From the NCBI GenBank assembly GCA_905182325.1, contig CAJJBD010000010.1, positions 1 through 44,801 of the forward strand: a DNA stretch of 44,801 bases, written 5' to 3'. Both the position numbers and the translations under genes were made by a program. This document shows, piece after piece, positions 1 through 44,801 of this stretch (position 1 is its first letter; each line of letters opens with the position of its first letter). This DNA comes from an uncultured Planktomarina sp. (GTDB taxonomy: Bacteria; Pseudomonadota; Alphaproteobacteria; Rhodobacterales; Rhodobacteraceae). The notes under the pieces were generated by a model that saw nothing but the letters and a program-made list of their open reading frames with translations, was not told the origin of the DNA and made no database searches.

Positions 1-276
1 CATGGCATGACAATGTCAGAGGCCCACCCAGAGTTGCGCAATTTTATTTTAGGATCTGCGCAACTCCAACGGCGTTTGGTTTTGGTGATAACAGGGAAGG
101 GAAAACCTAAAACGGACTATGGTCGAACTCCTGAGCGGCACGGCGTTTTACGACATAACGTGCCAATTTGGCTGCGCCAACCACCACTCTCCGCCGTTAT
201 TCTTGATGTCACTGATGCACACCAAAGACACGGTGGCGGTGGTGCTGTCTATGTGTATCTAAAGAAACAGCGTTAA
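1..276 (+). CDS. Smr-domain protein, C-terminal part (5' end outside window)
   Basis: The reading frame is open from the first base: codons 1-2 read His-Gly, followed by Met-Thr-Met-Ser-Glu-Ala. HG is the end of the LDLHG motif that opens an Smr domain, so the ATG at position 7 is internal and the gene begins upstream. The later Smr signature VITGKGK is present, as is the closing stretch with VPIWLRQPP and a Gly-rich turn before VYVYLKK. Smr domains are small nicking-nuclease or RNA-endonuclease-like folds. The family role in alphaproteobacteria is not well defined. The gene converges on the decayed transporter that follows. Confidence 0.85.
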   Translation, partial: HGMTMSEAHPELRNFILGSAQLQRRLVLVITGKGKPKTDYGRTPERHGVLRHNVPIWLRQPPLSAVILDVTDAHQRHGGGGAVYVYLKKQR

Positions 277-316
277 TTATACAAAGATTTTTTTGCTTTT
301 GAAACGCCTACCCACA

Positions 317-1483
317 TCAGAAAAGACGAGACAACAAAAAAGCGGAAATCCAGACATATTGATTTTCAAGTGAAAGATTAAAATCTAATAAAAAACTCGT
401 AAGTGCAGGGCCAATAGCTGACCCTTGGACCATTACAGCAACGGCCGCTTCTTTTATAGATCTGAGGTGTTTTGTTCCAAAAAACGCAGCCCAAAAAGCG
501 TTTGGAAGTGTGGCAAAAGCTCCAGAAGTTAGTCCTAAAAAAACAAAACCAACTAAAGCGGAAAAGAGACCCTCACCAAAAGAGAACAGTAGGAAAGCCA
601 CAACTAGAGGTAGTTGGAAATATGGAATTAAATTTACAGTTCTAAATTTGTCCAACAGAATACCCGTTAAAAACATAGTGCCAATCGCACACCTAGTATA
701 AATTGGAAATATTGTAACCAATTGAAAATGTTCCCAACCTTAAATTTCTGCAAAGTGCACTTGTAGAAAAAAGAAGGCTGTTTTGAAAGCAGATTGGCCT
801 ACAAATGTTGGGTACCATGAACCAAAACAAGGGGCGCACTAAGGTTTCGTTTCGTGCCCAGTGCCGCTTATTCTTACCTTTTGATTGGTTTTCTGTTGCC
901 ATTGATTGGGGAGTACGCTCCCGTCTTAACAACCAGATTAAAGTTGGAATAGATAATAACGCTAAAACAGCCGTGATTATCCAAATTTCTTGCTACGCAA
1001 AGTACACCAAAAGCCCAACCACCAAGAGAGGGAATGTTGCTTCACCTAAAGAAAAACCAGGATTGGCAATTGATAAAGCCTTGCCACGATTGGCAACAAA
1101 CCATCGAGACATTGCAACAGTTGCGATATGTGTCGGCATGCCTTGCCCAGAAAGTCGCAGACAAAAAATAACGACAGGTAGTAGGGCAGCTCAGGGATTA
1201 AATGCCATTAGCAAGCATGAACCAGCTAGAACCGCTAGTACTATTGGCCCAATGTGCTTTACGCGCATTATATCTGTTAGGCCACCAGCCATATCAGAAC
1301 AATTGCTGAAGCGAAGGTACCAAAGCCGTAAATTGCACCCCAATCACCGTGAGAAAGGTTAAATGTTTTTCTACTTTCTCCTGCAAACAACGAAATAAAA
1401 AACGTCTGTCCGAAGCTAGAAACAAGCGTAAGCAGAGCGCCGGCTAGCAACCATCTACTATTATTTGTTTGAAAATTTAACAT
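317..1483 (-). pseudogene. Decayed MFS transporter
   Basis: Three minus-strand fragments together make one major-facilitator-type membrane protein. The N-terminal part (1483 to about 1280) starts MLNFQTNNSRWLLAGALL and carries typical first-helix residues. A frameshift near 1280 leads into a second frame with GGLTDIMRVKHIGP and MSRWFVANRGKALSIA, the R-x-x-R-G-x-A loop common in MFS proteins. That frame has in-frame stops at 1191-1193 (TGA), 993-995 (TAG) and 693-695. Another frameshift near 800-830 leads into the C-terminal fragment, which has a stop at 740-742 and runs on through several hydrophobic helices to 317. With at least two frameshifts and several stops it cannot make a full transporter. 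The original substrate is unknown. Confidence 0.87.
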
Positions 1484-1522
1484 TGTTTAGTTGTTAAGTG
1501 TAAATTTAGTTCAAACAAGAGT

Positions 1523-2830
1523 TTAAAGCACGTAGCGCGAAAGATCACTTGATTGAAGCAAGACATCTAAGTTTTTGTTTACATAATCCTGATCTATTAC
1601 TACTTTTGTGTCTGAAAGGTCAGGCGCATTAAAAGATAACTCCTCAAAAACTCTTTCGATCACAGTGTAAAGCCGTCTAGCACCAATATTTTCTACAGAA
1701 CGATTTACTTCAGCGGCAGCTTTAGCCAACGCAGAAATTCCATCTTCACTAAAAGAAACAAGTACATCTTCTGTCGCCATTAAGGCCGAGTATTGTAAGG
1801 TCAGCGCATTTTCAGTTTCTGATAATATTCTAACAAAATCTTCCTCTGTAAGATCGTGTAATTCTACTCGGATTGGCAGGCGCCCCTGAAGTTCGGGCAG
1901 AAGATCTGAAGGCTTGGAAACATGAAATGCCCCAGACGCTATAAACAATATATGGTCAGTTTTCACTGCACCATGCTTTGTTGAAACTGTTGTTCCCTCA
2001 ATTAAGGGTAGTAAATCACGCTGCACACCTTCACGGCTTACGTCTGCACCGCGTGCATCAGATCGAGCACAAACCTTATCAATTTCATCAAGAAATACGA
2101 TGCCACCCTCTTCAACTGACTTTAGGGCAGCCTTTGTTACAATTTCATCATCGAGAAGGTTATCGGCTTCTTCTCCAAGTAAAATATCATAGCTGGCTGC
2201 AACGGTAAGCTTTTTACGTACTTTTCGGCTACCCATAGCCTTACCAAACATCTCTCCAATATTCATCATTCCCATTTGCCCACTTGGTTGACCTGGAATG
2301 TCGAACATGGACATTGGGTTGGCAGTGTCGGCAACCTCAAGCTCTATGAATGTGTTATCTAGCTCTCCACTACGGAGTTTTTTGCGAAACATTTCACGCG
2401 TAGCATCCCTCGCATCTTCCCCAGCGATAGCTTCCAACACCCTTTCTTCCGCAGCCTCTTTTGCTTTGGTCTGAACATCTTCGCGCATGTGCTCACGCGT
2501 CATTGCAATACTGGAGTCAACTAAGTCACGGATAATTTGCTCAACATCTCGCCCGACATATCCAACCTCAGTGAACTTGGTAGCCTCTACTTTTAAAAAT
2601 GGTGCTCGTGCTAGCTTTGCTAATCTTCGACTAATCTCAGTTTTTCCAACCCCAGTTGGCCCAATCATCAAAATATTCTTTGGATAGACCTCGTCTCGTA
2701 GATCGTCTCCTAGTTGCTTACGGCGCCAACGATTCCGTAATGCTACAGCTACAGCTCGCTTGGCATCATTTTGTCCAACTATGTGCCGATCTAATTCTGA
2801 AACAATTTCGCGGGGAGTAAGGTCTGTCAA
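1523..2830 (-). CDS. hslU: ATP-dependent protease ATPase subunit HslU (ClpY)
   Basis: AAA+ unfoldase that feeds unfolded substrates to the HslV peptidase in the cytoplasm. The Walker A motif GPTGVGKT lies at residues 57-64, Walker B is [11 protein letters not shown], and the C-terminus ends LSRYVL, the tail that docks into HslV. I start it at the TTG of 2830, giving 435 residues beginning (M)TDLTPREIV. This is the usual family length and start, and AAAGG lies 6 nt upstream of the TTG. An in-frame upstream start at 2905 would add 25 non-conserved residues and overlap hslV. With the TTG start the gap to hslV is 28 bp, so hslV-hslU is one operon. Confidence 0.95.
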
Positions 2831-2858
2831 AGGAACACCTTTAAAAAAATTGAATTGA

Positions 2859-3416
2859 TTATTTGGAAATTTTTTCAACGGTGAGGTTACCGTTTGTGTA
2901 GACACAAATATCTGATGCTATAGACATCGCCTTTCTGGCAATGCTTTCTGCATCCATATCTGTTTCTTGAAGGCCCCGAGCAGCTGCAAGGGCAAAGTTT
3001 CCGCCAGACCCAATGGCTGCAACCCCGTGCTCGGGCTCCAGAACGTCACCTGCTCCAGTTATAATGAGAAGTTCCTCTCCATCCGTAACTATCAGCATTG
3101 CTTCAAGTTTCTGTAAGTACTTGTCAGTGCGCCAGTCTTTAGCCAATTCAACAGATGCTCTTGCTAACTGACCTGGTGTCGCTTCCAGCTTAACCTCAAG
3201 ACGCTCTAAAAGGGTAAAAGCGTCTGCTGTTGATCCAGCAAACCCTACAACAACGTCGTTTCCACCAGGAGAAAGGCGACGAACTTTGCGCGCTGTACCT
3301 TTAATTACAGTGGGGCCTAAGCTGACCTGCCCATCGCCTGCAACCACAACTTGATTGCCCTTACGTACACCGATAATTGTTGTACCATGCCAGCCAGGAA
3401 ATTCTGTAATACTCAT
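2859..3416 (-). CDS. hslV: ATP-dependent protease peptidase subunit HslV (ClpQ)
   Basis: Threonine peptidase of the HslUV protease. The 185-residue product starts with a short propeptide ([11 protein letters not shown]) followed by TTIIGVRKG. Cleavage after Gly11 would expose the catalytic threonine (Thr12). The proteasome-like core motifs [10 protein letters not shown] and [10 protein letters not shown] are present, as is the C-terminal [14 protein letters not shown] segment. The extended propeptide is normal for alphaproteobacteria. It is the first gene of the hslVU pair and lies downstream of trxA in the same orientation, with a hairpin in between. Confidence 0.96.
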
Positions 3417-3490
3417 GCACTTCTCCTCAAAGCTTTATACTTAAATGGGAACTATCGATAACATGATCAAGAAAAAGTAAAGGCTCCCAC

Positions 3491-3508
3491 GTTAAGCTTT
3501 GGCTTAAC
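3491..3508. terminator. Hairpin between trxA and hslV
   Basis: A perfect 7-bp stem (GTTAAGC / GCTTAAC) with a TTTG loop lies 14 bases past the trxA stop codon. On the minus strand there is no immediate U-run after the stem; a T-rich stretch follows about 10 bases later. It is a possible weak terminator or RNA-end stabiliser for trxA. Confidence 0.4.
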
Positions 3509-3521
3509 AACAAAACAAAAT

Positions 3522-3842
3522 TTAAATTTCGTCTTCAATCCAAGTTTTGAGGGCGGCTTTTGGGGCGGCACCAGTTTTATTTGAGATAACTTCTCCATCT
3601 TTAAACAGGAATAAGGCTGGGATACCCCGTACACCTAGCGCCTGGGCAGCAGCGGGGTTGCTGTCAACATCAACTTTGACAACTTTAATTTTGCCCTCCA
3701 TTTCAGCGGAAATTTCTTCCAAAGCTGGGCCAATTTGTTTACATGGCCCACACCATTCGGCCCAGAAATCTACGACAACAGGAATATCAGATTGTTTGAC
3801 TTCTGCATCAAAGGTTGCATCGGTAGCGGCTATAGTTGCCAT
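3522..3842 (-). CDS. trxA: Thioredoxin
   Basis: Cytoplasmic disulfide reductase of 106 residues, the usual thioredoxin length. The active site WCGPC has redox cysteines at Cys31 and Cys34, preceded by VVVDFWAEW, and the cis-proline loop is GIPALFLF. No signal peptide is seen. Electrons would come from thioredoxin reductase, not encoded here. It follows addA in the same orientation, a common alphaproteobacterial order, after a 60-bp gap. Confidence 0.97.
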
Positions 3843-3902
3843 CAGACATTCTCCGGTTATTAAATGATTTGATAAAAGGGTTAAGGTTGTAGGTCACTAT
3901 CG

Positions 3903-6900
3903 TCAAGAAGATGATACTCTTTGTAATGAATTTATTATTAGGTCGTTGGGCATTTCCATTAAACAACGTGTTTTAGTCCATAAAACAGATGTCTCCACGG
4001 CGTGGTTTGGAAAAACTTGCTTCAGTGCCGCAGCATAAGCTCCCAGTTGGCGTAAAATACCTTCAGGAACATGACTGGGGTTTTCTGGTACTATCTGGTT
4101 CGTCTTAAAATCTATTGCTAAAACCTTATCTGCTGAAACTATCAACCGGTCGATAGAGCCTTGGATGGGGTTGCCATTTAATTCATCAATATGTGCTGAT
4201 ATGTTTACTTCCGCTAAAGTACCTGGTGCAAATATGTGCGCAAGATCAGGATGCATTAATATGTCTTGAGCCTCTGCCCAGGCTTGTAAGAAAACCTCAC
4301 TTTTGACTAATTTTTCTGCAACAGTTTTCCACTGTTCTTTTGGGATATTTGGCAGCACCTCTAACAGAGAGTGCACTGCTTCCCCCAAGCTTAATGCGTC
4401 AGGGTTTGCTTCAGTTAATGTGTTTGACACAACTTTATCACCCCCCAGATCAGATGGCGCACGTGGGTAAATTTTTTGTGGAACCGGGCTAGTGGTGGTC
4501 TTTGCCCAAACGGGTACCTGACACTTTTCTCTCTCCAATTTTTCCATTGGACGCAGCGCGCCTGTACTCCAGGGCTTAGGCTCGTAACGTAATCCGCTGC
4601 CAGCTGCTGTAATCAAAGGCGCTGCTCCTTTGGCTATAGCGGCTGACTGGATGGCGTTATACCAGCAATCTGCTTCTTCTTTTATATCCCCAGACCCCAT
4701 GACAATCAGCCAGCTTTCCGCACGGGTGAGGGCGACGTATAAAAGCCGGTCCCGTTCGTCAACTTGGCGCATCTTCAAACTGTCTAATGTGGGATTTAGG
4801 GTATTAGGCACTAGGTTTTTGTTTGGTTTCCATACAGCAATTCCATGATGATCCACTACATCTGGGGTCGTTGGGGCAGAGCGGGCAGCGGTGTCTGGTA
4901 GTATCACAATGGGCGCCTCTAAACCCTTGGCACCATGTACTGTCATAACCCGTATTTTGTCTTCAATGGTGTCCATTTGACGTTTGATAACAAGTTCATC
5001 AGAGTCCAACCAGACCAAGAAACCAGTTAGACTGGGTACGTTACTTTGTTCGTAGAACAAGGATTGACTAACTAATGCATCAATGCCCTCTGCGGCCTCT
5101 AATCCTAATCGGCCCAAGAGTTTTGAACGACCACCCTGTGCGATTAGTATATGATTTATTAGTTCGAATGGTCGCTTGAAGTCTGCAAGATTACGCAATT
5201 TTACCAAGCTGCGTACAGTATCTGAAAACTCTGCCTCTCGATCTTGTAGGCTGCGCCACAAAAATTGAGAGTCCCTACCCTCTGCGAGATTAAACATGTC
5301 TTGCTCTGACCAACCAAAGAGTGGTGACTTCAGGGCCTCTGCTAGTGATAGGTTATCTTCAGGTAGTGCTAAAAATGAAAGCAGTGATATTACATCCCGG
5401 ACCCCTAGTTCAGCAGAAACCTTAAGTCTATCTGCTCCAGCGATTGGTAGGCCAGCCTCTTTACAGGCGCGGTGAATTTCACGAAAAAATAATTTTTGAC
5501 GGTTCTGAACCAAGATTAAAAAATCTCCAGCTGTGATTTTTCGACGGAATGGTGTTCCATCGCGATCAAGCTGGGTTATGGTTTCTGCCTCAATTAGTTC
5601 TTTAATTTGTGTGGAAAGTGCGTTGGCTAATTGCTTGTCTTGGTGGTCGGTGGATACCTCGTCGATCGGGTCAGTCCATGGTTGAGTGTCCGTCTTTTCT
5701 GGTTTTTGAAATACTGGCCAAACATCAATGCGTCCTGGTAGTGCAGACTTATAAGCCAAGTGGGTTGACTGGGACCCCAAGCCCAGCCGATTAGAAAAAA
5801 CTTGGTCTACTAGATCCAGTATTGCTGGTGATGACCGAAAGGAATAATCGAGAGTTGTAGATTGAAACGGTTGCTTGATCTCGAGTAATTGGGCCGCAAA
5901 CTGGTCTCGCATTGTGTCAAACCCCTTTGGGTCAGCACCATGAAAAGAAAAGATAGATTGTTTTTTATCCCCAACAACAAATATAGTTCGATGCACGTCG
6001 GATCGGGCACCCTGCCCAGATGTAAACTCTTGGGCTAAGAGCTTAATTACGCCCCATTGTGCTGGGCTGGTGTCTTGAGCCTCATCTACTAAAATGTGGT
6101 CGACGCCTCCATCTAGTCTGAAGAGCACCCAATTTGCCACACGCTCATCTGATAGCAGCTTTTGGGTGCGAAGTATGAGGTCGTCAAAATCTAAAAAACC
6201 ACGCTGTTGCTTGTGTTCATGATAGGTCTGCAAAAACTCTGTGGCAAAGTTATAAAGCGCTTCTGTTCGCTGAGCGGTGCGCAGCGTTATTCGGCTTTGG
6301 CGACCAACCTCCACTCTCAACATCAACTCTTTGAGTTGTTCGGTATAAGTTAACCCAAGACGCGTTTCTTTTGTTGGAAAGGATGTGGTCTTGGCCGTAA
6401 AGGGGGCCGCCCCAGTTTTGGTTAAAAAAACAGATTCTAAAACTGGCAAATCAGTGATGGTAAGATTAGGACCCTCAATAGCTCGCAGGTATTTCCCATC
6501 TTTAAGGTCATTTCCAGCCTTGGTTAGAAGTGTTGCTCTAAGCTTAAATATCAGATCACTGTCGCCTGGTAAAAAGCAATCATCTTGTAGATCTTGATCC
6601 TGATAACCAGGCCTTAAGCCAAGGCCTTTCCAAATATCCTCTTGGGTGGTGGTGGTTTCAAACAGCTTAGCCAAACTTAAAACAGAACGCATAACATCAC
6701 GTATTTCTACACCAGTGAAGTGGTGCGCAATTCCATCAAAACTAGAATGCCCAGTTTTGTCAGAAATGACCTCTATCACTTCACCTAGTAAGATTTTTTG
6801 AGCCCTTTCATCAATTTCAACAAATTGAGGACTTACGCCAGCTTCAAGTGGAAACCGTCTAAGAATTGAGGCGCAGAAAGAGTGTATCGTTTGGATTTTT

Positions 6901-7253
6901 AGGCCACCAGGTGCCTCAATAGCTCGGGCAAAAAGTGTACGAGCGCTGCTAACATCCTCTGCATTTAGGCTGCGCTCAATACCTAATTCCTCAAGTTCAC
7001 TTAATAACTTACTGTCCTCTAACATGGTCCAACGGCCTAAACGTTGAAATAGACGATTTTGCATCTCTGAGGCTGCAGCCTTGGTGTAAGTAAGGCACAA
7101 AATATTTTGTGGCATTACTCCCTCAAGAAGCAGCCGCGCCACTCTGTCTGTCAGCACGTGGGTTTTTCCTGAGCCTGCATTGGCGGCCAACCATGTGGAG
7201 TGAGCTGGATCAGCAGCTTCGACCTGCCTTTGGCTTGCCTCATTCATTTTCAT
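3903..7253 (-). CDS. addA: Double-strand-break repair helicase-nuclease AddA
   Basis: UvrD-like helicase and nuclease subunit of AddAB, which resects double-strand breaks for RecA loading. The 1116-residue product shows the SF1A motifs in order: Walker A AANAGSGKTHVLTDRV near the N-terminus, LCLTYTKAAASEM, motif II LVDEAQDTSPAQW, motif III VVGDKKQSIFSFHGADP, TVHGAKGLEAP and LLYVALTRAESW. The C-terminal RecB-type nuclease has LAIDFKTNQ (the D-x-K catalytic pair). Its ATG overlaps the addB stop in an ATGA junction at 7250-7253, which supports this start and translational coupling. Confidence 0.95.
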   Translation of the reverse strand: MKMNEASQRQVEAADPAHSTWLAANAGSGKTHVLTDRVARLLLEGVMPQNILCLTYTKAAASEMQNRLFQRLGRWTMLEDSKLLSELEELGIERSLNAEDVSSARTLFARAIEAPGGLKIQTIHSFCASILRRFPLEAGVSPQFVEIDERAQKILLGEVIEVISDKTGHSSFDGIAHHFTGVEIRDVMRSVLSLAKLFETTTTQEDIWKGLGLRPGYQDQDLQDDCFLPGDSDLIFKLRATLLTKAGNDLKDGKYLRAIEGPNLTITDLPVLESVFLTKTGAAPFTAKTTSFPTKETRLGLTYTEQLKELMLRVEVGRQSRITLRTAQRTEALYNFATEFLQTYHEHKQQRGFLDFDDLILRTQKLLSDERVANWVLFRLDGGVDHILVDEAQDTSPAQWGVIKLLAQEFTSGQGARSDVHRTIFVVGDKKQSIFSFHGADPKGFDTMRDQFAAQLLEIKQPFQSTTLDYSFRSSPAILDLVDQVFSNRLGLGSQSTHLAYKSALPGRIDVWPVFQKPEKTDTQPWTDPIDEVSTDHQDKQLANALSTQIKELIEAETITQLDRDGTPFRRKITAGDFLILVQNRQKLFFREIHRACKEAGLPIAGADRLKVSAELGVRDVISLLSFLALPEDNLSLAEALKSPLFGWSEQDMFNLAEGRDSQFLWRSLQDREAEFSDTVRSLVKLRNLADFKRPFELINHILIAQGGRSKLLGRLGLEAAEGIDALVSQSLFYEQSNVPSLTGFLVWLDSDELVIKRQMDTIEDKIRVMTVHGAKGLEAPIVILPDTAARSAPTTPDVVDHHGIAVWKPNKNLVPNTLNPTLDSLKMRQVDERDRLLYVALTRAESWLIVMGSGDIKEEADCWYNAIQSAAIAKGAAPLITAAGSGLRYEPKPWSTGALRPMEKLEREKCQVPVWAKTTTSPVPQKIYPRAPSDLGGDKVVSNTLTEANPDALSLGEAVHSLLEVLPNIPKEQWKTVAEKLVKSEVFLQAWAEAQDILMHPDLAHIFAPGTLAEVNISAHIDELNGNPIQGSIDRLIVSADKVLAIDFKTNQIVPENPSHVPEGILRQLGAYAAALKQVFPNHAVETSVLWTKTRCLMEMPNDLIINSLQRVSSS

Positions 7254-10162
7254 GTTTTGATTAAAAGGGCAGACTCGTTAGTCCCCCACTCTCCGTAGCG
7301 TGCGAGTTGGTCATAGTCTGACGACACGTCTACCATAAGCATAGCGCGTCGCGCTGTGTATCCCTGGCTTGGGTTTTGATATGCTTTTATTAGTTCTGAA
7401 AATTTGATCCAAACATCATCCTCATCGAGCGGTGCTTTGGCAAGTTTGGGTTCATTGCCAACACCGATATAGGTTGCCTCTGCAACCTGCAGTACGCTGA
7501 GCCCCTCAAATCCCCCTCGCTGTAATATTTCAGCTTCAAGTAGGAGCTGTTTGTCAAAATGGAGTTGTTGCGCCTTGCTGGGAAGTGGCCCAGTTTTATA
7601 GTCAAAGATACGGGCTGTGCCGTCATGAAGAACATCCACGCGGTCGGCCTTTCCCACCAATGTAAAATCTGTGTCAGTTAGGGTTGCTTTGCCCCGAACC
7701 TCAGTATGTGATGAGAGCAAGTCTGCCTGCCGTATAATTTCACCCTCTGCAAACCAATCAGCAAAACGCGCAACCCTTGCCTGCCACATTCGCCGAGCAG
7801 TAGGCCAAGGCACTAGATCCTGGAGCATTTCATGGGATAATTTAAGCAATACAACCTTAGCTTTTCCGGCGTTTTCCCATGGGCCAGCTTTAATAAAAGC
7901 CTCTAAAATATCGTGAATAACTGTACCTCTCAAAGGCGCATCTGGAGATTTCTTTAGTGGGTCTAGGCGTTTAAGGTTCAATATATGCTTTGCATAAATG
8001 GCATAGGGGTCACGAATGAGGTGTTTTATATCAGTGATCGCTAACTGGGTGGGTCTGGTGTGGATTGGGGGTGCAACAGAGGGTCGGGGTGTTGGATTTA
8101 GGCTCTGTGTGACTTCGGTCTGCTCAACCAATTCAAGCCAGTCAACACCTCGACGTCGCATGTCCTGAAGCCAAGTACTACCATCCTGCTTGTCCAAGCC
8201 ATTAAGTAGGTTTTCCATTCGGTTTAGCCAACGTGATGGAACTGTTTCTGCATCATCTGAGCGCAGGGCTCGGGTAACCCATACAGACTTAGCCCCAATG
8301 GCTTGTTGAAAGTCATGTGCTGAAAGTCCGATCTTCCGTTCTGGCAAAAGCAATCCAGCCTGAAGTCGCAAGTTTCGGTTTAGCCAAGGATCAGGTGTGA
8401 GGGGTTCAGGCCATGTTCCATCATTTAATCCTGCAAGAATTACTAAGTCAGCACTTTGAACTCGGGCTTCAAGCGTACCCCAGATTAAAATATTAGAATG
8501 TGTGATGTTTTGATCTCTTGTGTCACTTGTACCCAAAACACCGCGCAAAATTGAATTGTAATCAAGAAGGTCTATGTCACCGGCAGCAGGTCCATGAAGC
8601 ATCAATTCATCTATAGCTTTTTTTGCATCACGACCGGGAGCCTGCTCCCAAAGCTTTCCCTCTGTTTTGGATGGGCCATCAGCTAGTCTTTTAGTAACTG
8701 CGCAATGGTGATCTAGCCACGACCCCATTGGCTGGGATCCTGTTGGCCAATATGTAAAGACACAGCTAATTAGCCAGTTGACCCAAGGCAGATATAAATC
8801 TTTATCCTTAGCCCAGTCCAGTAGGGATTGTGGTGATAAAAACGCTGGGCCTTTGCGGCGGAGGTATATTTCTAATTCGCGCGTGTTGAGTAAGTGCTGG
8901 CCGCGGTCATCGCCAGAATGCGCAAGGGGATGCTTCAATAATATTAGTAAACCCTCGGATGTTATTTGAGGCTGGGCCAACTCTAGGACATGAAGCAAAA
9001 ACCGCCCCGGTGCTGTCAGACTAAGAGGAACGCCCGCACTGTCGTCAGGTGTTATATCCCAGGCAGCAAGTATCGACGAAATTCGGCGTGTAAGTTTTCT
9101 GTCGGGAGTGATTACAGCTGCAATTTCCCCAGTTGCCACAGCTTCACGCAATCTTAGAGAAATTGCCATAGCCTCAACCCGTTGATCGGGCGCCTCTAGC
9201 CAGGTAATATCACGGGTCGCCTCATCTAGATTTTTGAGATTTGGGCCCTCTTTGCGCCAGTGATGTGTAGCTGGTGCTGGTCGCATGGCTAGTGAAATTA
9301 GTTTGTTTCGTGCGGACGATGTATTGGCATTATTAGTCCAAGGTTCCACCTGTTCTGCTTTCATCCCAAGTGATTTAACTAGGCGCGAAAACCTAAACTG
9401 GGGGTGATCTTCGCCAGTGTTAGGGTCACCAAGTTTATCCCAGACGTTGGAAGGCATGTCGAAGTCAAACCCGGGTAAAACGATAGCTCCCTGCGGCAGT
9501 CCTGCAATAGCTAACATGAGCTGAAAGGTTGTACCGCGCGATCCGGTAGATCCAGCCAGGATGATCGGGTGTTTGGGTGGCGAAGCTTTCCAACTCTTGG
9601 CGAGGGCCAAGACACAGGCACGCTGGCGCGTTTCAGTATCTGGAGTTGCACCGTCTTCAAAGTAGCCTTGCACTATATTAATGAACTGTAGTGCTCGTTC
9701 CCAATGGCCTGATACATCTGATACATCCAAGTTTTTAATGGCTTTTGGTTCAATGCCCTCCCCTTTCATTTCATCCATTAAGGCAGCCAGGCTGTTGGCC
9801 AAATCAAAAACAGCACTGCGAGGTGCTAAGCTATCTACACGTGTTAGCAACCCCCGAACTAACTGTGTGATTTCCAGTCGTCTTTTGAGTGCTGGAACAG
9901 GCATTGGCAAATCTGTTAGGGCGGGATCATTTGCGATATCTGTAATTAAATTAATTGTTGGCAGAAGTCGGGCTGGTCCGTTTAAGAAAAGCTGAGATAT
10001 CCTGCGCTGCATTCGGCGTGTATTGATGTAAATTACGACTTTGGCCCACTCTTCTGGGGGACACCCTTCTAGTCTTTTGGTCAGTCCTTCAAGTAAAGCC
10101 TCTGGAAAGTTTTGATTGGATTGAGTTCCAAAAACACGTGCTGTCTCCTGAGTACTAAACAA
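7250..10162 (-). CDS. addB: Double-strand-break repair protein AddB
   Basis: Partner of AddA in the AddAB helicase-nuclease. The N-terminal part is an inactivated helicase-like fold (for example ILAGSTGSRGTTFQL). The C-terminal part has an active-looking RecB-family nuclease with IFDYKTG followed by QLHFDKQLLLEAEIL. I start it at TTG 10162, giving 970 residues beginning (M)FSTQETARVFG. This overlaps the murU stop (sequence ATTGTTTAG), with GGAA a short distance upstream. The frame stays open to 10243, but that extension would overlap murU by about 89 bp and is not AddB-like. The genes overlap at both ends, indicating one transcript murU-addB-addA. Confidence 0.92.
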   Translation of the reverse strand: MFSTQETARVFGTQSNQNFPEALLEGLTKRLEGCPPEEWAKVVIYINTRRMQRRISQLFLNGPARLLPTINLITDIANDPALTDLPMPVPALKRRLEITQLVRGLLTRVDSLAPRSAVFDLANSLAALMDEMKGEGIEPKAIKNLDVSDVSGHWERALQFINIVQGYFEDGATPDTETRQRACVLALAKSWKASPPKHPIILAGSTGSRGTTFQLMLAIAGLPQGAIVLPGFDFDMPSNVWDKLGDPNTGEDHPQFRFSRLVKSLGMKAEQVEPWTNNANTSSARNKLISLAMRPAPATHHWRKEGPNLKNLDEATRDITWLEAPDQRVEAMAISLRLREAVATGEIAAVITPDRKLTRRISSILAAWDITPDDSAGVPLSLTAPGRFLLHVLELAQPQITSEGLLILLKHPLAHSGDDRGQHLLNTRELEIYLRRKGPAFLSPQSLLDWAKDKDLYLPWVNWLISCVFTYWPTGSQPMGSWLDHHCAVTKRLADGPSKTEGKLWEQAPGRDAKKAIDELMLHGPAAGDIDLLDYNSILRGVLGTSDTRDQNITHSNILIWGTLEARVQSADLVILAGLNDGTWPEPLTPDPWLNRNLRLQAGLLLPERKIGLSAHDFQQAIGAKSVWVTRALRSDDAETVPSRWLNRMENLLNGLDKQDGSTWLQDMRRRGVDWLELVEQTEVTQSLNPTPRPSVAPPIHTRPTQLAITDIKHLIRDPYAIYAKHILNLKRLDPLKKSPDAPLRGTVIHDILEAFIKAGPWENAGKAKVVLLKLSHEMLQDLVPWPTARRMWQARVARFADWFAEGEIIRQADLLSSHTEVRGKATLTDTDFTLVGKADRVDVLHDGTARIFDYKTGPLPSKAQQLHFDKQLLLEAEILQRGGFEGLSVLQVAEATYIGVGNEPKLAKAPLDEDDVWIKFSELIKAYQNPSQGYTARRAMLMVDVSSDYDQLARYGEWGTNESALLIKT

Positions 10163-10841
10163 TTTTACGTTCCAGCAACTGCTCACCAAAAACAATGTTT
10201 TCAGGTCGCCCAACGTCACACCACTGGCCTGAATACGTGGCAACCTTCAATCTATTGCGTTCAATTAGAGTATCCCAAATTAGATTAAGAGAAAAAACAC
10301 TTTCACTTACTTCATCGACTAGGGATAACCTAATAATTTGTATACCCAGATAAACCAAGTTCCCAGCGCGATTAATGGTACCGTTTTCTGATAAATCAAA
10401 ATCACCAGGCTTTTCGCGTCCGTGTATGTTGCTTATTTGTGCACATAAAAGCAACGCATCACAGTCGTCTTCCCAATGCTTTGCTAAAAACAAGAATGGA
10501 TTTTCGCCAGACCAGATGGCGTCACTGTTACTGGTAAAGACAGTGCTTCCGTTGAAGGCTGAGGACGCATTTTTTAATCCACCGCCGGTATCCAAGATGT
10601 TTTGCTCATGAAAAATATCGACAGATGAATCTTTCAAGTGTTTCTCAATGGCACTTCCGAGGTAATGGGTGTTAACCGCAATTTTTTTGATACCACCCTC
10701 AAGTGCTAAGTCCAACGTCCGGTCCAGCAAAGTCTGCCCCGCGACCTCAATCAGTGGCTTGGGGGTTTCATCCGTGAGCGGTTGCATGCGTGTGCCAAAA
10801 CCAGCAGCAAAAAGCATTAGCTCGTCAGGTGCATTACGCAT
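10155..10841 (-). CDS. murU: N-acetylmuramate-1-phosphate uridylyltransferase-like nucleotidyltransferase
   Basis: NTP-transferase of 228 residues with the signature LFAAGFGTRMQPLTDETPKP near residues 10-29, and NSDAIWSGENPF for the metal-binding aspartate. With AmgK just upstream it matches the MurU step of cell-wall recycling: MurNAc-1-phosphate plus UTP gives UDP-MurNAc, bypassing de novo (fosfomycin-sensitive) synthesis. The start overlaps the amgK end by 8 bp. Other sugar-1-phosphate nucleotidyltransferases look similar, so the MurU call rests mostly on the amgK neighbour. Confidence 0.85.
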   Translation of the reverse strand: MRNAPDELMLFAAGFGTRMQPLTDETPKPLIEVAGQTLLDRTLDLALEGGIKKIAVNTHYLGSAIEKHLKDSSVDIFHEQNILDTGGGLKNASSAFNGSTVFTSNSDAIWSGENPFLFLAKHWEDDCDALLLCAQISNIHGREKPGDFDLSENGTINRAGNLVYLGIQIIRLSLVDEVSESVFSLNLIWDTLIERNRLKVATYSGQWCDVGRPENIVFGEQLLERKIV

Positions 10842-11811
10842 TTTGTCTTAGTCCTTCTAGAAAATCTGGACTAGGGCTGGGCAGGCTTTTACAGGCACTA
10901 CTAAGATCTGAGAGAAGTGGGTGGCTCAAGTCTTTCCATAAGTTTTTCCAGACATGAGGAATTAGATTTAGGTAGCTTGGCTTTCCGTCTCTCAAACAGA
11001 GGCGAGAAAATACACCCAAAATGCGTAGGTTTCGTTGTGCACTTAATGCCGCAAAGGCGTATTTAAAGTCATCCCGCCCACTATAATCTTTAGCAAGTTC
11101 TTTCAGTAAAGTATTAACCACAGTTGGATCTAGGCTTCGCCGCGCATCATGGATAAGTGATGCAGCATCATACAGTGGGTGGCCCAACTGCGCGTCTTGA
11201 AAGTCTAGCACTCCCATTTGAGCTATTCCCGTTTGATCGCGTCTGTAAATCAAATTTTGAGCATGGTAATCACGAAGAACTAGAACAGGACTTGACCAGT
11301 CCAGGGACCCAAGGCTGATTTCTACCTCTCTTTCAATTTTCTGGGAGAGAGTTTTTTTACAATACCAGGGCAGGGTGGCCGCTAGAGCTCTGGCCATTTC
11401 AGGCGTCAAATAATCACCAACTTCTTTGGGAGGGGGTGATTGGTGTAATTGGCCAAGAGCATCAATTGCTAATCTATACAGTGGTAACTCAAGATGTGGA
11501 GCATCATTGGCTACTTTGCATAAGAGCTCATCACCAAAATCCTGCATAAGGATTAAACCGAGTGAAATATCTTGACTAAATATTTTTGGTGCGGAGATTT
11601 CACAATCTGACAGATGTAGAGAAATCTTTAAAAATGATCGAATATCTTCACCAAGCTTAGGCTCAGCATCCATTAAAATAGCACTACCCTGAACGGGGTC
11701 AATTAGGCGTTCATACCTTCTATTACCAGCATCGCCAGCTAAAGGTGTGCGCTGAACTTTGGACCAACCGGCCTTATTTAAAAATGCCTCAATTTCCAAA
11801 ACTCTAGTCAA
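10834..11811 (-). CDS. amgK: N-acetylmuramate/N-acetylglucosamine kinase (aminoglycoside phosphotransferase fold)
   Basis: Kinase of 325 residues with the APH fold. TPLAGDAGNRRYERL is the N-lobe loop. LRDYHAQNL is the catalytic loop (Asp, then Asn for metal), and GVLDFQDAQLGHPLYD is the metal-binding segment. The family phosphorylates the anomeric carbon of MurNAc or GlcNAc, feeding MurU, which is encoded next. It starts at a TTG (11809-11811) with GGAA 7 nt upstream. In related genomes tsaE normally sits just upstream; here a 217-bp unassigned stretch and a methyltransferase occupy that place. Confidence 0.87.
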   Translation of the reverse strand: MTRVLEIEAFLNKAGWSKVQRTPLAGDAGNRRYERLIDPVQGSAILMDAEPKLGEDIRSFLKISLHLSDCEISAPKIFSQDISLGLILMQDFGDELLCKVANDAPHLELPLYRLAIDALGQLHQSPPPKEVGDYLTPEMARALAATLPWYCKKTLSQKIEREVEISLGSLDWSSPVLVLRDYHAQNLIYRRDQTGIAQMGVLDFQDAQLGHPLYDAASLIHDARRSLDPTVVNTLLKELAKDYSGRDDFKYAFAALSAQRNLRILGVFSRLCLRDGKPSYLNLIPHVWKNLWKDLSHPLLSDLSSACKSLPSPSPDFLEGLRQNA

Positions 11812-12028
11812 TGGTATGTTCCAAGGTGGTTCGGTTGCATAAACATCCCCAAAAAATTAGGTACTGTGGTTTGGTCTGGAAAGCTGTTGCATGAGAATTT
11901 TTGAAGCATACGAAACTTATTAAACTTGGCCAGAAACCCTACAAGAGGGAATTGTAAGAATTTTTTGTCATCCAAAAATTTTACCCCAACCGCAGTACAT
12001 TGTATTTTTGAAAACGATGAGAACACAA

Positions 12029-12835
12029 TTATAATTTATCTGACTCCTGGGCCATATTTGGCTTTTTACATTTTATGTGGTGTGGGCAATGTTCTCCTGT
12101 TTCTAAAACAGTGATCATAGCATTCCAAGTTTCGACTGTTAGATCCATGAATTTTTTAGATGACATGTCTTCAAATTCCTGCCGCATTAGCTTTGACAGT
12201 TTTAATACTTCCTGCCTTGCTTTTTCTGTATACCATCTGTTTCTATTTGATAAAAAAATATCTTGGAAACCTGCCTCTGCTAAAGCGTGGGTGTACCTGT
12301 TTGGCGAAGCCATTTCGAACCCTAGGTCTTCTAATTTAAGATAATGCAACATTTCGGGTGAAGGGTCGTCATCATTTGAGCGCAACCAATCTGATCCCAC
12401 AAAGTGCCCTCCCGGCTTTAGGACCCTAAAGATTTCTTTTGCGAGTTGCTCTTTATTTTCAATATGTACGATAGAGTCTTTTGAAAAAACAACATCGAAG
12501 GATGCGTCATCATAGGGAAAGTTTCCTGGTTTCACTTTCACTATCTCGATGTCTTCTTGTAGCCCTAGCTTTTTAACGCGCTCCGCAGCGATCTCACAAA
12601 CATCAGCTTCAACATCAATACCAATTACTTTGTGGGCGCCATAATCATTAAACAGGCTCACAGTAATTCCGCCGCTTCCGCACCCAATATCAAGAACAGT
12701 GGCTTTCGATAATTTAACAACCCCCAATATCCGCTGAACTTCTTCAGGGCCACCAGGGGACAGGTAACCATCCCCCCATAGTTTTTGTAAGAATTCAATA
12801 TGGCCTTTGTCGTAATAAATTGGAGGATCTATCAT
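12029..12835 (-). CDS. SAM-dependent methyltransferase, phosphoethanolamine N-methyltransferase-like
   Basis: Class I methyltransferase of 268 residues. Motif I is VLDIGCGSGG (residues 48-57), then the acidic loop GIDVEADVCE, and FDVVFSKDSIVHIENKEQL with the IFRVLKPGG motif. The GYLSPGGPEEV segment before motif I resembles the substrate-side helix of phosphoethanolamine methyltransferases. That suggests a role in phosphocholine or a related methylated amine, but the substrate is not shown. I choose the ATG at 12835 (MIDPPIYYDKGH), which has GGTGAA upstream. The frame is open to a TTG at 12907, but that extension is AT-rich and low-complexity. Confidence 0.75.
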   Translation of the reverse strand: MIDPPIYYDKGHIEFLQKLWGDGYLSPGGPEEVQRILGVVKLSKATVLDIGCGSGGITVSLFNDYGAHKVIGIDVEADVCEIAAERVKKLGLQEDIEIVKVKPGNFPYDDASFDVVFSKDSIVHIENKEQLAKEIFRVLKPGGHFVGSDWLRSNDDDPSPEMLHYLKLEDLGFEMASPNRYTHALAEAGFQDIFLSNRNRWYTEKARQEVLKLSKLMRQEFEDMSSKKFMDLTVETWNAMITVLETGEHCPHHIKCKKPNMAQESDKL

Positions 12836-12927
12836 AATTAAATTCACCGTAGTAAAATTAGAATTTCGATATTTTAAAAAATTATCTACCTTTGTTAAGT
12901 TTAGCAATTAAAATACTACAGTGAAAC

Positions 12928-12955
12928 AAAAGGGAAAAGGCTTGCACTCAAGCCT
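12928..12955 (-). terminator. Intrinsic terminator of regB
   Basis: On the minus strand the stem AGGCTTG / CAAGCCT (12938-12944 with 12949-12955) has a 4-nt loop and is followed by a T-rich tail (TTTTCCCTTTT). It sits just beyond the regB stop codon and separates regB from the downstream methyltransferase. Confidence 0.75.
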
Positions 12956-12964
12956 GGCGGGACC

Positions 12965-14329
12965 CTAAAATTCTATTAACTCATTTTCTCCAAAAACTGG
13001 AGCATCGATCACTAGCTTTTTGTTTGGCCAAATAACGAACACAACAGCTCCACCAAGATCGTCCACACCTATCCCATTAGAAAAATCTAACTTTGCGCCA
13101 GAACGCTCAAGAAGGGTTTTAGCGATGAATAGTCCAAGACCCATTCCATCATAACCGGGACGGTCAGATATCAACTTGCTGCGTTTTCTGCTTCGTACAA
13201 AAGGATCACCGATGCGGTTCAAAACTTGTGGCTCAAACCCAGGGCCATCATCAAAAATTTTGACACAAACATGAGTTTGGTCCCAGCCAACATCTATCTG
13301 AACATTGGACTTTGAAAAATCTACAGCATTCTGAATGAGGTTTCTAAGACCATGAATTACCTCAGGCTTACGCATAGTTTGGGGCTGCTTAGTATCAAAC
13401 TCATCATTATCACTAAAAGTAAAAAGAACTATTTTTCCACGATCTAAGTGTGGTTCAGCAGCTTCGCGCACCAACGCAGACCATGGGGTAGATCGCAAAT
13501 GCAGGTCATCTTTTCCTGCCCGCCCCATGGAGGCTAAGATGTCTCGACATCTATCCGCTTGCTCATGAATGAGGCGTGCATCTGCATGAAGTTCTGCGGA
13601 GCCTTCCATTTCTTCCATTAACTCTGCGCTGGTAAGCTTTATGGTAGCTAGTGGGGTTCCAAGCTCGTGGGCGGTGGCGGCAACCACACCACCTAAATCA
13701 GTTAGTTTCTGTTCTCTGGCAAGTGCCATTTGGGTGGCCAGTAGGGCCTCCGACATAGAGGTCATCTCAGCGGTTACGCGGCGGGTGTAAACTGAGATGA
13801 AAATTACGCCTGTTACAATTGCAACCCAAAAGCCAAACACAAAGACATCAGGCATGTTCATTAGGTTACCTGTGGCTGTGTTTAGGGGAAGGTGTATTAG
13901 GCCAACAATTGTAATCATGCCTATCGCACAAATGGCTAAAAATAGAGTTGAACGAGTTGGTAGCACTGTTGCCGCAATGGTTACGGGAGCCAAAATGAGC
14001 AATGCAAATGGATTACTAAGTCCCCCAGTAAAGGCTAAAAGCAAAGACAGCTGAAGCGTATCAAACAGAAGAGTAAACATTGTTTCTGTTTCAGACAGGC
14101 GTCGGTTGTCGGGAAAAACTAACAATGCAAAAAGATTTGTGAGCACAGACATGCCAATAACAGTAGCGCAAGGCCCAAGCGCTAATTCTAACCCATAGAC
14201 ATATTGCGCAACAACTAAAGTTACAATCTGGCCAGCGATTGCAAACCACCGAACTAATACTAAAGTGCGAAGCCGCATCCAATTACTGCGCGCGCTTTGG
14301 TCGATGTAACCAATACTTGGTTGTGGCAT
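12965..14329 (-). CDS. regB: Redox sensor histidine kinase RegB/PrrB
   Basis: Membrane sensor of respiratory redox state that phosphorylates RegA. The N-terminal half has about six hydrophobic segments (residues 20-182), including the quinone-binding loop GGLSNPF at 102-108. The H-box is ATAHELGTPLATIKL with the phospho-acceptor His221. The redox-active cysteine of the family is present as Cys261 in EQADRCRDIL. The ATPase domain has NLIQNAVDFS, DDGPGFEP and GMGLGLFIAKTLLERSG. Length is 454 residues, typical. It is divergent from senC-regA across 83 bp, the classic Rhodobacter layout. Confidence 0.96.
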   Translation of the reverse strand: MPQPSIGYIDQSARSNWMRLRTLVLVRWFAIAGQIVTLVVAQYVYGLELALGPCATVIGMSVLTNLFALLVFPDNRRLSETETMFTLLFDTLQLSLLLAFTGGLSNPFALLILAPVTIAATVLPTRSTLFLAICAIGMITIVGLIHLPLNTATGNLMNMPDVFVFGFWVAIVTGVIFISVYTRRVTAEMTSMSEALLATQMALAREQKLTDLGGVVAATAHELGTPLATIKLTSAELMEEMEGSAELHADARLIHEQADRCRDILASMGRAGKDDLHLRSTPWSALVREAAEPHLDRGKIVLFTFSDNDEFDTKQPQTMRKPEVIHGLRNLIQNAVDFSKSNVQIDVGWDQTHVCVKIFDDGPGFEPQVLNRIGDPFVRSRKRSKLISDRPGYDGMGLGLFIAKTLLERSGAKLDFSNGIGVDDLGGAVVFVIWPNKKLVIDAPVFGENELIEF

Positions 14330-14412
14330 TTTTCGCTCCCGTGACGATCCAAAGCTGAACAGGCTCGCCCTTATGGTATAACTAATATAACGAAAGTGTA
14401 GAAGGAGCCATA

Positions 14413-15033
14413 ATGTCCAGAAAAAAGTTTGCGGGCCTTTCGGCAGCTACGCTATTAACCTTAGTGATAGGGACCTTTCTCTATACACAGATCATGGCGC
14501 CCGCCAATCGCTTTGAAACGTGTGTTTCGGGTGGGGTTGCGGGTGGTTCAATTGGTGGACCATTTGAGCTCGTCAATCAAAAAGGCCAAACCGTCACAGA
14601 TTTAGAGGTTTTGGATCAGCCAGCTCTAGTATATTTTGGTTATACATTTTGCCCAGACATATGCCCAATGGATGTAGGCCGTAACTCAGTTGCGGTAGAT
14701 ATTTTAGGAGACAATGGCTTTAAGGTTAAGCCAGTGTTTATAACAATTGACCCAACACGTGATACAATAGAATATTTGGCTGACTTTGCAGCTAACAATC
14801 ACCCAGATTTAGTTGGCCTTACCGGTACGGCCGAGCAAATTGCTAAGGCAGCTCGCGCGTACAAAGTATATTATCAAAAACAACCAGGAGATGATGACGA
14901 GTATTATCTCATGAACCATTCAAATTTCACTTACCTAATGCTACCTGAATTTGGGTTTGTTGATTTCTTGAGAAGTGATTTGTCACCTCAAAAAGTTGCT
15001 GACCGGGTTGCTTGTGTCATCAAAGCTGCTTGA
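14413..15033 (+). CDS. senC: SCO1/SenC/PrrC copper chaperone-like thioredoxin-fold protein
   Basis: Membrane-anchored periplasmic protein of 206 residues: an N-terminal hydrophobic helix (about residues 7-25), then a thioredoxin fold with the copper site FCPDIC (Cys80, Cys84) and the distal ligand His169 in MNHSNFTY. The family delivers copper to the CuA centre of cytochrome oxidase and influences RegB/RegA signalling. AAGGAG lies 5 nt before the ATG. It is the first gene of senC-regA, divergent from regB. Confidence 0.94.
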   Translation: MSRKKFAGLSAATLLTLVIGTFLYTQIMAPANRFETCVSGGVAGGSIGGPFELVNQKGQTVTDLEVLDQPALVYFGYTFCPDICPMDVGRNSVAVDILGDNGFKVKPVFITIDPTRDTIEYLADFAANNHPDLVGLTGTAEQIAKAARAYKVYYQKQPGDDDEYYLMNHSNFTYLMLPEFGFVDFLRSDLSPQKVADRVACVIKAA

Positions 15034-15089
15034 TATTGGCGTAATTCGACCCATGTTGATAACTTAGAGTAAATTAAAGGGATCAAATA

Positions 15090-15641
15090 ATGGTAACTGG
15101 ACAACTTGAAATCGGCGAAGATAAATCATTGTTATTAGTAGATGATGATGAGCCCTTTCTGAAACGTCTCGCAAAAGCTATGGAGAAAAGGGGTTTTTCC
15201 GTAGAACAGGCGGGATCAGTAGCAGCTGGCCGCGCTATAGCAACGGCAAGACCTCCGGCATATGCAGTAGTCGATTTAAGGCTGGAAGATGGAAATGGAT
15301 TAGACGTTGTTGAAACTTTGCGCGCAAAGCGCCCAGATAGTCGTATTGTTGTTTTAACAGGCTATGGCGCAATAACTACCGCTGTTGCTGCTGTTAAAAT
15401 TGGTGCTACTGATTATCTTTCAAAACCAGCAGACGCGACTGACATTACAAATGCACTTTTGGCGAGTGGAAATGCCCTCCCACCGCCACCAGAAAATCCG
15501 ATGTCAGCTGACCGGGTTCGCTGGGAGCATATACAAAGAGTATATGAACTATGTGATAGAAATGTGAGCGAAACTGCTCGGCGACTTAATATGCACCGTA
15601 GGACACTTCAGCGTATCTTAGCTAAACGCAGTCCGCGTTAA
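15090..15641 (+). CDS. regA: Response regulator RegA/PrrA
   Basis: Global redox response regulator of 183 residues. The receiver domain has the acidic pocket LLVDDDEPF (residues 15-23), phospho-acceptor Asp62 in YAVVDLRLEDGNG and the conserved lysine in YLSKPADA. A proline-rich linker follows, then a Fis-type helix-turn-helix ending VSETARRLNMHRRTLQRI, nearly invariant in this family. It would control respiration, and photosynthesis, carbon or nitrogen fixation where present. The hvrA gene that follows regA in some Rhodobacter species is absent; a convergent HD hydrolase is next. Confidence 0.96.
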   Translation: MVTGQLEIGEDKSLLLVDDDEPFLKRLAKAMEKRGFSVEQAGSVAAGRAIATARPPAYAVVDLRLEDGNGLDVVETLRAKRPDSRIVVLTGYGAITTAVAAVKIGATDYLSKPADATDITNALLASGNALPPPPENPMSADRVRWEHIQRVYELCDRNVSETARRLNMHRRTLQRILAKRSPR

Positions 15642-15687
15642 CTCAAAAGGCTAATAGTTTAAATTAAATGCCAATTGAAGCCTGTCA

Positions 15688-16278
15688 TTACATTTCACTC
15701 AACAGGTTTGCGTGTTGGTGCATAAATTCTTTTCTTACCTCAATAGGTTCCCTTAAGAGTACTTTAAGCCCCTTCACTGTTTGTTCATCTACTTTGCCAA
15801 ACAACTTGTCAGCCTCTAACTTGGAAAAGCCTGCAAGTTGCGTGGCCTCAAGCCAAGCACTTACTTTATCTGCCCTTTTGATTTGTTTTTTTAACCCAGT
15901 AGGTATGATTGCCGATAATCCAAATCGCATATGGATTGCAGCAGCCAGGCGTTTATCAAGCTCGTCGTAGCCAGGGCCAACAGAGGCCTTCACTGGTGAT
16001 ATCATGTCTCCAATAACATATTCAGAAGCATCGTGCAAAAGAGCTATTAATCTTTGAGCAGGCTTTGCCTTGGGATTAAGACGACTAAAAATTTTTTCAA
16101 CTAACAATGAGTGCTCTGCAACAGAGTAAGGAAAATCACCAATGGTTTGTCCGTTCCATCGTGCCACAAATGCTAAGCCGTGTGCTATATCTTCAACTTC
16201 AATATCAATCGGGGTGGGATCTAGAAGATCTAACCTGCGACCGGACAGCATACGCTGCCAAGCTCTAGCCTGTGTCAT
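15688..16278 (-). CDS. HD-domain phosphohydrolase (YfbR-like)
   Basis: Cytoplasmic metal-dependent phosphohydrolase of 196 residues. The HD ligands are visible in order: His in SVAEHSLLV, the His-Asp doublet in LLHDASEYV, and the distal Asp in KRADKVSAWLEAT. YfbR-like members act as 5'-nucleotidases on deoxynucleoside monophosphates; the substrate here is not proven. It converges on regA and is divergent from ahcY, an arrangement common in Rhodobacteraceae. Confidence 0.8.
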   Translation of the reverse strand: MTQARAWQRMLSGRRLDLLDPTPIDIEVEDIAHGLAFVARWNGQTIGDFPYSVAEHSLLVEKIFSRLNPKAKPAQRLIALLHDASEYVIGDMISPVKASVGPGYDELDKRLAAAIHMRFGLSAIIPTGLKKQIKRADKVSAWLEATQLAGFSKLEADKLFGKVDEQTVKGLKVLLREPIEVRKEFMHQHANLLSEM

Positions 16279-16390
16279 TAATCTGCGCCTTTCAATATTT
16301 AAGTATGTATTTATTGTACTATTGTCGAGAAGTCTTGGTAATGCTATCCCGCATCAAATTGTCAAAAAACCCATTATTAAGGATTACTAA

Positions 16391-17782
16391 ATGGCGAATG
16401 ATTACATTGTAAAAGATATTAATTTGGCTGGGTTCGGTCGTAAAGAAGTAGATATCGCAGAAACTGAAATGCCAGGCCTGATGGCGTTGCGCAAAGAATA
16501 CGGTGATAGTCAGCCCCTTAAGGGATCTCGGATTGTTGGATCATTACATATGACCATTCAAACAGCCGTTTTGATTGAGACACTTGTGGAGCTAGGCGCT
16601 GATGTGCGCTGGGCATCTTGTAATATATTTTCAACCCAAGATCATGCTGCTGCGGTGATTGCAGAAGGTGGTACGCCTGTGTTTGCAATCAAAGGCCAAA
16701 CTCTGACTGAGCATTGGGATTATCTTGACCGCTCATTTATGTTCCCACAAGGAGCCAACATGATTTTGGATGATGGGGGCGATGCCACACTTTACGTTCT
16801 TTTAGGAGCACGTGTTGAGGAAGGTGAAACTGATCTAATTGCAGTGCCAACTTCCGAAGAGGAAGAGGCAGTATTTGCACAGATAAAGAAGCGTATGGTT
16901 CAGACACCTGGTTGGTTTGTCAAAACCCGTGCCGCTATTCAGGGCGTATCTGAGGAAACCACAACAGGGGTCCACCGCCTTTATGAATTGGTCAAGCAGG
17001 GGCAACTGCCGTTTCCAGCAATTAATGTTAATGATTCAGTTACCAAGTCAAAATTTGATAATAAATATGGGTGCAAGGAATCTCTGGTTGACGGTATCCG
17101 CCGTGCAACTGACACAATGATGGCTGGTAAGGTTGCGGTGGTTCTGGGCTATGGTGATGTGGGTAAGGGCTCTGCTGCTTCTCTAAGTGGTGCTGGCGCA
17201 CGTGTGAAAGTAACGGAAGTTGATCCCATCTGCGCATTGCAAGCCGCTATGGACGGATTTGAGGTTGTATTACTGGAAGATGTTGTTTCCAGCGCAGACA
17301 TTTTTATCACTACAACTGGCAACAAAGACGTGATCCGTATCGAGCATATGCGTGAGATGAAAGACATGGCTATTGTTGGAAATATTGGCCACTTTGATAA
17401 TGAAATCCAAGTAGCAAATTTAAAAAATCATAAATGGACCAATATTAAAGAACAGGTTGATATGATTGAAATGCCATCTGGCGCTCGTTTAATTCTGTTA
17501 TCTGAAGGTCGGCTATTAAACCTTGGAAATGCAACCGGTCATCCGTCCTTTGTGATGTCAGCGTCTTTTACTAATCAAGTTTTAGCGCAGATGGAACTAT
17601 GGACCAAAGGCGATGAGTATAAAAACGACGTTTATATTTTGCCTAAGCATCTAGATGAAAAAGTGGCCCGACTGCACTTAGAACGTATTGGGGTGAAGTT
17701 GTCCTCACTTAACAAAGAACAGGCTGATTATATTGGGGTTGGGACTGACGGTCCATTTAAGCCTGAGCACTACCGCTACTAA
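16391..17782 (+). CDS. ahcY: Adenosylhomocysteinase (SAH hydrolase)
   Basis: Splits S-adenosylhomocysteine into adenosine and homocysteine, removing product inhibition of methyltransferases. The 463-residue protein has [14 protein letters not shown], the substrate loop [13 protein letters not shown], the NAD-binding [13 protein letters not shown] and the canonical C-terminus [10 protein letters not shown] (Lys and Tyr close the NAD site of the neighbouring subunit). AAGG lies 8 nt before the ATG. I looked for an SAH or SAM/SAH riboswitch in the 112-bp leader and saw no convincing match. Confidence 0.98.
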
Positions 17783-17803
17783 TAAGCTTAAAAGCTATTT
17801 AAG

Positions 17804-17832
17804 AAGAGGGTGCAATTATACTGCACCCTCTT
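17804..17832. terminator. Bidirectional terminator between ahcY and the yciI-like gene
   Basis: A perfect 11-bp stem (AAGAGGGTGCA at 17804-17814 with TGCACCCTCTT at 17822-17832) has a 7-nt loop. Flanking A and T residues suit termination from both sides. It sits between two convergent genes. Confidence 0.85.
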
Positions 17833-17856
17833 TAGTCACCAATTTAGAAAACTCGC

Positions 17857-18129
17857 TTAACCAATAACCTTATTCCATTCTGTAAGTGTTGTTCTTTCAA
17901 ACAAATTTGCTTGATTATAAGGGTCATAAGCAGCCCAAGTGTTTGCCTCAGCCATGTTGTCTACTTTTAAGATAATTAGAGACCCACACATTTGACCACT
18001 ATCATCAAGCAAGGGCCCCGCCATTTCTACGACACCTGTTTGTTTGATATATTGTAGGTGAGCCTCCCGGTTTGAAACCCGAACTTCGAGATGATCAATC
18101 TTATCGTAAGCCATGAGTGCTACACGCAT
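17857..18129 (-). CDS. YciI-like protein
   Basis: Small protein of 90 residues with the YciI / dimeric ferredoxin-like fold. The conserved patches are REAHLQYI, the AGPLLDDSGQMCGSLII hairpin and the terminal DPYNQANLFE segment. The family has putative general acid-base residues but no settled reaction. The start codon overlaps the gpsA stop by one base (TAATG), with a GAGGAAA ribosome site, so the two genes are translationally coupled. gpsA-yciI is a recurrent alphaproteobacterial pair. Confidence 0.85.
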   Translation of the reverse strand: MRVALMAYDKIDHLEVRVSNREAHLQYIKQTGVVEMAGPLLDDSGQMCGSLIILKVDNMAEANTWAAYDPYNQANLFERTTLTEWNKVIG

Positions 18130-19094
18130 TATATTTCCTCTTTAAGTGGCCGTGCCATGAGGTCGGCCATAACGTCTGAAACATTGGCTGTTCCAGAACA
18201 AAGTTTTGCAACAGCTTCAGTAATGGGCATATCAATATTTAAACGCTTTAAGATGGGAACCATTGCCCGTGCTGTTTCTTTTCCTTCGATAGTACTGCTA
18301 AAATCGTATCCCCTGGCTCCACTAAGCGCTAAGCCGTAGCGGTAATTTCGGGACTTATCAGATGTACAAGTTAGACAAAGGTCACCAAAGCCAGACAGGC
18401 CCGCCAGTGTTTCAGCCTTTGCCCCAAATGTCATTGCATATCGAATAATTTCAGTATGGCCACGTGTTATCAGGGCGGCCCTTGCACTTTCTCCTAAGCC
18501 CGCGCCAATAGCAGCGCCACATGCGATGGCAATAACATTTTTTAAAGCCCCGCCAACTTCAGCGCCAATTGGATCGTGAGACACATAAATTCTCAACGTG
18601 TCAGTTGATAGCTTAATTTGCCACTCATTAAGGTCATGGGCTTTATCCGCGGCTAAGGTAAGGGCGGTTGGCAAACCTTTTGCTATATCTGCCGCAAAAC
18701 TGGGGCCAGTCAAAACCCCAACTGGGCCGTCTGGATATAGATTTTTTAGTATTGAATACCCACCAAACCCAGTCTTCAAGTCAATCCCTTTGCTGCAACC
18801 AATAAGGGCCTGGCCTTCTAGGTGGTTTGTTATATTCTGCAAAGCCTGATGTGTAGATTGCAGTGGAACGGAGCATAGTACTAAACTGGATTTGTGGAGT
18901 GCTGCCTTGATATCATTAGTCACAGTAACTTTTGGCCCTAGTTTGATACCTGGTAGTTTTGAGTTTTTACGAGTTTTTCCCATGATGTTCATGGACTTCT
19001 CATTGCGACCCCACAAATGAACTGTGTTTCTATTTGAAAGGGCGATTGCTAAAGCTGTGCCAAAAGCACCAGCCCCAAGTATGCAAATGGTCAT
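18129..19094 (-). CDS. gpsA: Glycerol-3-phosphate dehydrogenase [NAD(P)+]
   Basis: Reduces dihydroxyacetone phosphate to sn-glycerol-3-phosphate for phospholipid synthesis. The 321-residue protein has the Rossmann motif ILGAGAFGTALA at residues 4-15, VLTGPSFAADIAKG, the catalytic lysine region VGGALKNVIAIACG, and NSR-like SDKSRNYRYG. It overlaps the yciI-like gene by one base. tsaD, often immediately upstream in relatives, is not here; a 162-bp gap leads to the divergent hemD. Confidence 0.95.
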   Translation of the reverse strand: MTICILGAGAFGTALAIALSNRNTVHLWGRNEKSMNIMGKTRKNSKLPGIKLGPKVTVTNDIKAALHKSSLVLCSVPLQSTHQALQNITNHLEGQALIGCSKGIDLKTGFGGYSILKNLYPDGPVGVLTGPSFAADIAKGLPTALTLAADKAHDLNEWQIKLSTDTLRIYVSHDPIGAEVGGALKNVIAIACGAAIGAGLGESARAALITRGHTEIIRYAMTFGAKAETLAGLSGFGDLCLTCTSDKSRNYRYGLALSGARGYDFSSTIEGKETARAMVPILKRLNIDMPITEAVAKLCSGTANVSDVMADLMARPLKEEI

Positions 19095-19256
19095 AGTTTT
19101 TGCTCTTCTGCGTGTACACCTAGAGGCATAAGGCAGCGGTACAATAGACTTGGAATTAACGTACTGCTAATGTTAGCCATTGCTTTGTCCTTGTGGATTG
19201 AATTTAAGCTAAATCATAACACCACTTTAATTTTTGCTCAATCCTAAGGAGGCTCA

Positions 19257-19961
19257 ATGCCTCACATACTTGTTACCCGCCCTATTGATCAGGCGCTAAG
19301 GTTTGCTAAGGATCTTGAAATTGTGGGTGTAAAATCAAAAAAAATTCTAATTGATCCAATTATGCGTATTACCGCATTGGACGTAGCTTTTAATTTTTCA
19401 AATATTAAGGGAGTTTTGATCACTTCAAAAAATGCCTTGGATCACCTACCAGTTGGACTGGATGGGCTTGGCCTTCCAGTTTACTGTGTGGGTAGTGCTA
19501 CCACGTGTCTGGCATGTGAGCGTGGCCTTGCGGCAAAGAATATGGGCAAAACAGCTGAAGAACTTAGAAAATCTCTGGCTGAAATCTTGCCAAAAGGGCC
19601 CTTAGTACATGTACGAGGCTCATTTACGACCATAGATTTTGGTAGCTACTTTCTTGATACAGACTTAAAAATAGAAAACCTGATTGCGTATCAGCAAACT
19701 GAACAGCCACTTCAGCTAGAAACCCAAAATATTCTGCAAACCGTAAGGGGTGTAGTTATTCCCCTTTTTTCAACCCGGAGCGCTCAAAGTTTGTGTAAAA
19801 TGAAATATAGCTGGAGCCGGCATACCGCCGTTGCAATTAGTGAAAATGTAGCAAAATACTGTAAAAAAGCAGGTTTTGGTCAGATTATTGTTTCCCTTCA
19901 GCCTGATGCGCGATCTATGCTTGAAGCCATAGTCCCGCTTATGAGAATAAAAAGTGACTAA
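19257..19961 (+). CDS. hemD: Uroporphyrinogen-III synthase
   Basis: Cyclises hydroxymethylbilane to uroporphyrinogen III in haem synthesis. Sequence conservation is low in this family. Recognisable parts are the N-terminal LVTRPIDQALRFA, the first-domain GVLITSKNALDHL, the hinge PVYCVGSATTCLA and the second-domain segment VVIPLFSTRSAQSL. Length is 234 residues, normal. AAGGAGG lies 4 nt before the ATG. The following Mic60-like and hemY genes support the call. hemC is not in the window. Confidence 0.88.
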   Translation: MPHILVTRPIDQALRFAKDLEIVGVKSKKILIDPIMRITALDVAFNFSNIKGVLITSKNALDHLPVGLDGLGLPVYCVGSATTCLACERGLAAKNMGKTAEELRKSLAEILPKGPLVHVRGSFTTIDFGSYFLDTDLKIENLIAYQQTEQPLQLETQNILQTVRGVVIPLFSTRSAQSLCKMKYSWSRHTAVAISENVAKYCKKAGFGQIIVSLQPDARSMLEAIVPLMRIKSD

Positions 19962-19995
19962 TGGTCTTAGGTTGAAAAACTGGGACAAATAAAAG

Positions 19996-21189
19996 TTGTG
20001 GAAAGATATAGGTAATTTTTTGTCAGATAAGAAAGTAAATAAAAAATCTAAAATAACTGATGTGGTTGTCGAGGAGGCAGTTATAATAGATGTAGGGTCG
20101 GCTAATGTCGATAAAGAGGCACAGCATTCCTCTAATGTTAACTCTGAAGAAGAGACCTTTAATAGGGTTTCAAAAAAGCTAAAGCTTGGCAGCTCGTTTA
20201 TAATTCTTGGGATATTATTTCTTGGACTTGCAGGTGTTGGTTTTTTAATTCTGCCAAAATACTTTACATCAGCCACTACAATAGGGTTGCTGGAGCTAAG
20301 GCAGATTGAGGTTCAAGACAAGCTTAAGAAGTTAAGCGCTCAAGTAGCTGTACTTGAGGGTGGTGACCCAGAAGAGAACAGCATTAGGATCCTTGAAGTA
20401 GTCAATCCAGCCTTAGTTAAGCTTGAATCTACCATAATTAAGCTGAGAGCGCTTCAGGCAAAGCAGTCAGAGATATTCAATCGTCGTATTGAAGTGTTTG
20501 AAAAGAGTTCTCCTACTAGCATTGTTCCATCACCTGAAATGAAAGCTTACGAGCAGGCCATCTCAAAAATTGAGAAGGACTTAGAGAGACAACGTTCCCA
20601 AATTAAAAAAATATCAAATGAGCTACAAGCTCAGGTTCGAGAAGTTAAGCTACAGATAAAAACTGAAGAGCAGAGTGCTAGTAAAATTTCTGAAAGCGCG
20701 ATGACGGCCGCCGCCCTAGATAAAATCCAGACTTTGGTAGCAAGTGGTTTGGGATATCAAACAGTTCTGGCTGAACTGAGCCGTACTACTGACTTAAGTC
20801 TTTCGCAGGCTATTGTTGATAATGCTAAAAGTGGGGTGGCAAGTTTAAGTTTTCTACAAAACGAGTTTCCTAGAGAGGCACGCATCGCACTAAAAAAAAT
20901 AAGAAGTGAAAAGGTAAGTTTTGAAAGTGAAGGCGCCTTTTGGTCTTTTGTAAAAGCTCAACTTGGTGTCCGCTCTCTAACTCCACAGGAAGGATTTTCT
21001 GCTGATGCTGTGCTTTCCCGAGCGCAAGTTGCAGTAAATGATGGAGACATAGGTGCTGCACTCATACAAATTAAGATGCTTACAGATGTTGGGCAAGCAG
21101 TTCTAAAAGATTGGTCATTGGCTGCTGAAAGCCGCATTCGTGTATTGGAAGAATTAGCTAAAATTTCTGACAACGTTATAACCAACTAG
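19996..21189 (+). CDS. Mic60/mitofilin-like inner-membrane protein
   Basis: The 397-residue protein has an acidic/lysine-rich cytoplasmic N-terminus, one membrane helix (about residues 60-82, FIILGILFLGLAGVGFLIL), a long coiled coil (about 95-225) and a C-terminal mitofilin-like helical region (from about 240). Alphaproteobacterial homologues lie between hemD and hemY and shape membrane invaginations and bind outer-membrane partners. The start is uncertain: TTG at 19996 has a poor ribosome site (GGGA 11 nt upstream), and a second TTG at 20020 is possible. Confidence 0.82.
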   Translation: MWKDIGNFLSDKKVNKKSKITDVVVEEAVIIDVGSANVDKEAQHSSNVNSEEETFNRVSKKLKLGSSFIILGILFLGLAGVGFLILPKYFTSATTIGLLELRQIEVQDKLKKLSAQVAVLEGGDPEENSIRILEVVNPALVKLESTIIKLRALQAKQSEIFNRRIEVFEKSSPTSIVPSPEMKAYEQAISKIEKDLERQRSQIKKISNELQAQVREVKLQIKTEEQSASKISESAMTAAALDKIQTLVASGLGYQTVLAELSRTTDLSLSQAIVDNAKSGVASLSFLQNEFPREARIALKKIRSEKVSFESEGAFWSFVKAQLGVRSLTPQEGFSADAVLSRAQVAVNDGDIGAALIQIKMLTDVGQAVLKDWSLAAESRIRVLEELAKISDNVITN

Positions 21190-21199
21190 GGAAATTAAG

Positions 21200-22699
21200 A
21201 TGCTTTGGTCACTTATAAAAATTCTATTTTTTTTAACGTTTGTGGTTTTAATTACACTGGGTGCGGTATCGCTAATGGAGTCACAGGCTGGCGTCACAAT
21301 TGAATATGCGGGTTTTGAATTATCATTTGGCGCGCTTCAGGCAACCATATTGGGAATTTTATTTACTTTGGCCCTATGGATTTTCTTAAAGGTTTTTGGA
21401 CTTATTGTTGCAGTATTTCGTTTCTTAAATGGTGATGAAACAGCGTTGTCTCGATACTTGTTTCGTAATCGTGAACGACGTGGGTTTGAGGCGCTTTCTT
21501 CTGGATTGATGGCCTTGGCCAGTGGCGATGGTGCTGAGGCCATGACAAAAGCCAAGAAGGCCGACAAGCTACTTGGCAAACCAGAATTGACAAACTTGGT
21601 TATCGCACAAGCCGCCGTTGCTTCTGGCGATAAGAAAACTGCGCGGGCAACCTACAAAAAACTATTACAGAATCCAAAAACCAGGTTTGTTGGCGTTCAT
21701 GGCTTACTTCAACAAACACTGCAGTCTGGTGATATGGAAACAGCGCTCAAGTTAGCTGAGCGGGCGTTCGCATTGAAGCCTAAGCATGTAGAAACCCAAG
21801 ATGTTTTGCTTAAACTTCAAGCTGGTCAGAAAGATTGGATGGGAATTCGAGATACTCTAAAAGCAAAGCTAAAGCACGGTGCGCTTCCAAAAAATGTCCA
21901 TAAGCGCCGAGATGCTATTTTTGCCTTGTCCCAAGCGATGGAACTGCAAGGTGAAGGTAATTTTGATGAGAGCCATAAGCTGGCAGTGGAGGCTAATCGT
22001 CTCTCGCCAGCACTAGTGCCAGCGGCTTTGTTAGTAGCGCGTGGGCAAATAAAAAAGGATAAACCAAAGCTTGCCAGCCGCACTATCCTTGCCGCTTGGG
22101 AACTGGGCCCTCATCCTGAGCTAGCCACAGTTTATGCAGCAATTGACCCAGATGAGGCACCCCTTGATCGAATAAAACGGTTTCAGAAACTCACTAAATC
22201 CATGCCTAAACACGCTGAGACTAAGATGCTACTAGCTGAGTTAAATATTGCTGCAAGTAATTATACCAAGGCCCGTTCGGTACTTAGGGGACTAGCTAAA
22301 TCTGATCCAACAATGCGCTCGCTTACTATAATGGCTGCGATTGAGAGGGGTGAAGGTGCTGACGATCAAACAGTACGGCAACTTTTAACCCAGGCAATTT
22401 CAGCACAGCGAGACCCTCAATGGATTTGTGAAAACTGTGGAGAAACTTATCAAAGTTGGGAGTCAGTTTGTCTTAATTGTGAGGCTATCGACAGTGTAAT
22501 TTGGAAGCGGCCACCTCAATCTGAGTCTGTCAGTGCTGAGATGCTACCACTAATAGTTGGTCAAATGGCTAAGGTGGATCAAGGTGTGACTTCAGTGCTT
22601 TCTGACAATGAAACTGAAGCAATAAGTGAGACTAGTGTAGAAGAAAAACAAAAAAAATCTTTAACTACAACACCGTTAAAAACTGGCATCACAAGGTAG
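21200..22699 (+). CDS. hemY: HemY-like TPR membrane protein with zinc-ribbon tail
   Basis: The 499-residue protein has two N-terminal membrane helices (about 5-25 and 40-75), then TPR-like helical repeats, with ALKLAERAFALKPKHVETQ a clear unit. Near the C-terminus is a four-cysteine knuckle, ICENCGETY then CLNCEAID, which looks like a rubredoxin-type zinc ribbon. HemY of the hem operon is linked to haem synthesis or envelope assembly, but its activity is unresolved. The name does not imply protoporphyrinogen oxidase. It follows the Mic60-like gene by 10 bp. Confidence 0.85.
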   Translation: MLWSLIKILFFLTFVVLITLGAVSLMESQAGVTIEYAGFELSFGALQATILGILFTLALWIFLKVFGLIVAVFRFLNGDETALSRYLFRNRERRGFEALSSGLMALASGDGAEAMTKAKKADKLLGKPELTNLVIAQAAVASGDKKTARATYKKLLQNPKTRFVGVHGLLQQTLQSGDMETALKLAERAFALKPKHVETQDVLLKLQAGQKDWMGIRDTLKAKLKHGALPKNVHKRRDAIFALSQAMELQGEGNFDESHKLAVEANRLSPALVPAALLVARGQIKKDKPKLASRTILAAWELGPHPELATVYAAIDPDEAPLDRIKRFQKLTKSMPKHAETKMLLAELNIAASNYTKARSVLRGLAKSDPTMRSLTIMAAIERGEGADDQTVRQLLTQAISAQRDPQWICENCGETYQSWESVCLNCEAIDSVIWKRPPQSESVSAEMLPLIVGQMAKVDQGVTSVLSDNETEAISETSVEEKQKKSLTTTPLKTGITR

Positions 22700-22703
22700 A
22701 AAT

Positions 22704-24155
22704 ATGGAAAAAAAGATAAAATTTTCTGGACCAGAGTTATGTAAGTATGAGGCACATGAGGTTGTTAAGCTTTTAAAAAACGGAGACGTGTCTTCTTGTG
22801 AGTTGTTGGACGCAGCGACAAAGCGAATTTCGCAAACTGGCAAGGTAATTAACGCCACACCCACATTGTGTGAGGAGCGTGCCAGAATGGCAGCTAGATC
22901 TCTAGAAAGCAGTAAAGATAGTCATGACGGCTGGTTGGCTGGTCTGCCTATTACAATCAAAGACTTGAACATAGTGGCTGGTGTTCGCACAACATATGGA
23001 AGCAAGGGTTTTGCAGATTTTATACCAGATGAAAGTGATCCGCTTGTACAGCTCCTTGAGGCGCGTGGTGGAATTGTTTTAGGCAAAACAAATACCCCAG
23101 AATTTGGCGCCGGTGGGAATACCTTTAATGAGGTATTTGGTGCAACTCTAAATCCTTGGGACACAAGTTTAAATGCTGGTGGGTCATCTGGTGGAGCTGC
23201 AGCATCACTCGCAACAGGAGAAATCTGGCTCAGTCACGGAAGTGACCATGGTGGTAGCCTTCGCACGCCCGCCGCATACTGTGGTGTTGTTGGTTTGCGG
23301 CCTAGTCCCGGTATGGCTGGAGGACCTGGAAAAGATAATGCTTTCATGATCGAAGGGACCCAAGGGCCGATGGCTCGATCCGTTATGGATTGTGCACTTT
23401 TTTTGGACGCTATGTCTGGCTTTGATCCAAGAATTGCAATGTCTTTTCCTGAACCAAAAACTTCCTATCAAGATGCAGTGACGCGCGTACCTACTAAACT
23501 TGCTATAGCATTTTCTCTTGATTTGGGAGGTTTTGGTCAGGTTGATAAGGAGATGGATGATCATCTGCGTGGTGTTTTGCGGATGTTGGAAAACAATGGG
23601 GTAGATATTGAAGAAACTTGTCCTGACCTTTCAGGGCTTGAAAAAACTTACCATACTCTCAGAGGGGTAATGTGGGCGACAGCCGCCAGGAGCTTACCAG
23701 AAGAGGTTAGGCGTTATTTTAAAACTACATTGGCTCAAAATACAGTTTTTGGCCAATCTCTATCAATAGATGACATTATTGATGCCAACATTAATCGCTC
23801 AAAAATATATAATGCTATGGTAAAGCTTTTTGAAAAATACGAGGTTTTAGCCTGTCCGACCGTTGGCTGTATGCCCCACCTTCAGTCCGAGGAGTGGGTA
23901 GATAATGTTGGTGGGGTGAAACTATCAGGTTATATGGACTGGCTGCGATTTGCATTTTTAGCCACGACTGCGGGCTTGCCATCTATTTCTGTTCCAGTTG
24001 GATTGGGCCCAAGAGGATTGCCGGTTGGCTTACAGCTGATAGGGAAGCCACGCGGCGAAGCAGAACTCCTATCTGCTGCACGACTGGTTGAACTAACAGT
24101 GGGCGGGCCTCTAGATCCGATTGACCCAATTCAATTTAGACCAAATGATTTCTAA
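22704..24155 (+). CDS. Amidase-signature family hydrolase
   Basis: Ser-cisSer-Lys amidase of 483 residues. Catalytic residues are visible: Lys86 in ITIKDLNI, cis-Ser161 in GGSSGGAAASLA and nucleophile Ser185 in GSDHGGSLRTPA; the 24-residue spacing is canonical. It lacks the length and neighbours of GatA and is more like broad-range amidases. The natural substrate is unknown. It starts 4 bp after hemY with an AAGGTAG site, so it is probably cotranscribed, and it converges on the di-haem peroxidase gene. Confidence 0.87.
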   Translation: MEKKIKFSGPELCKYEAHEVVKLLKNGDVSSCELLDAATKRISQTGKVINATPTLCEERARMAARSLESSKDSHDGWLAGLPITIKDLNIVAGVRTTYGSKGFADFIPDESDPLVQLLEARGGIVLGKTNTPEFGAGGNTFNEVFGATLNPWDTSLNAGGSSGGAAASLATGEIWLSHGSDHGGSLRTPAAYCGVVGLRPSPGMAGGPGKDNAFMIEGTQGPMARSVMDCALFLDAMSGFDPRIAMSFPEPKTSYQDAVTRVPTKLAIAFSLDLGGFGQVDKEMDDHLRGVLRMLENNGVDIEETCPDLSGLEKTYHTLRGVMWATAARSLPEEVRRYFKTTLAQNTVFGQSLSIDDIIDANINRSKIYNAMVKLFEKYEVLACPTVGCMPHLQSEEWVDNVGGVKLSGYMDWLRFAFLATTAGLPSISVPVGLGPRGLPVGLQLIGKPRGEAELLSAARLVELTVGGPLDPIDPIQFRPNDF

Positions 24156-24159
24156 AATT

Positions 24160-25470
24160 TTAATCCAAACTTAGGCCGCTGGGAACACTTTCAGGTATAC
24201 CAAGTTTACCCAAGACAGATGCCTTTCCAGTTAGGCTGCCAAGGAAACTTAATATATCAGAGATTTCAGCGTCTTTTAAGAAAATTGGGGAAATGTCTAC
24301 TTTGGCAGCTTGCCTGGCGATCTCAAGTGGATCAGACTGTACTACAAAATCTATACTTTCCAGCCAGGGAATGTTTGGCAAAGCAGCCATTTCTCGTCCC
24401 CACTTCAACCGCATACTTTTTGGATCCAAATGGTGGCGAACTATCCCCTCTAAAGTTGGATAGGCGCCATTATGGCCATATGGAGCGGTTAGAAGAATAT
24501 TACGGAGGCGTGGTGTTTTGAACCTATACGCATCCTCAATTTGGTCGCTTTCACCCATACGCCCAGTGTCGCGAGCTGCTGGATCAAATCGCCTAGTCCG
24601 ACCGGGACCAAAGGCTGGTAATGATAAAGCATAAAATTTTTGATCGCTGAATAAGGGTCCACTATGACAAGTGGCGCAACCGCCCTTACCAAAGAAAATC
24701 TTACGACCACGCTCTGCAGACTTTGGCAGGGCAATCTTGTCATTAACAAATTCATCATAGGCACTGTCGTAGCTTTGCCATTCAATATTTATAAAATCAC
24801 CCAATGCCTCAGCTATCTCAACGATAGTGACTTGTTCTGGTTCGTCTATATTATCGAAGGCTTCCACAAACATCTGGCCATACTCTGGTATTATTCTGAT
24901 CCTTTTTGCTAAAATGGGCCAAGCTGCATCAATTCTATCATGAATAGCTCCTGCAATTTCGTTTTCTTTAGGATTTCCTGCCATTTCAAACTGAGCGACA
25001 AGTGGAAAAATTGCCTGAGCTGAAATGACTGAATCCAAGCCAGCTGGAAGCCATTCCTGTGCAGGTGAGTTGAAACCGTTTTGATAGATATCACTTATTT
25101 CAAGACGACCATCATGAAATACTACTGTTATTGATTCGTGCCCTAAATTCCATAAAGAACTAGCATTTCGTGGTATCCGCTTACGGATTTTATTGGCGCC
25201 AACGCCCGCTATTCGCTCAGGCCCTAAACCAATTCCACCCTCACCAATCCCAAGGCTTAGTCCATCTGCACCACCGTGTTTGGGGTGGTGACATGTACTG
25301 CAACTTATATTGCGGTTACCAGACAGAATTTTATCATAGAATAAAAATTGCCCAATCTTTGCTTTTTTAGTATCGGCAGGCTGAAACTGACTTTGCAACA
25401 ACGGATACTGTTCGGCAGAAATAGGTAAAGCACTAAGGATAAGGAGAGTTAAAACATGTGGTACTTTCAG
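24160..25470 (-). CDS. Secreted di-haem cytochrome c peroxidase / MauG-like protein
   Basis: Periplasmic di-haem enzyme with two CxxCH sites: CSTCH (Cys57-His61) and CATCH (Cys265-His269), numbered from the chosen start. The first follows FYDKILSGNRNI, typical of the CCP/MauG family. A signal peptide (KVPHVLTLLILSALPISA) precedes the mature part. No ATG, GTG or TTG lies in frame at a sensible place. The best start is CTG at 25468-25470, giving 436 residues. The frame stays open to 25920, but that part is antisense to the Sel1 gene and not credible. The start therefore overlaps the divergent gene by about 15 bp. Whether it reduces peroxide or modifies a protein is not decided by sequence. Confidence 0.82.
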   Translation of the reverse strand: MKVPHVLTLLILSALPISAEQYPLLQSQFQPADTKKAKIGQFLFYDKILSGNRNISCSTCHHPKHGGADGLSLGIGEGGIGLGPERIAGVGANKIRKRIPRNASSLWNLGHESITVVFHDGRLEISDIYQNGFNSPAQEWLPAGLDSVISAQAIFPLVAQFEMAGNPKENEIAGAIHDRIDAAWPILAKRIRIIPEYGQMFVEAFDNIDEPEQVTIVEIAEALGDFINIEWQSYDSAYDEFVNDKIALPKSAERGRKIFFGKGGCATCHSGPLFSDQKFYALSLPAFGPGRTRRFDPAARDTGRMGESDQIEDAYRFKTPRLRNILLTAPYGHNGAYPTLEGIVRHHLDPKSMRLKWGREMAALPNIPWLESIDFVVQSDPLEIARQAAKVDISPIFLKDAEISDILSFLGSLTGKASVLGKLGIPESVPSGLSLD

Positions 25471-25965
25471 CCAAGACTTATAAGTGGATGTATTGCGATA
25501 CTCCTGAGCCTGATGGCTATCGTTATTGGATCGCCAGCCAATGCTGAGCTTGAGGAAGCACGAGACCTTATGGAGGATGGAAAATTTATTGAAGCGCGGG
25601 CTGCTCTTTGGCCAGCTGCACGCTCTGGGAATGCGGAAGCAGAAGAGTTGATTGGCGTGATGTATGCAATGGGTCTTGGAGTAGAACAGGACTACCAACG
25701 CGCATTTGAATGGTATTTGCGTAGCGCTATGAAAGGACACCCAGGGGCCCAGTCTGGGGTTGGTTGGTACTATGAAGTGGGCCTTGGAATGCCTTCGATT
25801 GACCTCACGCGCGCTTATCTGTGGTACGTTCTTTCTGCAATCGGAAATGATCCTGATGCTATGATAAGCCAAGAGGAGGTAGTTAAAAAAATGACAAAAG
25901 AGCAGATAGATAAAGCGCATATTTTAATCGATGATTACCGTGTTTGGCTCTATCCGTTTAGATAG
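25456..25965 (+). CDS. Secreted Sel1-repeat protein
   Basis: Small protein of 169 residues with a signal peptide (cleavage likely after SPANA, residue 30) and two to three Sel1-like helical repeats. The clearest is GVMYAMGLGVEQDYQRAFEWYLRSAMKG; the next is GWYYEVGLG with DLTRAYLWYVLSA. Sel1 repeats act as protein-binding scaffolds, and the partner is unknown. AAGGAG 9 nt before the ATG strongly supports this start, which lies inside the 5' end of the oppositely oriented peroxidase gene. Confidence 0.85.
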   Translation: MWYFQPRLISGCIAILLSLMAIVIGSPANAELEEARDLMEDGKFIEARAALWPAARSGNAEAEELIGVMYAMGLGVEQDYQRAFEWYLRSAMKGHPGAQSGVGWYYEVGLGMPSIDLTRAYLWYVLSAIGNDPDAMISQEEVVKKMTKEQIDKAHILIDDYRVWLYPFR

Positions 25966-26009
25966 GCTGAGATCCAAGGTTTTTTGTTTATTAGTGTTAA
26001 AATAGATGC

Positions 26010-26030
26010 CGCGCAGGAAAGGCCTGCGCG
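26010..26030 (-). terminator. Hairpin downstream of dctP
   Basis: A perfect 8-bp GC-rich stem (CGCGCAGG / CCTGCGCG) with a 5-nt loop lies about 15 bases past the dctP stop and also past the Sel1 gene. The minus-strand T-run is imperfect. It probably ends the TRAP operon transcript. Confidence 0.6.
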
Positions 26031-26045
26031 ACAACTCCTTACTTA

Positions 26046-27104
26046 TTATTTGATATCAGCGGCTCGACCTGCATCTAGGTCAGCTTCTGCTGCTGCAACC
26101 GCTGACGTTAAGGCACTAAATACAGCCTCACCGCCATCTACGTTTGACTTAAACCAGTCATAAACGGGTGCCGCAGCTTTTTTAAATGCAGCTTTTTCAC
26201 CTGGTGTTGGAACATATAGATCACCACCACCTGCAACAAAATCGGCATAGGCCTGAATTGACTTGCGTTTTGGTGATGCAAAAGTAGCTTGCTGTAATTG
26301 AGCAAATCCATCTACTATGATCGTACGGTGTCCAGCTGGCATTGACATAAATTTGTCATTAGACATCCACCAAAGTGCTCCCATGTATGCGTGACCGTCA
26401 AGTGTTACATACTGTAAGCCGGCATCAGGAAATTTCATGCCCATGATGTCAGTGATACCATTCTTAGAACCTTCAACTACACCAGTTTGGAAAGATGTGA
26501 ATAGTTCTGGCCATGGAATTGGAGTAGGTGACGCGCCAAGAGCTTTGACTAGTTCCTGAGGCAGGTCGGCCACAACAGTTCTAATTTTCAAACCTCCCAT
26601 ATCACTTGGACTTTGAACTCGACGTTTTGTGTTGGCAAAATTGCGCCATCCACCGGTGTTACCAATTGTCATTAGGCGAATTTTTCCACCTGAATTTTCC
26701 AACGCCATTTTTCGAACAGTACGAGTAAAATCACCAGATAGGACATGCTCTGCAACACGGTCATCTGCCATTAAGTAAGGCAAATCTAAGACCTGAACAT
26801 AAGGAAAAATTCCCGCTGCGCCGCCAGAAGTTGAAATGTAAACGTCTATCGAGCCATCAGCAACACCTTGCAGGCACTCAGCGCCCTTTGAGCAAAGCTG
26901 TGTGCCAATGAACAATTCGACTTCAATTGCCCCATTTGATGCACTTTCGACATAGTTTTTAAAAACAACAAGACCATCGTAGTCTTCGTCGTTCTCGTTT
27001 GAGTTCGCTGTAGCGCGAATTGTAAAATCTGCCGCTTGTGCTGAGATAGCACTAGCTGCAAGAATCGCCACCAATGTTAGTGACTTTATTGTACCTTTTA
27101 GCAT
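26046..27104 (-). CDS. dctP: TRAP transporter substrate-binding protein (DctP family)
   Basis: Periplasmic receptor of 352 residues with a signal peptide ending SAISAQAA (about residue 24). The DctP-fold signature GGLKIRTVVAD supplies the conserved arginine that pairs with an anionic group on the ligand. It also has the family segments GGWRNFANTKR, FQTGVVEGSKNGITD and ALWWMSNDKF. Two cysteines (CSKGAEC) may form a small disulfide loop. AGGGAGG lies 6 nt before the ATG. It is last in the operon with dctQ and dctM. An anionic substrate, possibly a sulfonated sugar given the neighbours, is inferred. Confidence 0.93.
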   Translation of the reverse strand: MLKGTIKSLTLVAILAASAISAQAADFTIRATANSNENDEDYDGLVVFKNYVESASNGAIEVELFIGTQLCSKGAECLQGVADGSIDVYISTSGGAAGIFPYVQVLDLPYLMADDRVAEHVLSGDFTRTVRKMALENSGGKIRLMTIGNTGGWRNFANTKRRVQSPSDMGGLKIRTVVADLPQELVKALGASPTPIPWPELFTSFQTGVVEGSKNGITDIMGMKFPDAGLQYVTLDGHAYMGALWWMSNDKFMSMPAGHRTIIVDGFAQLQQATFASPKRKSIQAYADFVAGGGDLYVPTPGEKAAFKKAAAPVYDWFKSNVDGGEAVFSALTSAVAAAEADLDAGRAADIK

Positions 27105-27135
27105 AATTTTCCTCCCTAGAGTGTTGCTGTTCAGG

Positions 27136-28425
27136 TTAGTTTACGAAACCGGTTAAACGCGGAATCGTCATCGAAATGGCTGGAATATAAGTTATCAAGA
27201 AAATAACAAATATTTCAACCAAAAGGAATGGAATAATAGCCCTAGCTATAGCTTCGACACGCTCTCCGGAAACGGATGAGGCAACGAAAAGAACTAGGCC
27301 CATTGGTGGTGTGGCTAACCCAACTGTCAAATTTACACTCATTATTATAGCAAAGTGAATAGGTTCGACACCCAAGCTAATAAATATTGGACCCAATATT
27401 GGACCTAATATGATAATTGCGGGACCGGCATCTAAAAACATTCCAACTACGAATAGTAAAATGTTTATCAAAAACAAGAGTACCAGCGGATTGTTAGATA
27501 ATGACACGATGTATACGGCTAAAATTTCTGGCGCATGACTGAGACTAACCACAGTTTTAAATGCCATTGCCGCTCCAACTAAAAGTAAAATTACTGACGA
27601 GGTCATTGCCGCCTTTGTTAGTACGCTTGGAAGGTCACTTAAACGAAGTGACTTCAGAACAAATAGCCCAATAAATGTAGCATAGCCTACGGCGACAGCT
27701 GCTGCTTCGGTTGGAGTAAATATACCACCAAGAATACCACCAAGTATAATAACAGGCGTTAATAATGGAAAAAATGCTTTTAAACTTGCGTGGCCCCTCT
27801 CATTCCATGTGTACTTAGCGCTAGCTACGGGAAAGTCATAGCGATCGGCCATTACTTTTACGGTTAACATTAAGCCAAGACCTACCATTACCCCGGGAAC
27901 AATACCTGCTAAGAAAAGTGCGGCCACACTCTCACCCATTACGTAAGCATAAATTATCATAATTCCAGAAGGGGGTATAATTGGTCCAATGACTGAACTG
28001 GCAGCCGTAATTGCAGCTGCAAACCGGCGGGTATAGCCCTGTTTCTCCATCGCTGGGATCAACATTGACCCTAGAGCTGAGGTATCAGCCACTGCTGAGC
28101 CAGACAGGCCTGCGAACAACATTGAAGATAGAATGTTGACGTGTGCTAAGCCTCCCCGCAGATGTCCCATCATTGCCTGCGCAAACTCTACAAGCCGACT
28201 AGTGATGCCAGCCCGGTTCATCAACTCGCCCGCGAGCATAAAAAATGGTATGGCCATTAAGGGGAAGCTATCTATACCATTATACACATTTCGATATAGC
28301 AAAGCGATGTCGCGCTCTTGACCGTTCATCCATAACAGAAGTCCTGGAGCGGCTAATAAACCAAAAAAAACTGGCAATCCAATAATGAGAAATATTAGAA
28401 ATAAAGGTAGAAACCAAAGTAACAT
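27136..28425 (-). CDS. dctM: TRAP transporter large permease (DctM family)
   Basis: Twelve-helix membrane subunit of 429 residues that couples uptake to a sodium gradient. Recognisable parts are GLPVFFGLLAAPGLLLW at the N-terminus, GIDSFPLMAIPFFMLAGELM, FAGLSGSAVADTSALGS, GPIIPPSGIMIIYA and, near the C-terminus, VNLTVGLATPPMGLVLFVAS. These are the conserved gate motifs of DctM. Its start overlaps the dctQ stop by one base (TGATG). Confidence 0.95.
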   Translation of the reverse strand: MLLWFLPLFLIFLIIGLPVFFGLLAAPGLLLWMNGQERDIALLYRNVYNGIDSFPLMAIPFFMLAGELMNRAGITSRLVEFAQAMMGHLRGGLAHVNILSSMLFAGLSGSAVADTSALGSMLIPAMEKQGYTRRFAAAITAASSVIGPIIPPSGIMIIYAYVMGESVAALFLAGIVPGVMVGLGLMLTVKVMADRYDFPVASAKYTWNERGHASLKAFFPLLTPVIILGGILGGIFTPTEAAAVAVGYATFIGLFVLKSLRLSDLPSVLTKAAMTSSVILLLVGAAMAFKTVVSLSHAPEILAVYIVSLSNNPLVLLFLINILLFVVGMFLDAGPAIIILGPILGPIFISLGVEPIHFAIIMSVNLTVGLATPPMGLVLFVASSVSGERVEAIARAIIPFLLVEIFVIFLITYIPAISMTIPRLTGFVN

Positions 28426-29006
28426 CAGTTCGCCCTATCAAGAGCAGGAATTGGCCTCAGGGTTACATTTTTATCCAACAGAATAAGAATTTGTCGGATT
28501 ATCATCTCAATATTGACTAAAATCATTAGCACTACCCCTGTTAAAATGGATAGATACATCCAGGCTAGCTTTAATTTAATCATTTTTAACCCAATTAAAT
28601 AAAGTGGAACTCTCAAAGATGAGCTGGAAAAAAGCCAACCTGATGTGACATGCTTCCACCCCAGTTGAACGGCTACGAACAACACGATTAGTGACGCGGT
28701 TGCCAATAAGATTGCCAACAAAGAAACACCTCGGTGTGGCAGGAATCTATGTAAAGTATCAATTGCTACAAAGCCGCTCTGTCTTAATGCTATGGGTGCC
28801 ATCAGACCGGTCAACCAAAGCATTAAGAAACGCGCAGCTTCGTCGGGCCAGGGTAGTGCGTTGTTTAATATATATCGACAAAATACCTGCAGCAAAATAA
28901 CAAAAACCATTAAGGCTAATGCAGTGACCGATATGTATCGACCAAACCTGCCAGCAAAATCGTTAAAAAGTTGCAAAGGTTTCAATATCTCGATCAAAAG
29001 CTTCAA
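28425..29006 (-). CDS. dctQ: TRAP transporter small permease (DctQ family)
   Basis: Four-helix membrane subunit of 193 residues. LQVFCRYILNNALPWPDEAARFLMLW is present in order (residues about 40-65), the hallmark of DctQ, as is GLMAPIALRQSGFVAIDTL. It starts at a TTG with no good ribosome site. It lies 40 bp after the aldo-keto reductase gene in the same orientation, so the whole LLM-AKR-TRAP set is likely one transcript. Confidence 0.9.
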   Translation of the reverse strand: MKLLIEILKPLQLFNDFAGRFGRYISVTALALMVFVILLQVFCRYILNNALPWPDEAARFLMLWLTGLMAPIALRQSGFVAIDTLHRFLPHRGVSLLAILLATASLIVLFVAVQLGWKHVTSGWLFSSSSLRVPLYLIGLKMIKLKLAWMYLSILTGVVLMILVNIEMIIRQILILLDKNVTLRPIPALDRAN

Positions 29007-29046
29007 GTTAATTTACAACTTTTTGTAACATGTTTTTGGTCCATTT

Positions 29047-29931
29047 TTAGGGTACCTCTTGTCCGTTAGCGGCACCGTAAATATCAAACCACGTTTCACG
29101 GCCCATCTCTAATTTTAGACACCGCGAAAGGTTTTTAATTCGGGCAAGTGAGTTGGTACCCATAACTGGGGCAATTTGTGCTGGGTGGGCTAGGAGCCAT
29201 GCAACTGCCGCCGCTGCCGCATCACCCTCTCCTACTTCAGTCAGAATTTTTAACAGCTCAGAATTATTTCCTGAGAAAAGTGCACCTCCTGCTAATGGTG
29301 ACCACGCCATTGGTACTTTGCTTCGCTCCTGTAAAAAGGCTAAGTCACCATTAGTCAGGGCGGAATTCTCGATTACACTAATTTCAATCTGATTGGTGAC
29401 TAATGGGTTTTTCATTGCAGATTGTAATAATGTCCAATCGTATGGCTTGAAGTTAGATACCCCAACACTCAAAACTTTTCCGGAAGCGATAACATCGTCT
29501 AATGCCTTGCCTGTTTCGTTATGGTCCATCAACGGATCAGGTCTGTGTATTAATAAAAGGTCGATGTGATCGATATTCATCAACCGCAAGGAGTGATCAA
29601 CCGAAGCTTGAATGTGTGCCGCAGAGGTGTCGTAATGTTTTACTTTTACGTTAGCGTACCGACCAGCCCCTACCAAAATATCGCATTTAGTTATTATTTC
29701 AATTTGATCTCGCAGTTTTGGAGATGACTTTAAAGCAGAACCAAGAAGTTCTTCTGCGAGATAGCCGCCATAAATGTCTGCCTGATCAATGGTGGTAATT
29801 CCCTGTGACAAACAAGTCTCAATTTTTTCCTGAACATGCCCGGGAGCTGTGTTTGAATCGTCTCCCAATCGCCACATGCCATATATTAGGCGGCTGATTG
29901 ATAGGTTTTGAGTAAGAGAAATACGTTCCAT
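29047..29931 (-). CDS. Aldo-keto reductase, YdhF-like (candidate SmoB-type 6-oxo-glucose reductase)
   Basis: NADPH-dependent aldo-keto reductase of 294 residues. The catalytic tetrad is visible: Asp49 and Tyr54 in DQADIYGGY, Lys82 in TKCD, His129 in LLIHRPDPL. The N-terminal RISLTQNLSISRLIYGMWRLG, split by family-typical spacing, and the terminal AANGQEVP are of the YdhF subgroup. SmoB, which reduces 6-oxo-glucose to glucose in sulfoquinovose breakdown, is an aldo-keto reductase of this general type as I recall. The start overlaps the monooxygenase stop by one base (TAATG), so the two are tightly coupled. The specific substrate is inferred from the neighbours. Confidence 0.85.
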   Translation of the reverse strand: MERISLTQNLSISRLIYGMWRLGDDSNTAPGHVQEKIETCLSQGITTIDQADIYGGYLAEELLGSALKSSPKLRDQIEIITKCDILVGAGRYANVKVKHYDTSAAHIQASVDHSLRLMNIDHIDLLLIHRPDPLMDHNETGKALDDVIASGKVLSVGVSNFKPYDWTLLQSAMKNPLVTNQIEISVIENSALTNGDLAFLQERSKVPMAWSPLAGGALFSGNNSELLKILTEVGEGDAAAAAVAWLLAHPAQIAPVMGTNSLARIKNLSRCLKLEMGRETWFDIYGAANGQEVP

Positions 29932-31088
29932 TATTTACGAAATCCGTTTCCTAAGGGGGTTGCAGGGATATCTGAAGGCACGCGGCCATACTCATGGGGA
30001 AGTGAACAAGTCTGCAATTCAGGTAATATCAATTTACCTACATAGTCACATTCTTCGAGGTGTGGGTAGCCTGAAAAGATAAAAGACCGCATTCCCATTT
30101 TTTGATACGATTCAATTTCTGACAGAATCTGGTCAGCAGATCCCACTAATGCCGCACCGCAGCCAGATCGAGCGCGACCTACGCCAGTCCAAAGATGCGG
30201 CTCAATAAATCCATCCATATCTGCCAAACTCCGATTGCGAGACTGACGTGATACTCCAAACGAACTACTATCAAGCGCCCGCTCACGTATCAAACTACCA
30301 GTATCATCATCTAATTTGGATACTAATTCTCGCGCAAACTCTCGTGCTTCCACCTCAGTATCTCGCACAATCATATGTACTCGTAGCCCATAATCCAGAG
30401 TTCTGTTATGGGCTTCTGCCTTATTGTTTACTGCGATCATCCTATTTGCTAAGTCGTCTTTTGTCTCTGGCCACATTAGATAGACATCGCAATGCTCGGC
30501 ACAAAGCTCAATGGCATCTGGTGAGTAGCCTCCAAAATATAAAAGAGGGCCACCATTTTGCTGATAGGGTCGAGCTGGTTCCGTACTCACGCCCTGGAAA
30601 TTGTAAATAACTCCCTCAAAGTCAATCTGATCTTGGGTCCAAGCTTGCTTTAGTATCTGTACAACTTCTCTTGATCTTTGATAGCGATATGAGCTTGGCT
30701 CTTTTTGACCAGGAAAGTCAGATGAAATTATGTTAAGTGTGAGCCGGCCCTTAAGCATGTGATCTAGAGTAGCCACCGTACGTGCCAGCATGATTGGATG
30801 CATTTCACCACAACGTATGGCGGCAAGGAGATTGATGTTTTCAGTGATTGGTGCGCAGCCCGCCACGAAAGATAATGTGTCTTGCCCCACCTGATAAGAT
30901 GATGGGCAAAGGATATTACGAAATCCGTTTGCCTCAGCGGAAGTAACAATTTTACTACAATGTTCCCAAGAAGATCTAAGCCTACCATCCGGTATTCCAA
31001 GGTATTCATAATCATCAGAGCACAACGCGGAAAACCACGATACTTCGGTGGTATTTAGACTGGCAGAAGTGATGGGTACCAGCGTCAT
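29931..31088 (-). CDS. FMNH2-dependent alkanesulfonate-type monooxygenase (SsuD-like; candidate SmoC-type sulfoquinovose monooxygenase)
   Basis: Luciferase-fold monooxygenase of 385 residues. It shares SsuD hallmarks: EYLGIPDG near the N-terminus, LLAAIRCGEMHPIMLARTVATLD, PLLYFGGYSPDAIELCAEHCDVYLMW, LRVHMIVRDTEVEA, LWTGVGRARSGCGAALVG and FIFSGYPHLEE. SsuD-type enzymes cleave a C-S bond with O2 and reduced flavin, releasing sulfite and an aldehyde. Pairing with an aldo-keto reductase that would reduce a sugar aldehyde points to an SmoC-like role. No flavin reductase is in the window. It is first in the operon, divergent from gntR. Confidence 0.85.
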   Translation of the reverse strand: MTLVPITSASLNTTEVSWFSALCSDDYEYLGIPDGRLRSSWEHCSKIVTSAEANGFRNILCPSSYQVGQDTLSFVAGCAPITENINLLAAIRCGEMHPIMLARTVATLDHMLKGRLTLNIISSDFPGQKEPSSYRYQRSREVVQILKQAWTQDQIDFEGVIYNFQGVSTEPARPYQQNGGPLLYFGGYSPDAIELCAEHCDVYLMWPETKDDLANRMIAVNNKAEAHNRTLDYGLRVHMIVRDTEVEAREFARELVSKLDDDTGSLIRERALDSSSFGVSRQSRNRSLADMDGFIEPHLWTGVGRARSGCGAALVGSADQILSEIESYQKMGMRSFIFSGYPHLEECDYVGKLILPELQTCSLPHEYGRVPSDIPATPLGNGFRK

Positions 31089-31100
31089 AACAGCGTGCGA

Positions 31101-31116
31101 GAATTCAATTGCATTC
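31101..31116. promoter_or_regulatory. Imperfect palindrome, candidate GntR operator
   Basis: The 16-bp sequence GAATTCAATTGCATTC is a near-perfect inverted repeat centred on CAATTG, with a single mismatched base pair (14 of 16 bases symmetric). It lies 13-28 bp upstream of the monooxygenase start, in the 85-bp gap shared with gntR. A position between divergent genes suits repression of the operon by the adjacent regulator. This is inference from position and symmetry. Confidence 0.45.
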
Positions 31117-31132
31117 GAGTATTAAAGCTCGC

Positions 31133-31161
31133 ATCAATGGGTAAATCAATGGTGTATCAAT
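31133..31161. repeat. Triple ATCAAT direct repeat near the gntR start
   Basis: ATCAATGG occurs at 31133 and 31145, and ATCAAT at 31156. Spacings are 12 and 11 bp, close to one helical turn. The array lies just upstream of the gntR TTG start and could be a second binding site for an activator or for the regulator itself. Chance is possible in AT-rich DNA. Confidence 0.35.
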
Positions 31162-31173
31162 TTAGAGAAATTT

Positions 31174-31887
31174 TTGAAACAAACTAGTAAAAAACCTGGC
31201 GCATTGCCCGCTTATATACAGATCAGTGAGGTTGTTGCCCGGCGTATAAATGCTGGGCAGATATTAGTTGGTGAGCGTCTCCCAAGTGAACGGGTAATGG
31301 CCGTAGAGTTTGGTGTTGCTGTTGGAACATTGCGTAAAGCCCTGTGTGAGTTGCAATCCCAAGGATTTCTTATTCGAAAGCATGGCTCTGGAAATTATAT
31401 TAAAAAAGCAACAGAGGCTACAAACGTGTACTCGTTTTTTAGTCTTGAATCTATTGTTGGAGCAGGGCTACCAACCGCCCAATTGATCTCTATAAATAGG
31501 CAAAAAAAACCCTTAAACACTCCTTATTTTGGGCCTGATCAAGAGGCATTTTGCTTTCGCAGACTACGATTTTTAGACGACTGCCCTGCAGCACTAGAAG
31601 AGATTTGGCTTGATGGATCAGTTGCTTCAACACTTGACCAACAGGAGATTTCAGAATCTCTTTACCACACCTACCAATCACGGTTTGGATTTTGGATTGT
31701 GCGTGCCGAAGATCATGTGAGCTTTTCCCCAGTTCCAGATTGGGGGGTGGATCAATTTGGTTTGAAACCTGGTGATACTGCAGGCTATGTCGAACGAATC
31801 GCTTGGGCAAATACCGGTACTGCACTTGAGTTTTCGCGCAGTTGGTATGATCCAAAAGTCGCAAAATATGTTGCGCGAATTAAGTAA
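31174..31887 (+). CDS. GntR-family regulator, HutC/UTRA type
   Basis: DNA-binding regulator of 237 residues. The N-terminal winged helix (about 10-75) has PAYIQISEVVARRI, GERLPSERVMAVEFGVA and RKALCELQSQGFLIRKHGSG. The C-terminal UTRA domain (about 90-235) has FCFRRLRFLDDCPAALEEIW and the closing LEFSRSWYDP segment. UTRA domains usually sense small sugars or sugar derivatives. The start is TTG with a weak GAGAAA site. It is cotranscribed with the dehydrogenase gene 9 bp downstream and divergent from the monooxygenase operon it probably controls. Confidence 0.9.
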   Translation: MKQTSKKPGALPAYIQISEVVARRINAGQILVGERLPSERVMAVEFGVAVGTLRKALCELQSQGFLIRKHGSGNYIKKATEATNVYSFFSLESIVGAGLPTAQLISINRQKKPLNTPYFGPDQEAFCFRRLRFLDDCPAALEEIWLDGSVASTLDQQEISESLYHTYQSRFGFWIVRAEDHVSFSPVPDWGVDQFGLKPGDTAGYVERIAWANTGTALEFSRSWYDPKVAKYVARIK

Positions 31888-31896
31888 GGAAAGTTA

Positions 31897-32985
31897 ATGA
31901 CCCTACACTACGGATTAATAGGCTGCGGAATGATGGGGCATGAGCACATTCGAAATATTGCCTTGCTTGATGATACAGAGATTTCAGTGATTTATGAACC
32001 TGATCCAGAAATGCGAGTACTTGCCTTAAAAACTCTACCAAAGACAAAAATTGTAGATACTTTATCTGCGCTTCTTGAGCATAATCCCCTAGACTGCTTG
32101 GTAATTGTCAGCCCCAATTACTGCCACATGGGCCAATTGAAAGAGATAGCACAATCGCGACCACTACCAATTTTATGTGAAAAACCGCTCTATGCTGATG
32201 CAAGAGATTTGACCGCTGCTGAGGAATTTTCCCAGAAATATAAATCTTTAGTGTGGGTAGCAATGGAGTACCGTTACATGCCGCCAGTGGCAGCATTTAT
32301 AGACCGAGCTGCAGAGACAACTGGGGGAATAAAAATGCTCACAATTCGTGAGCACCGCTTTCCATTTTTGCCAAAGATTAATGACTGGAACAGGTTTAAC
32401 AAAAATACTGGTGGAACTTTAGTCGAAAAATGCTGTCATTTCTTTGATCTTATGCGACTTGTACTTCGCTCCGATCCAATACGAATAATGGCAAGCGCTG
32501 GACAAGAGGTTAATCATCTAAATGAATCATACAATGGTGAATACTCTGATATTTGGGATTGTGGTTATGTGATTGTAGATTTCGCTAATGGTTCACGTGC
32601 AATGCTAGAGCTCAGCATGTTTGCAGAGGGATCAGAATATCAAGAAGAAATACATGCAGTGGGCCCCAAGGGAAAAATTTCTTGCAAGGTACCGGGCCCA
32701 ACGCGTTTTTGGCCTGAGCACATGTCCAAACCTCCTGTACCACATTTAATTTTAAGTCCACGAAGCCCAATGGCTCCCAGCAGGATAGATACTGTTGTCC
32801 CTCCTGAGCTCTTAATTGCAGGTGATCATAATGGATCTACCTTTTACCAGCATGAAAAATTTCAGGCAGCTATTTTAGGTAAAAAATTACCAGAAGTAAG
32901 TGTTCAAGATGGGATTTGGGCCGTTCGGATGGGTATGGCTGCTCAGGCGTCAGCTATTGAGAAAACAGTTATAGAGCTCAAATAG
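31897..32985 (+). CDS. Gfo/Idh/MocA-family NAD(P)-dependent dehydrogenase (candidate NAD-dependent sulfoquinovosidase)
   Basis: The 362-residue protein has the Rossmann loop GLIGCGMMGHEH (residues 6-17), the catalytic-type EKP motif CEKPLYAD (Lys96), and GGTLVEKCCHFFDLMRL with His181. The fold handles sugars and inositols by hydride transfer at a carbinol. Members of this superfamily also act as NAD-dependent glycosidases by oxidation-elimination, including sulfoquinovosidases of family GH188. In a cluster that lacks a GH31 sulfoquinovosidase this is a plausible role, but an ordinary sugar dehydrogenase cannot be excluded. AAGGAAAG precedes the ATG. Confidence 0.87.
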   Translation: MTLHYGLIGCGMMGHEHIRNIALLDDTEISVIYEPDPEMRVLALKTLPKTKIVDTLSALLEHNPLDCLVIVSPNYCHMGQLKEIAQSRPLPILCEKPLYADARDLTAAEEFSQKYKSLVWVAMEYRYMPPVAAFIDRAAETTGGIKMLTIREHRFPFLPKINDWNRFNKNTGGTLVEKCCHFFDLMRLVLRSDPIRIMASAGQEVNHLNESYNGEYSDIWDCGYVIVDFANGSRAMLELSMFAEGSEYQEEIHAVGPKGKISCKVPGPTRFWPEHMSKPPVPHLILSPRSPMAPSRIDTVVPPELLIAGDHNGSTFYQHEKFQAAILGKKLPEVSVQDGIWAVRMGMAAQASAIEKTVIELK

Positions 32986-33116
32986 CATAAATGGCTAAGG
33001 CTGCTTCAGCTAAGTGATTACCACATCAAAAAGTTTCAAAAGAAAAATTTAAATAAATTCCAGTATATATAAATAAAAAAAGTCAAACCTTGTGATCAAC
33101 AATGGATTGAATTTTA

Positions 33117-34259
33117 CTAATCACGGCCCTTTACACCATCCCAAAAACCTTTGACTTTGTTAAAAAAGCCAGCGCTTTCGGGACTGTTGTCAGGAGACAG
33201 TTCTTCAAATTCTTTAAGCAGCTCTTTTTGTCTGGCAGTAAGGTTTACTGGTGTTTCCACTTGCAATTCTATGAACATGTCACCGAGTGCCCCGCCGCGG
33301 ACTGCAGGCATGCCCTTGGAGCGTAGTCGCATTTGACGACCCGTCTGACTACCAGCAGGAATTTTTACACGGCTTCGACCACCATCAATACTCGGTACTT
33401 CAATATCACCACCTATTGCGGCAGAGGTCATGGACACGGGTATCCTGCAAAATAAATTTGTACTTTCCCGTTCAAATATTGAGTGATCATCTACTTCGAT
33501 AAATATATATAGATCACCTTTTGGTCCCCCAAGGGTTCCAGCTTCACCCTCGTTTGACAAACGGATACGCGTCCCAGTTTCCACACCAGATGGAATATTA
33601 ACAGAAAGCGACCGTTCTTTTTCTATCCGGCCTGCGCCTCGACAACTAGAACAAGGGTTTTTGATTACTTGCCCAGCCCCAGAGCAAGTAGGACAGGCGC
33701 GTTCAACAGTGAAAAAGCCCTGTTGGGCACGTACCTTGCCCATACCAGCGCATGTACCGCATTTACTGGGCTCAGTACCGGATGCTGCACCAGAGCCACC
33801 ACATGGCTCGCAAGATACCGCAGTTGGAACATTAATAGTTTTTTGTTGGCTTTTGTATGCCTCTTCCAGCGTGACACGCATATTATAGCGAAGATCAGAA
33901 CCTCGACTTGCTCTTTGTCGACCGCCTCCACGACTGCCACCCCTAAAATCACCAAAAAGGTCGTCAAACACATCAGAAAACGCATTTGAAAAATCACCCT
34001 GCCCACCAAAGCCGCTGGGACGGCCACCACCGCCTTCGAAAGCGGCATGTCCGTAACGATCATAGGCAGCCTTTTTATCGTTATCTTTTAAAACCTCATA
34101 AGCTTCGTTAGCTTCTTTGAAGAGATCCTCAGCCTTTGGGTTTTCAGTATTGCGATCGGGGTGCAGCTCTTTGGCCTTTGTACGATAAGCCTTTTTGATC
34201 TGGTCCGCGTTCGCGCCCTTGGCAATTCCAAGCGTTTCGTAATAATCACGTTTAGACAT
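33117..34259 (-). CDS. dnaJ: Chaperone protein DnaJ
   Basis: Hsp40 co-chaperone of 380 residues. J domain with HPD (about residues 33-35, KELHPDRN), Gly/Phe-rich region (about 75-115), four CxxCxGxG zinc repeats (CEPCGGSG, CGTCAGMG, CPTCSGAG, CSSCRGAG) and the C-terminal substrate domain with RIRLSNEGEAG. It stimulates the ATPase of DnaK, encoded just upstream, separated by a 73-bp gap holding a terminator-like hairpin. Confidence 0.98.
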   Translation of the reverse strand: MSKRDYYETLGIAKGANADQIKKAYRTKAKELHPDRNTENPKAEDLFKEANEAYEVLKDNDKKAAYDRYGHAAFEGGGGRPSGFGGQGDFSNAFSDVFDDLFGDFRGGSRGGGRQRASRGSDLRYNMRVTLEEAYKSQQKTINVPTAVSCEPCGGSGAASGTEPSKCGTCAGMGKVRAQQGFFTVERACPTCSGAGQVIKNPCSSCRGAGRIEKERSLSVNIPSGVETGTRIRLSNEGEAGTLGGPKGDLYIFIEVDDHSIFERESTNLFCRIPVSMTSAAIGGDIEVPSIDGGRSRVKIPAGSQTGRQMRLRSKGMPAVRGGALGDMFIELQVETPVNLTARQKELLKEFEELSPDNSPESAGFFNKVKGFWDGVKGRD

Positions 34260-34280
34260 TTGGCCTGTCCCCTTTGGAAC

Positions 34281-34310
34281 AAAAACCAGCCAATTTTATA
34301 AATGGCTGGT
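34281..34310 (-). terminator. Intercistronic hairpin between dnaK and dnaJ
   Basis: On the minus strand the stem ACCAGCCA / TGGCTGGT (8 bp, 10-nt loop) is followed by TTTTTG. It lies between the dnaK stop and the dnaJ start, so it would lower dnaJ expression relative to dnaK by partial termination or RNA processing. Confidence 0.7.
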
Positions 34311-34332
34311 CTTAATTGGTTCCTATTTGGCG

Positions 34333-36240
34333 TTAGCCGCGCTTATCGCCATCCAAGTCTTCAAAGTCAGCATCAAGAATATCATCATCCATAACTGCTC
34401 CTTCATCGACGCCACCAGCGGCCTCAGCTTCTTGACTTGACTTATATATTGCCTCGCCCAGCTTCATTGCCGCTTCTGTAACGTTTTGGATGCCAGATTT
34501 TATTTTCCCTGCATCTTCGTTTTCTAACTCATCATTCAACGCTGCTATGGCGAGCTCAATGGCTTCAACAGTAGTTGGGTCAACTTTATCGCCATGCTCC
34601 TCCAATGACTTCTCGGTTGAGTGAATGAGGCTTTCTGCCTGATTTCTGCTCTCAACCAACTCTTTACGGTCTTTATCAGATTCAGCATTTTCTTCTGCAT
34701 CTTTAACCATCGCGTCAATATCTGAATCACTCAAACCACCCGATGCCTGGATAGTTATTTTTTGTTCTTTTCCAGTGCCTTTGTCGCTCGCTCCAACTGA
34801 GACAATACCGTTGGCATCAATATCAAACGTAACTTCAATTTGTGGCATGCCTCGTGGTGCTGGCGGGATTTCTTCTAGGTTGAACTGCCCTAAGATCTTA
34901 TTATCCGCCGCCATTTCACGCTCACCTTGAAAACAACGTATCGTCACTGCGCTTTGACTGTCTTCAGCTGTTGAGAACACCTGCGATTTCTTTGTTGGTA
35001 TGGTGGTGTTTCTATCTATTAAACGGGTAAATACTCCACCCAGGGTCTCGATTCCCAAAGAGAGTGGCGTGACGTCTAGTAGAACAACATCCTTCACGTC
35101 TCCCTGTAGCACGCCAGCCTGAATAGCGGCGCCCATAGCAACAACTTCATCTGGGTTAACACCTTTGTTAGGCTCTTTACCAAAGAATTTAGTGACTTCT
35201 TCTATTACTTTTGGCATTCGCGTCATGCCGCCAACCAAAACAACTTCATCAATATCCCCAGTTGAGAGACCCGCATCTTTCAAGGCGGCCTGGCAAGGCT
35301 TTAATGAAGCTTTGATCAGATCCCCAACTAAGCTCTCTAGCTTCGCCCGGGTTAATTTTACAACAAGGTGTAGGGGCTGGCCTGATGAGCCATCCATTGA
35401 AATAAATGGTTGGTTAATTTCTGTTTGGCTTGAAGAGGAGAGTTCGATCTTTGCCTTTTCGGCTGCCTCTTTGAGCCGCTGCAAGGCCATTTTATCCTTT
35501 TTAAGATCCACCCCATTTTCTTTTTTAAACTCGTCTGCAAGATAATTAACTATGCGCATATCGAAGTCTTCACCACCGAGGAATGTATCACCATTGGTGG
35601 ACTTTACTTCAAACAGGCCATCATCAATTTCCAAAATAGTGACGTCAAAGGTACCGCCTCCAAGGTCAAAAACGGCAATTGTTTGTGTTTCTTTTCTATC
35701 TAAACCATAGGCTAAAGCTGCGGCTGTTGGCTCATTAATGATCCGCAGAACTTCAAGGCCAGCGATTTTACCGGCATCTTTAGTTGCTTGTCTCTGTGCA
35801 TCATTGAAATAGGCTGGAACTGTAATTACGGCTTGCTCGACAGCCTCGCCAATGTAGGCCTCAGCAGTTTCCTTCATTTTCTGTAAAATGAATGCTGATA
35901 TTTGAGAAGGTGAGAACTTATCCCCCTGTGCTTCAACCCAAGCGTCTCCATTCCCACCGTTAATCACGGTGAAAGGAAGGTTTTTCATATCTTTTTTCAG
36001 GTGAGCATCATCATATCTGCGCCCAACTAATCGCTTCACGCCAAAGACGGTATTGTCTGGATTTGTAACGGCCTGCCGCTTTGCTGGCTGACCCACCAGC
36101 CGTTCATCATTTGTAAAAGCAACAATTGAAGGTGTCGTGCGTGCACCTTCCGCATTTTCGATTACCCTTGGCTGTGATCCATCCATAATGGCGACACAAC
36201 TGTTGGTAGTTCCAAGATCAATCCCAATGACTTTTGCCAT
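34333..36240 (-). CDS. dnaK: Chaperone protein DnaK (Hsp70)
   Basis: Hsp70 chaperone of 635 residues. The nucleotide-binding domain has [13 protein letters not shown] at the N-terminus, [17 protein letters not shown] and [13 protein letters not shown]. The linker region with [16 protein letters not shown] is followed by the peptide-binding domain and helical lid, and the tail is acidic ([10 protein letters not shown]). It is upstream of dnaJ. No clear sigma-32 or CIRCE site could be assigned in the 151-bp gap to alkB; a bulged inverted repeat lies at about 36308-36337. Confidence 0.99.
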
Positions 36241-36391
36241 TTTAGCATTCCTTCACGCTGGCTATTTAGAGGCGGTAGACCCTATTACGGTTCCCCAGCC
36301 CAAATTTCTGAGTAGCTTCTATAAACTACTAGCTCAGCGCGCTATATAGGTACGACGAGGACTCCCTGCAACCATCTTGAGGTAATGAAAT

Positions 36392-37030
36392 TTGGATTTT
36401 TTGAAGTTAAATGAAAATGTGCCCTTAACACCGACAGTAAAAGTAGGTGGAATTGCTGTTTTTAAAGGCTTTTTACCGGTAACAGATCAAACACGGATTG
36501 TAGATGATTTACGATATGTTGTTGGCCAAGCACCTACATTTTCGCCAAAAACCAAGTCTGGAAAAAAAATGTCGGTACAACTAACTGCTGCGGGAGAGTT
36601 TGGTTGGTTTTCTGATCACCAAGGTTATCGCTATGAGAAGCGTCATCCAACTGGCGTGTCTTGGCCTGAAATACCATCTTCTATTTTAAGTGTTTGGGGT
36701 AGTCTGGCTGCACACGCGCCATCGCCTCAGTGCTGCCTTATCAACTACTATGAAGAAGGGGCTCGAATGGGTATGCATCAAGATCGTGATGAGGCGAGTT
36801 TTGAGTGGCCTGTAGTCTCTATTTCTCTTGGCGACGATGCTTTGTTGCGCGTAGGTGGGCAAATAAAGGGAGGCAAAACATCATCAATTTGGCTTCAGTC
36901 AGGCGATGTAGCAGTAATGGGGGGGGACGCAAGACTCAATTTTCATGGCATTGATCGCATAAAATTTAAAAGTTCTAATTTATTAAAAAACGGTGGACGG
37001 TTAAATGTTACATTGCGGGTAGTAACCTAA
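36392..37030 (+). CDS. alkB: AlkB-type DNA/RNA demethylase
   Basis: Fe(II)/2-oxoglutarate dioxygenase of 212 residues that reverses N1-methyladenine and N3-methylcytosine damage. The iron ligands His129 and Asp131 (GMHQDRDE) and His185 (NFHGIDRI) are present. Arg203 and Arg209 (GGRLNVTLRV) match the 2-oxoglutarate clamp. INYYEEGARMG precedes the site, as in AlkB. The start is TTG with GAGG 9 nt upstream; the nearby ATG is out of frame. It is divergent from dnaK and convergent with ptsN. Confidence 0.92.
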   Translation: MDFLKLNENVPLTPTVKVGGIAVFKGFLPVTDQTRIVDDLRYVVGQAPTFSPKTKSGKKMSVQLTAAGEFGWFSDHQGYRYEKRHPTGVSWPEIPSSILSVWGSLAAHAPSPQCCLINYYEEGARMGMHQDRDEASFEWPVVSISLGDDALLRVGGQIKGGKTSSIWLQSGDVAVMGGDARLNFHGIDRIKFKSSNLLKNGGRLNVTLRVVT

Positions 37031-37141
37031 AAAAATATAAATAATCCTTACTATTTAGCATTAGCAGTTTCTCGCAAGTTCGTCAGCTTCGCAAGACACT
37101 CAGAACTTTAATTTAAATACCAAAACTCTAGACATGTGGAT

Positions 37142-37606
37142 CTATGCAGCAACAGATGTTGGGCCCTGCTGCAAAATGGCGTACAACGTACTAGAATTTT
37201 CGTTGTTTCGGAGTTTCATACATACATCCGAGTCGCGTAAAGTACGTGAAACCAATGCCAGAGCCTTTAGGTGCTCAACACCACTGGAAAGTGGAGCAAA
37301 CAGCGCAAAGGCTAAATCAACTGGCTGACGGTCTACAGCATCGAATTCTATTGGGCGATCTAATTTTATAAAACAGCCAACAATTCGATCTAAGTTTGCA
37401 AGGCGTGCGTGTGGCAAAGCTACTCCACGCCCAACGCCAGTTGGACCCAAAACCTCTCGTTCTAAAAGTGCTTCGACAGCAATTTCGGGATTAATTCCGT
37501 AATTTTGTTCTGCAATTATTGCTAAATCTTGAAAAAGTCGTTTCTTGCTTCCAACAGATTGCGCATTGCGGACTGCTTCTGGTATCAATATCTCTATTAG
37601 GTCCAT
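37142..37606 (-). CDS. ptsN: Nitrogen-regulatory PTS IIA protein
   Basis: EIIA-Ntr of 154 residues. The phosphorylated histidine is His66 in GVALPHARL, preceded by REVLGPTGVGRG. It ends the phosphorelay PtsP-NPr-EIIANtr and acts as a regulator rather than a sugar carrier. In relatives the order is lptB, hpf, ptsN; here the hpf slot holds a decayed copy. Confidence 0.94.
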   Translation of the reverse strand: MDLIEILIPEAVRNAQSVGSKKRLFQDLAIIAEQNYGINPEIAVEALLEREVLGPTGVGRGVALPHARLANLDRIVGCFIKLDRPIEFDAVDRQPVDLAFALFAPLSSGVEHLKALALVSRTLRDSDVCMKLRNNENSSTLYAILQQGPTSVAA

Positions 37607-37628
37607 TTTTTATTAGCTGTATTTTAAC

Positions 37629-38100
37629 TTAAGCCCGATCTACTCAACCTAAGTTGCCATTGTTACGGCGGCATACAACACTTACTCCATTGTGGCCTTC
37701 GTTCCTGAAGGCAAGGACCGGCGCACCGGCTAGTTCTATTTTTATTACATCCTGCCTAAATTACGAAGGCTAAATTTTTTCTTGGTCTTGGCAAAAATTA
37801 AGGGTGCTTTGGTTGCAGACCGGAATCACCGCATCATTTATTTTAACTTGCATATACGAGGGTGTTTAAGAAAGTTCAACGGGTTGTGATGTTGCCAAAC
37901 TATGGTCTTTTAACTTATTGTGTATCTGCGTACCTGTTTTTCTAATTTCTTATAAGTAGCACCAAAGGTAAAATAAATTTCACGTGCACTTGATTAGAAT
38001 AATCGGTTAAACCAGTTAAGAGGTACACATGTCCTTCACATACTTATTCTTTAGAGCTTCTCAAAAAAAATAGACATTTAAAAAACTATCATTTGGGCAA
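37629..38100 (-). pseudogene. hpf: Decayed long-form ribosome hibernation factor gene
   Basis: The 522-bp gap between lptB and ptsN, where hpf lies in relatives, still encodes HPF fragments on the minus strand. From upstream: VCEGHVYLLTGLT (from about 38043) after an in-frame TAA at 38044-38046; then, after a frameshift near 37985-37995, EIYFTFGATYKKLEKQVRRY; then, after a one-base frameshift at about 37919, NKLKDHS, running to a stop at 37866-37868. The C-terminal ribosome-dimerisation domain survives in the same frame as IELAGAPVLAFRNEGHNG and VVCRRNNGNLG at about 37739-37647. It ends with a TGA at 37644-37646 where the family has Trp, then VDRA and a stop at 37629. Multiple lesions make it non-functional. 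No other gene is seen in this gap. Confidence 0.85.
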
Positions 38101-38128
38101 AATCGAGTACTACCAGTCAACGTGTAAT

Positions 38129-38887
38129 TTATTTTACTTGAAAGTTTTCACCAAGATACACACGCCTAACATTTTCGTCCTTAACGATTTCGCTCGCTGT
38201 TCCGCTCATAAGAACTTTACCGTCATGAAGAATATAAGCCCTATCCACAATTTCTAAAGTTTCGCGCACGTTGTGGTCGGTGATTAAAACACCCACTCCA
38301 CGCGCTTTCAGTGCCGAAACCAACCCCCTAATTTCACTAACAGCTACAGGGTCAACACCAGCAAATGGCTCATCTAAAAGTAAATATTTTGGGTTAGCTG
38401 CTAAACAACGCGCAATTTCAACGCGACGACGCTCACCACCCGACAAAGCGAGTGCGGGTGTTTGTCTCAAGTGGCCAATAGAAAATTCATTGAGAAGTTC
38501 TTCGAGGCGTTCATAGCGGCTTTTCTTGTCTAATCTAGTAAGCTCAAGAACAGCCAGAATGTTTTTTTCGACATTCATTCCGCGGAAGATTGAATTTTCT
38601 TGAGGCAAATAGCCAATACCAAGTCTTGCGCGTCGATACATTGGGAGGCGCGTCACATCGCGGCCATTAAGGATTACCTGTCCGCCTTCTGGTATCACGA
38701 GTCCTGCAATTGAATAAAAACAAGTTGTTTTGCCTGATCCATTGGGCCCCAACAGAGCGACAATTTCACCTCGATTCAATTGTATGCTCACATCACGAAT
38801 TACTAAACGTTTTTGGTAGCTTTTTCGCAGAGACACTATGTTAAGGCCGCCCTGGCCCTCAGAAACTTTAAAAGAGTGTTGTGCCAT
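38129..38887 (-). CDS. lptB: LPS export ABC transporter ATP-binding protein LptB
   Basis: Cytoplasmic ATPase of 252 residues driving lipopolysaccharide extraction with LptFG and LptC. Walker A LLGPNGSGKTT, Q-loop GYLPQENSIF, signature LALSGGERRRVEIAR, Walker B YLLLDEPFAGVDP and switch His in LITDHNVRETL are all intact. The start overlaps the lptA stop by one base (TAATG). Confidence 0.97.
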   Translation of the reverse strand: MAQHSFKVSEGQGGLNIVSLRKSYQKRLVIRDVSIQLNRGEIVALLGPNGSGKTTCFYSIAGLVIPEGGQVILNGRDVTRLPMYRRARLGIGYLPQENSIFRGMNVEKNILAVLELTRLDKKSRYERLEELLNEFSIGHLRQTPALALSGGERRRVEIARCLAANPKYLLLDEPFAGVDPVAVSEIRGLVSALKARGVGVLITDHNVRETLEIVDRAYILHDGKVLMSGTASEIVKDENVRRVYLGENFQVK

Positions 38888-39375
38888 TAATTAGATCCAG
38901 TCGATAGGATCGTTTTAACCTGACCCTCAATAATTGCTGCACCAGTATCCAGATCAATTTGTAAAGATTTAGCAGACATCAAAATTTTTCCTTGGCTAAA
39001 AACCACATCTCCGCTCATAATTAAGGTACGGTTTTTTAGAGAGTATTCAGCGAATTTAGATTCCGCACTTTCGTTTGCAGTAGCAACTGTTACACCACCA
39101 CTGGCACTCAATTTATCAATTTCCCCTGTTTCTGAATATGTCACTATCACAAGGTCGGCAGCGATTCGGATATCGCCTTGCCCAACTATTACATTTCCCT
39201 CAAATCGCGCAGATCCATCTGATTCACTTATTGTTAGCTTGTCTGCTGTGAGCTCTACTGTTGCGTTGGCATTTTGATCAAAACCACCCAGCAGCAGGCT
39301 TGTTTTTGCAACGCCCTGTAATGCAAAAAGACATGTATAAATAACAATTGTACTCATAAGAATAATTTTTTGCAC
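38887..39375 (-). CDS. lptA: LPS transport periplasmic protein LptA
   Basis: Periplasmic bridge protein of 162 residues with an N-terminal signal peptide (about 1-23, ends GVAK) and the OstA-like beta-jellyroll. Repeating segments are VELTADKLTISESDGSARFEGNV, DIRIAADLVIVTYSETGEIDKLSASGGV and the KNRTLIMSGDVVFSQG strand pair. The start is GTG with GAGG 6 nt upstream. It lies between lptC and lptB. Confidence 0.92.
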   Translation of the reverse strand: MQKIILMSTIVIYTCLFALQGVAKTSLLLGGFDQNANATVELTADKLTISESDGSARFEGNVIVGQGDIRIAADLVIVTYSETGEIDKLSASGGVTVATANESAESKFAEYSLKNRTLIMSGDVVFSQGKILMSAKSLQIDLDTGAAIIEGQVKTILSTGSN

Positions 39376-39384
39376 AGCTTACCT

Positions 39385-40011
39385 CTATTGGCTTTCTTTT
39401 GGTTGATATAACATTCTAACGCCATTTGTGAAAAGAATTTGCTGTTTTCCTGTGATCATCTTTAAAACCATATTACCAGAATCTATGCTGCCCAAAGGAA
39501 AAACCCCCTTGAAAGGTCCGTTTGTGCTTGCATAACTGTGGTTGAAATAGATATCGAGCCTTTCGGTTGCGATCCAAAAATTTAGTTTTGAATCTAAACG
39601 TACGCCCTGTGATATAGATGCGTAATTTGTTTTTGCGTTTACCAGACCTGCGCCGGCTGTTATTTTGGTTTTACTACCCTTTGGCGATTTAAATTCGATA
39701 TCTAGTTCAGAAACATTCAAAACAGACGGCTTTTTTGCGTCTGGAGTGGCATAAGCTGCTGAGAGCGCAAATTCGATTCCACCTTCACTGATACCAGTAA
39801 AATATGGTCTCGTTATGCGTTGTTCACGAATAATGTCTGCTACATTTAGATCAGCATAAGGCAATGATTGTGTCACATCAACTTTTCCTGAAAAAAGAAA
39901 AATAGTTGAAAGCATGCCGAGGGCAGCAATTGGAAGCAGTGTTTTGACCCACGCAACAAAAAAAGAATAGCTATTGTCGAACGAAAATCTCATTAGCCCC
40001 CATGCTCGCAA
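39385..40011 (-). CDS. lptC: LPS export protein LptC
   Basis: Bitopic inner-membrane protein of 208 residues. A single helix lies at about 20-42 (WVKTLLPIAALGMLSTIFLF), then a periplasmic LptA-like fold with DIEFKSPKGSKTKITAGAGLVNAKTNYASISQGV in order. It hands LPS from LptB2FG to LptA. The start is TTG at 40011 or ATG at 39993; neither has a well-spaced ribosome site. It follows the ribonuclease D-like gene by 6 bp. Confidence 0.88.
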   Translation of the reverse strand: MRAWGLMRFSFDNSYSFFVAWVKTLLPIAALGMLSTIFLFSGKVDVTQSLPYADLNVADIIREQRITRPYFTGISEGGIEFALSAAYATPDAKKPSVLNVSELDIEFKSPKGSKTKITAGAGLVNAKTNYASISQGVRLDSKLNFWIATERLDIYFNHSYASTNGPFKGVFPLGSIDSGNMVLKMITGKQQILFTNGVRMLYQPKESQ

Positions 40012-40017
40012 TCGTTT

Positions 40018-40632
40018 TTAGGAGTGAGCAAAAATATCAGTTTCTGGCCAACCTTCAATATCTAGCTTTGCCCTTATTGGTAGGAAATCAAAACAGGATT
40101 GGGCCATTACCATTCTGTTTTCACGGGTAAGTTTTTGGGTCAAGATATCTCGGAGTTGGTGTAGGTATAAAACATCTGATGCGGCATATTCAATTTGTGC
40201 TTTAGACAGTGTTTTGGATCCCCAGTCAGATGATTGCTGTTGCTTGGATATATCAATAGCCAGTATTTCTTGTAGTAAATTCTTTAACCCATGTCTGTCA
40301 GTATAAGTACGAATTAGGCGGCTTGCTATTTTAGTACAGTATACATTTTTTGTTAGGACCCCAAATGTTTTATACATTGCTGCAATATCAAACCTACCAA
40401 AATGAAAAATCTTAAGAATTTTCTGATTTTCTAAAATTTTACATAAATTTGGTGCTCTATCCTGGCCTTGCGAAATTTGAACTAAATGCGCATCTCCATC
40501 GCCGGCTGATAGCTGGACAACACAAAGTCTATCCCGATTTGGGTTCAAACCCATGGTTTCGCAATCAATTGCTATAACTGGACCTAGGATCAAATTGTCT
40601 GGCAAATCGCCTTTGTAAACTTTATTTGTCAT
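40018..40632 (-). CDS. Ribonuclease D-like 3'-5' exonuclease (short form)
   Basis: DEDDy exonuclease of 204 residues. Exo I is AIDCETMGL (Asp, Glu), Exo II is FHFGRFDIAAM (Asp) and Exo III is YAASDVLYLHQL (Tyr, Asp). It lacks the HRDC domains of full-length E. coli RNase D, as is usual for the alphaproteobacterial short form next to lptC. A role in tRNA or RNA 3'-end trimming is likely. GAGG lies 7 nt before the ATG. Confidence 0.9.
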   Translation of the reverse strand: MTNKVYKGDLPDNLILGPVIAIDCETMGLNPNRDRLCVVQLSAGDGDAHLVQISQGQDRAPNLCKILENQKILKIFHFGRFDIAAMYKTFGVLTKNVYCTKIASRLIRTYTDRHGLKNLLQEILAIDISKQQQSSDWGSKTLSKAQIEYAASDVLYLHQLRDILTQKLTRENRMVMAQSCFDFLPIRAKLDIEGWPETDIFAHS

Positions 40633-40808
40633 ATCTTAACCTCTTTTGCACTTAACAGTGTGCCTGCCCTCCTGTTGCTTTAGTGTCAACAATAGGTTTC
40701 AATGGTACGCTGTTATAAGCATTATATCGCTTTAGTGGAAAACCTTTTGAAGGCCATCTATTTAAAAATAAATAATTTTGACCAATGATCCAAATGAGGA
40801 ATTTAAAG

Positions 40809-41927
40809 ATGCATGTTACACAAAAAACAATTGTGAGCAGTTGGAATGAGTGGGATCCGCTACGACATGTGATTGTTGGCCGAGCTGATGACTGTCATAT
40901 TCCACCTGAAGAGCCCGCACTGGAGGCAAAAGTGCCAGAAGATAGTGACATGCGCGGGCAGTGGGGCCGTAGACCGCAAGAGACTATTGATCGCGCTAAT
41001 GAACTTCTTAACAACTTTGCCAGCCAGCTTCAGAACCGAGGCGTGCGCGTGGATCGTCCAACACCTATTGATCACTCTCAACCAGTGATCACGCCAGACT
41101 TTGAAACTGAAAGTCAGTTTGGGTGTATGCCGCCACGAGATGTGCTGCTAACAGTTGGGTCTGAAATTTTAGAAGCTACTATGTCTTATCGTTGCCGTTG
41201 GTTTGAGTATCTGAACTATCGTCCACTTCTTCAGAAGTACTGGGACGAGGATCCTAACTTTCGTCATGAAGCTGCCCCCAAACCTCGTTTAACAGATGCT
41301 GACTATCATCCTGACTACTTGTCAAAGAAGATTGGAGTTGAGAAGCGTTTAAAATGGGCTGCCGAAAAATTTTTTGTTACTACCGAAGAAGAGCCATTGT
41401 TTGATGCTGCGGATGTGTTGAGATTTGGCAGGGATTTGGTTGTGCAGCATGGCTTTACAACAAATATGAAGGGAATTGATTGGCTGGCCCGGCATTTTCC
41501 AGACCACCGGGTGCACGCTGTGAATTTTCCAGGCGACCCATATCCAATACACATTGACGCTACCTTTACGCCACTACGCCCAGGATTAATTTTGAATAAC
41601 CCTCAGCGCCGCCTTCCTGAATTGCAGCGGGAAATGTTTAAGAAAAATAATTGGGAAATTATTGATTCTGCACAGCCTGCCCATAACGCACCGCCACCAC
41701 TTTGTTATTCGTCCACTTGGCTGAGCATGAATGTTTTAGTTTTAGATCCAAAAACTGTGTGTGTTGAGAAATCCGAAGTTTACCAAGCAGAACAAATGGA
41801 CAAACTGGGAATGGAGGTGGTTGAGGTTGATTTGCGCGATGCATATGCATTTGGTGGGGGCCTGCACTGCTGCACAGCTGACGTTTACAGGGAAGGCGTT
41901 TGCGAAGACTACTTTCCAAACCAGTAA
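40809..41927 (+). CDS. Glycine amidinotransferase (AGAT family)
   Basis: Amidinotransferase of 372 residues moving the amidino group of arginine to an acceptor amine, classically glycine to guanidinoacetate. It begins VSSWNEWDPLRHVIVGRADD. It has the catalytic His in HIDATFTPLRPG, the MPPRD segment, and the Cys nucleophile Cys354 in GGGLHCCTADVYREG. I choose ATG 40809 (MHVTQKT) because AGGA lies 8 nt upstream. An in-frame ATG at 40785 has no ribosome site. No guanidinoacetate methyltransferase or other creatine gene is nearby, so the acceptor is open. Confidence 0.9.
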   Translation: MHVTQKTIVSSWNEWDPLRHVIVGRADDCHIPPEEPALEAKVPEDSDMRGQWGRRPQETIDRANELLNNFASQLQNRGVRVDRPTPIDHSQPVITPDFETESQFGCMPPRDVLLTVGSEILEATMSYRCRWFEYLNYRPLLQKYWDEDPNFRHEAAPKPRLTDADYHPDYLSKKIGVEKRLKWAAEKFFVTTEEEPLFDAADVLRFGRDLVVQHGFTTNMKGIDWLARHFPDHRVHAVNFPGDPYPIHIDATFTPLRPGLILNNPQRRLPELQREMFKKNNWEIIDSAQPAHNAPPPLCYSSTWLSMNVLVLDPKTVCVEKSEVYQAEQMDKLGMEVVEVDLRDAYAFGGGLHCCTADVYREGVCEDYFPNQ

Positions 41928-41994
41928 CCTAATTAAAATATTTTTTTATTAAGCTAGATCACCAAAATATACGAAAGTAAATTCTCTCTACAAG

Positions 41995-43455
41995 CTATGC
42001 TTTTGCCAATAGGCTTTCCACTCGGGCGATTTTTTCGTCTTTTTCATAGAGATCAAAATAACCTGAATTCATGAGGTGTGGCGGGCCAAAGAAAAATCTC
42101 TCATATAAGGCTTGCCTACTCCCAAAGCCTGAGACTGAAATATCATGTGCTAGCCGATACAAGCCCACTCTATCTCTACTATCCATATGAGTTAGCTGAA
42201 AGTATTTTAAGATATCGCCTTCCATTTCGTTACTAAAATCTGCTTCGGTGGGGGTTGCCATTAGGGATGAGGAACCTAAAAGCTGCAAAATTTCTACCAT
42301 TCGGGGGTACATTTTTGGAAACAGGTTGCGCGATGTATCTAGAGGGCTGCGCAACGGGATGAAATTACCCCAATGGTCCTCATGTGCCTGCTGTTCTGCT
42401 GAGAATAGTAAGGCGCGAACGGTCTCTACCATCATCATCACTTCTGAAATCATAATCTTGGTCGCAAGATCTTTGTCTCGTCCTGTCGCTTTTGCAATTG
42501 CGCACATTATGCCAACCATGAACTCAGCTTTTGCTAATTTTCCACAGGCAACTTGATGGGCCATATGAACGATTGCGTTTGTGGTGTTAAATGCTTGGTT
42601 GCACAGACTTGGCTCCCCATACATAAAAATACGTTCCCAGGGCACAAATACATCCTCGAAAATCACTACGGCATCCATTTCTTCGTAGCGTGACGACAGG
42701 GGCGCATCAAAGTGTGACTTACCGTGATCATAAGAGTCCCGGCAAAGTAATTTTAATCCAGGAGTTGCTATTGGAATTGCAAAGGCAAATGCGAATGGAA
42801 TATTGCTGGGGTCAGCTCTCAAGACGGTGGAGGGAAATACCTCTATCTCGTCTGCAAGTGGGCCTAGAGTTGCAAGCAATCGTGCGCCCTTCACTATTAT
42901 TCCAGCATCGCTCTCCTTTACTACATGCAGGGCAACCTCTTGATCAAATTTACCAGTATTAAACTGAGCGTGTGAAACTGAAGGGTTAATCAAAGTGTGA
43001 GTTAGGATTTTGTCGTTCAGTCTTACCTCGTCATAATAATTGACCATATTCTTAGCGAAGTCAGCTTGACCAACAGTCCCTTGCGCAAGAAAATCTGGTG
43101 CATGGGCAAACGCCATCAAAGAGGCATTTTTGTAATCTGGGGTGCGGCCAAACATACCATTTGACCATTTTGCCCACTCATAAAATGCACAGCCTCGACT
43201 TAGAACGTCTTCTTTTGTTTTTGGAGCCATATGGGATTTAGCGCATCGGATCCCGTTGGCATCTAGATAAGTCACGTTATCTCGATAAGCATCTTCATGC
43301 TGGCGATCGAGAAAGCCAGCTAAGGAGGCTGCGCCACCACTAATGCCAGGCTCAATTGTTACGTCTTTTACGCGGGCGCCACGGGTCCAAATTTCACGAT
43401 CATCGCGCAAGCCATGGAGATATTCAGCTCCTGTCCTAATTCCAGCGTTTTTCAT
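41995..43455 (-). CDS. hpaB: 4-hydroxyphenylacetate 3-monooxygenase (HpaB/PvcC family)
   Basis: FADH2-dependent phenol hydroxylase of 486 residues with the acyl-CoA-dehydrogenase-like fold. Family segments are MKNAGIRTGAEYLHGL at the N-terminus, THTLINPSVSHAQ, SDAGIIVKGARLLATLGPLADEIEV, and VVIFEDVFVPWERIFMYGE. It would convert 4-hydroxyphenylacetate to homoprotocatechuate using a separate flavin reductase. It lies one base after a MarR-type regulator gene in the same direction. Nearby HpaF-like and FAH-family genes favour this substrate, though related enzymes hydroxylate other phenols. Confidence 0.85.
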   Translation of the reverse strand: MKNAGIRTGAEYLHGLRDDREIWTRGARVKDVTIEPGISGGAASLAGFLDRQHEDAYRDNVTYLDANGIRCAKSHMAPKTKEDVLSRGCAFYEWAKWSNGMFGRTPDYKNASLMAFAHAPDFLAQGTVGQADFAKNMVNYYDEVRLNDKILTHTLINPSVSHAQFNTGKFDQEVALHVVKESDAGIIVKGARLLATLGPLADEIEVFPSTVLRADPSNIPFAFAFAIPIATPGLKLLCRDSYDHGKSHFDAPLSSRYEEMDAVVIFEDVFVPWERIFMYGEPSLCNQAFNTTNAIVHMAHQVACGKLAKAEFMVGIMCAIAKATGRDKDLATKIMISEVMMMVETVRALLFSAEQQAHEDHWGNFIPLRSPLDTSRNLFPKMYPRMVEILQLLGSSSLMATPTEADFSNEMEGDILKYFQLTHMDSRDRVGLYRLAHDISVSGFGSRQALYERFFFGPPHLMNSGYFDLYEKDEKIARVESLLAKA

Positions 43456-43456
43456 A

Positions 43457-43909
43457 CTAAACCCTATTCCCTGATGCTACTACTGAGGTTGTTTTGTGCC
43501 CATTCAATTTGTCTAAAATACGGTTTAGTTCACCCCACTCTTCAGGTGTGACTTCCTGCATAAATTTGTCGTGTATCTGTTCTATTTTTGGCAGCATTAG
43601 CTCTTGAAGTTCACGGCCGGCCTGTGTGGGCACAATGTAGACGAGCCGTCGATCTTCAATGGATCGAAGGCGACCAACGAAGCCTTTTTTTTCGAGCCTA
43701 TCTAGTATTCCAACCAGTGATGGCGATGGAAGAAGTGTGATTTCTGATATTTGCTTTGATGTGAGGTGTTTTTGTTCCCAAAGCGCTCGCATTACCCGCC
43801 ACTGCTGGTCGGTAATCGCGTGCTCCTGAAACAAAGTGCGATATACCGGCATAATTCCGTCGAGGGCTCGGCTAAGTATCATTGGTAAGCTATCAAGAAA
43901 TTTGGGCAT
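43457..43909 (-). CDS. hpaR: MarR-family regulator, HpaR-like
   Basis: Winged-helix regulator of 150 residues with DQQWRVMRALWEQKHLTSKQISE, the recognition helix region LLPSPSLVGILDRLEKKG and the wing SIEDRRLVYIVPTQAG. HpaR proteins repress the homoprotocatechuate operon and respond to its aromatic intermediates. It is cotranscribed with hpaB and divergent from hpaF; a perfect palindrome lies just before its start. Confidence 0.88.
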   Translation of the reverse strand: MPKFLDSLPMILSRALDGIMPVYRTLFQEHAITDQQWRVMRALWEQKHLTSKQISEITLLPSPSLVGILDRLEKKGFVGRLRSIEDRRLVYIVPTQAGRELQELMLPKIEQIHDKFMQEVTPEEWGELNRILDKLNGHKTTSVVASGNRV

Positions 43910-43920
43910 AAGACCGTTTC

Positions 43921-43939
43921 TATATTAATGATTAATATA
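43921..43939. promoter_or_regulatory. Perfect 19-bp palindrome, candidate HpaR operator
   Basis: TATATTAAT-G-ATTAATATA is a perfect inverted repeat of 9-bp arms around one base. It lies 12-30 bp upstream of the MarR-type gene start, in the gap divergent from hpaF. Size and symmetry fit a MarR dimer site, consistent with autoregulation. Confidence 0.65.
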
Positions 43940-44045
43940 TTAACAATAAAAAGAAATTTCCCAAAGTCAATTAAAACACGTCACTGGGTTGTTATTTGTT
44001 AAAATACTACGTTATTTCTGAAATCAAAAAGGTAAAGGAGTGCTT

Positions 44046-44432
44046 ATGGCCCACCTTATAATTCAATACTCTGAAAACCTAGATAGTCAGGTTAACATGA
44101 CAGATGTCTGTAAGGTGATGAGTGGCGTGATGCAGAAAACGGGGTTTTTTCCTTTGGCGGGTATTCGGGTAAGGGCATACCCGGTGACGCACAGATCTAT
44201 TGCGGACGAGCATCCCGAAAATACATTTTTGGATATGGTTTTACGCATGGGTGAAGGGCGGACTGAGCAACAAAAATCCAGAGTTGGAACTGACTTGATG
44301 GCAGCAGCTGAAGCTGAATTTTCTACGCAACTAGCCAATCCACATTTTGCGCTGTCACTTGAGATAATTGTAATATCGAAACTACTAAGTTGGAAAAAGA
44401 ATAGCATACATAACCGGCTTAGGCCCAATTAA
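44046..44432 (+). CDS. hpaF: 5-carboxymethyl-2-hydroxymuconate isomerase-like protein
   Basis: Small isomerase of 128 residues related to HpaF of homoprotocatechuate breakdown. N-terminal HLIIQYSENL, then IRVRAYPVTHRSIADEHPENTFLDMVLRMGEGR in order, as in the family. The start is the ATG at 44046, with AAAGGAG 5 nt before it; an in-frame GTG at 44040 overlaps that site. The residue after Met is Ala, whereas the family's catalytic residue is an N-terminal proline. The protein may therefore be altered or inactive. Confidence 0.8.
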   Translation: MAHLIIQYSENLDSQVNMTDVCKVMSGVMQKTGFFPLAGIRVRAYPVTHRSIADEHPENTFLDMVLRMGEGRTEQQKSRVGTDLMAAAEAEFSTQLANPHFALSLEIIVISKLLSWKKNSIHNRLRPN

Positions 44433-44461
44433 CAGGTGCGCCGCTGCACAGGAGACAAATC

Positions 44462-44801
44462 ATGAAATTTGCTACAATTCGTTACAACGGCGATCAACTT
44501 TATGGCGCTGTCACTGATGAAGGCGTTATCGCTCTTTCAGATGATTTCCCACAATGGAAAAGTTTAAAGGAGGTGATTGAGCACGGTGGCTTGTCGGTTC
44601 TGGAGGCGGCGTCTGTGGGTCGGGATGCTAGTCACGCTAATGGTAGCTTTACCTTTGATACGCCTGTTCAAAAGGGTGAAAAAATTATATGTGTAGGCGT
44701 AAATTTTCCCGACCGAAACGCGGAATATAAAGATGGGACGCAGGCACCAGCTAACATGTCACTCTTTCCACGTTTTTCGCGTGGGTTTGTGGGACATCAG
44801 G
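44462..44801 (+). CDS. Fumarylacetoacetate-hydrolase-family protein, N-terminal part (cut by window edge)
   Basis: The first 113 codons of an FAH-family gene. MKFATIRYNGDQLYGAV is the N-terminal domain, and IICVGVNFPDRNAEYKDG is the start of the FAH catalytic domain with its conserved Gly-x-Asn. The segment LFPRFSRGFVGHQ follows the substrate-loop position. AGGAG lies 7 nt before the ATG. In an hpa locus it may be the HpaG-type decarboxylase/isomerase, but the metal-binding residues lie beyond the window. Confidence 0.8.
   Translation, partial: MKFATIRYNGDQLYGAVTDEGVIALSDDFPQWKSLKEVIEHGGLSVLEAASVGRDASHANGSFTFDTPVQKGEKIICVGVNFPDRNAEYKDGTQAPANMSLFPRFSRGFVGHQ

Follow-up and report, generated by a model that had tools for sequence, protein, structure and literature searches.

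The window, a 44,801-nucleotide stretch of DNA from an uncultured Planktomarina sp., raises the question of whether a plankton roseobacter carries genes for the use of sulfoquinovose (SQ), the sugar of plant and algal sulfolipid. A preliminary description of this DNA had proposed a sulfo-SMO-like cluster at 29047-32985. The ORF list confirmed four ORFs there, encoding an aldo-keto reductase (AKR), a monooxygenase, a GntR/UTRA regulator and a Gfo/Idh/MocA protein. The Pfam matches (Aldo_ket_red, Bac_luciferase, GntR with UTRA, and GFO_IDH_MocA) were all above the gathering cut-offs, which bore out the UTRA regulator described beside the enzyme pair. The extent first given was incomplete, as the operon ran on into DctQ-DctM-DctP (26046-29006). 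The features of the locus were as follows:

24160..25470, minus strand: MauG-like di-haem c protein, approximate start (TIGR03981, 238 bits, cut-off 340)
25456..25965, plus strand: Sel1-repeat protein (PF08238) whose N terminus resembles a signal peptide by eye, divergent from the MauG-like gene
26046..27104, minus strand: DctP, TRAP solute-binding protein, proposed SQ/SQ-glycerol binder (PF03480)
27136..28425, minus strand: DctM, TRAP large permease subunit (TIGR00786, 427.6 bits)
28425..29006, minus strand: DctQ, TRAP small permease subunit (PF04290, 80.7 bits)
29007..29046, no strand: 40-base gap, the SmoA site of most TRAP-type relatives, with SmoA absent here
29047..29931, minus strand: SmoB, aldo-keto reductase, 294 aa (identity to 7bby), predicted from SmoB to convert 6-dehydroglucose to glucose
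29931..31088, minus strand: SmoC, predicted FMNH2-dependent SQ monooxygenase, 385 aa (7oh2 identity, tree, AF2 fold)
31174..31887, plus strand: GntR/UTRA regulator, divergent from SmoC (PF00392 and PF07702)
31897..32985, plus strand: SqgA, predicted GH188-type NAD+-dependent sulfoquinovosidase, 362 aa (structure matches, contact residues)

The monooxygenase and the aldo-keto reductase

The monooxygenase shared 75.3% identity over 384 residues with 7oh2, compared with 34.2% for SsuD and 35.7% for MsuD. Both 7oh2 and 7olf are titled as FMNH2-dependent monooxygenases for the oxidative desulfurization of sulfoquinovose. In the phylogenetic tree, the window protein and these two structures were located inside a single clade of 16 SmoC rows (99/99), and the whole set of 23 SmoC rows stood apart from an outgroup of four SsuD, MsuD and SfnG rows (91/91; the tree carried a flag for long branches). 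The protein thus did not branch with SsuD, MsuD or SfnG, the outcome that would have counted against the preliminary description. The AF2 model built from a 26-row alignment, which was the one used, had a pLDDT of 84.8 and a TMq of 0.89 to 7oh2; a single-sequence model (pLDDT 35) was set aside. SmoC in seven Planktomarina-type loci was 85-88% identical to that of the window.

The monooxygenase belongs to the same luciferase-like superfamily as SsuD and MsuD, and its best NCBIfam match was the alkanesulfonate monooxygenase family TIGR03565, at 236 bits and below the cut-off of 518. A cluster for SsuD/MsuD-type alkanesulfonate scavenging, serving sulfur supply, is nevertheless extremely improbable in view of the identities, the tree and the neighbours of GH188 and SmoB type.

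The claimed TAATG junction of the monooxygenase and AKR genes was found on the minus strand (CGTAAATAATGGAACG), where the start of SmoB overlaps the end of SmoC. The AKR had been called YdhF-type; it was closer to the SmoB side, with 60.8% identity to 7bby, which we take to be the SmoB structure, and YdhF was more distant (43.6%). The AKR tree contained a 14-row clade that included 7bby, with YdhF outside (96/97).

The GH188-type protein and the conserved gene grouping

The Gfo/Idh/MocA protein had been described as a sugar-type dehydrogenase. It scored 478 bits to 8zn9, 343 bits to 8qc3 and 339 bits to 8qc2, and only 60 bits to inositol dehydrogenase; this GH188 similarity ruled out the dehydrogenase reading and pointed instead to a sulfoquinovosidase. 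The identity to the GH188 SqgA structure 8qc3 was 49%. Parts of PMC10755693 give R166, L170 and K172 of ArSqgA as sulfonate contacts, and K107, Y136, E189, H193 and H321 as sugar contacts. The contacts were mapped via 8qc3, presumed to be ArSqgA, with an offset of 13; E163 of ArSqgA had no match at this offset and was excluded from the contact set. All eight checked SQ/sulfonate contacts were kept in SqgA (K96, Y125, R154, L158, K160, E177, H181, and H311), in which no signal peptide was seen by eye. The SqgA of Arthrobacter AK01 is linked to sulfo-EMP in parts of PMC10755693, whereas that of the window is linked to SMO genes.

The substrate range of SmoC and DctP is not readable from sequence, and sulfosugars besides SQ exist, such as sulfofucose (parts of PMC12421959). 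Use of a different 6-sulfo-hexose or sulfosugar glycoside, not SQ or SQ-glycerol, is still very unlikely, given the conservation of the eight GH188 contacts seen with SQ and the identity of SmoC to enzymes titled as SQ-desulfurising.

Gene neighbourhoods were counted in SmoC loci drawn evenly from across the family. Of the 60 loci fetched, five had less than 7 kb of downstream sequence and were left out, which gave a set of 55. SmoB was found in 52/55, GntR in 54/55 (59 of the 60 fetched), and GH188 in 51/55. The grouping of SmoC, SmoB, GntR and GH188 was retained across many genera and therefore is not due to chance. One sampled SmoC locus, L091, had TRAP genes and lacked GH188, SmoB and SmoA in the fetched stretch. 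The locus sets L001-L056 and L089-L148 share organisms (e.g., L006 and L090), and their counts were kept separate; the 116-locus set consisted of the two side by side, overlap included. In a scan of 30900-31300, promoter-like sites were absent (0.7 expected), and the single terminator-like site (0.4 expected) fell within the GntR gene.

SmoC was present in 61 of the 149 sampled family genomes, and roseobacter-clade sulfo-SMO clusters with GH188 were reportedly described by Liu et al. in 2023. Sulfo-SMO occurs in roseobacters according to parts of PMC13372026, and GH188 is near-universal in their sulfo-SMO clusters according to parts of Kaur et al. 2023 (PMC10755693). Together with the SmoC counts, these reports make the core of the locus one of an already known type; it shares the clade and the SmoC and GH188 pairing with the published clusters and differs from them in being without SmoA. 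The locus is very probably a sulfo-SMO cluster for SQ catabolism in a Planktomarina-type roseobacter, as judged from homology. It would hold a near-complete gene set for SQ uptake and desulfonation, in a slimmed-down form of a known marine pathway.

Uptake and the supply of reduced flavin

The cluster departs from the known pathway in two respects: it has no SmoA flavin reductase gene, and it has TRAP instead of ABC uptake. Comparison with the sulfo-SMO (sulfo-ASMO) system of Agrobacterium tumefaciens showed that SmoC and SmoB were orthologous, while SmoA was absent from the window cluster, TRAP subunits were found in contrast to the SQ-glycerol ABC transporter, and GH188 replaced the A. tumefaciens sulfoquinovosidase, which is a GH31 enzyme.

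DctP was located downstream of SmoC in 35/55 family loci, and TRAP was not found in 20/55. Among these 20 TRAP-less loci, 13 had no match to four ABC probes. The LacI and ABC binding-protein neighbours in L003, L005 and L089 were not taken as an SQ transporter, because they resemble what is presumably an agl-type alpha-glucoside operon. In nine sampled genomes without SmoC, DctP (72-86% identity) adjoined GH188, a FucI-type isomerase and a PfkB kinase, with a DeoC/LacD aldolase in eight of the nine. These relatives, which we infer to be sulfo-EMP2-like, share TRAP, GH188 and mostly the Sel1/MauG-like pair with the window cluster, whereas the isomerase, the kinase and mostly the aldolase replace SmoC and SmoB. 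The transporter therefore follows the substrate and not the enzyme, and this gene context suggests an importer of SQ or SQ-glycerol. A GH188 relative (E <= 1e-60) was found in 52/54 DctP genomes. The DctP tree (72 rows, after removal of six duplicates from 78) needed six changes between pathways, of which well-supported branches forced only one, so repeated exchange of DctP was not demonstrated. The words "TRAP" and "transporter" do not occur in the main text of PMC10755693. Literature searches found no paper joining sulfoquinovose with a TRAP transporter and a monooxygenase, and none joining it with Planktomarina; for sulfoquinovose with tripartite transporters or MauG, nothing relevant-looking was listed.

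SmoA (PF01613 flavin reductase) was present in 33/35 TRAP-type family loci and in 23/25 loci of a second set. The 40-base gap of the window held no ORF, and the genome of the window (78% complete) yielded only distant PF01613 proteins (best 33%). Since SmoA is absent from the cluster, another flavin reductase would have to supply FMNH2. Parts of PMC13372026 score SmoB and SmoC alone as sulfo-SMO-positive.

The cluster could also be decaying, non-working without SmoA and heading for loss. SmoA was likewise not found beside SmoC in L003, L004, L005 and L089, L050 had a SmoA-like stretch of 110 aa, and L211 and L212 kept TRAP, SmoB and SmoA with no SmoC seen. Decay is nevertheless very unlikely: the other cluster genes are open frames, SmoC is conserved across the Planktomarina-type loci, the L003 genome has a SmoA relative (46%) elsewhere, and some sulfo-ASMO clusters without SsuE are presumed to use other reductases (parts of PMC9594981).

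For a working sulfo-SMO cluster, DctPQM may import SQ, SQ-glycerol or both, and SqgA, which needs NAD+, would free SQ in the cytoplasm, a step strongly supported by homology. With equally strong homology support, SmoC would use FMNH2 and O2 to cleave the C-S bond, giving sulfite and 6-dehydroglucose, and SmoB, also by homology, would reduce the latter to glucose, matching the sulfo-ASMO chemistry in parts of PMC9594981. A glucokinase encoded elsewhere, whose gene is present in the genome of the window, would send glucose into glycolysis, and the GntR/UTRA protein is a probable SQ-responsive repressor.

The MauG-like and Sel1 genes

The newest part of the locus is the link of the MauG-like and Sel1 genes to DctP. 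The MauG-like protein contained two CXXCH motifs and matched TIGR03981, TIGR04039 and TIGR03791, each below the curated cut-off; for MauG proper, the score was 98 bits against a cut-off of 443.85. It resembles the MauG, MbnH and HxsX-associated di-haem proteins, and differs from them in falling below every curated cut-off and in having a Sel1-repeat protein as neighbour. A longer ORF of the MauG-like gene, up to 25920, overlapped the Sel1 gene on the opposite strand. The row set from which the motifs were read excluded duplicates, sequences containing a stop and MauG sequences below 50% identity. The MauG-like gene was found in 18/35 TRAP-type family SmoC loci.

The haem-protein pair tracks the transporter closely. 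Sel1 was present in 37/149 genomes, all 37 of which carried DctP (Fisher p 3e-22, kinship ignored). Among genomes with SmoC, Sel1 was found in 26/40 with DctP and 0/21 without it (related genera of one family, kinship ignored). In seven of the 37 genomes, Sel1 was not within 6 kb of DctP, and the pair co-occurred with it nonetheless. These counts argue against the pair having no relation to the TRAP genes beyond being carried along next to them. That reading is only somewhat unlikely, however: the pair lies beyond the operon with Sel1 on the opposite strand, 17/54 DctP genomes lack Sel1, two genomes (G025 and G097) have a MauG-like protein (50-54%) without DctP or Sel1, and ancestry and co-transfer are not separated out in counts from related genera. 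By analogy, and tentatively, as it is rather unlikely, DctPQM, Sel1 and the MauG-like protein may form a portable sulfosugar-uptake module shared by SMO and EMP2-like pathways. A periplasmic di-haem enzyme would then modify the aromatic-rich Sel1 protein (peroxide-driven at Trp/Tyr, as MauG or MbnH), the product being needed for sulfosugar uptake or use.

For a Planktomarina-type roseobacter of the plankton, the locus supports a genetic route to the sugar of sulfolipid, one that does not include the usual gene for a flavin reductase. It also offers a proposed marker for TRAP-mediated uptake of SQ or SQ-glycerol at sea, and it draws attention to an unexplained pair of haem-protein genes linked to this candidate sulfosugar transporter.

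Enzymes of the sulfoquinovose cluster

ORF listing of the window showed that the four genes of the sulfo-SMO-like cluster proposed in the preliminary description (SsuD-type monooxygenase, YdhF-type reductase, UTRA regulator and "sugar-type dehydrogenase", 29047..32985) were present at the right coordinates, and the TAATG overlap of SmoC and SmoB was verified on the minus-strand sequence. The proposed bounds held for these four genes; the stop at 29047 did not, as the minus-strand operon runs on, after a gap of 40 bases between SmoB and DctQ, into the TRAP genes.

Features of the locus (TRAP genes from ORF and profile search)
24160-~25470, minus: MauG-like di-haem gene, beyond DctP and divergent from Sel1
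25456-25965, plus: Sel1-repeat gene (domain match), beyond DctP
26046-27104, minus: DctP (TRAP)
27136-28425, minus: DctM (TRAP)
28425-29006, minus: DctQ (TRAP)
29047-29931, minus: SmoB, aldo-keto reductase
29931-31088, minus: SmoC, sulfoquinovose (SQ) monooxygenase
31174-31887, plus: GntR/UTRA regulator
31897-32985, plus: GH188 sulfoquinovosidase (SqgA)

SmoC aligned end to end with 7oh2 (676 bits; identity 75.3%) and 7olf (673 bits), versus 192-195 bits for SsuD (34.2%) and MsuD (35.7%). The top PDB match of its AF2 model (input 26 SmoC sequences; pLDDT 84.8) was also 7oh2, titled as an FMNH2-dependent monooxygenase of oxidative desulfurization of sulfoquinovose. In a 27-row tree rooted against two SsuD sequences, one MsuD and one SfnG as outgroup, SmoC of the window did not branch with the outgroups and fell with 7oh2 and 7olf in a 16-row SmoC clade at 99/99. 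The 23 SmoC rows split from the outgroup at 91/91, the program flagging the long outgroup branches as possibly misleading. SmoB shared 60.8% identity with 7bby versus 43.6% with YdhF, which fell outside the 14-row reductase clade holding 7bby (96/97). The PDB file labels 7bby only as an aryl-alcohol dehydrogenase; we take it to be A. tumefaciens SmoB.

The Gfo/Idh/MocA protein, read earlier as the dehydrogenase, matched 8zn9 at 478 bits and the GH188 structures 8qc2/8qc3 at 339-343, but an inositol dehydrogenase at only 60. By these scores the dehydrogenase reading was ruled out and the protein is GH188-type, the main correction to the preliminary description. Kaur et al. (PMC10755693) give the ArSqgA contacts to the sugar (K107, Y136, E189, H193, H321) and the sulfonate (R166, L170, K172). 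Mapped via 8qc3 at an offset of 13, at which E163 of that paper mismatched and was omitted, all eight were kept in the window (K96, Y125, E177, H181, H311, R154, L158, K160). Similarity and contacts thus make the divergent gene pair a regulator and a sulfoquinovosidase. SQ glycosides would be imported intact, because GH188 is NAD+-dependent and no signal peptide was visible.

Distribution of the cluster and of SmoA

Sulfo-SMO with GH188 in roseobacters is already published (PMC10755693, PMC13372026 and a review, PMC12890257); the cluster is of this known kind, with two departures. Among the literature matches listed, SQ was linked to neither this TRAP nor a MauG protein; Liu et al. 2023, the key paper, lay outside that scope.

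The window's family was sampled evenly (149 genomes), and 61 genomes of this sample, the window's own included, carried SmoC (E ≤ 1e-100). In the 60 others, 55 SmoC loci had 7 kb or more of downstream sequence; these held GntR (54), SmoB (52), GH188 (51), the flavin reductase SmoA (48) and the window-type TRAP (35). Where this TRAP was missing (20 loci), one of four ABC probes matched in 7 and none in 13.

TRAP-type loci carried SmoA in 33 of 35 cases; in a separate genome-contig set, a full TRAP lay 3' of SmoC in 25/56 loci, 23 of them with SmoA. Beside SmoC, no SmoA was found in the window, L003, L004, L005 or L089, and L050 had a SmoA-like stretch of 110 aa. Genome-wide, the best relatives reached only 33-37% in the window's genome (G000), G045, G150 and G151; G149, the genome of L003, had one at 46% on another contig. 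It is possible that the assembly of G000, 78% complete, missed the gene. According to a review (PMC9594981), SsuE is missing from some clusters of this kind, which presumably draw on a different reductase.

The nearest named relatives were Planktomarina; the same-genus genome G045 (L089) had the cluster without TRAP or SmoA within the retrieved stretch. The dnaJ/dnaK genes adjoined the cluster in the window (33117-36240), L001 and L002, and other genes flanked it in L003-L005 and L050, so that Planktomarina-type genomes hold the cluster at two or more places in the chromosome. An HpaB-type 4-hydroxyphenylacetate 3-hydroxylase and adjoining MarR regulator lay at 41995-43909. SmoC relatives (58-73%) with differing neighbours occurred in L039, L044, L046, L047, L049, L051 and L052, from MAGs labelled Thermoanaerobaculia, proteobacterium, Deltaproteobacteria, Anaerolineae and Saprospiraceae.

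The TRAP transporter

DctP (E ≤ 1e-100) occurred in 54 of the 149 genomes, with a GH188 relative (E ≤ 1e-60) in 52 and SmoC in 40. Ten of the 14 without SmoC had a FucI-type isomerase, a PfkB kinase and GH188; this set adjoined TRAP in nine (G015, G007, G064, G129, G001, G059, G057, G074, G099) and lay on another contig in G014. No aldolase was found for G059 and G014. G040, G126 (GH188 relative on another contig), G048 and G143 look like SmoC-less remnants. The isomerase, kinase and aldolase were nearly absent from 116 SmoC loci searched (1, 0 and 0 loci, respectively).

Window-type TRAP, GH188, isomerase and kinase stood together without SmoC in L179-L182, L185, L194, L210, L213 and L215, with a DeoC/LacD aldolase in all except L194. 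The single NCBIfam match of the L194 isomerase was sulfoquinovose isomerase (NF048012; 285 bits, cut-off 700). We infer that such loci form a predicted sulfo-EMP2-like cluster. L211, L212, L214 and L184 kept TRAP with some of SmoB, SmoA, GntR and GH188, and no SmoC was seen there.

One TRAP and the same glycosidase with two differing routes are the best evidence for transport, and suggest that TRAP is a putative carrier of SQ or SQ-glycerol. The PDB matches give no ligand for DctP, since an isethionate-binding DctP of solved structure matched at 95 bits, below four without a named ligand.

The MauG-like/Sel1 haem pair

Since the listed MauG-like ORF (586 aa) and the oppositely oriented Sel1 gene overlap, the true start of the MauG-like gene is probably near 25470. 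Sel1 (E ≤ 1e-20) was found in 37 of the 149 genomes, all with DctP, and in 0/95 DctP-negative genomes (Fisher p 3e-22, ignoring shared ancestry and co-transfer); 17 DctP genomes lacked it. Among SmoC-positive genomes, Sel1 occurred in 26/40 with DctP and 0/21 without, shared ancestry and co-transfer again ignored. It lay within 5.6 kb of DctP in 30 of the 37; of the other seven genomes, three had it on a contig other than that of DctP and four at distances of roughly 13, 22, 441 and 634 kb.

All 37 Sel1 genomes had a MauG-like protein at ≥ 50% identity, present in 39/149; the other two (G025, G097) lacked DctP and Sel1. Distant MauG paralogues (< 50%) were more weakly associated (36/77 with DctP, p 0.007, kinship ignored). 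The pair also lay 3' of DctP in Oceanospirillaceae and one Hyphomicrobiales MAG (L042, L043, L054, L009).

Alignment of 52 non-identical Sel1 rows showed that many Trp/Tyr were kept, at ≥ 95% for W86, Y87, W104, Y105, Y106, Y121, W123, Y124, Y161, W164 and Y166. This conservation invites the idea, from sequence, that Sel1 may be a putative target of MauG-type modification.
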